From positions 8,990,001 through 9,054,000 of the forward strand of contig NC_063154.1 in the NCBI RefSeq assembly GCF_020921035.1: a stretch of 64,000 nucleotides of DNA. Reading direction: 5' to 3'. The DNA comes from Rhodamnia argentea (Eukaryota; Streptophyta; Magnoliopsida; Myrtales; Myrtaceae). The number at the start of each line of letters is the position of its first letter. Positions within the stretch are counted from its first letter, which is position 1. Shown piece by piece: positions 1 through 64,000 of this stretch. Position numbers and translations under genes: made by a program. The notes under the pieces were generated by a model, which was not told the origin of the DNA, did no database searches, and saw only the letters and a list, made by a program, of their open reading frames with translations.

Positions 1-2
1 CC

Positions 3-98
3 GCTCCACTGAACTTCGTGGCCATTTCTAAAGAGGACTCGATGTCGACGTATACATCCATTTGCGATTCCGAACTTGGGTCTCCTCGACATCTCTGA
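3..98 (+). CDS. Possible C-terminal end of an upstream gene (partial)
   Basis: A frame open from the window edge reads 31 codons (APLNFVAISKEDSMSTYTSI and on) and stops at TGA 96-98. The codons look protein-like and the downstream DNA looks like a spliced 3' UTR, which is why I list it. I do not recognise the family. It could equally be noncoding; the sequence before base 1 would decide. Confidence 0.22.
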   Translation, partial: APLNFVAISKEDSMSTYTSICDSELGSPRHL

Positions 99-2100
99 AA
101 ACCTGCGATGGTACATCATCTGTCCTAAAATATGCATTTCAAAATTCTGCATCTATGTTCCTTGCCTGGTGTATAGTTATATACTGCAAGTAAGTTAAAA
201 AAAATTTATGCTCCTCTTTTTTTTTCTCTCTATGCATTCTCTTCCTTAAAGACACCCTTGCTTTATCTTTTGTCAGTGTTCTTCTTTTATTATTATCCGT
301 TAGTGCTAACTCATTTAACTAAGCGGGAGATGAGTTCTGGCATTTAATTAGTTTACTGGCTTTTCTATTTTTCAGAAAACCTAAGAAAAGAAACAAGTAG
401 GGGCAATGTGTGGGCGTGTGTGCTGTGTTTTTCATTTGAAAGAACAGTGTTAATTTCATCAGAGTAACAGGAGGTTGGACAATGATTGCCCTTTCAAGTC
501 GAGCTCATCTATGTTTGCACTCACTTGTATATTCGTTAGCTTTGGCAATCTGATGACAACTTGATCACCATTGATGCTACTTATGTTTTGGAGAGAGTTA
601 ATTTGTCAAGTTTCAATTGTTTCTTACCCGATAATTCCCTCTGAAGAACCAGACTCATGGTCCATGAAACATCTTTTCTATTTCCAGGGACGGGTTACTT
701 GTGCTGGAGATTCAGCGGTGACCTTGTGAATAGCGAAGGAAGTGTACACAGTAGCTTACCATGGTACTTTATCAAAGTGACTTCTTCAGTGGTGTTAACT
801 GACGGTTGAGGATGTGAATCAGGTGTTTTTGGTTGCTTGAGATTCTAGCAAGCGAGTTAGGAATTCTGTGGATATGTTGTGGCTTTCTTTTGGTGACTGC
901 AAGTTATTGTCTCATAGATTTTAGGAATATATGGCACATGAAGTAGTGAAAGTTGCATTCCATTTCGGGGGATAATTTTTGTTATTCGGGAGTGTCGAAT
1001 GTACATATATTCATCGTAAGTGTGGTTGATCTTGCTTTTGTTATTGGCTGCTGCATTCTGCTTACTTTGTTAAGCAACGTGGATGGTTCTCTCCTCCTTT
1101 TTTTCCCTCGTTGATGGAAACAGAGGTTTCTTAGGAACATCATGAGCATATTCTTAAATCAAATTTTGGCAGGACACGGAAAAAGCCATTGGATTGGATA
1201 GTTTGCTGCAGTAGCTTTAATGATGTAACTGAAAAACCGAACCGAACCGAACCAATTGATATTTCGGGCATTTTCGGTTCGGTTTGGATAATGGAAAAAT
1301 AACCCTTCTTTTTCCTGGTGCAGGTTAACATACCGGAACTGAAATCCTTAACAAAAATTGAACGTCCTACTTAAAATTCTCTTCTTTCTCAGCCCTCTCA
1401 AAATCACCGTGAATCCTAATCTTCGTCTCTGTTCTCCATTCCGAAAATCGAGAATCCAAACCGAACTGAAACCGAAAATACACCGTAGGGGCTCTATCCC
1501 GCTGATTGTTCACCAGATCTCCAATTATGGTCGTGCTGATATATAGTCATTGATGTTACTAAAGTATTTACACCCAAAGAAGAAAGTTATTAAAGTACTT
1601 CATAAAAAGATGTGAATGCAAAATTGAATGACCATCCAAGATCAGTGAGTGAATGTGAGACTGAAGGGTTTTGAGGGACTCTGTAAAAATACTCCACTCA
1701 ACTGAATTCAACATTTCAGAAAAAAAATAAAAAAAAAAACCTTTGAGGACGTGCTGAATAAGCAAACTCAACCGGCCATGCATTTCTTATGCTCCAAGAG
1801 AAACATTGATCAAAATCGACAAATGGTCCCCGCTAGAAGTTAATTTAAGTTATCGATGACATAAAGACTATCAAATTCAGTAGTATATTATCAACGGCTT
1901 TCAAATTTTACATCGCCTGCCTGGTAATTGCTAGTAAGTTAACAACAAAGTAATGATATTACACCGTCCGTGTTTGTTTGAGTGAAAGGGTTATTCGAGA
2001 ATTTGTTTTGTAAGCTTTTACCCGTTTGTTTTGTCGAAGATGGCGAGTTAACTAAAAACACTTTCTGGTTAACGAAAATATTCATGCACAAAATTAGAAA
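99..2100 (+). other. Possible 3' UTR with an intron, then unassigned intergenic DNA
   Basis: A GTAAGT donor at 190 and a pyrimidine-rich acceptor ending at 687 could delimit an intron in the 3' UTR of the partial gene above. From 1215 to about 1490 there are inverted runs of the units accgaacc and ggttcggtt, typical of degenerate hAT-type MITE debris. The stretch 1560-2100 is AT-rich with no convincing gene. Confidence 0.25.
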
Positions 2101-2107
2101 AGTGAAT

Positions 2108-2260
2108 TATAGGCATGCAGCCTTGCTGATAGAGGGATTGGGTGGGTGGGTGGGTGGGGATACTAATATCATAGGTGCGGGTTCGACTCTTGTGCTTTGT
2201 AAAGAGGTGGAACAAAAATCTGAGAGCAGAGTGTCAGAAATAGGACAAACAATTTTCCGA
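2108..2260 (+). repeat. SINE-like dispersed repeat, copy 1
   Basis: The order of motifs taggcatgcagc, agggattgggtg, actaatatcat and a box B-like gggttcgactc recurs in the same order and orientation at 56462-56590. The internal tRNA box B-like motif suggests a Pol III-derived SINE. Copy 1 also carries a short ggtg expansion. No target duplication or 3' tail was defined. Confidence 0.4.
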
Positions 2261-2452
2261 TCTGAAGTGGTAAAAACACTTTCGGGAATACTCCTCTTGA
2301 ATTTTTTAATATAACATTTTTCATTTTAATATTTTAATATTTTCTCTTTCTTTTTATTTATTTTTCGCTCGGCCGATACCCGGGCCTCGGTTATGGTTGG
2401 TGACCGGCCATTGGCACAGGCCTGCGAGCTTGAGCCTCGCCAGTATCGAATA

Positions 2453-2456
<4 letters not shown>

Positions 2457-2521
<65 letters not shown>
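2457..2521. repeat. (GA)n microsatellite
   Basis: Uninterrupted GA dinucleotides for about 65 bases, downstream of the LRR pseudogene. Confidence 0.95.
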
Positions 2522-2524
<3 letters not shown>

Positions 2525-2716
2525 GGAGATATATATTCATATATTTTACTTACTAAATAACTTGTTATTTGTGGAGTTGGAACTGATCACCTCTAGCAAG
2601 CAATTATCAACATCTATCAACAAACTAAAAGATGAGTATGAGGAATAGCAAATGAGAATCATGAGAGAGAAAGGGAGACATATATTCATATTCCTTTTTA
2701 CTTACTAAATAACTTG

Positions 2717-5223
2717 TTATTTGCGTAGTTGGAATTGAAATGCTCTCTTGAACCAAAGCATGGTAATCATCCTCGCAATCCACAATTTTTCGACAATCCT
2801 ATCCATTGCCCGAAAATAGGAGATCCTCCAAGATCGATTGAAATGTAATATACCGCAGAATCCCATAAATGCCACCGCAAAGCCTGATCCCAATCCCGAG
2901 TAAAACCAATTAATAGCAGAGTCACCTTCATTAGATTCATCTTTGCTTGAATTGCCACTATCTCGTCCGTCCGTATCATTATGCTCATCTCCAGGACAAA
3001 CTTTCAAATGAGAAGCTCCGTGAAGTCCGCCGTTGCCGTGATAGATAGATCGATCATCTAGAGTGCTCAATTCATTGCCCGACGGAACACGACTGGATAA
3101 ATTGTTAAAGGAAAGATCCAACCAGCTTAGAAAGTCCAAACTGGATATCCGGAAGGGATCTGACCGGACAGTCTATTATTGGATAGATCCAGCGATTCTA
3201 ATTGTCTCAAGTCGCCGATATCCGGAGGGATCTCTCCAATGAGCTTGTTTCGAGAGAGGTTCGGATTCTGAAGTCTAGCGAGGCTAGTTGACCCTTCCGG
3301 TATCCGCCCTCTAACTCGTTGCTCGAGAGGTCAATGGAAAATAAATAGGGCAGCGTCTCGGTGAATTCTAGGGTTGTTCCTTTTATATTAACCGCAGTGG
3401 AAACCCCCCACGGCACTCTCGCATATGGACTATCAGTGGAATTGGCCCACATCTGAGAGAAGTCGCTAAAACAACTAGGAATGCCTCCAGAGAAGTTGTT
3501 GTTCGCTATGCTTAAATGCTGGAGATAAGGAAAGATGGCATAGCTGCAAAGGGATGTCCCCGTTTAAGTAATTCCTCCCAAGATCGATCATTGCGAACGA
3601 TCTGGAGTGTCGGCCAAATGGAGGTACTCTACCAGTGAACTGATTGTCGCTGACATCCAGGATTATCGGATCTAGCTTCTGTAAACATCTTGGAAGCCCT
3701 CCATTGAAGCCATTCCCTTGTAGGTCCAGAACTGATAATCGCTCAAGACGGCATAGAGAGTATGGTATCTGACCATTTAACTTCTTGACTCCCAATCGAA
3801 TCGAATAAAAATTTGCATGAGACTTCCTCCAACATTGCAGCAGTCTCCCCGACAGTTGGCTCTTAGAGAGATCGAGATAAAGCAATTTGTCCAACGCGCA
3901 TAATGAATTCGGGATGTCCCACGAAGGTTATTTCCAGAAAGTCTGGCTGACCATAACAATGGCATGCTTTTCCCGACAATTCGGGAAATGTTTCCTCTGA
4001 GCATATTGCCTGCAAGACTTATATTTTCCATGTGAGATAAAACGTCAGGTAGCCAATGGGGAACTTCATCTGAGATGCTGGCACTTGACATGCGGATTAT
4101 CGAAATGTTCCTCTGTGTCTGAAGCCAGTTTGGGAATCTCGATCCCACTTTGCAATTTGACATGGAAATCGTCTGAATTTGGAAAGGAGGAACCCGAGAA
4201 GCAGTGACATTCAGGTTACTTCGCCCACAAACCAAAGCACCGTCTTTGGTGTTCGGAAGCTCCCCACTAAAACCGTTATTCCTCAAGCTTAGTACTTGCA
4301 AGTTGCAGAAAATGCTCATGTTTTTCAAAACTTCACCTTCCAGCCTAATTGAAGAGACATCGAGGAATCTAAGCCTCCCGACTATTTCGAAGGACGACAG
4401 TGGGAAACATGCCTCGGAGATCATTATAGCTTAGATCGAGATGTTCGAGTTTGCTGAAGTTTTGAAGCCAGGGAGGAATAGATGAATTGATGAAGTTTCG
4501 ATTCAGATCAAGGAATCTGAGGGAAGTGTAATTGACACGCAGAGAGGCTGAAGCATCTTCCAAACTACATCCCCTCAATTTCAAAGTTTCCAGGGAGGAA
4601 AGCTTGTTGAGAGGACTTAACCATTCTTTACGGTCAAGAAGGGCGACTCGAGACAGGTCCAAGTACTTCAAGTTAGAAAATGTCGACAGTCACCGGAGGT
4701 TCTCCGATTTCATTAGGGTTAGACTAAGATCCAAGTACTGTAAGCTGGAAAGGTTACCAAGTTGATTGGAAATATTCCCATAAAAGCTTGTCCACGAGAG
4801 GTTGAGATATTCCAATTTCCGAAGAGAAGCTAAGGACTCTGGGATTTTTTGGGGTGTGAAAGTGTTGAAGCTCAGGTCTAGATATTTCAGATGCTTCAGT
4901 TCATATAGAGCAGGATGTCTGTTACCTCCCAGACTGCACTCCACTAAGCCATCGCAGGGATTACGGAGATCAAGCTTCGAGACGTGACCGGTCTTCTCAT
5001 CACATTCGACTCCTTCCCACCGGCAACACCCCTCCCTGGTCCATGACTGCAGACGCCCCGAAGGGTCGGTGAGATCCTGCTTGAACTTGAGAAGAGCTTC
5101 CCTCTCAGCACCAATGCAGCTCGCATTCGTTAAGGCTCTGGTTTGACCGAGTTCCAAGGCTTGAATGACAAAGAGTGCCCGCAAGAGCGTAGGCACCAAG
5201 CTAGTGCAGAAGTAGGCCGCCAT
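2717..5223 (-). pseudogene. LRR receptor-like protein (EIX/Cf type), disrupted
   Basis: The minus strand encodes an almost full-length plant LRR receptor-like protein in pieces. ATG at 5223 opens a hydrophobic leader, then the LRRNT domain ([30 protein letters not shown]), many LRRs (KYLDLS, LDLSYNDLRG, LSLRNNGFSGELP, LDLQGNGFNGGLP), and a C-terminal acidic linker, a transmembrane segment near IDWFYSG-type sequence (2880-2930) and a short cytoplasmic tail without kinase. Such proteins are intronless cell-surface immune receptors that signal through SOBIR1-type kinases. The frame is broken by TGA at 4690-4692, where family members usually have Trp (TGG), and by frameshifts near 4415, 3915, 3535, 3300 and 3150. 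With at least six lesions it cannot yield a receptor. Family assignment is firm; the exact subfamily is not. Confidence 0.9.
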
Positions 5224-5619
5224 TTTTTTTGGTCTAAAATGAACCTAAGAACTTCCATTTACAGTGGATCTTAGTCTCGATTCACAAAACAAATAAGAAG
5301 ACAGTAAAAAAGAGGACACTAACATGTGGAGAAAGACCGCCATGTTCCAGAAATGCCGTCCAAAGCCAGGACAAGCCAATCACCATAGTGCTGCCAAAAG
5401 GGTAACGTTGAAACTGTCTTAGCAAAGAGTACACTTAGCAGGTCGAGGGTCAAATAATTTACAGCTGATTTGCAGACCGATCTTGGCCTTCAATTACTTT
5501 AAGAAGCATGTTGATGGGAAGCCGACCAATCCTTGGCTTTCGAAAGGTCAGCACCAGAAAGTTCAACACCATTGCAGTTCGCCGGTTCATGTAAAATTAT
5601 TATGGGTGAGATACAAAAG

Positions 5620-6066
5620 GTAGTGTAATATGGAAAGGTTGCCGAGTCGAGGAATTGTTTCCATGAGAACCTGCAAAGGGGAGATCCTACTCGTCTCTGG
5701 AGAGGGAGAGGAATTTCTGTACTTATGTGTTGGGGTCTTGGTTCATAATTACGGGGTTCTGCTCTCCGGTGAGTGGGCGGGGGGTCCTAAGGGCCTGGAA
5801 ATAGCGGTCTAGAACGCCAGAGAGCTTTTATAGTTAGAGCCCGTACTTTATTAGTAGTTTGGGCTTAAGCCTATGAGTATCTATTGTTGTACGTATAATA
5901 TTTTTCTCTTGTAATTCATACTTGCAACAAAGAGGTAATGTATTAATTATAGCGGAATTCTCTGCTAGATGTAGCCTTAAAGATGAACCAGGATGGCGTT
6001 TTGTCTCGATTTCTCTTTCTCGCTTTTATTCTTTACTTTGTTGCTGTTGTGCGCCTAATCGTAACA
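5620..6066 (+). mobile_element. LTR-like remnant (probable solo or truncated LTR end)
   Basis: The segment reads like the 3' part of a plant LTR: gggcttaagcct, a transcription-end-like AT stretch, a T-rich run and a terminus gtgcgcctaatcgtaaca. No primer-binding site follows, so it is not a 5' LTR of an intact element. The left border is not defined. Confidence 0.35.
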
Positions 6067-8908
6067 ATACGTGATAAAGTTAGATTCGCTGGTTCAAAAT
6101 TTTACCCGATAATGATGAGTGGAAGTAAACAAGCATGAATAATCAAAACCACTGTGGAAAAGTGATCACATACATGCCTGGAAAAATCTGTCTTCCGCTT
6201 AGAAAGTAACAAATGTGAAATTGGACACACTCTAGAATTTTGTGATTCTATATTCAACCAGCGATCGGTAAGTTTTAAACTGTGTTGGTAAGAAAAATGC
6301 GACTGGTGAACTATTTGACCAGTTAAGTTACTATCGAGATAATAATAATTCTATCTACGTCAACTTCAACCACAGATTATCGATCGCATTGCTGGTAAAA
6401 CACTAAGAAAATAATAATTTTACCACTTGTTTAATGCTATAGTGGATTAAACTAATTTCGAAATTTACAAATGGGCCCGGTTGGCGGTTGGTAAGTTATC
6501 AATGAGATAATGGTTTTGCCACTGTCAATTTCAAAAATAGACTATCAATCGCTTTCAGATTTTACGATATCCGATCGGACAGTTAGCAGTGACCAACAAA
6601 TAGTTATCTTAGTGGTATATGATCCAATTGTAGATTATGAATTGCTTTAATTGTACAATGTTTGTCAAATTAATTGTTAGTAGAGGTAATACTTTGGTGA
6701 GTCCTGCCCACCATCTTTGGGTTGGATTGAGCCAGGCTTTCTCACTAAATGCACTAACCCAAGCTTGCCCAAAAAGTCCTCAGGCCCTTGTGGCTCGGGC
6801 GATGCGGACCTCGACCGGCCACGGGCACAGTCAAGCCAATGGTCGGGATTAACCGTTAATAAGTTACTAACAAAATAATGATTCCATCGCTATGAAGTGT
6901 CACTACATTGTTATCTACTGAAATATTTTACAAGTGGAATAAAAAATTATGTTCCAATGGCAGAAATGAATGCCAATCCATGTCTTGCGTTCCGGTCGTG
7001 GATGAGTATAATACCATAAGATTCCCGTTCTTAAAAATCCGAGCTTTTTCCAATCTGGAAAGCAAACCGAATTCGAGGAATACTCCTTAGGTCCAATTCT
7101 TTAAATGCTTATTTCTTCCGGTTGCTCTACATCATAATTTACTCTTGTAAGATGATCCATACTGTTGGGTCAATCGAATGGTAGCATAACTAGTAAGCTA
7201 GCGACCACTTATGGAGTTTACAAATGCAAAGGTAACTAGTCGTAGGATGAAAATTTTCATTAAATGTGTTTTTTTTAAGGCCAAAATAAAGAATAGGTTG
7301 TTGACTTCCATTTGTTAGAAATTACAGGTAACTTAACATCTATGCGGTTATAATGACACGATCGCTGAGTCAGTCAAACTAGAATTTCGGCTTATGAAGA
7401 TAGACCATGCATCACTTCTACTTAAGCATATACTTGACCTTGTATGACAATGGCAAGAGAAGAAAATGTCTGAAGAACAATGTGTGCAACTAACCTATTA
7501 ATTGTGTTAGAGGAAATTAGGATGTTTCTTTCGATTCCTCATATCTTTCATGATAATGCATTTATGTCCCTTGATGTACGTATCCCTGATTAACTTTAAT
7601 TGATATTATGCTTATCTTGCCACCTTGAATAGTTATTTAATATAGCCTATGAATAACCTCATGTAAACACGGAAAAATATGCCAAGAATTACACAATTAT
7701 ATTGTGCAAGTTGTTCTTAACTTGGTAGCAGAGCTAGAGGAATCTCTAAGCGCACTAGGTGCACATCACATCCGGGGCACACCCCGGTGCATACCTGAGT
7801 GCACAACTGAAGCGCACCCCCAAACCATATCTTGTGCCATTTCCTTTTTTCAGTTACTACTAAAATCCCTATCATCAATCCTGAAAATTGTTTGTCGAGC
7901 TGCATGGGTTCCTGACGGATAAGATGAAGATCTACTTTGCAATGAAGTTCGTCTAGCTACAGAGATCTTCGGAGACGAACGAACGAAAACAAAAGCAAAA
8001 CAAAAAACATCATTTTGTATATGCCAGATACCGGCCATGGCATTTAAGACGGCTAGCCATGACTAGACTGACATGTAAGCATTTTCGACGATCATTGGCC
8101 GGAAGAAATTTCATGCCAAGGTTTGGAACTACATTAAAATAATTGAAAGGCTTAGGACTAACCCATTCAAAGGCCATTGTTGCCCTAAAAACAAACTCAT
8201 CAAGAGAGAATTCATGGGGCCGCTAATATTTAAATCCATTTGAAATCCTCGACTGATTTACTTACATATATAGAGTACTCGGAAAATGCAGGGGTAAACA
8301 TAACTTCAAGTGTTGCTCTGTTGAGTTGCCAGTTGCCATACCATCTTGGTCTGAAGCTAAGAGGCCGAGGATAGTAAAAAGAAAAGCTAAGATTCATCAA
8401 TAACAAAAAGTTTCCAGTCAGATTTAGTCTTGCAATGCTCCAGAAAAATAAAGGATCTGCATCAACCATATGGATACAGCAGAAAGTCAAACATGAAGCT
8501 CTCGTCTACACATAAGTTAATTGAGTGGTAATCGATAATGGTTCATTGGGTTGGATTGGATTTGGCCAGTTGTATACATAGAGTATGGGTTAATCAGGTC
8601 TACCAGATTCAACCTACCTCTACTAAAACGATAAAGAATGGCATCAAAGCAGTGCTTATCTAGCTCTCAATCTCATGACAATAACTGCACAGAGAAACGC
8701 ATCGGACATCATTAGCGACATAAGTATGATCCCTTCTCAGACTAAACAAAGATCCCAGTAGTCCAAGTGCCTCACACCAGCGGTAATCCATTGTACACAC
8801 GTTCATATATCAAGTTAATATCCCCTCATACATTCGAGGCTTAACATCCAGAATCCAAGTTCTTGGTATAAAAAAAAATCTACGTCCATTGTGAAATCTT
8901 GGAACCAT
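6067..8908. other. Intergenic DNA without a recognisable gene
   Basis: AT-rich sequence with weak repeated phrases (ggtaagtt, atcaatgagataatg, ttttacgatatc) around 1830-1960, 6260-6600 and 6850-6900 that look like an old dispersed repeat. The last few hundred bases before 8909 should contain the 3' UTR of the pectinesterase gene on the minus strand. Confidence 0.4.
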
Positions 8909-10881
8909 CTAGGCACAAAATGGTATCCTAATGGCCATTCTCTGAGCAAGCCAAGGATTCCCGGGGTCAGGGTCGATGAAGGTATGCACTAGGAACTGTT
9001 CTGCTTCTTCATCTATCAGTTCTCTGGCCCATGTTACACGTTTTAAGGGACAACTGCCTGGCCCGAAACACCTGCGCTTAATCAGGAACGTAGTAAGTCA
9101 TGGCCATAGTAACATGGGCAAGAGAAGAGATACACGAAAATAGAAGATCATCCATCATAGCATTTACTTGCAATATCGACTAGAATAGTTAGCCAAGAAA
9201 AGGTTGTTGATGTACCACAACAAGACGCACATACCGAGTGTAGACTTGATTTATACTAATGTTCAGTGGATCCAGAATGCATATATTACTTGATTTGATT
9301 GTATCTCTATCTTTTTGCTTCAAAAGTAAAAAGAGCCACAAACATCAGTTCTTTTTGTATGCATCCCACCACATTTCATTGTTCTTATTCCTCAATCAAA
9401 AACAGAAGTATCGCAACACCCCCTCCACTTTAGCCAGAAAAAATGCTATAACCAAGAAGAACAAGCTATAACTGAAATCCACGAAACCTAAATCTGTTAT
9501 CATTCTTTAAATTTATCAACAATTTAGAGGTTCTAAAATAAAGTTCAAGAAATTGGTGGAGTAGGCGAACCAAGATGCTCAGGAATGCTCAGAACATGCA
9601 GGTTTTCCACGAAAATCTCAAGCCACAGCCAAATTATCACAGAAACAAACTCGAATTTTCCATTTAGCAGTGCCCACGGCTCTCCTGGATATGGAATGTG
9701 CATGATACGAAAATCCCCAGATTCCGAAGATAACATACCTGTATTCATAAAAGCAAGCAGTTCTTTCATTCTCAGTTTTTCCCCAATTATTCCAGCCCGC
9801 TTGCTTGATACAAGCATCCATGTATGTGTATGCATATACCACCCTTCCGAAAGGTCCCCATGGTCGTCCCAGATATGTGTATGAAGTTCCTCCATTGCCA
9901 GTGATGACACATCTGCATCAGCTTTGGCAGATTGGTAAAAAGTGCAGCTATTGCTCATCCAACACTGCTCAGATCCATTAACCACCTAGATTTTGATGTT
10001 TTTATTCTCCCACTTGGAATTTATTGGTCTCCTTTACAATTGATATGGGATAAGTGCACAAGCATAATCAAATCCTAAAGCTCTCAAGCAGGGCAATCAA
10101 GTTGCAAAACTTCCAATTAGTGCAATCAAGGACTTTTGTAGCTCTGTTTGATTCGAGTGATAAAAAATGCAGACATGACATTTTTTCATACATTCAAGGA
10201 CAGTGCCGCTAATGTGGTGCCATTAATGAAATGGTAAAAAAAAAAGCCAGATTTTTGGAAAAGAAAATGGGGGGAGAGAAGAGACATCACGTGTCTAGGG
10301 GGAGTTTGAAGGGGCGGCAGTGCCTTCACTTACAAGATCCGTCCACCCCCTCGACCATTGATTAACCCCAATATGAGCAGTCTTCTTTCCAGTACATCGA
10401 TTCAAAAACTTACAGTTCTTCCCAGAACTATAAAAATTGAGCATACTACATTAATTACCTTTCTTCTTCGAATTGGCTCCTCGCCAGCTATTCAATGTCC
10501 TCGCAGCTTTCCCGTTGCCACATTCTAGAGGCATGCTTGAATCACCATTACAATGATGACATGCTTAAATTTTATTGAAAAGGATTCACTCGGATCATTT
10601 GCCAACACCATTACTTGAGAACCGAATAATTTAATCTTCTCTGTGGATACACCCAAAAATACCATAACAGAAAAAAAAAATTTCTCACAAAAATCAAAGC
10701 CTTAAATATGAAAGAACTTTGAAGCCTCAATTCACTAGATTGCAAGCTTCGACAATCAATTCAGCAGCACATAATTAAACTGTCCCCCAAAAAAGAAACT
10801 AACTGTAGAGTGGAATCAAACAGGGTTGACAGACCTCGCCAGTGAAGGCACTGTCAGCCTTTAAACTCCCCCTGGTCATGT

Positions 10882-10915
<34 letters not shown>

Positions 10916-11559
10916 AGTTCTTTTTTTCTTTAAAAAATTCTTCGCCCTTTTTCTTGGTGTGGCAATCACTTGACCCCACATTGGTGCCATATAATCTCCA
11001 AAAACTCAAAAAATTACCACGTCAAGATTTTCCATCACTAAAATTGGACGAAGGTAACGAAATTCCTTGATTGCACTACTTGGACAAAATTTGGAATTGA
11101 TTGCATTCATTTTAGAGTTTTGAGATATGATTACACTTATGCAACAAATTTCAGGACATTTAGTGCACTTATCCCATCAATAATATACAGTTTGTGGAAT
11201 AAAGGGCCGGAAAATTTTTTCCCCAAGGAAGGACAAAAAGTTACCTGATCATACAAGTGCTCTGGTTATGTTTGCGCACTGGCCCCACACAACACCCCAC
11301 CGCCCCCCCCCCCCCCCCCCCCCAAAACCAAAAAAAAAAAAAGGAGAGAGAGAGAGAGAGAGAGAACTAAATACAAGTGCTCTACAATGCTTCTACAATC
11401 AATTACTGCTAGAAAGGTCTAGACATTGGCTTGAAATGCAATTACATAGCAGAAAACACTAATTCATGTTTGATAGCCACAATTAAGTGCACCAAGTATA
11501 GTCTATATTGAACAAAACAAAGAATCTATGGATAGACTCGACTCTCCTTTCAAAAAAAA

Positions 11560-11592
<33 letters not shown>

Positions 11593-14500
11593 ACTAAATA
11601 CAAGTGCTCTACAATGCTTCTACAATCAATTACTGATAGAAAGGTCTAAACATTGGCTTGAAATGCAATTACGTAGCAGAAAACACTAATTCATGTTTGA
11701 TAGCCACAATTAAGTGCACCAAGTATAGTCTATATTGAACAAAACGAAGAATCTATGGATAGACTCGACTCTCCTTTCAAAAAATAAGTAAGATAGGGCT
11801 TAAGAACCTTAAGAACACATAACCAGTCAATTCCTGAGAAGACTTCCTGCTTTGTGCTGTTATGAAACCTGCTGACTTGCAATGGATATGACAGTGCTCC
11901 AAAAGAGCAGTACTATTGCCAAAGATGAAGTCTACACTTCCCTCGATGTAGCAATCTCTTAAATATTGTTTCCCATAATGCAAGTACAATGTATCCTGCA
12001 TCAGCAACAGAACAACCAGTGAACGGGTTAGTAACTCCCTGCTCCATAGTGACTGGTCCACCGGTCACTTTTTCTCCATCTACAACAGAAAAATACAACA
12101 TAGTGGGCAGTGGCTTCATAGGAGCAAGGTGTTCGAGGCTAAGAAGCATATGCTTTAGGAGTACATTCTTCTGTGCTGCGCACTTATCGAAGAATGAAGC
12201 AAATTTTCTATCAGACCGTGATAAATAATTCCATTCACAGTTTTGCCTCACGGCAACACATCTATCTAAGAATCAAATAGAAAGTTACTTTGACCTTTGT
12301 CATGGACAAAATAGAAGTATTACCGGGATCATGAAGGAAGGATAAATTTTGGTGGACATTACATGGATTAACCACGCATGGATGCCCTTTTTCTCACTCA
12401 AACACACTCACATGACTATAGGTGTTCTGAATTTTCACGATCACAATTACATGGGCCTTCTCATCACTAGTGATCAAGACAAAGTGTTTAGTACCATTTC
12501 CGGCAGAATTGATCTTGTGGCCTGATTGTAACTACCTTCAGGTAGCGTAAATCAGCTCATGTTTCATGTGTCACAGTTGTAAAAGAGAAGTTGGAAACAA
12601 CGAGGAGGTTTGTGCCACCTTGCATCTGGTTGCAATAGCCAGATCGTACCAGGATCATAGCTACCGTGTATGGGAGAACCGTTAAAAGAATCAGAGGAGC
12701 CATCACTTAAATTTTGAGTTCAGTGATCTGATTCGTCCCCGTAGAAACGGCACAGTTTCCTTCATTCTTCCTCAAGGAAAACGAAGTGACCAACCAAGAC
12801 ATAATTTAATAACCTGGAGATTATCGACAATGTAACTTGAAAGCCAAGATGCTGAGGATGCTGAATTAGTTCTTCTATACAGGCTCTACCAGGGGACATG
12901 GTAAACCCATAAGCTAGTTATGATGAATGAATACATAATTTCACCCAAACAAAGCTAGTTATCATGAATGAATATGCAAGATTTCTTCGTCGTTTTCTCC
13001 TCTCTCTTCACTCCTTTTGAAAGTTTCCCTACATCAGCTTCCATTTACTTATTTTTTCAGGAAGCCTAGGACTCAGGTCCCAACAGATCCCAATGACTTA
13101 TACAACCGAAAAACTCCAAGATGAAATGGTGACTTTACCTGCCAACCAAGAAACCTGCAGTTGTAGAAGGCACACCGGTCTGCTGTTACCCTAATTGCTA
13201 CAGCTTGGCCTGAACCCTGCTAAAAAAAAAATCCAATTACACCCAGCATAATTCAAAAGGAATACACAACATTGTTTGCACCTCAGACCCACACACGTAG
13301 AATATCCTGAAATTGCAGGAGGTAAAATGCCACCCTATGCCATATCCTCACCGCCTCAATGCTGCATCTGCTCTGGCAATGCTGCCATCTTTCGGTTTTT
13401 CTTCTTTTTTTCCTTTTAACATGCTTTAAGATCAAGAGACCCTTCTAACAATACTTTTTGGTTGTATTACATATCAATAAAAGGACTTTTATCAAGCAAA
13501 GACAAAACGGCAGGGATTGGTTTTGTTAGAATTGGACCCAGCCAGGCCCTAGGCTGACCGACCTATTCCACTAGGTTTCAATGGATAAAATAAGATAAGT
13601 ACTTCGCACTCTAATCTGTGGAAAGTGAAGAGTGGCAACTTTGATGACGTGACTCCATGTGTTGAACAAGGGGGAAATGACTAGGATGCTGACAAGGCAA
13701 CGCACCAAATTGGCAGTCGTTAATGACGTGGTAGGACAACAGTAGCATTAGCAGAATTGTTGACATTGAAATGATATGATGGGCGACTGCATGCTGACGT
13801 GGCAGTGATTTGTCAGATCTGGCTATCGTGGTGATGACATGATGGTGTCCAGAATGCACAATGACTTTGGATTCATCTTTGTGCTTCAGATCATTCTAGT
13901 TTGTACACAGACTTTTGTAGTGGTTACACCCCTAGTTGTCTATTTAGATGATACAGAGCTTACTACAATGACAAAAATAGCATTTGTTGGTAAAGTGCCA
14001 ACTGAACAATCACTTTCAAACTAAGGAACTTGGGTCGTTAAGCTACTTCATCAGTATTTAAATAGCGAGATCTAAACAAGGAACCGATCTTTCTCAAAAG
14101 AAAGTGTATCACTAAACTTTTGGAGGAATGAGACTTTCGAGAGCAAAACATGTAGATCTACCTATGGATCCTAGTATCAAACTTCATAAATATAATGATG
14201 TCCTGGCGAATAGGAGCAGAGTGGATAAACTTCACAGTGGCACAACCTGAAATTACATGTGCAACTGGAGTTCTCAGTCAATTTATAGAGGGTCCCATAT
14301 AATACTGAGAAGGTGTCTGTTGAGTTTTGTGTTATCCAGAAGTGCTCCGGAAAAGGTTGATGTGAACATTTTAATTCTCTTGACAAAATTGGGTTTTCCT
14401 ATTTAAATAGAGATGGTCATCATTTGACAGGATGTCTATTGGTTATTGCACTTATCTTGGAACGAATTTGGTCACACGTAAAAGTAAAAGGCAAATGTGC

Positions 14501-17151
14501 TGGCATGAAAGGACATGGCTAATATTGCTTGTGAGATGTTATTGGTCCATTCATTATCATAAGAAACGAGTTCTCTCTGGTTTTGTGATAGTCAACTCAT
14601 ATATATCGCTTTGTTTCAATCGTAAGGTACTTAATTAAAAAGGCAATAAAGGGATCCCAAACTATATACAAAATCAAGTAGAGCACACGTAGACCAGTAG
14701 GTCTAGAATAGCTTTTGCATCAAGACTTGTCTCTGTGCACACCAAAAATTCAAGGTAGATAGCCAAGGGTCCCTAATTCTTACCAAATGACTCTCTGTAT
14801 TATCGGAAAATCTCCTGCTTCTTTCACTCCAAATCAGCCAAAAAGTCCCAACGGGGATCAATGGAATCTTCTGTCTCCTTTCTTTTTTAGTGCATATAAA
14901 ACACACCAAGGTCTTTTTGCATTTCTTTGCATTAAACCACTAAACACCCTCCAAAAACATAGCCAAACCTCAAACACATTCTAGCAATAAATGGTTAACA
15001 GTGATGAAGACGTGTTGAAGTTTATTTGCATTGGATCAGAGATTTAGTGATGAGGAAATAAGTTGGTAAAGATTATTCAATCGGAGGATCAGTAGGGTGA
15101 CCTGTCCAAAGCTGTTCTGTCCATCAAGTAATTTAACAAGCTGGGCTGGATAGACATATATGCTCCAGCTTGATGGGGAATATAAGGGTCTTTAAAAATT
15201 ACTTCTCTTTATGTTATTTATTGGATCTACTATAGTAGGATCTTTTGTGGTATATATATATATATATATCTAAAATTTCCAACTTTCCCACACACCGACC
15301 ATCACCGGGCAGAGGTCCCGTGACCCTGACCAAGGCTAGACCTGGCTTGGGTTCTTGCGACCCTGGCAAAGCAGGCGATGTCTGAGAGGGGTTGCTCGAC
15401 CCCAGCAGATCTGGCTAAGATCGCGACACCCTAGATCAGACCTTGCCTAAGGTCACACGACCCCCGGCCAGCAGCCACCAGTATTGGCAACCCCCAATAG
15501 CCAGTGGCCGGAGGTCGCTCGACACCAATGGCACCCCGCCTCTTCTCTCCTTTTCTTGATTTTTTACTATTCTTTATTTCTGAGCCATTTTTTATGTTAT
15601 GCCATGTTTGTGTCAGCATTTAATGGCGACTTAACGGCCACATCAGCATTGCTGTCACAATTTTGATGGAAGGACCAGCTTGAACAAGAACACATATATT
15701 TGAGGGACCAAATTGCACCAAAGAGAAAAACAATTAAGGAACCTAATTGAGAAATTTGGAAAGTTCGAGGACTTCCAATGCTTTTCAATAGAGTCAATAA
15801 ATTACTAAATTTGCAAGTATTTGCCTCGGAATTTTGTGGTGCAATTCTTGTCTTAAAATGTGATGCTTAAGAAAACCTTGGTGCGATGCTTAGGAAGCTT
15901 TAGCTGTGAGCATAAACATTTCTTGTCCACCATTGGACTCGTTGTCCTACACCAGCAAAGCGCTAAGAAGGGGTGTCATTGGAGGGGTTTGTGTTGGAGG
16001 TGCAATAGAGATTTGGGGTTGAGGAGTTACTAGTTAAAATGAAAATTTCAATAAGCTTTCACTAAAAGGGGCATAAATGGGCATCTAGAGAAGTTCAAGT
16101 AATTGAGGTAATGATGCTCCAAGAAAGTCCTGGCTCACCTAAAACCAACTTCATTTCTACCTTCATTTGTGGCCTGAGGAGGAGTCTGAGTCACATGGTG
16201 AGGTTTAGTTCCCTTAAGCACTGGAACAAGCCAAATTCCAACTTTACCAACACAATCCATGCTTAGAAGCAGGAACTTCCATCAACCATTCCACTACACT
16301 CACTCCCGCCTCTAATCCTAACCAATGCCTGACATTCCAGGTTTGCCCAGGTCGGAGTTGCTGTCCACCATGTTAAGGAGAAGCTGAGCACTCTTAGTAG
16401 CTAAGTTGTGAAGCGAGAGAGTCATGTGTTAGTTATAAGGTGTCCTGTCAGTAACTTACAGTAATCTGAGAGAGAACTCTGTGACCGAGAGAAATGTTCC
16501 ACAAACTCTACAAGTTTAAGAATCCAAGAAATAAATGAAGTTACAATCTCTTCTATTCTTCTCTCTGCCCATCTTTTCTGCCCTTCTTCCCCTTCTCTCT
16601 CTCTCTCTCTCTACTCTCATTCTATCAAACATTTGTTGGGTCCATCCAGTCAGCCGTAGAAAAAGAACAAGAAAACCACCTACAAGTTCACCTCATTACC
16701 TCAGGAGCCGAATTCTCAAAAGTGATGTTCTCAGCAATGAAATCTTCCCCTTCCACGATCGTGCTCCCACACCCAAACGTCCCCGTCCCAATCAAACGAG
16801 ACGCCTGAAGAAGACAATGTCGACCTTCCAAGTATCAAGTCGCCATCAAGGGTCTCCACGGCAGCTCCTTAAAAGTCACACAGACAGAGAATGGAAGCCG
16901 CGCATTACCTGGTGGTGATCGATTTTGGAGGCGGTGTTGTGCCAAGTGAGGACGGTGTCCTCGGGGCTGAGCCCGGCGAGGGTGATGAAGTTCTTGGTCT
17001 TGGGCACGTACAAGGGCTGCTTGTAGACGCCCGGCGACACCCGGATGACGGTCCGACAAGTGTTGCCGAGCGCCACCACGTCTATCGCCTCCTGCACCGT
17101 ACAGAAGTCCCCGGTTCCGTCCTGCGCGACCGTCAACACCCGAGCCGCCAT
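8909..17151 (-). CDS. Pectinesterase (PME31-like), six exons, complete
   Basis: Demethylates pectin homogalacturonan, releasing methanol. Exons on the minus strand: 17151-16909, 16804-16700, 13216-13139, 11995-11808, 9912-9739 and 9071-8909 (951 nt, 316 residues). All introns are GT-AG and phases join without loss. The start MAARVLTVAQDGTGDF is the conserved beginning of the catalytic domain, so there is no pro-region and no obvious signal peptide, as in the PME31 group; a cytosolic or unconventional location is inferred. Conserved residues: Gln120 (GSGQAVA), Gln142-Asp143 across the exon 3/4 junction (GWQ-DTLY), Asp164 (GSVDFIFG), Arg221 and Trp223 (YLGRPWG). The C-terminus ends PWLAQRMAIRIPFCA. 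Length fits the family. Introns are 104, 3483, 1143, 1895 and 667 nt; the larger ones hold transposon debris. It is divergent from the IAR1-like gene. Confidence 0.93.
10047..11175. mobile_element. Inverted-repeat element in pectinesterase intron 4
   Basis: Termini are gggataagtgcac on the left and gtgcacttatccc on the right. Inner arms also pair: the blocks agtgcaatcaagga, and the stretch with agggggagttt plus cagtgccttcact at 10290-10345 against its complement at 10840-10890. A (CT)n tract sits in the right half. No clean target duplication is visible. Non-autonomous DNA transposon is the best reading. Confidence 0.6.
11328..11782. repeat. Direct tandem duplication of about 225 bp in intron 4
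   Basis: Each unit starts with poly(A) and (GA)n, continues agaactaaatacaagtgctc and ends ctcgactctcctttcaaa. Unit 1 spans about 11328-11552 and unit 2 about 11553-11782. They are nearly identical over more than 190 bases, so the duplication is recent. It lies just beyond the donor of exon 4. Confidence 0.85.
13217..16699 (-). other. Pectinesterase intron 2 (3.5 kb)
   Basis: No gene was recognised inside. The stretch 15240-15800 has a (TA)n tract, a GC-rich block with repeated ctcgacc/gcgaccc phrases and a right-hand end (gaccaaattgcacc, gaggacttccaatgc) resembling the Mutator-like elements elsewhere in the window, probably a truncated copy. A CT tract lies at 16594-16613, near the exon 2 side. 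Confidence 0.4.
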
Positions 17152-18294
17152 AGCTGAGGTCGTGCGCCTGGAGAGAAGTTCAGTGGGTAAAAGCTAAAAG
17201 GGTCGATCTGGGTCGGGATTGGGGACCGAAAGAACGGAACTTTGATCAAGGAACCGGACAGAGGACGTTTCCCACTATGGAGGGAACGAATCTTTCGGTC
17301 AGACCTTTTGTTTCAGCTCCTGTCTCTTTTTTCTTTTCCTCCTTCTTTTAAATACTGGATTCCTCCTCTCTTTTTTTCCTTCTCTTTTCGAAGAATTTAT
17401 TGCATTTGTAGAACATTATTTTGCACTCTTTTACAAAACCAGTGTGTGAAAAGATTTTGAATTTTAATTCGGGGTCATAAGCTTAAGCTTTTATAATGTA
17501 TGCGGTGTAGCGATCCACACCTAATAATGTGTTTGAAGATATCAATGTATCTCTACGAGGATTTATTAATGACCGAAGTTAAAAAAAATATTTGTTCTTA
17601 TGCTCGTCATGCGACATTAAGGGAGAACATGTGCCAACTTATAAGCTATACATTTATCAAAAGTTTTACGAATCATATTGAATATGTTAAAAGTTGAAGA
17701 ATCGCATTACATATTAAGGTAAAGTTCAGTAATTATATTGAACAAATCAAAATTCAGATATCACAATTAAGATTTTTTAGATTGTCATTATCGCTTTATT
17801 TTCGGACTCCACGAAACAAAGCTGGGATCCTTTTAAATGATCTTAACGAAAAAGAGTAATGCTATACATAGTATACTGGAACGTTAATATTAATTTGAAT
17901 TAGATTCTATTCTTAGATTGATCCCGGAACATGGCTGGTGTCAAAGGAAACCGGTTCGGCTCAATTCCAATGTCAATTTCAAACATCAATAAAAGCTGCT
18001 TCTGCCACTCCCACTGAAGTACTGAACTGTATGACCCACAAAAAAAGGGTGAAGATAAAAAGAAAAGGTGATTAATCCAGAAGAAAAAGGAAGAAAAAAC
18101 TCTCACTGAAGTGACTGAATTACTGAACTGCCCAAAAGAAAAACACTGAACTACCTAAGATTGTGTCTAAAGAAGAGAAGCATTTCGTCTGGAAAGATTC
18201 AATTTTTTTATGATTCCAAGAACAAATCTGCTGCCAAACGCTCGACGCGCATGAAAATTCCCGTATTTATTGTTACAATACCGACGGAAACGCG
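17152..18294. promoter_or_regulatory. Shared intergenic region of two divergent genes
   Basis: About 1.35 kb separates the start codons of the pectinesterase (minus) and IAR1-like (plus) genes, so both promoters must lie here or in leaders. The middle (17500-17780) contains phrases such as atattgaacaaatcaaaatt shared with the inverted-repeat element at 62358-62656, so part is transposon-derived. No individual core promoter element is claimed. Confidence 0.5.
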
Positions 18295-18399
18295 ATGGGA
18301 GTGGTCACATTCGGCATCATAATCGCCATCATCGTCCTGTTCTTCGCCATCGTCTGCTTCATCACCATCGAAGGCACCTGCAAACGCCGCTCCACGTAA
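18295..18399 (+). CDS. Small membrane peptide or upstream ORF ahead of the IAR1-like gene
   Basis: ATG 18295 to TAA 18397-18399 encodes 34 residues: MGVVTFGIIIAIIVLFFAIV, then a short segment ending CKRRST. It is one hydrophobic helix with a basic C-terminus, better formed than expected from chance. It ends 105 bases before the IAR1-like ATG, so it may be a translated upstream ORF in that leader or an independent micro-gene. A second ATG at 18251 opens an overlapping ORF in another frame. I know of no named family; codon-level conservation would be the test. Confidence 0.4.
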   Translation: MGVVTFGIIIAIIVLFFAIVCFITIEGTCKRRST

Positions 18400-18504
18400 A
18401 ACCCCAAGAGAAACCACGTTCGACCCACGAATCCGTTTTGGCTCAAATCCAAAACCCTATTCAAGAACGCCAGAACCCAGTTCAGGTTTCGTTCGAATCC
18501 AAGC

Positions 18505-18651
18505 ATGGGATCGTGTAGGCTGAGCGGTTTCGCGACGTTACTGTTCGCGGTCATTTCCGTCCTGTGCTTGGATCTGTGTTTGGGGCAGGAGGGGAGTTGT
18601 CCACATTCTGGGTTTTCTACCCCTGCACCGCCGGTGCACAGTTGTGGCGAT

Positions 18652-18689
<38 letters not shown>

Positions 18690-21600
18690 TCGTCATCATC
18701 ATCATCATGACCATGGCCATCACCATGAAGAGAAAGGTGGGAAGTTGAAGCTGCCCGAGGAGCTGGCAGAGGAAGAGGACCTGAAGCTCTATGGATTTGG
18801 TCCTCAGTATGGTCATGACCATGACCATGACCACCACCACCACCACCATCATCACTTGGATGGGCAGTCTGGTGAATCGGATCTCTCTGGTCTAGGTAAT
18901 TTGTTGTATACTGTCACCTCCTTGGGACGGCAATTGTTCTTACCCTTTGTTTGATTGGTCATTTGTGTTGCGTCGGCTGTTATGCATCAAACTCAATAGA
19001 TTGGATTGTAGTTGCTATATGGTGAAAAGTTCTAGCGGCATAGGGTTGCGAATACTTTGATTGTCGTAGATTGTGCCTTGCACCATTTGAATGTGATGGT
19101 AACTGGTGTAGGTTTTCCTGAAAATTGAAAGGAGCATTTAGGTATTGGTTGGATATAGTGATTTTATTGCTGTCCATGGCCTCATTTGACCCTTCTGCAT
19201 TCTGGATTCTGTATATGGAATGAATGCGGCGTCGATGTAATTCTCTGGTTACGACTATTTTGACATGAAAAAGCATGAAATGAACTCTTTGCAGTGTGGA
19301 AATTGACAGCATGTCTGTATAGGTCATTAATAGTGGAACCATCCCTGTGATTCTAACAATTGGTGTTAACTTCTTCTTTTATAGGTCTATGGGTTCATGC
19401 CTTGGGTTGCTCATTGTTGGTTAGCATGGCTTCACTTATTTGTTTGATCATATTGCCCCTAATGTTTGGTAAGTTGCTCGATTGTAGTTGCACATAGCCA
19501 AGTGCCTTTCACTTTCTCGACACATTGATTGTGTCCTAATTTCAAACTGCTTTGGTGTGTGCTCAAACTATTTACTCCAACGAAAAAGTTCTATAAAAAG
19601 GTTAGTGCTGATTGAAGATTGAATCTTCTATGTAATTGCAGTGCAAGGGAAGCCGTCTAAGGCAGTTGTTGATTCATTGGCATTATTTGGGGTAAGAATT
19701 AAGATAATCCGAGCCCACTCCATCACAATTGGATTGAGACTTTGGATGGTACAATATGTGCATTAAGTACTAAAACTCAGTGCATTCTAAGTACTAGGGG
19801 GTGTTCTTCACCACATGATATTGGTGTGCGTGCCAAATTTTCCGTATTATCGCTTCCTAGTAATTGATTTCCGGCGATTGCATGTGTAACTATTTATACA
19901 TGGTATAAATTGTAAAAGACTCTGTAACAAACTTGTCATCATTGCTGATACTTGAGTGTGAGAGATCACAAAGGCTTTCATGTGAGGTCCCCTGTTGTTT
20001 CTCAATAAATTGCTAATCCTCCTATGTGCTCTCATAATCCTCCCTTTTTAGAGTGCTTTAAGTGTTTTGTTCTTGGCTAGAATGTACACATTCTCTACAA
20101 ATTTGAATGTACAAGTTTTGACGAGTGATTTTCTAAGGAGATTATCTTATTTGCACTTTACATACAGTTGAGATGTTAAATTGACCCCCAGTTTTTTGAA
20201 TTCTTCTACTGTTTTACTTTAATCAAGTTGATAAAGTTGCAAGAAAAATTTGTCTTCTACAATCTTATTTACCAGCATTATGAGAGAAAAAGTTGTCAAA
20301 TTGGTAAGTTGCTATATTAATGTTCAAAGATATGCTGATTATATTGAGGCACTTTATCATACATGAACTAACTGAGACCGCACTTGTTTCCATGAAATCT
20401 GAGGTTGTGTTCGTTCTAATTCATTGTTTTTTCAGGCAGGTGCAATGTTAGGAGATGCTTTTCTGCACCAGCTTCCACATGCTTTTGGTATATTTTGATA
20501 CTCACTAGATGTTTTTTTAAAGGCTCTACTTGCTTGCTTAACTAGAGCTTCATTTGAGTTGAAAATTATAGCTCCATTGAATGAGCATTCGGTTGGGTTT
20601 TTGCTTTCAATTATTGGATATCATATGCTTGTTGCCCATAGTGGCTTAACTTCAAATTTGTTGCTTTGATAGATTCCACTGTAATCCTCGCAAAGGAGCT
20701 GAATATGTATGTGAATATAGACACTTTTGTTGGATTTGTTTTTGTGGAAATCCATGCCAATTTTAATATCTGCAGTAGATGGTTTATATATGAATTCTAT
20801 AGCTTTCTTGTGGCAATGGGATCTTGTTTGGGAGTTTGGGTTCACTATGGTGGGATGAAGCTTAGTTCTTGTTGCTGTTGTTCAGGTTCCTATTTTGTTT
20901 TGCAAATGCTTAGGGAAAAATTGTATGTTCTGATGGTGAAAAGCTTTATACACTGTTGATTCAAATTTGTCAAATCTTGGTCTTTTTTAGATAGAAGTAA
21001 CATTATTTAGGTTATACATTCAGGGGGTGGGCACTCACATTCAGATGATCACAGTGTAGACCTTTCTCATCTACCTCATTCTGGACATGAACATCATCAC
21101 AGTTTGAAGGATCTCTCTGTTGGAATGTCCATTCTGGGTAATCATTCTCCTCCTCCTCCTCCTCCTCCTCCTCCTCCTCCCTCTTTCTCTCTCTCTCTCT
21201 CTCTGCATGCTTTTGTGCATGTGTGCGCATGCATGTGCTTATGCACATGTTTTCCTGATAATGACTTCATCAACTACTTCGACACATGCTACCTCCTGAT
21301 GAAACCTTGACATCATCAACACTGAGTGGAGGCAACATGTTGTCACTTCTCAGTGGTCTAATTATTTCATATAAATTTGATTCATGAGAAAAGATGTTGT
21401 GGTATCAATTGGTTTAAAAGAAATTTCACTGAACTTTCGATAAACAAATGTAATGTGTGATGGTATGCTATATTATTCTGGTACTATCTAGGGTGACTTG
21501 AAGATGTTTCATGAACCAACACCCAGAAAAAAGAAGACTAGAAGACTCAAAAGGAAGTTTCCCAATGTAGAACTCCTGGATTAGGGCTTTATCAACTCCT

Positions 21601-23855
21601 CCTAAGGGGCTGACCCTCAAACCTCTTCCTTGTATTGATTGGCTGATTAACAAGCAGGACAAATACTAAGCAAAGAGCAAATTCGTCTTCCTCCTTTGTC
21701 ATCAACTGTATTAGTATTGACAAGGAGTCTCTCTTTTTTTTACCAAGATATGTTTGTTTTAGTCATACTTGACTGTACATTATTGGAAATTACTAGTCTT
21801 GCATTCTGACCTTTCATAGAGCTTAATCATCTATCTTTTGCATTGTTTATGTGCTTCATTCTCATTGCGAGTGATGATTCCCCTTTGTCCTTCTGATTTA
21901 GTTGAAGTGATACACGAGGGAGATTCACACATTATAACCATTATGTACTCGCAGGTGGAATTGTGCTTTTTCTTCTTGTAGAGAAGCTTGTAAGGTATGT
22001 TGAGGAAAAGTCTCGAGGGACAAATGTATTCAATCACGGACATCATCACCATCATCATAAGAGTAGTAAAAAGCTGAATGATGAAAAAGATTCAGATGAC
22101 CAGTTGCACTCACAGTTGTCAGATGGAAAGAGTGAAGGGAAAAAGGTTGACAAAGTTTCCGATGATTCTTTGGATGGAGATAATATGGGTCAACTTGAAT
22201 CTCTTCGGAAGGTAGGCTATTCTTAAATATCATTACGTATTGTGAAGCATAAAATGCACTACTTAAGCCGATCCAGTATGATCTAGAGATGATTGGTTGA
22301 TAGTGCATACCAGCGTGGATAATTTACTGTGCATCATTCTGGCTGTTAAAAGCCTGTTCTTCTATGCGATATTATGACAGCGAAATCTCAACTTTATGGT
22401 ATAAGACATATCATTATTTATCCTGCTATCATTTTTGGCTTTTTGCAGAGAAAAGTTATAGCTTCTGTGGCAGATGGTAAACCAGATGAAAATATGGTGG
22501 ATGACCTCTCCAATGCTCAAATATCGTTGAAGGAAAAAGATGCAGCTCAATCACCTTCGAATCTTGTCTTTGGTTATCTTAACCTCTTCTCCGATGGTGT
22601 TGTAAGTATACATATATTATAAAACAAAGTGTCTATCTTCAATAAGGCATTTAGTTTCTTGTGCAGGGGTAGTTTAGCTTGATCTGATCAAGATTGACTT
22701 TTGTAGCACAATTTCACTGATGGCATGGCCTTAGGAAGTGCCTTCCTTCTCTATGGTTCTGTTGGTGGATGGTCCAGAACTCTGTTTTTGCTTGCTCATG
22801 AGCTTCCTCAAGAGGTTTGTATTTCCTTCAACTGATGCAAGGACCCATCATGCTGATTTGAAGCTCATATTAAGATGCAGCATTTTCTTCCTAATGACTG
22901 AGCACGTGATTCTTGCATCAGTGTCCTTGTTTATTGTTTGGAGAGACAAACTAAATGTTTTCCGATGAGTCAACTGATGGGACCGTGTCCTAGGCGGTAC
23001 ATAATGATGCATTGAAAGAATATGGTCATTGCACTTTAATGTCATTATTCTGTTCATAATAATAGAGGCAACCAACTCTGATGCTAAAATTATATGGGTC
23101 ATCAGCTTCATGCTTTTAGTTTTCCTCAGTAAAACATGCACCATGGATATATGATGATACTCGGACCTAGTAAAAAGTGCACCTACTCCTTTTCCTGTTA
23201 TGCTCAATAATATTAAGATTGAAATTCCATGTGGGTAGAATCTGCTGCTTCTTTCTCAGAGAGTATTTTTTAGCTTACTCTCATAGCGTGTAATAGAGCA
23301 TTGCGCAGATATGTACTTTGATTGTTCAGGAAACCAACTCATTGGAATAGGCTTGCCCATTTTGGTTTTGCTCCTGTGCAGGTTGGTGATTTTGGAATTT
23401 TAGTAAGATCGGGTTTTAGTGTATCAAAAGCCCTCTTCTTCAATTTTCTCTCTGCCCTGGTCGCTTTAGGAGGAACTACACTGGTAAGTAAATAAACTTT
23501 GACATTGCTAAAGCTGTTCTTAATGGCCTCGGCTTAGACATCAAACCGTTTCCTGCTGTTGCTGTAGGCTTTGCTTTGGGGACAAGAGCCGGGGCAGTCA
23601 TCATTGATTGAGGTAGAAAAATTTTATGATGGTTGAATTTATTAATGTTTGTAGAATTCATATTTGTTGCATTTGTCTGAAGCTTCTCCATCTTTCCAGG
23701 GGTTCACGGCCGGTGGTTTTATATACATTGCAGTAGCTGGAGTACTCGCAGAAATGAATAGCAGCGGGCATGTAACGTTGAAAAGTACATTAGTTCAGTT
23801 AACTTCGCTCGTAATGGGTATGGGCGTCGCCTTGTTCATTTCCTTAGTAGAATGA
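18505..23855 (+). CDS. IAR1: ZIP-family metal transporter, IAR1-like, eleven exons
   Basis: Orthologue or close homologue of Arabidopsis IAR1 (IAA-alanine resistant 1), a ZIP transporter of the LIV-1/KE4 type thought to move zinc or other metals out of the endomembrane lumen and so affect auxin-conjugate hydrolysis. Exons: 18505-18895, 19385-19468, 19642-19691, 20436-20487, 21024-21137, 21955-22211, 22449-22601, 22707-22814, 23382-23483, 23568-23612 and 23700-23855 (1512 nt, 503 residues). All junctions are GT-AG and in phase. Features in order: signal peptide (about 1-27), two His/Asp-rich luminal clusters (about 48-77 and 103-117), ZIP helices, a His-rich variable loop (HHHHHHK) in exon 6, metal-site helix HNFTDG (368-373), HELPQE (398-403) and a C-terminal helix ending ALFISLVE. 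The His clusters come from CAC/CAT/GAC repeats and may vary in length. Confidence 0.93.
21145..21203. repeat. (CTC)n-(CT)n compound microsatellite in IAR1-like intron 5
   Basis: Starts eight bases after the exon 5 end. The close pyrimidine run begins at the donor side, so length changes might affect splicing; that effect is inference. Confidence 0.9.
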
Positions 23856-24718
23856 TTATTCTTCCTTTGTAATCGTAACCCATACGTGTACTATTGGCAT
23901 TCGGATAGCCCTTTTCTCTGTCTATTTTCTCTAGAGATTTACAATATGTGCATCTTTGAAAGTGAAAATGAGAGTCAGGATGGAGAGTGCAGTCTCGTCG
24001 TCCTGTTCCGTTTTGCGCATGGACATGACTTGTTTCTGTGTTTTGGGGAAGTTCGCCGAAGAAACATCAATATTCTGAAGCGCACACGTTCTTATATCTC
24101 AATCGGTAGACCGTTTGTGTCCCAAAGCGAAGGTAGTTTGGCTCTCTATTTGTTCTGTTTTCATTTGGATGATTCATGGGTAGGTCTAGTTGCACTGCCT
24201 TCTAATAGTGACCAATCATATCAGGTTGCATGATGAACAGAGAATTACAATTTGCAAAATTTTGAGAAGCTAGGTCATAGCATCAAGCACAAGGCACGTC
24301 TTAAGGTCGGTCATCCATTATGCGCCGCCCGTGAATTGTGACTGCATTATGCGGCCGATAATGACGGCAATGTTGGGCAAAACCGTGAGGGAAAGGATTT
24401 CACTTGTTTGAATATAGTCATCAATGACACGACCGCCTACATTTACCAGGGATAGGAGCTTACTCTCCACGGTTCCGGGAAATGAGTTACATGGATACAA
24501 GCCAAACAATCAATACATCCATTGCCTCCCCTATATACATCGACAATGTGCAAATGTGGACAAGAATTGAAGCTAATTTGTCTGCGAAAGCAAAGGAGCT
24601 CCACCCCAAAGAAATGTAGAAATGTCTCGGGTCCTGCAGTTTACGAGAAAAAATCATACAGATGAAGGAACGTTCAAGAGATTGAATTAACGTGAAGTGC
24701 CCCGAATGCATTCTAAAA
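23856..24718 (+). other. 3' UTR of the IAR1-like gene and intergenic DNA
   Basis: Directly downstream of TGA 23853-23855. No further gene is recognisable up to the transposon at 24719. Short frames here lack protein-like composition. Confidence 0.5.
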
Positions 24719-25378
24719 GGGAAAATTTATCCCAAAAAAATCTTCAAACCTATTTATATTGTGGCCAATTTAGTCATAAATCTAACAATTATATCAATTT
24801 AGTCTTAAACTTTTTGACGATTTGTTAATTTAATAAAAAAAATTTTAACGATGTGACAAATTCGGTTGGAAATCGTTAATGTGGGGGTTTAATAAGCGTT
24901 GGCCGTCCTATGTGGCACGGTCGATGTCAACACGGACAATTTTTGCAATTTTTTTGTTAACCTGCTTTAATTTTTTCTTTCTTTCCTTTTCTTTTGACTT
25001 TCATTTCGTTTTTTTTTTTTAATTTTTTCCCATTTTCCCTCTCCCAGCCATTGCCAGGCCTCATCAATGGCTAGCGGAGGTTCTTGGACTCAGGAAAGGG
25101 CAGCTCTCACTTGATTTAGTGAGGGGACCCTTGCCCGAGGGCCGGCAAAGGGAAAAAGAATTACAAAAATTGTCTATGTCATTACTACTTGTGCCACGTA
25201 GGACGGTTGACATTGACTAGATTGTCGCATCAATGATTTTCGACATAAACTGACCGGAAGGACTAAATTGACAAATCGTCAAATAAGTCTATGACTAAAT
25301 TTGCATAATTATAGGTTGTAGGACCGAACTGTTCGCCGTACAATAGAATTTAGACTTTTTTTTCTTGACAATTTTCCC
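24719..25378. mobile_element. Mutator-like non-autonomous element
   Basis: Inverted ends gggaaaatttatccc and tgacaattttccc. Each arm repeats the phrase type (caatttagtcttaaac, aactttttgacgatttg), followed by ttgaccgg-like and cgtcctatgtggcac blocks inverted on the other side. A GC-rich core (about 25040-25150) is typical of this family in the window. Flanks share only a weak 10-bp similarity, so the insertion is old. Confidence 0.75.
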
Positions 25379-26338
25379 TGTTTTCAAAGTACTATCTTGC
25401 TGATTAAAAAAAAAGTACTATCTTGCTGATTTTTTTTTTTTTTTTTAAAGTGCTGTCTTGAAACGGTTGTTTTGGTCGATCTAATTACTAAGTTCTTAAT
25501 CATATCCAAAGCGCGGAACGGAAATGCCGCGCTAAGCCCGTGACGGGGCAAGGATAAGCCGGACAACGCATAATCCAAAGACGGCTAACTCTGTTGACTG
25601 TCTCCACAATTTTCAATCAATATGAAAACCAAAGATCAGACATGCAGTTCCAATTTCATAGTCAGGCACGTATACTTCAAAAGGTAATTCGGAATCAACA
25701 CATTTGCATCGTGTTCGAAACAATCACATAACACTAAAGCAGAATGGTTCCCAAAAAAATTCACAGACTTTCAGAGTAAGAAATTTGTAATCCGCGGTTG
25801 ATTCGCCACGTAGTCACAGGCTCTAACTAAATACCGAGCCTCGAGTGCAATAATTCGCAATCTCAATATTCGTTCATTCATGCGCCGCCGTGATCTCGTT
25901 TCGTGAATCCGTGTCCGATGCAGCTTCATGCTGATGCACGCCCGAATCTGTTTCCTTTCACAGATGTGTGACACACAATAACTTCTCAAAGGCGATGGAA
26001 TAATGATGTTTTGATAGTCACAATTTGTGAATAGTAATTGCTTGATTTTTTTCAGATAATATAAAATTGCATGACGCAAATTATGCAGTTTTTCCAAAAC
26101 AACAAGCAGAGGCAAAACAAAAACCCACTTATCATAACTCCAGAAAATCAAATAAACCAACTAATTAATGAGCAGACTCTTGAGCACCTCCTAAATCTTC
26201 AAAAGACTATGCAGCCAATTGATATTATGTCTAATAGTAATTAAAACGATGGAAACATTCCTAAAACGTTCCCGAGCGGAATAATCATCAAAATGTCTTT
26301 TACGTCCTAGATCGACTTGTATCCTCTAACGACTCTCG
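25379..26338. other. Intergenic DNA
   Basis: No gene recognised. A short direct duplication of aaagtactatcttgctgatt lies at about 25386-25431 with a diverged third piece. The rest is AT-rich unique-looking sequence. Confidence 0.45.
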
Positions 26339-28068
26339 AAAAAATTGTCCCGAAAAATCATAACCTTTCAAGTTTGTCAAATTTAGTTCTAAATCTTTTG
26401 ACATTTTGTCAAATTTAGTCTTTCCGGTTCCTTTTGACCGGAAGTTGTTGACGTGGAGACCGGCGTCCTATGTGGCCCGATGATACTAACGCGGATAATT
26501 CTTGCGATTTTTTTGAAGATTCTCTTATTTCCAACTCTGGGCTAGTGAGGGCCACCGCACTCTCGCCCAAATCTAGCCAACGCCCTCACTGGTGGCCGGC
26601 GAGGGTCGCAATGTCCGCACCTAGTCCAGAGGGTCGCCGGCCATCGCCTCGAGGCTGGGACCTCCTCGGTCCAAAGTTGAAAAAAAAAATAAAAAGAATA
26701 AATTAAAAATTTTAGAATGTAAAATTATCTACTCGGCGTCGGTCGTGCCATGCGGGATGACCACTATCCACGTAAGTGATTTCCGGCTAAAATTGGTTGG
26801 GTTTGGCTACATTGACAAATTGTCGAAAGATTTAGGACAAAACCGATAAAATTAAGCTACGTTTGGCGATCGGGATAAAAGTTAGGATTATCTTGGGTTT
26901 GGTTCTGCTCAAAATATGATATAGTGGGCTATAAAGGGGATATACCTTGCATATAATTATCTCATGGGGGGAGGTGAGATAAGGTGGATATAATTTTTTT
27001 TCATTTACTATATAAAAACTATTTTTCTGAATAACAAACTTCTTACATAATAAAATTAAAATAATTATTATATTTAAATACATTTGAGTTCTAATGTTAA
27101 AAAGAAAACTAAAAAAAAAACTAATCTTCATTTTTATTTATTATAATTCCCATTTTTCATTTAAGTTCTTTCTTCTTTAGAATACATAGTTTACATGCGT
27201 GTGTCTATATATATATATATATAATTGATGTATAATATATATCCTAGTATATATATATATATATATATATATCATTACATATTTTAAGTATAACAATATA
27301 TTTTATTATTTAATAAAAAATTTATTAAGAAATGATGGAAGGGAATCAAAATAATGATAAAAAGAGATTTATAATTAAAAATAAGTAAAAATGAAGTAGA
27401 AGAATCCAAATTTTGAGTGAATATATTCAAACACGAAAATGATTTTTTTAATTCTCAAAGAATGAGGAGCAATGAAATTTCTGAAAAAAAACTAGTGTCC
27501 CAATTTCCTTCTCTATATCTTTAGCTCATGTGGAAGTTTCACGACCGCTTTGTAATCTTTTAGTTCACGATCAAACTCTTCCAAAACAACGAGAGAGTTG
27601 AAACTTCTTCTCCTTCTTAGCTTTTCGGTGCACATTAAAAGTATAAGAAAAGCAGAAAAAGAGTCAAATCTCATTCTCATCCGCAACTTTATGTTTCAAG
27701 TTGAAGTTTAACGAATTTAGCGAGATAGACAAAACTTTTCTTAGTCACAAAGATGAATGGTTAGATTTTCTTTCTCTTACCAGATTTGGCGGTGAATTAT
27801 GAGATATTCTTACATTTTTTGTTTGTATATTTTCAAATTCATTTATATTGATATGTTGTAAATATGAAACAATGAACATGATATGATATAAACATATCCG
27901 GTTCTATTATTGCGATTCATTAAACATTGGATAGGATGCGGTAAAATCCATGGATTTAATATCCAATCCTATTATAACTAGAAGTCCAGATGACCAAATG
28001 CAGGTTAAAAGTTTTAAGACTGAATTGACCGCCCTATAATAGGTTTAGAATTTTTTTGGTAATTTTCC
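26339..28068. mobile_element. Mutator-like element interrupted by a nested insertion
   Basis: The left part (26339-26855) has the family arm (caaatttagtctttccgg, ttgaccgg, cgtcctatgtggc), the GC-rich core and the start of the right arm. The right arm resumes at 28005 (aagactgaattgacc, ataggtttagaa, taattttcc). Both flanks contain cgactc, a likely degraded 9-10 bp target duplication. The interruption is annotated separately. Confidence 0.7.
26856..28004. mobile_element. Nested TIR element inside a Mutator-like element
   Basis: Its ends are imperfect inverted repeats (gctacgtttggcgatcggg against the complement of ccagatgaccaaatgcagg, 13 of 19 identical). It is flanked by TTAA on both sides (26852-26855 and 28005-28008). 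A TTA/TAA-type target would suit PIF/Harbinger. The 1149 bases are very AT-rich with (TA)n tracts and no transposase was recognised. Confidence 0.6.
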
Positions 28069-30559
28069 ATGCGACTCGGTGATAACCTTAAATATCAACT
28101 CCTAATGTTCGATTTCATGCGATCAAGCAATGTCACGACCCACTCGGAAAAATATTATTCCTAATGTGGTGACTTAAACCCGAACGTCCAAGTGAAAGAC
28201 ATTGTTAAATAAAGTCATTAGTACATCTTCTATGCACCAAGATTAGTCTAAATCTAAAATACTCATTTATTCATATCCGTACAAACTTAAGGTCATAGCA
28301 GGACCTTAACGGAAGATTCCTGGTTTTTTGTTTTTTGGGTCAGAGAAGATTCCTGGGATCGACATGTGTTAATCCTAACTTTCTAGTATCTACATTTTTA
28401 CATCCGAAAATTACCAAAACTTTAAACGGAAGATTCCTGGGTTTTCAAGTGAGACGTCCACGCCGAAAATCAGGCCGAAATGAGTTGATGGACGTCCACG
28501 CGCGCCTGGCTCGGCGGGTGGGCGCCACGCGCCGTCCAGTGAACCCAACGCACAGGGCCGTAGCTCTGCCGTACGGGGTCCAATTCGAGTGATCTATACG
28601 CGGTAAGGAATCTTATTGGACGAACTACAATTTCAACACGAAGTTGAAGCAGACAGATTGCCGAATGTCTGATTAAATGGAGTCCGAGTTGGGCTGATCG
28701 CTGGCCGGTGCCATCTGCGGCGCAGCTCTCACTTTGCGAGGCTGTTTCTCCCTAACTGTTCAGCCAAAAGGAGCAAAGTCGGAGGCTTTAGGATAGTAAA
28801 GCAATAGGGAATGGAATTTCTTTGCGATCGGTTTTTTAGAGAAATCTCAGTTCTCCGGCGAAACGGTACTGCTAACAGAAAACTCTCCATAGACAACCAA
28901 TACCCAACCACATTGGAGTTTTCTCCTAACATGACCAGCTTTCGGCTTAAGTCCCGACCTCGCGTATCTAACTCCGTTTTTAATAAAGTTTAGTCAACAA
29001 ACACAGCTCACCATTTGTTGCTCCCAGTGATAAGTTAGGTACAACCCGCAGAATATTTAGAGTTTTGCACTTAATCGAGATACGAAGTTTGCGTCCATAT
29101 GTACTATCACGACAGACGTAAAATCGAGTGCTACCGATAAACCTCAGCTAAGCTTTCGACAGAACAATGTATTACGCCAAAATGTCGTGTGTGCAACTGA
29201 AAACTTATAGAGAAGTTAGAGAAACAATGCCAAAAACCATATCGGATACGATTGACCGGGAATTTTCGATAGTTATTAGGATTGATGTTAAAGGATCGTA
29301 GTAAAGGGTCCGATTTTCATTAACTACAGAATCAGATACTACGAAGACTCTCTTAACTGTGCTTTTAGTTCTAAAACTCTCGATCAAACAACTTGACTAG
29401 TTGTTACTAGTGTTGAGCATTGCACAGCTAGATACATCTGGAGCAGAACATATAGAATTATCCATTCAGGGATTGGATAGCTCAGAAACTTTTTTAGAGC
29501 CCGAAATGTATCTAAAATGAGTTTAATTAATCCCCAAAGTTCAATCATATCTTATACCCTTGGGAGTAAGCTGAATTAAATTGACTTTCGCATCCTTCAA
29601 ACTTGGCGAGGCTAAAAACGATATTATCTTGAAGCGGCCAACCGTCCTTAATGCATGCTATTTGTTTAATCATTCGGTCTTTTTATTAAGACGGTTACCA
29701 ATAGTCGCTACCCGTTTGTTGTTTGCCGTTTTATCAAGATGGTTACTGTCATCATCGATACGATTTCATTTGATCCGTTAGCCGTTAGCGTTGTTTATGT
29801 TTGCCTCATTAGCCGATAAATTCCTTTTGTAGTTACCAGATTGATAGCGTAATTATAAAATCAACTAAAGTGAGTTATAATTTGATTGAGCAACATGTGA
29901 TTAACCGCATTTCAATTATAATTACATTTTAGTTGTTCTCTCAAAGAACAAAATCTCACTCTAGTGGCACCATTTTCTATAATTAAACCAGAGTTAAAAA
30001 AAATACAAATTGATTTTTTTTTTGGGTCGGAATACAAATTGAATTTGCAAAGTGTAAATAGCGTTCTTATTTATAAGAAAAAAAAAAGAAGTTATCGGAA
30101 CGATTACATTTTGATATCAAGTGTTCAACATCATATCATCTACCAACGTACTTACATAAAATATCGTTGAAAACTTGCAGTTATGGTCTAAGACATAATC
30201 ACATTAATGCAAACACTTCAATGGATACTTCCGATCCTCTCTTGTGACAATTTGAAAGGCATTCTAATTAATGATGATGGCCTCCTAATTTTTGTCTTTT
30301 TTCCCCATTTCTCACTAGGCAAGTTATTTAGAAAAAAATTCTTTTCTGTTTCCCCTTTCTTGCGCGCAAAAAAATTGATTACAGGGAAAGATTTTGCATT
30401 GTTAACTTTTCTGATTTTTTTGTTTTGCTGATATTAGCAGCATAATTAATAGCTCATGTGGTAGAGTTGACCTTAAATTTTTGACATTTCACTTTGCTTT
30501 GGCTGTAAAAAGTTAAAAACCCACTCCTGTCTCGCTAACTTCTTTGCTGTCTCTAGGAT

Positions 30560-30561
<2 letters not shown>
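28069..30561. other. Spacer leading into the ZF-HD array
   Basis: 28069-29200 is unassigned. From 29219 on the DNA is the 5' module of the array: the block gactagttgttactagtgtt, then agcccgaaatgtatctaaaa, the phrase ttgagcaacatgtgatt and finally aggcattctaattaatgatg. It recurs before copies B, C and D, and twice between A and B. No gene is seen. Confidence 0.6.

Positions 30562-30614
<53 letters not shown>
30562..30614. repeat. (AG)n tract abutting the start of ZF-HD copy A
   Basis: About 53 bases of AG dinucleotides ending directly at ATG 30615. It is the longest of the four 5' tracts in the array. Confidence 0.95.
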
Positions 30615-30618
<4 letters not shown>

Positions 30619-30827
30619 GGAGAGTAACATACAATGAGTGCCTCCACAACCATGCTGCGAGGATGGGCAAATACACAGTGGATGGCTGCAATGAGTACAG
30701 CCCAAAGAACCCTAGCACTGACCTTCTTTGTGCTGCTTCTTGTTGTCACAAGAACTTTCACAGGAAGGTGACCATCTTCGACCTTGAGATGACTGAAGCC
30801 AGTGGCAACTACAGTACTGGTGGTTAG
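30615..30827 (+). CDS. 70-residue zinc-finger-only ORF of copy A (MIF-like architecture)
   Basis: The nonsense codon leaves a protein containing only the ZF-HD dimerisation finger, the architecture of plant MINI ZINC FINGER microproteins, which lack a homeodomain and can sequester ZF-HD partners. Whether it is made or folds is unknown, and the CAAS substitution argues against a normal zinc site. A stop early in a single-exon transcript may also trigger decay. The second ORF (30831-31184) has its own ATG but would need internal initiation. Confidence 0.4.
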
Positions 30828-31184
30828 AACATGATCACCCCAAAGGAAGAGAGTTTTGGCCTTGAGGTAGCCCTGCCGATGCTCAACGCCGGTGGAGAGG
30901 AGGAGAGGTTGAACCAGCCGGTCGCACCGGCACAGCCGGAGGACAAGCAGAGGAGGCGCAAATCCAAATTCACAGACGAGCAGGTCGACCAGATGCGAGC
31001 TTTTTCCGAGAGGCTGGGTTGGTCGATGAGGGATTGCACCCGGGCGGAGGAGATTAAAAGGTTTTGTGCCAACATGGGCATCAGCTGGACGGTGTTCAAG
31101 ACGTGGCTGCACAACAACAAGAAGCATTATGGTCGTGGACCTAGCTCTAAGAAAAATCGGTCCTCCGCAAGGGACAATATCTGA
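30615..31184 (+). pseudogene. ZF-HD homeodomain paralogue A, split by one nonsense codon
   Basis: 190 codons run in one frame from ATG 30615 to TGA at 31184, with a single TAG at 30825-30827 where copies B, C and D read CAG (GGQN). This is a C-to-T nonsense change. The 5' part holds the ZF-HD dimerisation finger ([22 protein letters not shown]-like KNFHRK); the 3' part holds an otherwise well-preserved homeodomain (KSKFTDEQVDQMRAF to [15 protein letters not shown]). The finger itself has changed: LLCAASCCH replaces CAACxCH, removing one expected Cys ligand position but adding a neighbouring Cys. AATAAA lies at 31314-31319. As a transcription factor it is broken, but two ORFs remain open. Confidence 0.85.
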
Positions 31185-33487
31185 AGTTTACAAAGTCGAA
31201 GTTGTTGGTGATGCCCAGAAGGGTTTGAGGCGTCCTCCGTTTTATCGTAATTTTCCATTTCGTGATGTTCTTGCTCAGCTTTTCCTTCCAGTGTTCTCAT
31301 TCCCTTTCAAGCGAATAAATAATCCTAGCTTTTCCCCGAATGAAATGTATGTGAATGTATTGCTTTCACCCAGAAGCTTAAACTGGTGAAGAATGCATTG
31401 CTATACTTATGAAACCTAACTTAACTATTCCCCCAGCAAGTAAGTCAATCCCTTCCGTAATCACGTCCAGGATCGTGGAACGAGAAAACAGGTAGAACAA
31501 CATGAAGAACAAATAGGAGATAAAACTCAGAGAAAGTGCCATGATTTATGACCCATGATATGTATTCTGATACCTTGTTATACAAATATTGTTCTTCCGA
31601 AAGCTTAATATGTTAGGGGACATGTCAAAATTTGTACCGCTTGATGACTAACTAATCAAATATACATTACATTAACAAGTAACGGTCAAGTGAATCCATA
31701 ACGATATTAACATCACTCTATATAATATACGAATGGACAACATCAAACTGGAGTTAGTAATTGCTAGAGCAATTTGATTTACCATACCAAGATCACGACT
31801 TGCTAATCAAATTTATACTACATTAAGACTAACGGTCAAGGGAACCCATAACAAAATTAGGGTCACTTCATTTAACATACAAACGACCAGCAACAAATTA
31901 TGGTTGGTAATCACTAGAGCACTTTTACTTAACATACCAAGATCATTAACGAATAATGGTAAAGTGAACCCATAATGATATTAACGTCCCTCCATATAAT
32001 ATGTGAACGACCAACATCGAATTAGGCAATTAAAAGTCTTGGCTAGTTGTTACTAGCGTTGAGATTCTGCAGCAAGACACATCGGGAGCAGAATATATAG
32101 AGCCATCCATTTAGGGTTTAGATAGTTCAGAAACTATGTTTAGAGCTTGAAATCCAACATGAGGTTTAATTAGTCCCCGAAGTTTAATCATATCTTATAT
32201 CCTTGAGAGTAAGTTCTTCACTTAATCGTATCTTATAGCCTCGAGAGTAAGATCTTTACTCTTTAGAATCTCAAATTCCTACGGTGAAGCTGAAGTAAAC
32301 CAACTTTCGCATCTTTCAAACTTGGCGTGGCTAAAAATGGAATTATCTCGATGCAGTGAATCATCCTTAATGCCCGCTATTTGTTTAATCATTTTGCATT
32401 TTTATCAAGACGATTACCAATGATTACTATCCGTTTGTCGTTTGCCCTTTTTATTAAGACGGTTAGCGTTATTATTAGTAGAATTTCACATAATCCATTA
32501 GTCGTTAGCATGGTTTAGGTTTGCATTATCAGCCGCTGAAATTCGTTAGTAGTTATCGGATCGATAGTATGAGTATACATTTTGAGGAACGACTAAGTTG
32601 GATTATTATTTGATTGAGCAACATGTGATTAATCACATTTCAAGTATAATCACACTTCAGTTGTTCTCCAAAAGAAGAAATTTCACTCTAGTGGCACCAT
32701 TTTCCACAAATAAACTTGTAGGGATGTTAGATAAACAAAGACAAAAACCATATTGGATATGACTGGTTGTGGATTTTCCAATAGTTATTAGGATTGACAT
32801 TAAAGGAAGTTGTAGTAAGAGTCCGATGTTCATTAATTACAGAATCAGATACTGTGAAGACTCTCTTAACTTCGCTTTCGGTTCTAAAACTCTTGATTAG
32901 AAGACTTGGCTAGTTGTTATTAGTGTTGAGCATTGCTTAGCTTGACACATTTGGAGCAGAACATATGTGGCTATTCATTTAGGGTTTGGATAGCTTAGAA
33001 ACTATATTTAGAGCCCAAAATCTATCTAAAATGTGTTTAATTAATCCCCAAAGTTTAATAATGTCTTATACCCTTGGGAGTAAGCTGAATTAAGCCAAAT
33101 TTCACATCCTTCAAACTTGGGGATGCTAGAAATGGAATTATCTTGATGCTGCGAACCCTCCTTAATGGTAGCTATTTTTTTTAATCATTTGGCATTTTTA
33201 TTAAGACGGTTACCAATGGTTGCTACTGATTAGTCATTTTCCTTTTTATCAAGGTGATTACCACTATCATCGGTGGGATTTTACTTGATCTGTTAGCACA
33301 GTTTAAGTCAACCTTATTAGTCTTTGAATTCGTTAGTAGTTACTAGACCAATAGCATAATTATACATTTCGAGAATCAACTCAAGTGAATTCTTATTTGA
33401 TTGAGCAACATGTGATAAATCACATTTAAAGTATAATCACATTTCTCTCAAAGAAAAAAGTGGCACCATATTCTATAATTAAACCGG
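31185..33487. other. Spacer between ZF-HD copies A and B
   Basis: Contains the 3' UTR of A, a tandem repeat block (31642-32030), then two successive gene-less copies of the array's 5' module, about 32035-32705 and 32738-33487. Both carry ctagttgtta, agagc-type blocks, taagacggttacc and ttgagcaacatgtgat. This suggests unequal exchange that duplicated promoter modules without the gene. Confidence 0.65.
31642..32030. repeat. Tandem repeat of about 150 bp downstream of copy A
   Basis: About 2.6 imperfect units, each with ctaatcaaat, ttaacgactaacggtcaag, acccataacgatattaac, tatataatat and accataccaagatc. The same unit occurs after B, C and D. Confidence 0.75.
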
Positions 33488-34223
33488 GCGAAATTATCAA
33501 AAAAGTTCTAAACCTATTGCAATTGTACCAATTCAGAACTAAACCTTTTTTTTTACTGATTTAGTCTTAAACATTTTGCAATTGTGCCAATTCGGTCCAT
33601 CCGATCAAATTTGGTTGGCTGGCGCCAGCTGTCCAATGGCAAATATTTTAATATATATTTTAATTGTTTTGATTTTATTTTTATTTCTTTTGTTTTCTTC
33701 AATCTTCTTCTTCTTCTTCCTCTAGCTAGTCGCTTGCTAGAGACTTCGGCCTCAGGCGAAGCTCGCCCCTACCGACCAATGGCAAGGGTACGTCTTGCCA
33801 TCGTCGGGCAAGGTCAGCCTTGCTAGGGGCCCGTGAGTATTGCCTTGTTGTGGCTGTGCGAGGTTAAGCCTCGCTCGCCCATGGCGAGGCTCGGCCTCAC
33901 TCGATGATGATGAGGCTCACTCATGCTAGTGGTTGGCAGGGGCGAGCTTCTCCTAAGGCCAGCGAGTGAGGTGTACCTCGCCGGTTGTTGCCTTTGACAA
34001 ATCTCTAGCGAGAAGAAGAAGAAGAAGAAGTTTAAAAAATAAAAAATAAAATAGAAATAAATCAAAAATATGAAAATATTATGTTCGGCCGGCCAAAGTT
34101 AGTCGGATGGACTGAATTGGCACAATTGCAAAATGTTTAGGACTAAATCGACAAAGCAAAAAAAAGTTTAGGACCGAATTAACATAATTACAATAGGTTT
34201 ATGACTTATTTGATAATTTTTCC
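33488..34223. mobile_element. Mutator-like element with a perfect 10-bp target duplication
   Basis: Flanked on both sides by attaaaccgg (33478-33487 and 34224-34233). Long inverted arms start gcgaaattatcaaaaaag on the left and aaaaattatcaaataag on the complement of the right, both continuing to taaacctattg and caattcggtcc-like phrases. The core is GC-rich. The 736-bp insertion lies in the 5' module of copy B. The long arms and 9-10 bp duplication indicate the Mutator superfamily. Confidence 0.88.
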
Positions 34224-34449
34224 ATTAAACCGGAGTAAAGCAAAAAAAGATACAAATTGCAATTGCTTAGTGTTAATAGTGTTGTTCTTTTTTCCTTTTA
34301 TAATTATCAAATTGATAACATTTTAATATCGAGAGTTCAACACCATATCATCTACCAACATACTTACATAAAATATCCTTGAAAAATGCAGTTACATCTA
34401 AGAAAAATCACATTAATGCAAACACTTCAATGGATACTTCCGAATCCTC

Positions 34450-34705
34450 TTCCGAATGGCAATGGATCCCCTATTGCAATGTTAGGGGTGACATTGATCA
34501 AATCGGGCCGTCCAAATCAAAATGGACGGCCTGATTTGATCCATGTCACCTCTTGAAAAAGGATCGGGGGGGGGAGAGGAATTTTGAGCGGGAATTTTTA
34601 AAATTTTGAAAATGTGACATGGATCAAATCAAGCCGTCCATTTTGATTTGGACGGCCCGATTTGATCGGTGTCACCCCTAATATTGCAGGGGATCTGGAT
34701 CCCTC
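34450..34705. mobile_element. Palindromic MITE upstream of copy B
   Basis: The 256-bp insert is flanked by ccgaatcctc on both sides (34440-34449 and 34706-34715). Paralogous sites in A, C and D lack it. Its arms (ggatcccctattgcaatgtt, aggggtgacattgatc, aatcgggccgtccaaatc) form a near-perfect hairpin. The perfect 10-bp duplication favours a Mutator-type MITE. Confidence 0.85.
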
Positions 34706-34921
34706 CCGAATCCTCTCTTGTAACAATTTCAAAGGCATCCTAATTAATGATGATGACCTCCTAATTTTTGTCTTCTTTTCCCGTTTCTCACTAGGCAAGT
34801 TATTATGGAGAGATTTTGCATTGCTAACTTTTCTAATTTGGTTTGCCGATATTAGCAGCATAATTAATAGCTCATGTTGTAGAGTTGGCCTTAAATTTAT
34901 GACGTTTCACTTTGCCTTGGC

Positions 34922-34928
34922 TATAAAC
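34922..34928 (+). promoter_or_regulatory. TATA-like box of ZF-HD copy B
   Basis: tataaac lies 69 bases before the ATG, at the position where D has tataaaaa. The matching sites of A (tgtaaaaa) and C (tgtaaata) are altered. Confidence 0.5.
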
Positions 34929-34951
34929 CACTCTTGTCTAGCTCAATTCTC

Positions 34952-34954
<3 letters not shown>

Positions 34955-34996
<42 letters not shown>
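34955..34996. repeat. (AG)n tract abutting the start of ZF-HD copy B
   Basis: 42 bases of AG dinucleotides ending at ATG 34997. An open frame through it (RERERE) is an artefact of the repeat. Confidence 0.95.
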
Positions 34997-35001
<5 letters not shown>

Positions 35002-35560
35002 GAGAGTGATATACAATGAGTGCCTCCACAACCATGCTGCGAGGATGGGCAAATACATGGTGGATGGCTGCAGGGAGTACTGCCCAAAGAACCCTAACAC
35101 TGACCTCCTTTGTGCTGCTTGCGGTTGTCACCGGAACTTTCACAGGAAGGTGACCATCTTCGACCTTGAGATGACTGAAACCAGTGGCAACTACAGTCCT
35201 GGTGGTCAGAACATCATCACCCCGAAAGAAGAGAGCTTCGACCTTGAGGTAGCCTTGCCGATGCTCGACACCGGCGGAGAGGATGAGAGGTCGAACCAGC
35301 TGGTCACATCGGCACAGCAGCATAAGATAAAGCCTGAATCTGAATTCATGGACGAGCTGGTCGACCAGATGCGAGCTTTTTCTGAGAGGCTGGGGTGGTC
35401 GACGAGGTACCGCACCCGGGAGGATGAGATTAAAGGGTTTTGTGCCCACATGGGTATCAGCAGGACGGTGTTCAAGACGTGGCTGCACAGCTTTACTAAT
35501 AATTATGGTCGTGGATCTAGCTCTAAGAAAAATCGTTCCTCGGCGAGGGACAAGATCTGA
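34997..35560 (+). CDS. ZF-HD protein copy B, open but with a degraded homeodomain
   Basis: 187 residues from ATG 34997, intronless as is usual for the ZF-HD family, which are plant transcription factors that dimerise through a C3H-type finger. The finger is intact ([36 protein letters not shown], residues about 6-51). The homeodomain has lost the basic arm: the D sequence KKQRRRKSKFTDEQ reads [13 protein letters not shown], and the helix 3 end WLHNNKKHY reads WLHSFTNNY. These sites contact DNA in homeodomains, so B may dimerise but bind DNA poorly; that is inference. A polyadenylation-like AATAAA is at 35730-35735. The nearest full relative in the window is D. Confidence 0.8.
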
Positions 35561-37160
35561 ATTTTACAGTGTCGAAGGCGTCGGTGGTACCCAGTAGTGT
35601 TTGAGGCATTTGCATATAGAAAAGAGTGAATGCGTCTCACTGGGTCACGCCTCAGTTTATCGTATTTTCCCATGTCGTGATGTTTTCTGCTCAGCTTTTC
35701 CTTCCGGTGTTCTCATTTCTTTTCAAGAGAATAAAGAATCTCAGCTTTCCCTTTAATCAAATGTATATGAATGTGCACAAGACGATTGCAACTTACCGAT
35801 GCGGATATTAACAAGTTTATTTAGACGATCACTCTCTCCTCAGAAGCTTAAACTAGTGAAGAATGCGTCGTTATGAAATATAACTTAATTATTCCCCTTC
35901 GAAAGTAAGTCGATGCCTTCCATAATCACCTTCGCTGGATGATGGTGGAACGAGAAAACATAGAACAAGCAGGAGATAAAACTTAGAGAAAGTGCTGTGA
36001 TTTACAACCCATGATCTATATTCATACACCTTGTTCGACAAATCTTGTTCCTCCAAAAGCTTAATATGTTAAGGAACCCGTCAAATTTTATGACGCTTGA
36101 TAGCTAACTAATCGAATCTATACTATATTAACGGCTAATGGTTAAATAAACTCATAACGATATTAATATCATTCCACAAAATATACAGACATTAATTCAC
36201 CGTACTGAGATCAACATTAATGACTAACTAATTAAATATGTATTATGTTAAGGACTAACAGTCAAGCGAACTCTTAACGATAGTAATGTCACCCTATATA
36301 ATATAATTTTATAGCGCGAAATCTATCTAAAATGAGGTTTAATTAATCCCCAAAGTTTAATCATATCTTATACCTTTGGGAGTAAGATCTTTTCTATTTA
36401 GAATCTCTATTTCCTATCATGAAGCTCAATTAAACCGACTTTCGCATCCTTTAAACTTGGGGAGGCTAGAAATGGAATTATCTTGACATGGTAAACCGTC
36501 TTTAATGCCCCGCTATTTGTTTTTTTATTTGGTGTTTTTATTAAGATGGTTACCAACGTCGCTACCCATTTGTCGTTTGCCCTTTTTTATCAAGACGGTT
36601 ACCGTTATTATCGGTGGAATTTCACTTTATCTATTAGCACAATTTAGGTCTGCCTTATTAGCCATTGAAGTCGTTAGTAGTTACTAGATCGATAGTATAA
36701 TTATGCATTTTGAGACTTATTATTTGATTGAGCAACATGTGATCAATTTCATTTCAAGTATAATCACATTTCAGCTGTTATGAACAACATTTTACTCTAG
36801 TGGCACCATTTTCTATAATTGAACCCGAGTGAAACAAAAAAGAAAAAAAAATTGCAAATTTCAATTGCTAAGTGTAAATAGTGTTCTTTTTTTCTTTTAT
36901 AAATATAAAAAAGATTACATCCTAGTGTCGAGTGTTCAACATCATATTATCTACCAAAAGACTTGCATAAAATATCGTTGAAACTTGTGATTGTCTAAGG
37001 AAAATCTCGTTAAAGCAAACACTTCAATGGATACTTCTGAATCCTCTATTGTAACAATTTCAAAGGCATCCTAATTAATGATGTTGACCTCTTAATTTTG
37101 GTCTTCTTTCCCCTTTTCTCACTAGGCAAGTTATTACAGAGGGGGAGGTGGAATGAGTTG
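35561..37160. other. 3' UTR of copy B and spacer to copy C
   Basis: Includes about 1.4 units of the array's tandem repeat (36096-36304), then the 5' module for C (36340-37160: ctaaaatgaggtttaatta, ttgagcaacatgtgatc, aggcatcctaattaatgatg). No gene is recognised. Confidence 0.6.
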
Positions 37161-37623
37161 CTAGGAAGCATCGACACTTCTCAGCGGCTTCTGTATTATG
37201 TCGTGTTGTGTCCGACACGCTTTGACATTCAAGCGACGCATGGTCTGCGCTCCAAATGCATCAAGAATACACTAGTCCAGCATTTCAACATGCCATTTTG
37301 ATACGTGCAGAGTCAATTTTAAGCATTTTCATATATTCGAGGTCAAAATGTAAGTTTATCAAAAATATATATACTTAAGTCATATATCTAGCCACCTCAA
37401 AATTAATATATCCAGCCATCAAAAGAAATTCTAATATTGAATACCTAACGTAAGAAGAAGAAAAAACTTATCGTTGATATTTTTATATATACATGACAAT
37501 TTATCATGTATATATACAAATATACATTTAATATACAACATGTCTCAACGTGTTGGAATTTTTTATTTTTGGAGAAATGACGTGTTGACGTGTCGTATCG
37601 TGTCGCGTGTCGATACTAGTTAG
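37161..37623. mobile_element. hAT-like element in the copy C promoter
   Basis: The paralogous promoter of D reads straight across this point. Flanks repeat atgagttg (37153-37160 and 37624-37631), an 8-bp duplication. Termini ctaggaagcatcgacac and the complement of gtgtcgatactagttag match at 13 of 17 positions. No coding capacity was recognised. Confidence 0.75.
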
Positions 37624-37646
37624 ATGAGTTGTGTCTAAAGACCTTT

Positions 37647-38467
37647 GGGATAAGTATAACTAGAATGCCATATCTTTCATGTGACGTTTATTTGAGTGTC
37701 ATAACTTTTCTTTTTGTTCACTTAAGTGCCACATCGGAGTAAAACCGATCACTTGAGTGCCATTTCCGACAAATCGTCGTATGTGGATTTTTCTAAATTT
37801 TAAATTTACAAGTGGATTTATTTTGAATTTTTTATTTTTCTTTTGCTTTGTTTTTTTTTCCTTTGGCAGGCAATCCTCGTTGGCCTTGAAACACTCATTC
37901 AAGGGTAATGACCGCCTTGCCCTCGGCCTCGCCGGTTGCAGGCAAGGGCACAAAGGCCCTCGCCGGATTTGGGCGAGGGTTTACGTGGTCTCACCGGCCG
38001 TGGGCAAGGTGGCCCTTGCCCGGATCTGGTGGCGGCCACGGACAACAAGCGAGGGCAAGCGTCCCCCACCAGATTTGGGAGAGGGCCACCATGCCCATAG
38101 CTGAAGGGGCCGTGAAGGCCCTCACCCCTAGGCATGGGTTTCGTGGCCGACAAGGTCGCCGGTCACCCTGGCAGGCCAATTGGAAAAAATTGAAAAAGAA
38201 AAAAAAAATCAAAGAATTAAAAAGTTAAAAAAAAAAACAATATATTAAAATATTTCAGAAAACAATAAAAAAAATTCAAAAAAACTACTTCGGTGGTGCC
38301 ACATTAGATTTTTCAACGTCCACATAGGATTTTCGACAAGGCAAATCACCGATGGCACTTAAGTGCTCGTTTTTTCAAATTTGTGGCACTTAATTAAACG
38401 AAAAAATAGTCATGACACTTATGTGAATGTCATATCAAAGTTATAGCACTCCAGGTGAACTTATCCC
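37647..38467. mobile_element. Mutator-like element in the copy C promoter
   Basis: Arms begin gggataagt and end acttatccc. They contain mirrored phrases (cacttaagtgccac, atcacttgagtgcca) and enclose a GC-rich core (37900-38165). Flanks aaagaccttt and aatgactttt agree at 8 of 10 positions, a decayed target duplication. Frames in the core are not genes. Confidence 0.78.
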
Positions 38468-38533
38468 AATGACTTTTTATGAAAAAATTTACCTTTTTGT
38501 TTCCCCTCTCTTGCATGCTGGAAAAAATTTGAT

Positions 38534-38963
38534 GGCTTAAGTACACCCCAAGTGTCATAAGTTGTGTACGGTGCTCACTTTAGTGCCAAAACTTTCAAAT
38601 CGATCACTTTAGTGCTAAGTTTTTATAACTTTGATCACTTAAGTGCCAACTTCTTTTAAAAACGATCACTTTAGTGCCAAAGCTAACGTGGCTTGCCAAA
38701 AATTCGACACGTGGTATTTTTTTTATTAATATTTGAAATGACGTGGCTCGGTAAATTTGACACTAAAGTGATCGTTTTTAAAAGAAGTTGGCACTTAAGT
38801 GATCGAAGTTACAAAAACTTAGTACTAAAGTGATCGTTTTGAAAGTTTTGGCACTCAAGTGATCGAAGTTACAAAAACTTAGCACTAAAGTGATCGATTT
38901 GAAAGTTTTGGCACTAAAGTGAGCGCCGTACACAACTTATGGCACTTGGGGTGTACTTAAACC
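38534..38963. mobile_element. Mutator-like foldback element in the copy C promoter
   Basis: A 430-bp insertion that is almost entirely inverted arms, ggcttaagtacacccca on the left and its near complement on the right. They are filled with repeats of cactttagtgcc and agtgatcgaagttac. Flanks aaaatttgat and aatatttgat differ at one base. The right arm has an extra direct duplication (about 38800-38920). Confidence 0.85.
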
Positions 38964-39132
38964 AATATTTGATTATAGGGAGAGTTTTTGCATAACTTTT
39001 CTGATTTTGGTTGCAGATATTAGCAGCATAATTAGTAGTTCATGTCGTAGAGTTGACCTTAAATTTATGACATTTCTCTTTGATTTGGCTGTAAATACCA
39101 CTCCCGTCTTGCTCTCCTCTCCAGTGTCTAGG

Positions 39133-39135
<3 letters not shown>

Positions 39136-39172
<37 letters not shown>
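39136..39172. repeat. (GA)n tract at the former start of ZF-HD copy C
   Basis: 37 bases of GA dinucleotides in the same position as in A, B and D. It is followed by atacgcagag instead of atgcagag. Confidence 0.95.
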
Positions 39173-39175
<3 letters not shown>

Positions 39176-39270
39176 CGCAGAGAGTGACATGCAATGAGTG
39201 CCTCCACAACCATGCTGCGAGGATGGGCAAATACATGGTGGATGGCTGCAGAGAGTACAGCCCAAAGAAC

Positions 39271-39286
39271 CCTAGCAGGCTAGCAC
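39271..39286 (+). other. hAT-type excision footprint in copy C
   Basis: Where A and D read CCTAGCAC once, C reads CCTAGCAG followed by GCTAGCAC. This is a duplicated 8-bp target in which the two bases at the junction have changed to their complements (C to G on each side). That is the pattern left by Ac/hAT excision. The eight extra bases cause a frameshift. Confidence 0.8.
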
Positions 39287-39320
39287 CGACCTCCTTTGTG
39301 CTGCTTGTGGTTGTCACAGG

Positions 39321-39900
39321 TAGGGGTGAGCAAATCGGACCGCTCGAACCAGGACCGCCCGGACCGGACCGGGACCGGTGGTCCGGTTCCCGGTTCTAGA
39401 GGAAGCGGTCCGGTTCCCGATTCTAGGGTCCGCTAGGATCGGACCGATCGAATTTTTTTTTTTTTATCAAGAAAACTCCATGCACATGGAGTTTTCTCGA
39501 TTTTGCCTTTTTAGTCCCCAAACAAAATCCTCATCTCGATTTTGCCTCGGTCGGTCCCTGGGTCATTTTTGACCCAAAGGGAGATCATTTTTGCTTGAAT
39601 CCCATATGCATTTTGGAAATAATCTTGCAAAAAGTTCTCAACTTTGCCTTGAAAGACCCATTTTAGGAAATGAACTTGAAATTTTTTAATGTCCAGTCTC
39701 TATATTTTCTAGATCGGAACCGTCCAAAAATGGTACAATTTTTTTTTTTTTTGGCATGTGTTCAATCCAATAGAACCGCCCGGGAACCGGACCGGACCGG
39801 TGGTCCGGTTCCCGGTTCCGGAAAATTGAGAACCGGAACCACCGGTCCGGTTCTCGGTTCTTGAGGGGAACCGGACCGGACCGGGAACCGATCACCCCTA
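39321..39900. mobile_element. hAT non-autonomous element inside copy C
   Basis: 580 bp with termini taggggtgagc and the complement of gatcaccccta (10 of 11 identical). Flanked by a perfect 8-bp duplication, gtcacagg (39313-39320 and 39901-39908). Inner arms are arrays of ccggttccc/ggaccgg units. The 8-bp duplication and the terminal motif are diagnostic of hAT. No transposase frame is present. Confidence 0.95.
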
Positions 39901-40798
39901 GTCACAGGAACTATCACAGGAGGGTGACCGTCTTCGACCTTGAGATTGAGGAAGCCAGTGGCAACTACAATCCTGGTGGTCAGAACATGATCACCCCAAA
40001 AGAAGAGAGTTTCTACCTCGAGGTTGCCCTGTGGATGCTCAACGCTGGTGGAGAGGAGGAGAGGTTGAACCAGCCGGTTGCACCAGCACAGCAGGAGAAG
40101 ATGAAGAGGCCCAAATCCAAATTCACAGATAAGCAAATCGACCAGATGCGAACTTTTTCTGAGAGGCTGGAGTGGTCGACCAGGGATCGCAACCGGGAGG
40201 ATGCGATTAAAGAGTTTTGCGCCCACATGGGCATCAGCACGACTGTGTTCAAGACGTGACTGCGCAACAACAAGAAGCATTATTTGAGGCATTGTGTATG
40301 TAGAAAAGAGTGAATGCATCTCGTTAGGTAAGGCCTCAGTTTATCGTAATTTTCTTTTTCGTGATATTTCCTGCTCAGCTTTTCCTTCCTATGTTCTCAG
40401 TTCCTTTTCAAGCGAATAAAGAATCTCAGCTTTTTCGTTAATCAAATGCGTATAAATGTGCACAGCACAATCGCAACTTACCAAAGTGCGACCTCAACAA
40501 GATTTTCAGATGATCGCTTTTGCCCCAGATTTAAACTAATAATGAGTGTGTCGTTATATTTACTAAATATAACTTAACTATTCCCCATCATAAGTAGGTC
40601 GTTCCCTTCCATAATCACGTCCACTAGATGATAATGGAACGAGAAAACAAGTAGAACAACATGAAGATCAAGAAGGAGATAAAACTCAGAGAAAGTGCCG
40701 TGATTTATAACCCTTGATCAGTGTTCTGATATCTTGTTAGACAAATCTTATTCCTCCAAAAACTTAATATGTTAAGGAACCTGTCAAAGTTTGTGCCA

Positions 40799-41345
40799 CT
40801 TAATAACTAATTAATCGAAGCCATACTATATTAATGATTCACGGTCAAGTGAACCTATAACGGTATCAATGTCATTCCATATAATATTCGAACGACCAAC
40901 AACAAACCAGGGTTGATATCTTGTTAGACAAATCTTGTTCCTCCAAAAGCTTAATATGCTAAGGAACTTGTCAAATTTTGTGCCGCTAAATAACTAACTA
41001 ATCGAATCCATACTATATTAATGACAAATGGTCAAGTAAACCTATATCAATATTAACGCCATTCCATATAATATTCAAATGACGAACAGCAAACCAAGGT
41101 TGGTAATTACTGGAGCGATTTGATTCACCATACCAAGATGAGCATTAACGACTAACTAATCAAATTTATACTATGTTAACGACTAATGGTCAAGTGGACC
41201 CACAATGATATCAGTGTCACTCCATCAAATATATGAACATTGATTCATCGTACCGAGATCATCTTTAATGACTAGCTAATCAAATATATATTATGTTAAG
41301 GACTAAAGATAAAGTGAACTCTTTATGATGATAAAGTCACTCTAT
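40799..41345. repeat. Tandem repeat of about 160 bp downstream of copy C
   Basis: Imperfect units with ctaactaatcgaatc, atggtcaagt, tatcaatgtcatt and catataatatt. It includes a partial duplication of ttgttagacaaatcttgttcc (40737 and 40921). Confidence 0.7.
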
Positions 41346-42343
41346 AATATATTTTTAGAGCCTGGAATGTATATAATATGAGCTTTAATTAATCCCCGAA
41401 GTTTAATCATATCTTATGCCCCTTGGGAGTAAGAAATTTACTATTTAGTATCTCTATTTCCTATAGTGAAGCTGAATTAAACCGACTTTCGAATCCTTCA
41501 AACTTGTGGAGGCTAGAAATGGAATTGTCTTAATGCAGCCTTATTATTAAAACGGTTACCAACGGTGACTGCCCGTTTGTCGTTTGACCTTTTTATCAAG
41601 ATTGTTACCGCTATTATCGGTAGGATTTCACTTGATCCTTTAGCACAGTTTATGTCTACCTTATTAGCCGTTTAATTCATTAGTAGTTACTAGATCGATA
41701 GTACAATTACACATTTCTAGAATCAATTCAAGTGAATTATTATTGGATTGAGCAACATGTGATTAGCCTCATCTCAAGTATAATCACATTTCACTTGTTC
41801 TCTATATAATTAAATCGGACTAAAAAAACAATACAAATTTCAATTGTTAAGTGTTAATAGTGTTCTTTTTTTTTTTCTCCTATTGTTATTAGCAAAACGA
41901 TTACATTTTAATATCAAGAGTTCAACATCATATCCTCTACAAACATACTTACATAAAATATCGTTGATACTTGCAGTTATGGTCTAAGAAAGATCACATT
42001 AATGCAAACACTTCAACGGATACTTCGAATCCTCTCTTGTAACAATTTCAAAGGCACCGTAATTAATGATGATACCTCCTTATTTTTGTCTTCTTTCCCC
42101 GTTTCTCACTAGGCAAGTTATTATGGAGAGGGAGGGGGGATGAGTTGAGTTTGTGTCTAAAGGCCTTTCGTAAATGTTTTCCCTTTCTGTTTCCCCTCTC
42201 TTGAGTGCAAGAAAAAAGTGGATTATAGGGAGAGACCTTGCATTGTTAAGTTTTCTGATTTTGTTTGCCAAGGTTAGCAGCATAATTAATAACTCATGTT
42301 GTAGGTTTGACCTTAAATTCTTGACGTTTCACTTTGCTTTGGC

Positions 42344-42351
42344 TATAAAAA
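42344..42351 (+). promoter_or_regulatory. TATA box of ZF-HD copy D
   Basis: tataaaaa, the best TATA match of the four paralogues, 68 bases before the start codon. It is followed by a CT-rich initiator region (ctcctgtctcgctcac). Confidence 0.65.
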
Positions 42352-42391
42352 CCACTCCTGTCTCGCTCACTTCTCTCCAGTCCCTAGGATT

Positions 42392-42411
42392 AGAGAGAGA
42401 GAGAGAGAGAG
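42392..42411. repeat. (AG)n tract abutting the start of ZF-HD copy D
   Basis: 20 bases, the shortest of the four, in front of the only paralogue with every domain intact. Confidence 0.9.
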
Positions 42412-42981
42412 ATGCAGAGAGTGACATACAATGAGTGCCTCCACAACCATGCTGCGAGGATGGGCAAATATATGTTGGATGGCTGCAGTGAGTACAGCCC
42501 AAAGAACCCTAGCACTGACCTTCTTTGTGCTGCTTGTCGTTGTCACAGGAACTTTCACAGGAAGGTGGCCATCTTTGACCTTGAGATGACTGAAGCTAGT
42601 GGCAACTACATTACTGGTGGTCAGAACATTATCACCCCAGAGGAAGAGAGTCTCGACCTCGAGGTAGCCCTGCCGATGCTCGACGCCGGCAGAGAGGAGG
42701 AGAGGTTGAACCAGCTGGTCGCACCGGCACAGCCGGAGAAGAAGCAGAGGAGGCGCAAATCCAAATTCACAGACGAGCAAGTCAACCAGATGCGAGCTTT
42801 TTCCGAGTGGCTGGCGTGGTCGACGAGGGACCGCACCCGGGCGGAGGAGATTAAAGAGTTTTGTGCTAAAATGGGCATCAGCTGGACAGTGTTCAAGACG
42901 TGGCTGCACAACAACAAGAAGCATTATGGTCGTGGATCTAGCTCTAAGAAAAATTGTCTCTCGTCGAGGGACAAGATCTGA
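42412..42981 (+). CDS. Zinc-finger homeodomain protein (copy D), intact
   Basis: Plant-specific ZF-HD transcription factor of 189 residues in one exon, expected to act in the nucleus as homo- or heterodimers. Residues 6-51 form the dimerisation finger (C9, H13, C25, C39, C42, C44, H45, H49; motif [15 protein letters not shown]). A linker of acidic and neutral residues follows. The homeodomain spans about 113-171, with a basic arm RRRKSKFTDEQ and a recognition helix ending VFKTWLHNNKKH (Trp164). The tail is Ser/Lys-rich. It is shorter than most ZF-HD proteins. The TATA box is at 42344 and AATAAA at 42152 bases plus one kilobase downstream, that is 43152-43157. It is the last and best preserved member of a four-copy tandem array and probably the only one still able to bind DNA normally. 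I cannot assign an orthologue number. Confidence 0.92.
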   Translation: MQRVTYNECLHNHAARMGKYMLDGCSEYSPKNPSTDLLCAACRCHRNFHRKVAIFDLEMTEASGNYITGGQNIITPEEESLDLEVALPMLDAGREEERLNQLVAPAQPEKKQRRRKSKFTDEQVNQMRAFSEWLAWSTRDRTRAEEIKEFCAKMGISWTVFKTWLHNNKKHYGRGSSSKKNCLSSRDKI

Positions 42982-43151
42982 AGTTCACAGTGTCGAAGGA
43001 GGCGGTGATACCCAGCAGGGTTTGAGGCGTTTTGTATGTAGAAAAAAGTTAATGCGCCTCGTTGGGTCAAGCCTCAGTTTATCATAATTTTCCATTTTGT
43101 GATGTTCCCTGCTTAGCTTTTCTGTTCAGTGTTCTTATTTCCTTTCAAGCG

Positions 43152-43157
43152 AATAAA
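43152..43157 (+). terminator. Polyadenylation-like signal of copy D
   Basis: AATAAA in the conserved context gcgaataaagaatc, about 170 bases after the stop. The same context follows A, B and C. Confidence 0.55.
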
Positions 43158-43485
43158 GAATCCTAGCTGTTCCTTCAATCGAATGAATGTGAATGTATCG
43201 CTTTCGCCCCATAAGCAAAAACAAGTAAATAACGTATCGTTATACTTACGAAATATGATTTAACTATTCCCTTTGGCAAGTAAGTTGATCCCTGCCGTAA
43301 TTACATCCGCTAGATTATTGTGGAATGGGAAATCAGGTAGAACAACATGAAGAACAAGCATGAGATAAAACTCAGAGAAAGTGCAATGATTTACAACTCT
43401 TGATTTGTATTCCGATGCCGTGTTAGACCAATCTTGTTCCTCCTAAAGCTTATTATGTTAGGGAACCTGTCAAAACTTGTAACGC

Positions 43486-43970
43486 TCAATAACTAACTAA
43501 TCGAATCTATACTACGTTAACGGCTAACGGTCAAGTGAATCCATAACGATATTTACGCCACTCTCTTAGAAAAAAAAAAGTACAAATGGATAACAACTAA
43601 TCAAGTTCAGTAATTACAGGAGTGATTTGATTTACCATACCAAGATTAGCATTAATGACTAGCTAATCAAATCTATATTACATTAACGACTTAACAGTCA
43701 AATGGATGTATAACGATATTGATGTCACACTGTATAATATTCAAATGACCAACATCGAATTATAGTCGGTAATTACAAGAGTGATTTGATAAGCCATACG
43801 AAGATCGGCATTAACGACTGACTAATCATATCTTTATTATGTTAACGATTAACGGTCAAGTAAACCCATAACGATATTAACATCACTCTATATAATATAC
43901 GAACGGCTCACAGCAAATTAGTGTCGCTAATTACTGGAGCAAATTGATTTACCATACAAAGATCGACAGT
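43486..43970. repeat. Tandem repeat of about 160 bp downstream of copy D
   Basis: Three imperfect units beginning near 43486, 43649 and 43807. Each runs from gactaactaatc-like through cggtcaag, ataacgatatt and tataatat to accatac-aagatc. Confidence 0.8.
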
Positions 43971-43974
43971 ATAT

Positions 43975-44830
43975 GATTGACCAGATTGCATAAATTGTAC
44001 TTACAACATACAAATTATGCCCTTATGCTAAAAATATCATTAGCAAAGCACACTAAAATCACTTGCATTGAATATAGAATCCTCACATGTATTAATTTCG
44101 GTCAACCTTATTAATTATAATAACTCTATTATGTCTTCTTGTCCCCATCCCTCCCGAGGCACGACTTGGAGGGACGACTAGAGATGTATCTGATCGCTCT
44201 TTCGAATATTTGACTCATGGTTTGGTTAGATGTCATTGTACCGATTATCATTTTCAGTAACTGGGTTTAAAATTGATTACAAATTATTTTTTAGGCTCCG
44301 TTTGTTCAACGAAAAATGAATGATTTGAAAAATATTCCTAAAAATGATAGCTTGTATCTCGTAAAAAAATGAACGAACGAAAAACATTTTTATCGTTTAT
44401 GAATATGTTTAGACATAAATGGTTGTCGATAGTGAAAACATTCTTCTTGACTGATTATTTCAGGCTATACAAAATATCATTTTTAGGAAAAATATTGTTC
44501 AAATCACTCATTGTTCACGAAACAAATGGAGCCTTGATGTGTTGGGTTTTAACTGAGGCTTACAAATAATTAAATTTACTCTCTAGGGAAAAGAAGAGAG
44601 AGAGATAGAGATTCTACATTGTTAATTTCTCTTTTGGCTAGTTTCTATGTGGTAACTCAACTTATAAATGACCACTAAATTTCACTTCTTTTACGGCTTT
44701 ATATAATAATAACTTTTTGTATATTATTGACTTCGCAATGGCCTCGACGATAAGTATGCACGCATGCGCGCGGGGGAAGAGAGAACGAAAGATAACATTA
44801 TAGGGTAACATTTAGTGTTGTACGTGGACT
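43975..44830 (+). pseudogene. Decayed fifth array unit: promoter-only relic
   Basis: Faint but ordered similarity to the 5' modules: aatatcattagcaaagcac, aatcctcacatgtattaat, cttgtccccatccctcccgag, then after a MITE, attctacattgttaatttc and cacttcttttacggctttat with tatataat. Short GA runs follow (44820-44850), but no finger or homeodomain sequence remains. The next block is a Mutator-like element, so the gene end of this unit was lost. Confidence 0.5.
44293..44534. mobile_element. MITE, family 1 copy 1
   Basis: Inverted ends aggctccgtttgttcaacg and the complement of gtgaacaatg-type sequence ending caaatggagcct. The arms continue aatgatttgaaaaatatt. A second copy lies at 57341-57575. It sits inside the promoter-only relic. 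No clear target duplication. Confidence 0.75.
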
Positions 44831-44845
44831 ATCGGTTGAGAGGGG

Positions 44846-45461
44846 GAGAGAGAAAACATTACAGCCTATTGCATTGACGTCAATTCAGTTATAAACTTTT
44901 TATTGGTGCCTATTCAGTCATAAACCTTTTGCATTGATGCCAATTCGATCTTAAACCTTGTATTAGTGATAATTCGGTCTTAAATCTTATGTATTTATGC
45001 CAATTCAATCCTAAACATTTTGTATTTCTTTTAATTGAGTCAATCCAACCAATTTTGATCGAAAACTTGCTGACGTGGACATCGGTTGTTATACATGGCA
45101 TGCCTGGCACTGACATGATATTTTTTTAAATATTTTTAATAATTTTTAATAAATATTTTGATTTTGTCTTCTTTTTCCTTTCTCAATCATTAAAAAAATT
45201 ATTAAAATTATTTGTAAATATTAAAATAATATTTAAAAAATCTATATCAGCGTAAGCCGTGCCATGTAGGACAAACGATGTCTACCTCGGTGAGTTTTTG
45301 GCCAAAATTGATTAGATGGACTCAATTAACAGAAATACAAAAGGTTTAGGACTGAATTGGCATCTATGCAAAAGATTTAGGACTGAATTGATACTAATAA
45401 AAGATTTAAAATTGAATTGGCACCAATACAATAGGTTTAAGACTATTTTGACACTTTTCCC
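44846..45461. mobile_element. Mutator-like element
   Basis: Arms repeat gccaattc.atc.taaac phrases (right arm: ttaggactgaattggcat, caataggtttaagac). The inner blocks gctgacgtggacatcgg and the complement of atgtctacctcggtgag are mirrored. The left tip appears truncated against the GA-rich relic. Confidence 0.68.
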
Positions 45462-45519
45462 TTAATTTCTCTTTGACATATTCCCTTGGTAGGACATGTA
45501 AATTGTCAACAATATTGCC

Positions 45520-46263
45520 GGAAAAAAAGGTGCAAAAATTTCTAAATCTAATTGCACTTTTCTCAATTCAATCCTAAACTTGTTATTGGTGCCAATTCAA
45601 TCCCGAACAATTTTTAAGTTTTGCCGGTTGAGTCTATTCAGCAATTTTTGGCTAGTAATCGGGCCGATGTGGATGCCGATAATTCTACATGGCATAGCCG
45701 ATACTGTGTGAAAATTTCTTAAATATATTTTATTATTTATTATTTGTATACCTTTTTTCCTTCTTTAATTTTTTCTTTTCCCTCCGATGGCTGCTACCGG
45801 GCTCAACAATGGCATGTGGAGGTCGCCGGTCTTGGGCGAGTTCAACCCTTGCCGACCTTGCACAAGTTCAACCCTTGCCTTCATTGATCTTACAAAGGGC
45901 TGCCCTCACCAAGCCAAGCAAGGGTGGCCCTCACTAGGCCAACAAGGGCAAGGGCTGCCCTCGCCTGGTCGTCGGCCATCGACAAGGCCTAGCTATGGCC
46001 GGTCAAGGAAAAAAGGAAAAAAATAAAGAAGGAAAACATAAAAAGAAAAAATATTTAAAATATTATTAAAAATTGTTCGCGTCGTTGTCCGCCATGTCAT
46101 ATAGGATGGTCGGCGTTCACGTCAAAGATTTCTAGTCAAAATTAGACGAATAGATTCAGTTGGCAAAATATAAAATGGTTCGGGACTCAATGGCAAAATG
46201 AAAAGGTTTATGATTGAATTGGCAAAAGTGCAATAGGTTTAGAATTTGTTGGATAATTTTTCC
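45520..46263. mobile_element. Mutator-like element with an 8/10 target duplication
   Basis: Begins ggaaaaaaaggtgc and ends ggataattttttcc. The flanks caatattgcc and taaaattgcc match at 8 of 10 bases. The GC-rich core (45790-46005) generates a long open frame that is not a gene. Confidence 0.8.
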
Positions 46264-46436
46264 TAAAATTGCCATCTGGACACACATTGTACAATGTCAA
46301 CTTTTCTTTGGCTTGGTTTCCTCGACATGTGTTTGAATGCCTGCACATTATCGTGCGTATTTGTCTCTATTATAACTCATCTTTTGGCGCAATATGTATA
46401 TTTGATTTACCAAACCGATGATGAAAATAAAATCAA

Positions 46437-46660
46437 CATGATCAGTTATTGACATTGCCTAGGTTAACCAGGAAAGTTTCTACATAGTGAAATATCTCTC
46501 TTCCTCCTACGGAATTCGAACCTCAGGATCAAGATAATTGTGAATCCAAGGAGATGCTCGTATTAGTCATCGAAAGACTTGATTAGGTCGATGAGAGCCT
46601 ATCGAGTTCATGTGCTTAGGCAACAAATAGCCAAAATCTTGAGAAGCAAACATTGGTGGC
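46437..46660 (-). repeat. SINE-like dispersed repeat, family 2, copy 1
   Basis: Shares gagcctatc.agttcatgtg and aaaatcttgagaa plus the flanking block with 52250-52400. On the minus strand it carries a box B-like gaggttcgaattcc. The same orientation of both copies and the internal motif suggest a SINE; copies are too decayed for certainty. Confidence 0.4.
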
Positions 46661-46669
46661 ACCACAGGT

Positions 46670-49600
46670 GGAAAAATTACCAAAACAAACTAAATTTATT
46701 GTATTTGTGTCAATTCAATCATAAACTTTTTAATTATGTCAATTTAAATATGAACATTTTCATGTTCTATCAATATAATCTATCCGACAAATTTTGACTG
46801 GAAATCGCTGACGTGGTTGCTGGCTGTCCTACGTGACATGGCCAGCATTGACGTGGACAAAACTTATTAGTATCTTTTAATATTTTTATTTCTACTTTAC
46901 CTAGATTTTATTTTTCTTTCTTTTTTCCTTTTTTCCTCCACCGGTGTCACGACCTAAAAATCGGATTTTCCAATTTTAGGTTAATGGATTACCAAATTAA
47001 TTAATTAGATTATTTAATTTAACTCTCTCAAGTTCTACCAAATCGTGACTTAAGGTTCAAGTGATTATTCTGCAAAATATTTTTATTTTGTGGAGCCGCC
47101 ACTAATCATTTATTGGTAGGTTGATTAGAAACCTAAATAAAATAGCAGAAGAAAACTATTTTATTTCTGCAAACCAAAGATCTTAAGTTCGGGACTTGTT
47201 TACATTAATTTTTCAATTAATACCCTTTTGATACCAATTTCATGAAAAAGGTTTGATTTGACAATTTTGATGAATTATGACTTGCAGTTCAAAGGTGCAA
47301 TTTTTGGGTTTTATTTTTATTTTTATTTTTTGTGTTTTTTATGTATTTTCAAAATTAAAAATTAAAGGAAAATGAGAGTGAATTGGTTCAAGATTATCTT
47401 AAATTTTTTGGATTTAACTTGCATTAATGCCCAAAAATTTTTAAGAAAATCTCTTAACCCTATGTCTGCATCTTTTAATATCTATCCTAATGGATTCCCA
47501 AGATTTTGTTTATTGAATGTAATCCATGAGATAGGATTTCTAGAAAATCTTGTCTAAGAGGTGGTTTTTAAGAAACCATATCTTCCTTAATTTTTTTTTT
47601 TCTGAGATTTTCTAACATGAAATGAGGCATGAATGATTTTTATTTGTTCCATTTTTCCGAATTTTCTGATTTTGTTGTGATTTTGGGTTTTTATGAATGA
47701 ATTTAAATTTAAATTGCGAATCTTTTAGTGAAAAGGATAATTATCGCTGAATCTTTCGAATTAAGTTTCGGTATGAAGCCTAACAGATCGAGCCTAAAAA
47801 TTCGAAATTCCCGCTATGGAAATAATTCCATCTAAAGCCCGATAGATAGACTTATTCTGATGTACGCGGTTGCGGATTAGGAAATTTTCCTAATCGATCA
47901 CATTTTGAATGATTTTTGATATCTTGAGTATATGCAAGGATTTTCAAATTTGTCCCAATTAAGCAAGTAATATATCACAAGATGTTCAAGAATATTCAAC
48001 CTAGACTTCAAAATTGGCAAGTGATAATTACAAGATTACACGAGAATATTCAATTGTAGATATACATCAACCCCAAAAAAACAATCAAATATTCTAATCT
48101 TGCAATAGAATTTTTTAGACATGCAATCTAATCTTCAATCCATGCAAAATAGGTAACACAATATTGCAAAAATTTAAATTCGGAAATATACCTAGATTGC
48201 GATATTGTTTTCTGAATTTGGACTTGCGCCAAACTTGTAGATTGAACTTCAATTCTTCGGACCAGTCACTCAAGGGTGTCGCACGGCTACGACTTGAACT
48301 GTGATGAGGTGAATTCGCAGCAGCCAATCTGAGCTTCAATTAGCACTAAACGACAAGAATTTCCCCTCCCAAAGTAACATAGAAATCAACCCTGCTTGTG
48401 AGCAAAAATCTGCACCGATTAGTATCAAATAATCGCCCAAAACAGAGCTGTCTCGGGTATACACCAGCAGAAAAACAGCAACAGAACTGTGAGTATTTGA
48501 GCACCGAAACAGCAGAAATTTCAGTGTCAAAACAGCAGCCAAATAAGTCCGGAATAGCAGCAAACTCCAACACCAAAGCAGTGATAAGTCGGTCCTTGAA
48601 TAGCAGAGAATAAGCTGCAAAACAGCAGCCAGAAAAACTGCCCTGACAGTTGTGAAAATCAGCACGAACGGCGGGCGATTTGGTCTTTGAACAGCCCCGA
48701 ACAACTAAGTTGTCGAGCTGAATAGAAGCGCGGCAATTCTGCCGGAACTGCCGCGCCGGTGGTCGACTTCGGGCACAGTAGGAGCTGCGAACGCCAGATG
48801 AACGAAACTTGGACCGCTTTTGTCTTTTTCCTCCACTGTAAAAACACCAACAACCACTCTCTCACTCTCGCCCTTTTCACGTGAATTCCAAGATTGTGAG
48901 CAGAGTATTTTTTTGCTGACCCTCTCGCTGAATGTGTCAACCTAGCTCCTTCTTTTATAGGCATGAGAAGATTGGACTCCAAGACAAAAATTGAAATTTC
49001 ACGCACGATTCCCTTCTAATTCCTTAACCGTGCAGTATAATCCCTCTTTGAAATATAGTCTTGCCTCTTTAAAACAAAAAGAATATACTCTTGCCATTAA
49101 AATCTTACAGATTATATTCTCATCAACCCCCAAACTTGACGATGTCAATCCATGTACATATGAAAAGATAATCTTGATCCCCTTGAATAAATAAATAAAA
49201 AATGCTGCTAATCATGGTGGATTGTGGAATCAGCGGGCGGCTTTAGCCGTGAAGTGAAAGTATTGTCAAAGCTACTGGATCTCTTATTGCAGTGTTCACC
49301 CAAGATTCTCGCAGGAAGGAGACTAAATCTAGCAGAATTTTTCTGAAGGTTCTCTCTTGGTTGAGCTCATCTTTTCCAAAGTTTTAATATGCCATTGGAG
49401 AGGCTTAATTCATTAGCTGAGGCATTTAATCTCCAACAATTTTTTAAGGAATTTAAGTTTTGCTCAACCATGTACCTCTACTAGCAAAGAAAACGGACAT
49501 CTGTCTATAATGAGTCCTTGGTGTCGGTCCGAGCTACTTGCATCCATTAGATCCAATTCAATCCTTTAACCGAGCTCAAAACAATTCAATTATGCCCATC

Positions 49601-50043
49601 TACTGCCGATCCGATGCATGATACGAAACCGAATAAATTATTTTTGGTAGGAACTAAAGTTTAATTCCTATTTTTTATGTAAAATAAATTACTATCAAGA
49701 TTAGTCAAAATTTAAGTGTCAACAACCGATTACCAAGCCTTGGCGATGGCTTACGGTCGGCCACAAGCTACAACCCGTGAGGGTCGTGCTCCTCGGTTGC
49801 GGGGGAGGTCACACTCGCCGGGACCTTGCCGGTGGAGCAAGAAGGAAAAAAACTGAAATAAATAAAAAAGAGAAAAGAAACTACAAAAAAATAAATAATA
49901 AATTAAAAAAATTATCAAAGTAGGACTGTCGGCATCTACATGAGCGATTTTCGATTAAAATTAGTCGGATAGACTACATTGGCAAACATGAAAATGTTTA
50001 CAACTACGTTGGCACAATCAAAATGTTTAAAACTGAATAGACA
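46670..50043. mobile_element. Mutator-like element split by an LTR-type insertion
   Basis: Left arm and part of the core at 46670-46944 (ggaaaaattacc, cgctgacgtggttgctgg, gcattgacgtggac). The rest of the core and the right arm are at 49725-50043 (ggcgatggcttacgg, gatttccgatt-like, tagtcggatagactac, actgaatagac). The interruption is annotated separately. Confidence 0.65.
46945..49724. mobile_element. LTR-type insertion (solo LTR or non-coding LTR element)
   Basis: Begins tgtcacgacc and ends gtgtcaaca, giving TG...CA ends, with flanks accgg and accga as a 5-bp duplication with one mismatch. Inside are phrases typical of plant LTRs (tggagccgccactaatcat, gaaaactattttatttctgc, cttaagttcgggacttg). 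I see no gag, pol or clear second LTR in 2780 bp. Short frames at 48115-49006 are not convincing genes. Confidence 0.5.
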
Positions 50044-50720
50044 CCAAAAAATATCCAAACAGTCCTATACTAATTTAACTTTGGCCAATTGAGTCTTAAA
50101 TCTTATAATTGTGCCAATTGAGTCTTAAATCTTTTAACGATTTTTCAATTTAGTTATTTCGATAAACTTTGACCCTAAATTGTTGACATGACAGTAGTCA
50201 TCTTACGTGGCACGATCGACGCCGACGTAAACTTTTTTAATTTTTAATTTTTTTGTTTATTAATTCTTTTTCTTAAGGGCTAACTGGGGTTGTCGGTCAT
50301 CGGTCGAGGCTCAACAACCCCACCGACTATCGAGTGAGAGTCGTAACCCTTGCACGCGGTCGAAAAGGTTGACAGCCCTCACTCGGATCTAGGCGAAGGC
50401 TCGTGCCCCTCGTCGCCCACAAGCCAAGGCCCGGTGACCCCTATCGCCCGTAGAACGAGGGCATCATTAGTTGCGGTCAAGGGCCACGAAGCTATGGCTA
50501 GTGGCCGGCGGCCCCCTACCACCCTTAACAAAAAAAAAAATCGTAAGAAATTTAGAAATATCTGAAAATTGTCAAAAATTTTCATGTCAATGTCGACTAT
50601 ACCATGTAGGTCGGAATGACTAAATTTGACAAATTGTCAAAAGGTTTAGGATTTCATCAGCATAATTAAAAAGTTGGGGATTGAATTGGCCAAAATGCAA
50701 TATTTTTGGATAATTTTTTC
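50044..50720. mobile_element. Mutator-like element
   Basis: Left end ccaaaaaatatccaaacagtc abuts the previous element; right end ttggataattttttc. Arms contain caattgagtcttaaatctt and the mirrored aaaggtttaggatttcatc. The GC-rich core is at 50280-50520. Confidence 0.7.
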
Positions 50721-50817
50721 TAATTGGCACAAGTGCAATTATTCAAGATTACTTCATATTCAATCTTTGGAATTATGTTATCCTTCAAGCTAAAGTAACT
50801 CTCGCCATGCTCATAAG

Positions 50818-50853
<36 letters not shown>

Positions 50854-51292
50854 AGCCAACGACGTTCATTAATAGTTGCAAATGCAGTCCCACCTAAACC
50901 TACGATTAACAGTTAGACACCGAAGACAACAAGACTTCGGTCTGAACTATTACAAGTCATTTGTTGCGTAACATGAATCTTTGATTTACAAACCCAATGA
51001 TCAAATGAACATACCCAATTATTGTTATTGCCCAGTTTAACCAGGAAATTTTTATGGCCCATTTCCCTGCAAAAGTACCAATTTCAGGCGGAGTCCAAAT
51101 TCTGCCGAACGTTCCTTTGTCACATAAAATGTCAGAAAGTTTCACTTGTGTTGCCCAACGTGGCAATTCCACGTTAGTGATAAATCTATATAGTACCGTT
51201 CATGAAACTCTTCATAATCCCGACCTCACCCGCAACGCCTCATCCGAATCTGGTCTGATTCCACCCAGGACAACATCCCGGCCAGCTCCACC
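50721..51292. other. Spacer and possible 5' region of an orphan exon
   Basis: A (CT)n tract at 50821-50849, then unassigned DNA. tctatatagta at 51186-51196 is a TATA-like motif about 100 bases before the ATG at 51293. Confidence 0.35.
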
Positions 51293-51424
51293 ATGGAGCC
51301 GCCTTCACTTCGGGACTCCCCTCTCTCTTACGACCGGGACCTCGCGGTGGTGGACAATGACGATGAACAGTTATCTACCGGCACTGTTCGTCTCGCTATC
51401 ATTCACTCTCTCTCTCTATCACGG
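51293..51424 (+). CDS. Possible first exon of an unrecognised or truncated gene
   Basis: ATG 51293 follows a C/A-rich leader with a TATA-like motif and reads 44 codons of protein-like composition (MEPPSLRDSPLSYDRDLAVV, then acidic residues) to a strong GTGAGC donor at 51425. I do not recognise the family and found no second exon downstream. It may be the start of a gene captured or cut off by rearrangement, or a chance ORF. Confidence 0.3.
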
Positions 51425-52724
51425 GTGAGCTTATTCGCGTCGGAGTCAAACTTACCCCGTCGGAATCAGGAAATCAGTTTCTTATTTTTTTGGTGCCTAT
51501 CACGAGTTCGAGATTTCAAGCGAAACCTCAAGAGAGAGATAGAGTGACACTCGCAGGCCGTCGAAATCGATTCCATATTTTTTGTGTTTGGATCCTACTC
51601 TACATGCTTTGGAACTTGAGACTTATTCTGTCACGAGCTCCCGAGTTTCCCGAGTCAACTTCAGAGTCCACTCAAGTTGCACATATATTCTTAATTGAAT
51701 GATTGTAATGAACTATCGCCTCTTATGACCACCATTTATTACTATAATCCATTAACTATAATTTATATTTAGACACACGAAGAATATAAAACATTAACAA
51801 AATAAAAATCTCGATCATAAATATTACCGGAAATGGAAGTTCGGACTAATAGTTCCATATAGCACACGTATCATCAGACGCCATGAAAGACCGTAGGATC
51901 GCACTAAAACATAGAATAAGAAAATCCTAATGACTTGTTCCGGGTTTCAGGTCTTAGAATTTGAAATCTATCCCTTTGAAATCAATTCCCTAATTTTTGA
52001 AACTTAGAACCTATCTAGCATACTCTAGAACCTACCCTGTTTCAATCAACCCGGTCTCGGCTTTGCCTTGAAACCATGCTCACTCCCAATGTCAAGCAAC
52101 TAACGACGACTTCGGGTGGCATCTTAACAGATCCCAAATTTTGAAACTCGAGTGAAAGTTGATAATTTATATAAGACGGAGACAAGTTTGGGCCAAATTG
52201 TGACTCGACCTCAAGTAGATGCTTTGTTAGGGAATCAAGCGAATCTTCTACATTAGAAAAATATCCCTTTCCCTCATAGTGGAATTGGAACCACATGATT
52301 CAAAGGAGACGCTCGTGTAAGTCAAGAAATGACTTAAATTAGTTCAACGAGCCTATCAAGTTCATGTGCTTAGAAAACAAACAGCTAAAATCTTGAGAAT
52401 GCTCGAGCAAAAATGTTCTCTTACAGAGTCTCTCAGACTCTTAGGTTATTTTCTGAACATAGATTCTCAATTCTCAAGCTCTGTAGCAAACATCGTTAGC
52501 ACCATCACACGGGCACCTCTTGTATTCAATCTCCGAAACCATGTGATTTTTTTTTTTTTTTTTCATCTTCAGCAACTTCCCCCACACTCACAAAGAAACT
52601 CTCTCCCATCAGCCAACAAAATTCATTCACAGTTTGCAAATGCAGCCCCAACTGAACCTACAAAATACAGTCAGACTGAAGACAACAGAAACTTTCGAAA
52701 ACAGAACGGGATAAATGTACAATG
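51425..52724. other. Intergenic DNA with a second family-2 SINE-like copy
   Basis: The block 52250-52400 repeats gagcctatcaagttcatgtg, cttagaaaacaaacagc and aaaatcttgagaa from 46437-46660. A T-run of more than 20 lies at 52542-52563. No gene was seen. Confidence 0.4.
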
Positions 52725-53050
52725 TATTGAAAGTCCTCAAATTTGTAGTGAAATTGCAATTGAGACATAAAACTTTCAGAAAATGCAAATCAAATCATAA
52801 AACTTGCAACGAAAGTGCAAAAACTTCAAGAAAATGCAATCGAGTCCTAAAATTTTCAAAAAGTGCAATCAAATCCGAAGACTTTAAAAATTACAATCAA
52901 GTCTCACAACTTGTCACAAAAGTGCAATCAATGGAAAGACTTGATTTGCACTTTCTAAATGTTTTAAGACTTAATTGTACCTTTTGAAATTTTTAGGACT
53001 CGATTGCACTTTCGTGATAAGTTTTTAGAACTTCTAAAGCACTTATCCCA
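52725..53050. repeat. Short imperfect tandem array ending like a TIR element
   Basis: The phrase gcaat(c)(g/a)agtc(c)taaaa, with ttttcagaaaatgc spacers, repeats about every 40-45 bases in direct order. It then appears inverted (acttgatttgcactttc, ggactcgattgcactttc). The right end gcacttatccca resembles the end of the intron 4 element at 11175. Confidence 0.55.
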
Positions 53051-53971
53051 AAAAAAGAACACTCTCTTCCAAAAAGCCCCCATCCCTTTCGCCATTAATG
53101 TGACTCAATCCCCTCACGTAAGATATATTGTTGAAGCATAAAGAGATGCATCCAGCTGGACCAACCTCATGCTCAAAAAGCCAAATGAACAGGAAAACCG
53201 AACCTAAGTCCAGCTCTAAATCATGCTAAAGTATCAAGGTTGAATCAGCTTTGCCTAGAAGTATACTGGTGGAAGTGTATTACGAAAAACCATATTAGTA
53301 GTCTCTCGGCAAACAAGCACGGTGACATTTGCATGAGAAATGTGTGCTAACCTATAGCAAACAATGCACGAACTGTGTACAAAAGACTCCGCAGGCATCA
53401 ATATGTACAGGGTACTCCATTCAAGCACAGATTCACATGAAAGGGGCAATGGCTTCACACTTAAGCATAGAGAGATTATGGAGAATAAATTTGTCACCCT
53501 CCCGACAGGTAGACCCTATGCTTTGAATACAGATGATTTGCTGCAATACTAGAGACAGTATCCAGAAATGCATTGATCGATCATTGAAATAGCAAGAGAA
53601 AAATGGACAAAAACAGAACATGATAGTTCCTCAACTATCAACTTTAAGGCTGGTCAGCATAGGAAAAATATGAGATAGATCAATTTCTAATGTCTGCTCA
53701 ACATTTCAGTAAGAACTGCTGCAAAAATTTACCTGAAAATACAATAGATACCAAACTCATTCACATTGAAACAGTGGCAACCAGAGTCTACTGGATAGCA
53801 AAATTAGCAGTGGCAAAAAATTCTGGACGTCTCAATTTCAAAACATGCATTGTCACAAAAATTCATAAACTACAAAGTACATTAACCTCTCTACAAATGA
53901 CCTTTGGTGTAAATACAGGTAAGACAGGCCATATGCATCAGAACTCGCTCAGCAGCACGAACAATGTAAAT
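53051..53971 (-). other. Downstream region and likely 3' UTR of the BPC gene
   Basis: No gene recognised. The part nearest 53972 lies just after the BPC stop on the minus strand. Confidence 0.4.
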
Positions 53972-54814
53972 CTACCTGATAGTCACAAATTTGTTGGTAC
54001 CATGTTTGGCCCAATGGGTCCTCAGGTCAATTGGGTTAGCAAAATTGTAGCCATCAGTTGCAAGTTTCTCCAGAACCTTCTTAAATGCACCTAGGCTCAT
54101 TTTCCGCCCAGCTATTCTTGCACCCCGTCGCTTGGTGCTCATCGGCAACGGATACATTGATACCTGTGTGGTACAACACGCCGATTGCCAACCACCACAA
54201 CCCCAGCGGTAACATTGCTGAGGAGCACCAGTGCACGAGCAGACTGGTATCGGAATACCTGATATATCCATGTCCATGCCATTGATAACAACGTCCATGC
54301 TCTTCTTTGGTGGCTTTGCCCGCTGAATCGGAGGGTTTGTATTGTCCTTCGGCTTCCTGCTCTTTTTGGCTTTGGGGGTCTTAGGAATACCATTGCCCTG
54401 CCTTTTCTTCAGTTGTGGACTCTCCTTTTTAATCCCCGGGCTTGGCTCTTCAATCCTGCCCATCCTATCATCCCTCAATGAGTCAGGCATCTGTAACATT
54501 TGCAGATTATGGGCCCCAGAACTTTCCGGGAGCATAGCATAATTATGATTCGGGGGCAACATGTTGAAAAACTTCTCTCTCTGGTTCATCCAATTGTCCC
54601 TCCCGTAATTGTATTGGAGAGGAGCATCCGAAACAATAGAATCCCTAGGATGATAAGCTCCATTGGGAGCTACCAGAATGGTCGGATCACGCCCAGGCAG
54701 AAAAGGTTTCGTATCTCGCTCAGGCATGGTTGGCATAAGCTGTAGATTGAGGTGTCCTTTGCAGGATGGTTCATAGTAACCCCAATTTCGCATGTTCAGT
54801 GCGTCGTCGTCCAT
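53972..54814 (-). CDS. BASIC PENTACYSTEINE transcription factor, class I
   Basis: Nuclear GA-repeat-binding protein of the plant BBR/BPC family, which recruits Polycomb complexes and regulates homeotic and hormone genes. Start chosen at ATG 54814 because MDDDALNMRNWGYYEP is the conserved class I N-terminus; the frame continues upstream for nine codons without support. It encodes 280 residues, the usual class I length. Order: N-terminal conserved segment (1-50), a middle region, a Lys/Pro-rich nuclear localisation region (about 119-162: KKESPQLKKRQG, KAKKSRKPKD), and the C-terminal DNA-binding domain with its Cys cluster at 182, 184, 191, 196, 203 and 204 (VCSCTGAPQQCYRWGCGGWQ). The invariant end is THWAKHGTNKFVTIR. 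Coding sequence is intronless. Intact, with no lesions. Orthology to BPC1 or BPC2 cannot be decided here. Confidence 0.95.
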   Translation of the reverse strand: MDDDALNMRNWGYYEPSCKGHLNLQLMPTMPERDTKPFLPGRDPTILVAPNGAYHPRDSIVSDAPLQYNYGRDNWMNQREKFFNMLPPNHNYAMLPESSGAHNLQMLQMPDSLRDDRMGRIEEPSPGIKKESPQLKKRQGNGIPKTPKAKKSRKPKDNTNPPIQRAKPPKKSMDVVINGMDMDISGIPIPVCSCTGAPQQCYRWGCGGWQSACCTTQVSMYPLPMSTKRRGARIAGRKMSLGAFKKVLEKLATDGYNFANPIDLRTHWAKHGTNKFVTIR

Positions 54815-55640
54815 AATAACTATACAATTGCGAGAAAACAATGAAAAAGTTTCATTTTTGCCGCATGTTCAGGGTAAAAGCACAAACCAGACGATGCTCA
54901 AGCAAATAATGTAACAGAGAAACACGTAGAAAACCACTAGATTTAACAGGACCCCAGAAAAAAACACATGATTATAAGCAGCAACCTCGGAAAGTCCCAA
55001 GAATTTATACACATAGAAGATAGAACTGGTCTTGGGACAAAAAGACGTTCCAATTGCTTGTTACCCATTGAATCAAGCACAAAAAGGAGAACTAGAGACA
55101 TTGCCAATACAACTATTGAACCTAATCAGACTAACAACTGCCATCTCCGAGCTTAAAATAACACAAAGCTAAGAAAGATTCATTTCACAGGTAACAGAGA
55201 GCAAATCTATAATGCCCTACACGTCTCGCGATCAAACAGATCACCAATCAAACCTTTCCCAATCTCTCCTGTCAGAACAACGGAGCTAAAGATGCTTCGA
55301 TCAAACGCAACAGCAGGAGAGCTAAAAATGCTTCGATCCGCAGGGAATTTTGAATGTTGCAGGAGAGCTAAAAATGCTTCGATCCGCAGGGAATTTTGAA
55401 AAGATTCAAAATCCCCAGCCGGATCCCGTCCTCTACATTTTTTTTTTCTCGCGATCTCGCTAGGGCACAAAGAAGCAATAGCTAAAAGGGGGAAAACCCA
55501 GAGATCGGAAAATTAAGCATTTTGATGCCAGATCTACACATCCCAATGAAGGAATTAGCGAACCCAGGTGCCCATCTAAGCTCAAACGGGCGCCGCGCAT
55601 GGACATACATAAGAGGAATAACAGTACAAGGACCCATCTA
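54815..55640 (-). other. Probable leader intron of the BPC gene
   Basis: On the minus strand a donor-like CCCAA-GTAAGTTT lies at about 55722-55730, and TGTATAG, 11 bases before the ATG, is a plausible acceptor. A leader intron of about 0.9 kb would agree with known class I BPC genes. A 48-base direct duplication (aggagagctaaaaatgcttc twice, 55314-55400) lies inside. Confidence 0.4.
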
Positions 55641-55766
55641 TTGAAAATTATGGAGAGAGAGTGAGGGAGACAGAGAGAGAGAGAGCGCGAGAGAGAGAAA
55701 GAGGAGAGAGGAGAGAGAAAACTTACTTGGGTGGGTGTAAACGGCTCTTTAGGGTTTGCCCTTCTG

Positions 55767-55800
<34 letters not shown>

Positions 55801-55930
55801 GAGAGAGAAACCAATGAGAGAGAGAGAGACAGAGAAAGAGAAAGGGAAAGAGAAAGAGAGAGAAGGTAGGAGAGAGAAAGAAAGCTCTAAAATTTGAGAG
55901 AGAAAGAGAGGCAGACAGAGAGAGACCTAA
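55641..55930 (-). promoter_or_regulatory. GA/CT-rich leader or promoter of the BPC gene
   Basis: About 290 bases dominated by GA dinucleotides on the plus strand, thus CT on the transcribed strand. Embedded is aaaccctaaag (complement of ctttagggttt, 55748-55758), a telobox-like motif. Both GA arrays and teloboxes are known features of plant Polycomb-linked promoters. Autoregulation by BPC is inferred only. Confidence 0.5.
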
Positions 55931-57340
55931 AATTGGTGTATGTATCTATCAAGAAACAATATTTATTTCTATTCTTAAATTAAAGTGAAGAGAGGAAAGA
56001 GAAAAGAAAAAAAAAAAGAATGAGCAAAATCTTAAGGCATATCTACAATGGAGGGCAAGTTGCCCATGTGACAATCTCAAAGGTTTAAACCTTATCCTCC
56101 TGTTGCCCGCAGAGGAGCCCACCTCCCCTGTTTCATCGTTTTTCCTCTTTCATATACAATTTTATAAAAATACAATTACCTTGTGCAAAGCATACTTTAC
56201 TTTATATTTAAACCTATGCTTTCCCTATAAATATAATGCAATCTATAGGTGTTGCCGCACCAGCTGATTATTGATTGTAGTTTGTGTCTTATTTGGATTT
56301 TTTTTTTTTTTGGTGTTCTCGATGTTAAAAAAAAATAAATAGAGAATTTGCCCGTGATGGTAATTATAGAAATGATTGGTAAGTTTTGAGAATTGCTGAT
56401 GACAAAAAAAAGCCATGGATAGATTATGTAACGTTTAATGAATTACCGAATCCTATGTCACATGTCAATAGGCATGTAGCATCGCTAGTAAAGGGATTGG
56501 GGGTGAGGAAGCTAGTATCAGAAATGTGTGGTTCGACTCAGGTAAAAATCAAAGAGTGTAGAGTAAGAAATATGACGGACAAAAAAAAACCTATGTTAGA
56601 TCACCAACCGCTATGTGATAATCTCGAAATTTATCACAAGCAAATTACCAATTGTTATCACCATGGAGCTTAACCAACCTTTATAGATTATTACCAACCT
56701 TACTTCAATTGAGTTATCAACTTCTCTTCGATGATGTTTTTAACTAGTTTTAAATCAATGATTTTTATTTGAGCTGCGCTTTTATTCAATTGATGTTGAA
56801 TTGTTAAGTTTTTTTAATAACTTAACCAATTCCGTTGAAGTTATGGACTCCCATATGACATTACCAACTTTACTTTGGGATGAAGTTACAAATCGACTTT
56901 CTAGGTATCTCTATTTGAGCCTCTCAACAATGCTTATTAAGTCGTTTTGGAATTGCCAATTATTTCAATGATTTACCCGATTTTTGTGGAAGTTGGTAAC
57001 TTTCTATGTGGCATGCAAATATTTTTGAGTTACTTATCAACTTTTGATACCACGAGAATAATTTTAGGTGATGGTAATAGTAGGCGACAAACTGACTCGA
57101 TTTCGTATAAAAAAAGAATTAAGGAAGACTTGATTGCACAAATCAAGATTGTTTTAGGGTGTTAATTAGAATAGGAAAAAAATTTGAAGCCTGCTCTTCC
57201 AATTGTAAACAACCACCAATCCCAAAAACAATCGCATGTTCCATTTCTTGTATAGATAGAGAAAACGAGGCGTGTTTTGTCTCAACTTTGCATTCTTAAT
57301 TGCTCCGAGTGTCAATTACGTTCCTCTACCGTACACTCTA
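55931..57340. other. Intergenic DNA with SINE-like family-1 copy 2
   Basis: The block 56462-56590 (aataggcatgtagcatcgc, agggattgggggtg, ctagtatcagaaatgtg, ggttcgactcagg) matches 2108-2260 in order. The rest is AT-rich without a gene. Confidence 0.45.
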
Positions 57341-57575
57341 AAGCTCCATTTATTTTACGAAAAATAAATAATTTGAAAAATATTTTCGTTAAAATAATTA
57401 CTCGTATCGCCTACAAAAATGAATAGACGAAATATAATTACATCATCCGAGAAAATATTTAGACGTAACTTGTTATTGGTAATGAAAATATTTTCACCGA
57501 CTAATTATTTCAAACGATTAACTTTAGGAAAATATTTTTCGGATCATTCATTTTCCGCGAAACGAAATGGAACCT
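57341..57575. mobile_element. MITE, family 1 copy 2
   Basis: Arms taaagctccatttat with aataatttgaaaaatatttt on the left, mirrored by gaaaatatttttcggatcat and gaaatggaacctaa on the right. Same organisation as 44293-44534. Confidence 0.75.
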
Positions 57576-58228
57576 AAGCATCGGCTTGCGAAGCATCCGA
57601 TTAGCAACTCTCTCCCAGTCCAAACTCGTCGAAAAGATTAAGGTGCGATCAAGTCGTCTAACTCCCTTGTGTTACAAGATTAAGTACTTGCGTACTTTCT
57701 CTCTAGAACACGCCTAAACTTCAGTTTGACACGTTGATATGAATTAGTGATAAAAGTTGTTCAGTATCGCCCATTTTTTCTGATCAAGTCACCGGAATTA
57801 AGTCGAGCTCTTTATGTATGAAAGTCCCTCCGCCTTCAACTCATGTTAATTGGATTTGGCAAGAATCTGACGAAAAGCTCAGAGTGTCGTGTTCGCGTTG
57901 AGAAATCTCATTGTTTACGGTCTAGTCACGGGGCTTCATCTCCAAAAGTTTTAGTCCTGCGCATTCGATGATAGTCGACTTCATTGATCCCAAACGAGGG
58001 AGAGCAGAGATGAGACCTGTACTCCCATGAGTGCTCTTCTTTGCCAATGAAGCTGGAGATGGACAAATAACTTTCATGTCACCCACCAACGCAAGTATAT
58101 CTTCTGTAATTGACGAATGACACAGCAATAACAAATAAGGCGAGGAACGAGAAGTTGGGTGCAAACGGGCGAAACTAAGACGCTCTATAGGAGAAGATGG
58201 ATCCCAACTCGAAGGAGCTCCGGAAGGT
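57576..58228. other. Intergenic DNA
   Basis: No gene supported. A 111-codon minus-strand frame (57922-58257) overlaps the RNase H relic and is not recognised. Confidence 0.3.
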
Positions 58229-58660
58229 ATGACATGCAGGCGCTTGCCGAGATTCAATCGATTATCTCGTTCTGGGGGTTCGCAAAATCGGCGAGAGCGT
58301 CCTACGCGACAGAAGCCCAGAGCTCTAAAACAAACTCTTCCGTACTTGGAAGCTCACTTTGATCTGAGCAGTGCGGCTGATCTACCATTTGAGATACGAA
58401 CTAGTAGCCTATCAGTTGGTCGATACACACCAGAGTCCCTGGAATGTGCGGGCCACGATTGAGGACTGCCGAAGAAGCTTAGCCCAGTTCAATTTCATTC
58501 AAGCGGCCCGCTGTCTGTAAGAGACTAATCAACTAGCCGACTGACTGGCCAAAGCCCAACGTAAACAGGCCCTTTCTTTTTGTTGGTTGTCTAAACCCCC
58601 CCGGCCTCTATGTGATTTTTTTTATTTTTCGAAGCTTAGCACCTATGTTTTAATAGTGGT
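58229..58660 (+). pseudogene. RNase H-like domain relic of a non-LTR retroelement
   Basis: Fragments in order: GFAKSARASYATEAQ, then after a +1 shift near 58320 ALKQTLPYLEAHFDL, then PWNVRATIEDCRRSLAQF from 58437, a stop, ETNQLAD, a stop, and LAKAQRKQALSFCWLSKPP. This is the C-terminal RNase H fold (RVT_3 type) of plant LINE-like elements, including the typical NxxADxLAK motif with Trp replaced by TGA. At least one frameshift and several stops; no reverse transcriptase part remains in place. Confidence 0.75.
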
Positions 58661-60491
58661 ATTTAATGAATGAAGCAGGTTTTTCGACCCCCCCCACCCC
58701 CCTCCTCCCAAAAAAAAAAAAAAAATTGGGCGGTTAGATTGTTGGCCCACCTAGGCCCAAAAGGGTAAATGAGAGAGCTTGGGCAACATTCTTACACGAG
58801 AAAGCTCCGCTTGCCCAACTTGCCCCTCTGCCCGGCCCATTCAGGCTCGAACTTTTCTATGTGAGTTTTACGCTACGAGCTGGCATCGATTACACATTAG
58901 GCCCACCTTCGGACTCGGCCCGATTCGATCCCACCGAATGCTCGCCTCTGATGTAATGTAAGTATAACCGAATCAACATTCCGCGGTGACTTTAGCCACA
59001 CGGCCAACAGCAACCTGGGCAAAGAAATGTCCTAAAGCCTAAAGCCACATCTCTCCTCCTAAATAGTTGCAGACCCCATGAGGCCCACTCGTTCCATTTC
59101 CATCAGCAGCATTCAGTGCCGAGGCTCGTACGTTGGACAGGTCTTACGCACTTGGGGCATATTTGTCTCTGACAAAAAAAGGCCCAAAAGACCGCCCATA
59201 TTTCCCCCCCAAATCCTCCTTGGTACCCAACTTATCCTTCTAATTCCTGGCACTGTTCTGCACCACTCTCTCACATTTCTGTCTTTCTTTTTCCTCTTTA
59301 TTTCGTTCTTGTCTATAATATCTTCTTCACTCTTTAATTTTTTTTCCAATTCTTTCGATTCACCTGTTTCATTCAAACTTTGCATTATGAGGCAATAGGC
59401 AGAGGCCATATGCACGTTTTGCTTTTCAGAACCTCTGACATTACCCACCAGACAAATTTTGTCAGCTCCACCTCTCCTCTGTCTCTGTCTCTGTCTCTGT
59501 CTCTCTCTCGGACTCGACCCCACAAACAAATTCCTCAGCAAAAACATGTTATAACATTTAAATAATATCTCGTCCATCCTATTACAGTTTAAATTTTTAG
59601 AACAGCTGACATACGATAATCCAATAAAAGCTTATATGATATTAGAGTATAAAATCAGTTCAAATCCTTTTAGGCCTCGTTTGCGTTCCCAACATGAGGT
59701 CAGCTCAAATCTTTCAGGCCCCGTTTGCGTTTCCAATTAAATATGTTCACGTCGGGCAAAATCTCACAAAATTCAAAATAATAATAATAATAAAAAGCAG
59801 AACGAAGAAAACAAACAATGGAAATTCTAGACAAACGGACAAAGTCTAACGAGAAAAAATGCCCCAAAGAAAGCGAGTGCAAGAGACTGGGGGTTGCGTC
59901 TTTGCAAAGGTTTCTGGGTCCTACTCTTGGGAGATGATGGTCATCGTTTTGCTGGATGCTGTGTCGTTGTTACTCGTGTGAAGTGGCCAAGTTGTGGCTC
60001 ACGAGCTTGCCAGTGCAATGGTGCAACCGCAGGGGCCATTGGTTTGGCTCTTCCCACCATGGAATAATGGGGAGGTTCATCATCCAGGTTGATTTCACCG
60101 ATCACGTCAATCTTCTTTCTAGCCACCCACAAATATCACGACAAGCCCTCGTGATGGCCTCGAGGAGGGTTATCATCTATGAGATTCGTATTCGTGATCC
60201 ACACTCTTTATAAATGTGGTGCGATGCTCACCTCGCAATCTGTCAAAGTTGTTCAAATGAAGTTCATACCGAAACCGAATTCAGAGAATTGATTTCATCA
60301 CTTTTCTTGAGATGAAGATTTAAACCATGTACACCCTCATGTCATCTAAGAGAACCTAAAAAATTGCGAGTCAACATAAAGATTTTAGATGCTTTTACAA
60401 ACTTTTGAAACTCCCTTTTATGTCTTTCAAGTTAAAACTTCCAAAGTAAAGGAGAAAGTCTCCGGTAGTTAATATTAGAGTAAAATGATTA
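58661..60491. other. Intergenic DNA
   Basis: C-rich and A-rich homopolymers at 58687-58725, a (CT)n/(gtctct)n tract at 59475-59510, and a doubled phrase gccccgtttgcgtt/gcctcgtttgcgtt (59672-59733) that may be MITE debris. No gene was supported. Confidence 0.4.
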
Positions 60492-61125
60492 GGGAAAATA
60501 CCAAATAAGGGCCCGAAATGTCCTCGTTTTTTCAAATAAGTGCCTAAAGTAGCACGACAGTTTCAAATAAGAGCGTGAAGTAGTCATGGCTGTTTTGAAT
60601 AAGGGCTTGACCTCGCTGATTAATCGCCTAAATATTCCAGCTTGTCAAGGTTATTTTCATCAAAATACAATTTTTACCAAATTTTTAATTAAACTATAAT
60701 TAAAAATAAAATGTTAAAAGTAAAAAAAAAAAAAAAAAAGGAAATACAAGAGAGAGGACAACCCTCTCGCCCGTAGCCGCCACCCCACCGGCCATGGTTG
60801 GTAGGGTTTTAGGCACCTCAGGAAGAAGTGGCGACCCCGATGGCCATTGTTATAATTTCTTTTTTTACTTTTACTTTTTTATTTTTAAAAACAGAAAAAG
60901 GGAAAAAACTTTAAAAATAAAAAATTAAAGTTTAAAGGACGAAAATTCTCTTGACCAACCCGTGAATCGGGCCTTTTTATAGAATGATATGATCACTTCA
61001 AGTGCTTCTTTAAAACAGTGTTCACTTCAAATCTTTATTTAAGAAAATGATAGCACTTCGAATACTTTACATCAGATTTTTATTTGAAAAATAATAATAT
61101 TTCAAGCCCACGTTTGAAATTTTAT
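60492..61125. mobile_element. Mutator-like element, subfamily with caaataagggcc arms
   Basis: Left gggaaaataccaaataaggg; right complement gataaaatttcaaacgtggg. Both arms step through tcaaataagtgcctaaagt-like repeats. The core has ccaccccaccggccatgg. Flanks are aaaatgatta and aaagatttag, only loosely alike. Confidence 0.65.
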
Positions 61126-62255
61126 CAAAGATTTAGGATCTAACGCTGCTAGTCAAATTCGCAAAACCCTAGAAGGCACTTGCCTTCGAGTCACATATGT
61201 CATATCACATTTATGACATCATGGTCGAGCCTTGGTCGGTGGCTTTTGTCTAGCAAATTGCCCCAGCACAGGTAACGTGTACTTCTCTAGTTCTCAATAT
61301 TCAGAATTGAAGGGTGCCGAAGGAGAAGTTCTGCCGTTTAACATGGAGGGGTAAGCTTTGAAGGGTCGCTCTGGTCGGGGCCTCCACTCGACACAAGGCA
61401 TCATCAAAATCAATGGATGCCGCAGCTTCATGGGCATTTTATGTCTCATTTGCGCACATATGATCCCTTGCTCCATTCGAGTCCGAAACCACTGATGATA
61501 TTTGTTGAACATATCTCACATCGCTCCATAATGAGGTTTGTATGCTTATTATATATATGCAACTTCTCTCCACTCATTAGTTAAAAAAATTTTTATTTAC
61601 ACATTTTAACATAATTAGAGTAGGATTCAGTCCATTTCACTCGGGCATTCACCCCCTACCCTTCCCCCAAGTTAGTTAAAATCTATGTGACACTCCCGAT
61701 CTGATTTGCACATTAAGGATGGTATTTCCTATCGTCTGTGACAATTGAATTTTTATGTTCTTCATATACGTATGGCCTTTCTTTACATATCAATTTTAAG
61801 TTTTGGAGTCGTATTTTCAAGTAAACATTCGATATTGGTGGTTTTGGAACTTTAGAAAGTAGAAGGGCACGGAGTGGAACTCTTCTTATTTTTAAAAGCC
61901 GTGTCCGTGGGGAGTAGATTTTTTTTTTTTTTTCTGGTCGAAGTGGGGAGTGGACTTGGAATAAGCAAGAATACCAGTTGTCCCTTTATCCACATGGAAT
62001 GCCAGAAGACTTGAACTTTTTTTTCTATCTATGTTTAAAAAAGGTGGTGGATAGTTAGACTTTATCCCAAAGTCAAGCATCATAGAAGAGCAAATGGTGA
62101 CACCTTTAGATATAAAATAATAATTTACCTAGATTTGGAATCCTAAACACTTGGGGAAGATGATGGCTGGTGATGCCACCTTCACGTGCCACAGAAACCA
62201 CGTCTCAATAATTTATTACTCCATCCATTCTTTCCAACTCATTACCAAAATGGAA

Positions 62256-62288
<33 letters not shown>

Positions 62289-62357
62289 CAAGAATCTTAA
62301 CCCCAAGAAGTACCTTCCATACTAGTGAATTCATTGGGTTGTCATTTATTGTACTTT
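61126..62357. other. Intergenic DNA
   Basis: No gene recognised. A (CT)n-(CA)n microsatellite lies at 62258-62288. Confidence 0.4.
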
Positions 62358-62656
62358 GGAAAAATTACATAGACGATATCTAAATTTCGATTCAATATGT
62401 AATGTCGTTCTTGAATTTTTAATTTGTTCAATTTTAATACATGACCCTTTTGTATATGTTCAATATAATATATAAATCTGATAATTCATGGATTAAATTG
62501 AACCCATGTATATAAATAATCCATGGACTAGATTGAAATTTGTCCTAAAGTTCGGGGACCACGTTGAACGGTTCTTGAATCATATTGAACAAATTAAAAA
62601 TTCATCAACGACGTTGTACAAAGGATCAAAATTCAGAGACTATATGTATAATTATC
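62358..62656. mobile_element. Small inverted-repeat element
   Basis: Left ggaaaaattacatagac with gaatttttaatttgttcaat, mirrored on the right by attgaacaaattaaaaattc and gtataattatc. Related debris lies in the PME-IAR1 intergenic region (17640-17770). About 300 bp, with no coding capacity. Confidence 0.6.
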
Positions 62657-62984
62657 TCATGATGCGATTGCCAAGGTATAAAGCAACTGTTGCTCTGGTT
62701 GGGAAACTTGATACTGTGCAAATTACAAGCCCCAAACACGGAATTGTCTGTAAGGGGACAATTTTGTAATTTTCTCGTTAATAGGAGCTTGGGACCAGCG
62801 AATGAGAAAGGAGAGGGCACAAATTGGAAAATGACTGCCAACCTTCCTTTCACCCATCTTTTCATCGTTGGGTTTCCAATCCAACCCCTAAGGTACCCCA
62901 AGCCAAGTTCTCCCCTGGTGGCCTATTCCGATTGTTTCATCTCGATTCAACTGAAAGAATTTAAGAACGCAAAGCTAATGTCAA

Positions 62985-63075
62985 AGGAGATGGCTAAATG
63001 GATTAAGCGCTTAATTTGAATTTCCATGATTCCTGGGTTCGAATCAAGACATCTTCAAATTACAGTAATCTTCGG
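62985..63075 (+). repeat. tRNA-derived SINE head, degenerate
   Basis: Box A-like tggctaaatgga (62991-63002) and box B-like ggttcgaatca (63036-63046) at nearly tRNA spacing. The acceptor stem does not pair, so this is a SINE relic rather than a tRNA gene. Confidence 0.4.
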
Positions 63076-63476
63076 GGGCAATGTCCATCATCCTACGATT
63101 GGAGTTTTACAAGATAGATGGGGAAAAGGCGATTTATCCACCCCAACGTAAATTACTTGAGCCGAATTGCTCGGATACTCTTGTAAAAATAAAATACGAT
63201 ACTTCTCACAAATGAGAATTGCCTTTGATGCTTCCATCCATCTTTTAAAAAAGCTACTTTCGGAACATTAATAAAAAAGCATTGGTTAGCTCCATCATCA
63301 AACTCCAACAGCTACTTTGGCATCAGTCAATGAAGACAACATCATTAAAAGTTGCTCTCCCGCCTTCATTTCGAAGGAGATTAGATCAAGATGAGATAAC
63401 AAAAATAAAAGTGATGTGAGGATTAGACACACAAGCATAACGAAATAAAGAGTAAAGGCGAGAAAGAGAAATCAAG

Positions 63477-64000
63477 ACACGAGATTTATTTTGGGGTGTC
63501 CTTAAATTGGGGCTACATCTAGTAAATGATCTTACTGTAATTTGCATGGTGAATTTTGTTGGAGTTGGCAAATACTTCGGGGACCATTGTTTCTCATATT
63601 GGGCATGCCCACGTGAACTTAGGGAAACCGAAACATGAACCGACGACATAGGACCCCTACACATGGAATGCGGGGGTTCGAGGGCAGCACCCCCGAAATG
63701 GGGTTCCTGTCGCCCGATCATCGGGTGGGGGTAGGTCGGAGGACGATTGTCTTGCCTACCGGTGAGCGAGCGGGGGTTTGAGGGCGGCGCCCCCGAAACA
63801 ACAATGGGTTTGGGCTTGTGTTTAAGTTGGCCCATTTGTTGTGGAATCAAAGGGGTTTGGATAGACTTAGGTTTTGGACCTATTTTTTAGGTCATATATA
63901 TTGTGCTCGTATGAGAGATCAGTGTAACGAGTTGTGCAACTGTAAACCTAAATCATAATGAAGACTTTTTGCATGACATAGCCCTATTCTGGAGTGAACC
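63477..64000 (+). mobile_element. LTR-like segment running off the window end
   Basis: cacgagatttattttgggg, the GC-rich paired blocks gttcgagggcagcaccccc and gtttgagggcggcgccccc, then tgtaacgagttgtgcaactg and catagccctattctggagtg resemble plant Copia LTR ends. The element would continue past 64000; no coding part is in view. Confidence 0.4.

Follow-up and report, generated by a model that had tools for sequence, protein, structure and literature searches.

When a hAT transposase cuts beside its element, each chromosome end is left as a hairpin (PMC5873905, PMC1978519, PMC3499496), and the resulting footprints have at their centre the complement of the element-adjacent base (PMC5873905). The maize germinal Ac footprint allele pho1;2a'-m1.1 is tabulated with the target duplication AGCCCAGG and the insertion CTGCCCAG (PMC5029887 Table 4); when computed from this target, the insertion equals the site duplicated with both junction bases complemented. 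Its sister m1.2, the other of the two alleles, carries a 5-bp insertion (PMC5029887). Forms were also computed for the 17 Ds footprints of Arabidopsis given in PMC1978519 Table 1. The complement of one flanking base was found in 14/17 (left base complemented and right base lost in 11, the reverse in 3), and both bases were complemented in 0/17. Exonic footprints of +7 or +8, out of frame, are described for dTph1 in PhDEF in mutant flowers of petunia (PMC10827313). Among 94 putative DNA-transposon excisions reported in rice, just two duplicates were left in 8, the rest having deletions, filler or both (PMC4423477). The both-complemented form is one known outcome among several.

The 8-bp gain in a tandem ZF-HD array

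The window analysed is a stretch of 64,000 nucleotides (contig C5, 8990001-9054000) from a 346.7-Mb, 74-contig assembly; coordinates below are those of the window. ZF-HD genes are a plant family, and one ZF-HD gene is present in four tandem copies, A-D, at ~30.6, 35.0, 39.2 and 42.4 kb. The features of the array are as follows.

30615-31181, + strand: paralogue A; site CCTAGCAC at 30711-30718; internal TAG at 30825
34997-35560, + strand: paralogue B; frame open; site CCTAACAC
39178-39320, + strand: copy C, 5' part; ZF-HD pseudogene with start codon lost and an 8-bp frameshift
39271-39278, + strand: left 8-bp target-site copy, last base complemented (CCTAGCAG); from sequence, paralogue alignment and computed form
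39279-39286, + strand: right 8-bp target-site copy, first base complemented (GCTAGCAC); from sequence, paralogue alignment and computed form
39909-40289, + strand: copy C, 3' part; in-frame TGA, then a 94-column alignment gap
42412-42981, + strand: paralogue D; frame open; site CCTAGCAC at 42508-42515

The Pfam model ZF-HD_dimer matched B (1.5e-21), D (6.2e-21), A as far as its first stop (3.8e-19) and the 5' piece of copy C (39184-39318, 8.8e-10). The 3' piece of copy C (39909-40256) gave no match in the Pfam search, which reported no homeodomain model for B and D. Searching the genome at the DNA level with 39184-39318, 135 bases of the copy C exon, returned at least 4 places, the four copies only among the matches listed. 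The copy D protein gave 27 matches to the genome (counted per exon), more distant ZF-HD genes among them. No further gene copies were found in the 30 kb on either side of the window (E 1e-3; protein E 1e-2).

The original prediction placed a hAT excision footprint at 39271-39286 on the + strand, and the 16 bases were located there as CCTAGCAGGCTAGCAC, i.e. CCTAGCAG followed by GCTAGCAC. Aligned in turn with A, B and D, copy C showed a clean gain of exactly 8 bp that is private to it. The paralogues had been said to share the site CCTAGCAC; this holds for A (30711) and D (42508), two of the three, and fails for B, where CCTAACAC is a one-base exception. By computation, the 16 bases equal an 8-bp target duplication with both junction bases turned to their complements, as had been predicted. 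At 39287, the first base past the 16-mer, copy C has C where all three paralogues have T; this difference is separate and lies outside the footprint.

The gain sits in the ZF-HD exon and shifts its frame. In the protein, NPS are the last residues before the frame is lost, and the zinc finger resumes with its second half in a different frame; in A, B and D, without the 8 bp, the zinc finger is read through in frame. Across 20 loci from the 27 protein matches, the loop from DGC to CxxC varies in length and is in frame in intact genes. The empty state was taken as ancestral because 3/3 near paralogues are without the 8 bp and the loops of distant ZF-HD genes are in frame.

Copy C carries other lesions. 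There is no ATG at the beginning of its frame, and the TGA of its 3' part stands where the three paralogues have TGG. The 8 bp alone would be predicted to break the frame, yet they cannot be assigned as the cause of gene loss. The TAG of paralogue A is in frame and interrupts what would be a long ZF-HD frame, so that A as well as C, two of the four copies, appears broken.

Chance level of the footprint form

The bare pattern, an 8-bp repeat with both junction bases complemented, occurred 3 times in the window and 2 times after a low-complexity filter. With the same filter, 60 dinucleotide shuffles gave a mean of 1.1 (sd 1.1, max 5). The window count is at chance level; the pattern by itself therefore carries no weight, and the bare motif was rejected as evidence. 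About one chance occurrence is expected per 64 kb here, so a scan for footprints has to be backed by an alignment to the empty site. The evidence is that the form of the putative footprint falls on a copy-specific 8-bp gain in the paralogue alignment.

In alignments of the tandem units, 187 distinct indels were counted, of which 70 measure 5-20 bp and 6 measure 8 bp; these alignments overlap and some are ~70% identical, so that indels may be counted twice and some gaps misplaced. The footprint form was present in 1/70 indels of 5-20 bp, the copy C gain, and in 0 of the remaining 69.

The exact 16-mer occurred 7 times in the assembly, and the pattern read backwards 0 times. Inspected by eye, the other six occurrences lie in unrelated sequence, four of them within copies of one repeat; a common origin with copy C was rejected on their unrelated flanks. 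In these four repeat copies (loci L001, L005, L006 and L007, near 1501), CCTAGCAGGCTAGCAC follows TTTTTCTCC.

Origin of the gain in copy C

We assign a probability of about 0.9 to the 8 bp in copy C being the scar of a hAT element that inserted and excised, as judged from one genome. An element of the hAT superfamily would have entered copy C at CCTAGCAC, within its zinc-finger exon, duplicating those 8 bases, and later excised, its transposase leaving the chromosome ends as hairpins. In the hairpin, the terminal target base would leave with the element and its partner would be carried over, giving the complement in its place. Nicking of the hairpins near the tip would then yield CCTAGCAG from the left end and GCTAGCAC from the right end, and joining of the ends without further loss would produce CCTAGCAG plus GCTAGCAC and the 8-bp frameshift. 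In the simplest opening of the hairpins, the one-base G and C overhangs could pair and leave a 7-bp gain; a gain of 8 bp needs both to be completed.

The target preference of hAT elements is nTnnnnAn, only half of which is matched by CCTAGCAC, a point against this assignment. P-element type transposons likewise produce 8-bp duplications. A hAT footprint is a gain near the 8-bp hAT target duplication over the empty site, in which the bases flanking the departed element are complemented, lost or palindrome-extended; the gain here is exactly 8 bp over A, B and D, with both bases complemented and the empty state taken as ancestral from the near paralogues (3/3) and the in-frame loops of the distant ZF-HD loci.

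Excision is supported because the same form is published for a maize Ac allele and the rival explanations need extra coincidences. That this exon also houses a resident hAT-like element, itself flanked by an 8-bp duplication, counts in favour too. As in pho1;2a'-m1.1, the gain is exonic, is 8 bp long, presents the target site twice with both junction bases complemented and causes a frameshift; unlike that case, where the parental Ac allele is known, the element in copy C is one that we infer (PMC5029887). The Arabidopsis Ds footprints are alike in that a flanking base is represented at the joint by its complement (14/17), and unlike in that only one of the two bases is complemented, the second being lost; they derive from an atypical Ds insertion that lacked matching target copies at its two flanks (PMC1978519). 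The petunia dTph1 alleles are also exonic gains of +7 or +8 nucleotides and out of frame, and they come from an element active in living plants, with revertant flowers carrying +6 or wild type, whereas copy C would hold one event in an assembled pseudogene (PMC10827313). The chemistry named by the original prediction, that of Ac/hAT excision, thus agrees with the both-complemented product and with the form of the maize Ac allele (PMC5029887), and its claim that a transposon entered and left the exon is a reading that this one genome supports.

The gain is most likely a known kind of scar, a hAT excision footprint of textbook chemistry in a pseudogene copy. A literature search for hAT excision footprints together with frameshift, paralogue and target site duplication returned no paper; published cases may nevertheless exist. 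A departed transposon would be readable from one plant assembly where, as here, tandem paralogues supply the empty site.

Under replication slippage, the pseudogene would first have acquired a plain tandem duplication of 8 bp, whose junction CC later mutated to GG. Short exact tandem duplications do exist here, one of the 70 indels being a perfect 7-bp tandem (CCGTTAG, 29775-29781 in unit A, absent from the aligned unit), and copy C has drifted at 42 of the 617 sites that are the same in A, B and D, with the neighbouring base 39287 changed too. The explanation is nonetheless very unlikely: C must have become G at both of the adjacent junction bases and nothing must have changed in the remaining 14, and C/G exchange on the C branch was counted at 3 of 292 C/G sites, which squared is ~1e-4 if the changes are independent.

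A staggered double-strand break of some other cause, filled in so that 6 bases were duplicated and joined with GG as filler, is highly improbable. The total must reach 8, and both filler bases must be the complements of the flank (a chance of 1 in 16). When 8 bases were inserted at random in the 27 bases around the site, the observed string being entered with the paralogues' base at 39287, the both-complemented product resulted in 121/2,000,000 trials; filler as such is reported at repaired excision sites in rice (PMC4423477).

An assembly or sequencing error within one copy of the array, which consists of four similar copies and was judged from the assembly, can be practically dismissed: beyond the 8 bp, copy C differs from the other copies by 7 to 10 substitutions in ~130 aligned exon bases and by 14-17% past the resident element, enough to keep the copies apart, and mixing of copies is excluded because the 8 bases are absent from every paralogue.

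The resident hAT-like element and neighbouring elements

Copy C is interrupted between its two parts by a resident element, with the following features.

39313-39320, + strand: left target duplication of the resident element, GTCACAGG; from sequence
39321-39900, no strand assigned: resident non-autonomous hAT-like element, 580 bp, TIR TAGGGGTGA; from duplication and TIR
39901-39908, + strand: right target duplication of the resident element, GTCACAGG; from sequence

The TIRs of hAT elements begin with (C/T)A. Those of the resident element are short, begin in this way and match at 10 of their 11 first bases. The target duplication is a perfect 8 bp, and its site is single in the empty paralogues, as GTCACAGG in D, GTCACAAG in A and GTCACCGG in B. 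A TIR start of CA is listed for hAT in PMC4423477 (Table 1).

The distance between this element and the footprint had been given as about 35 bases; 34 bases lie between the end of the 16-mer (39286) and the first base of the element (39321), which begins 42 bases from the footprint junction at 39278/39279. hAT elements probably inserted on two occasions into this one short exon. That the same element left CCTAGCAC and re-entered the exon at GTCACAGG, 42 bases away, is unlikely; if this local hop were true, copy C would record a complete short-range transposition.

No other copies of the resident element were found in the window or in the 30 kb on either side (E 1e-3). The window was scanned for a second hAT-like element of 80-6000 bp with a perfect 8-bp duplication and TIRs matching at 9 or more of 11 bases and starting with (C/T)A. 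A single further candidate, which was A+T-rich, emerged and was rejected, 5 mononucleotide shuffles having given 0 or 1.

Two other elements were observed in the array. Upstream of copy C, an inverted-repeat element occupies 38535-38965; its arms (38533-38675 and 38824-38964) are 92% alike, its ends read GG(C/T)TTAAGTACACCCC, and ATTTGAT flanks it on both sides. An insertion at 34451-34706 in unit B, absent from D, has inverted ends (TAGGGGTGAC within a longer inverted repeat) with CGAATCCTCT repeated at both flanks. From this 10-bp duplication we take it to resemble a Mutator-type MITE. Elsewhere in the window, a leucine-rich-repeat receptor-like protein, named by eye from the list of open reading frames, is present as fragments in several frames at 2717-5223 on the - strand.
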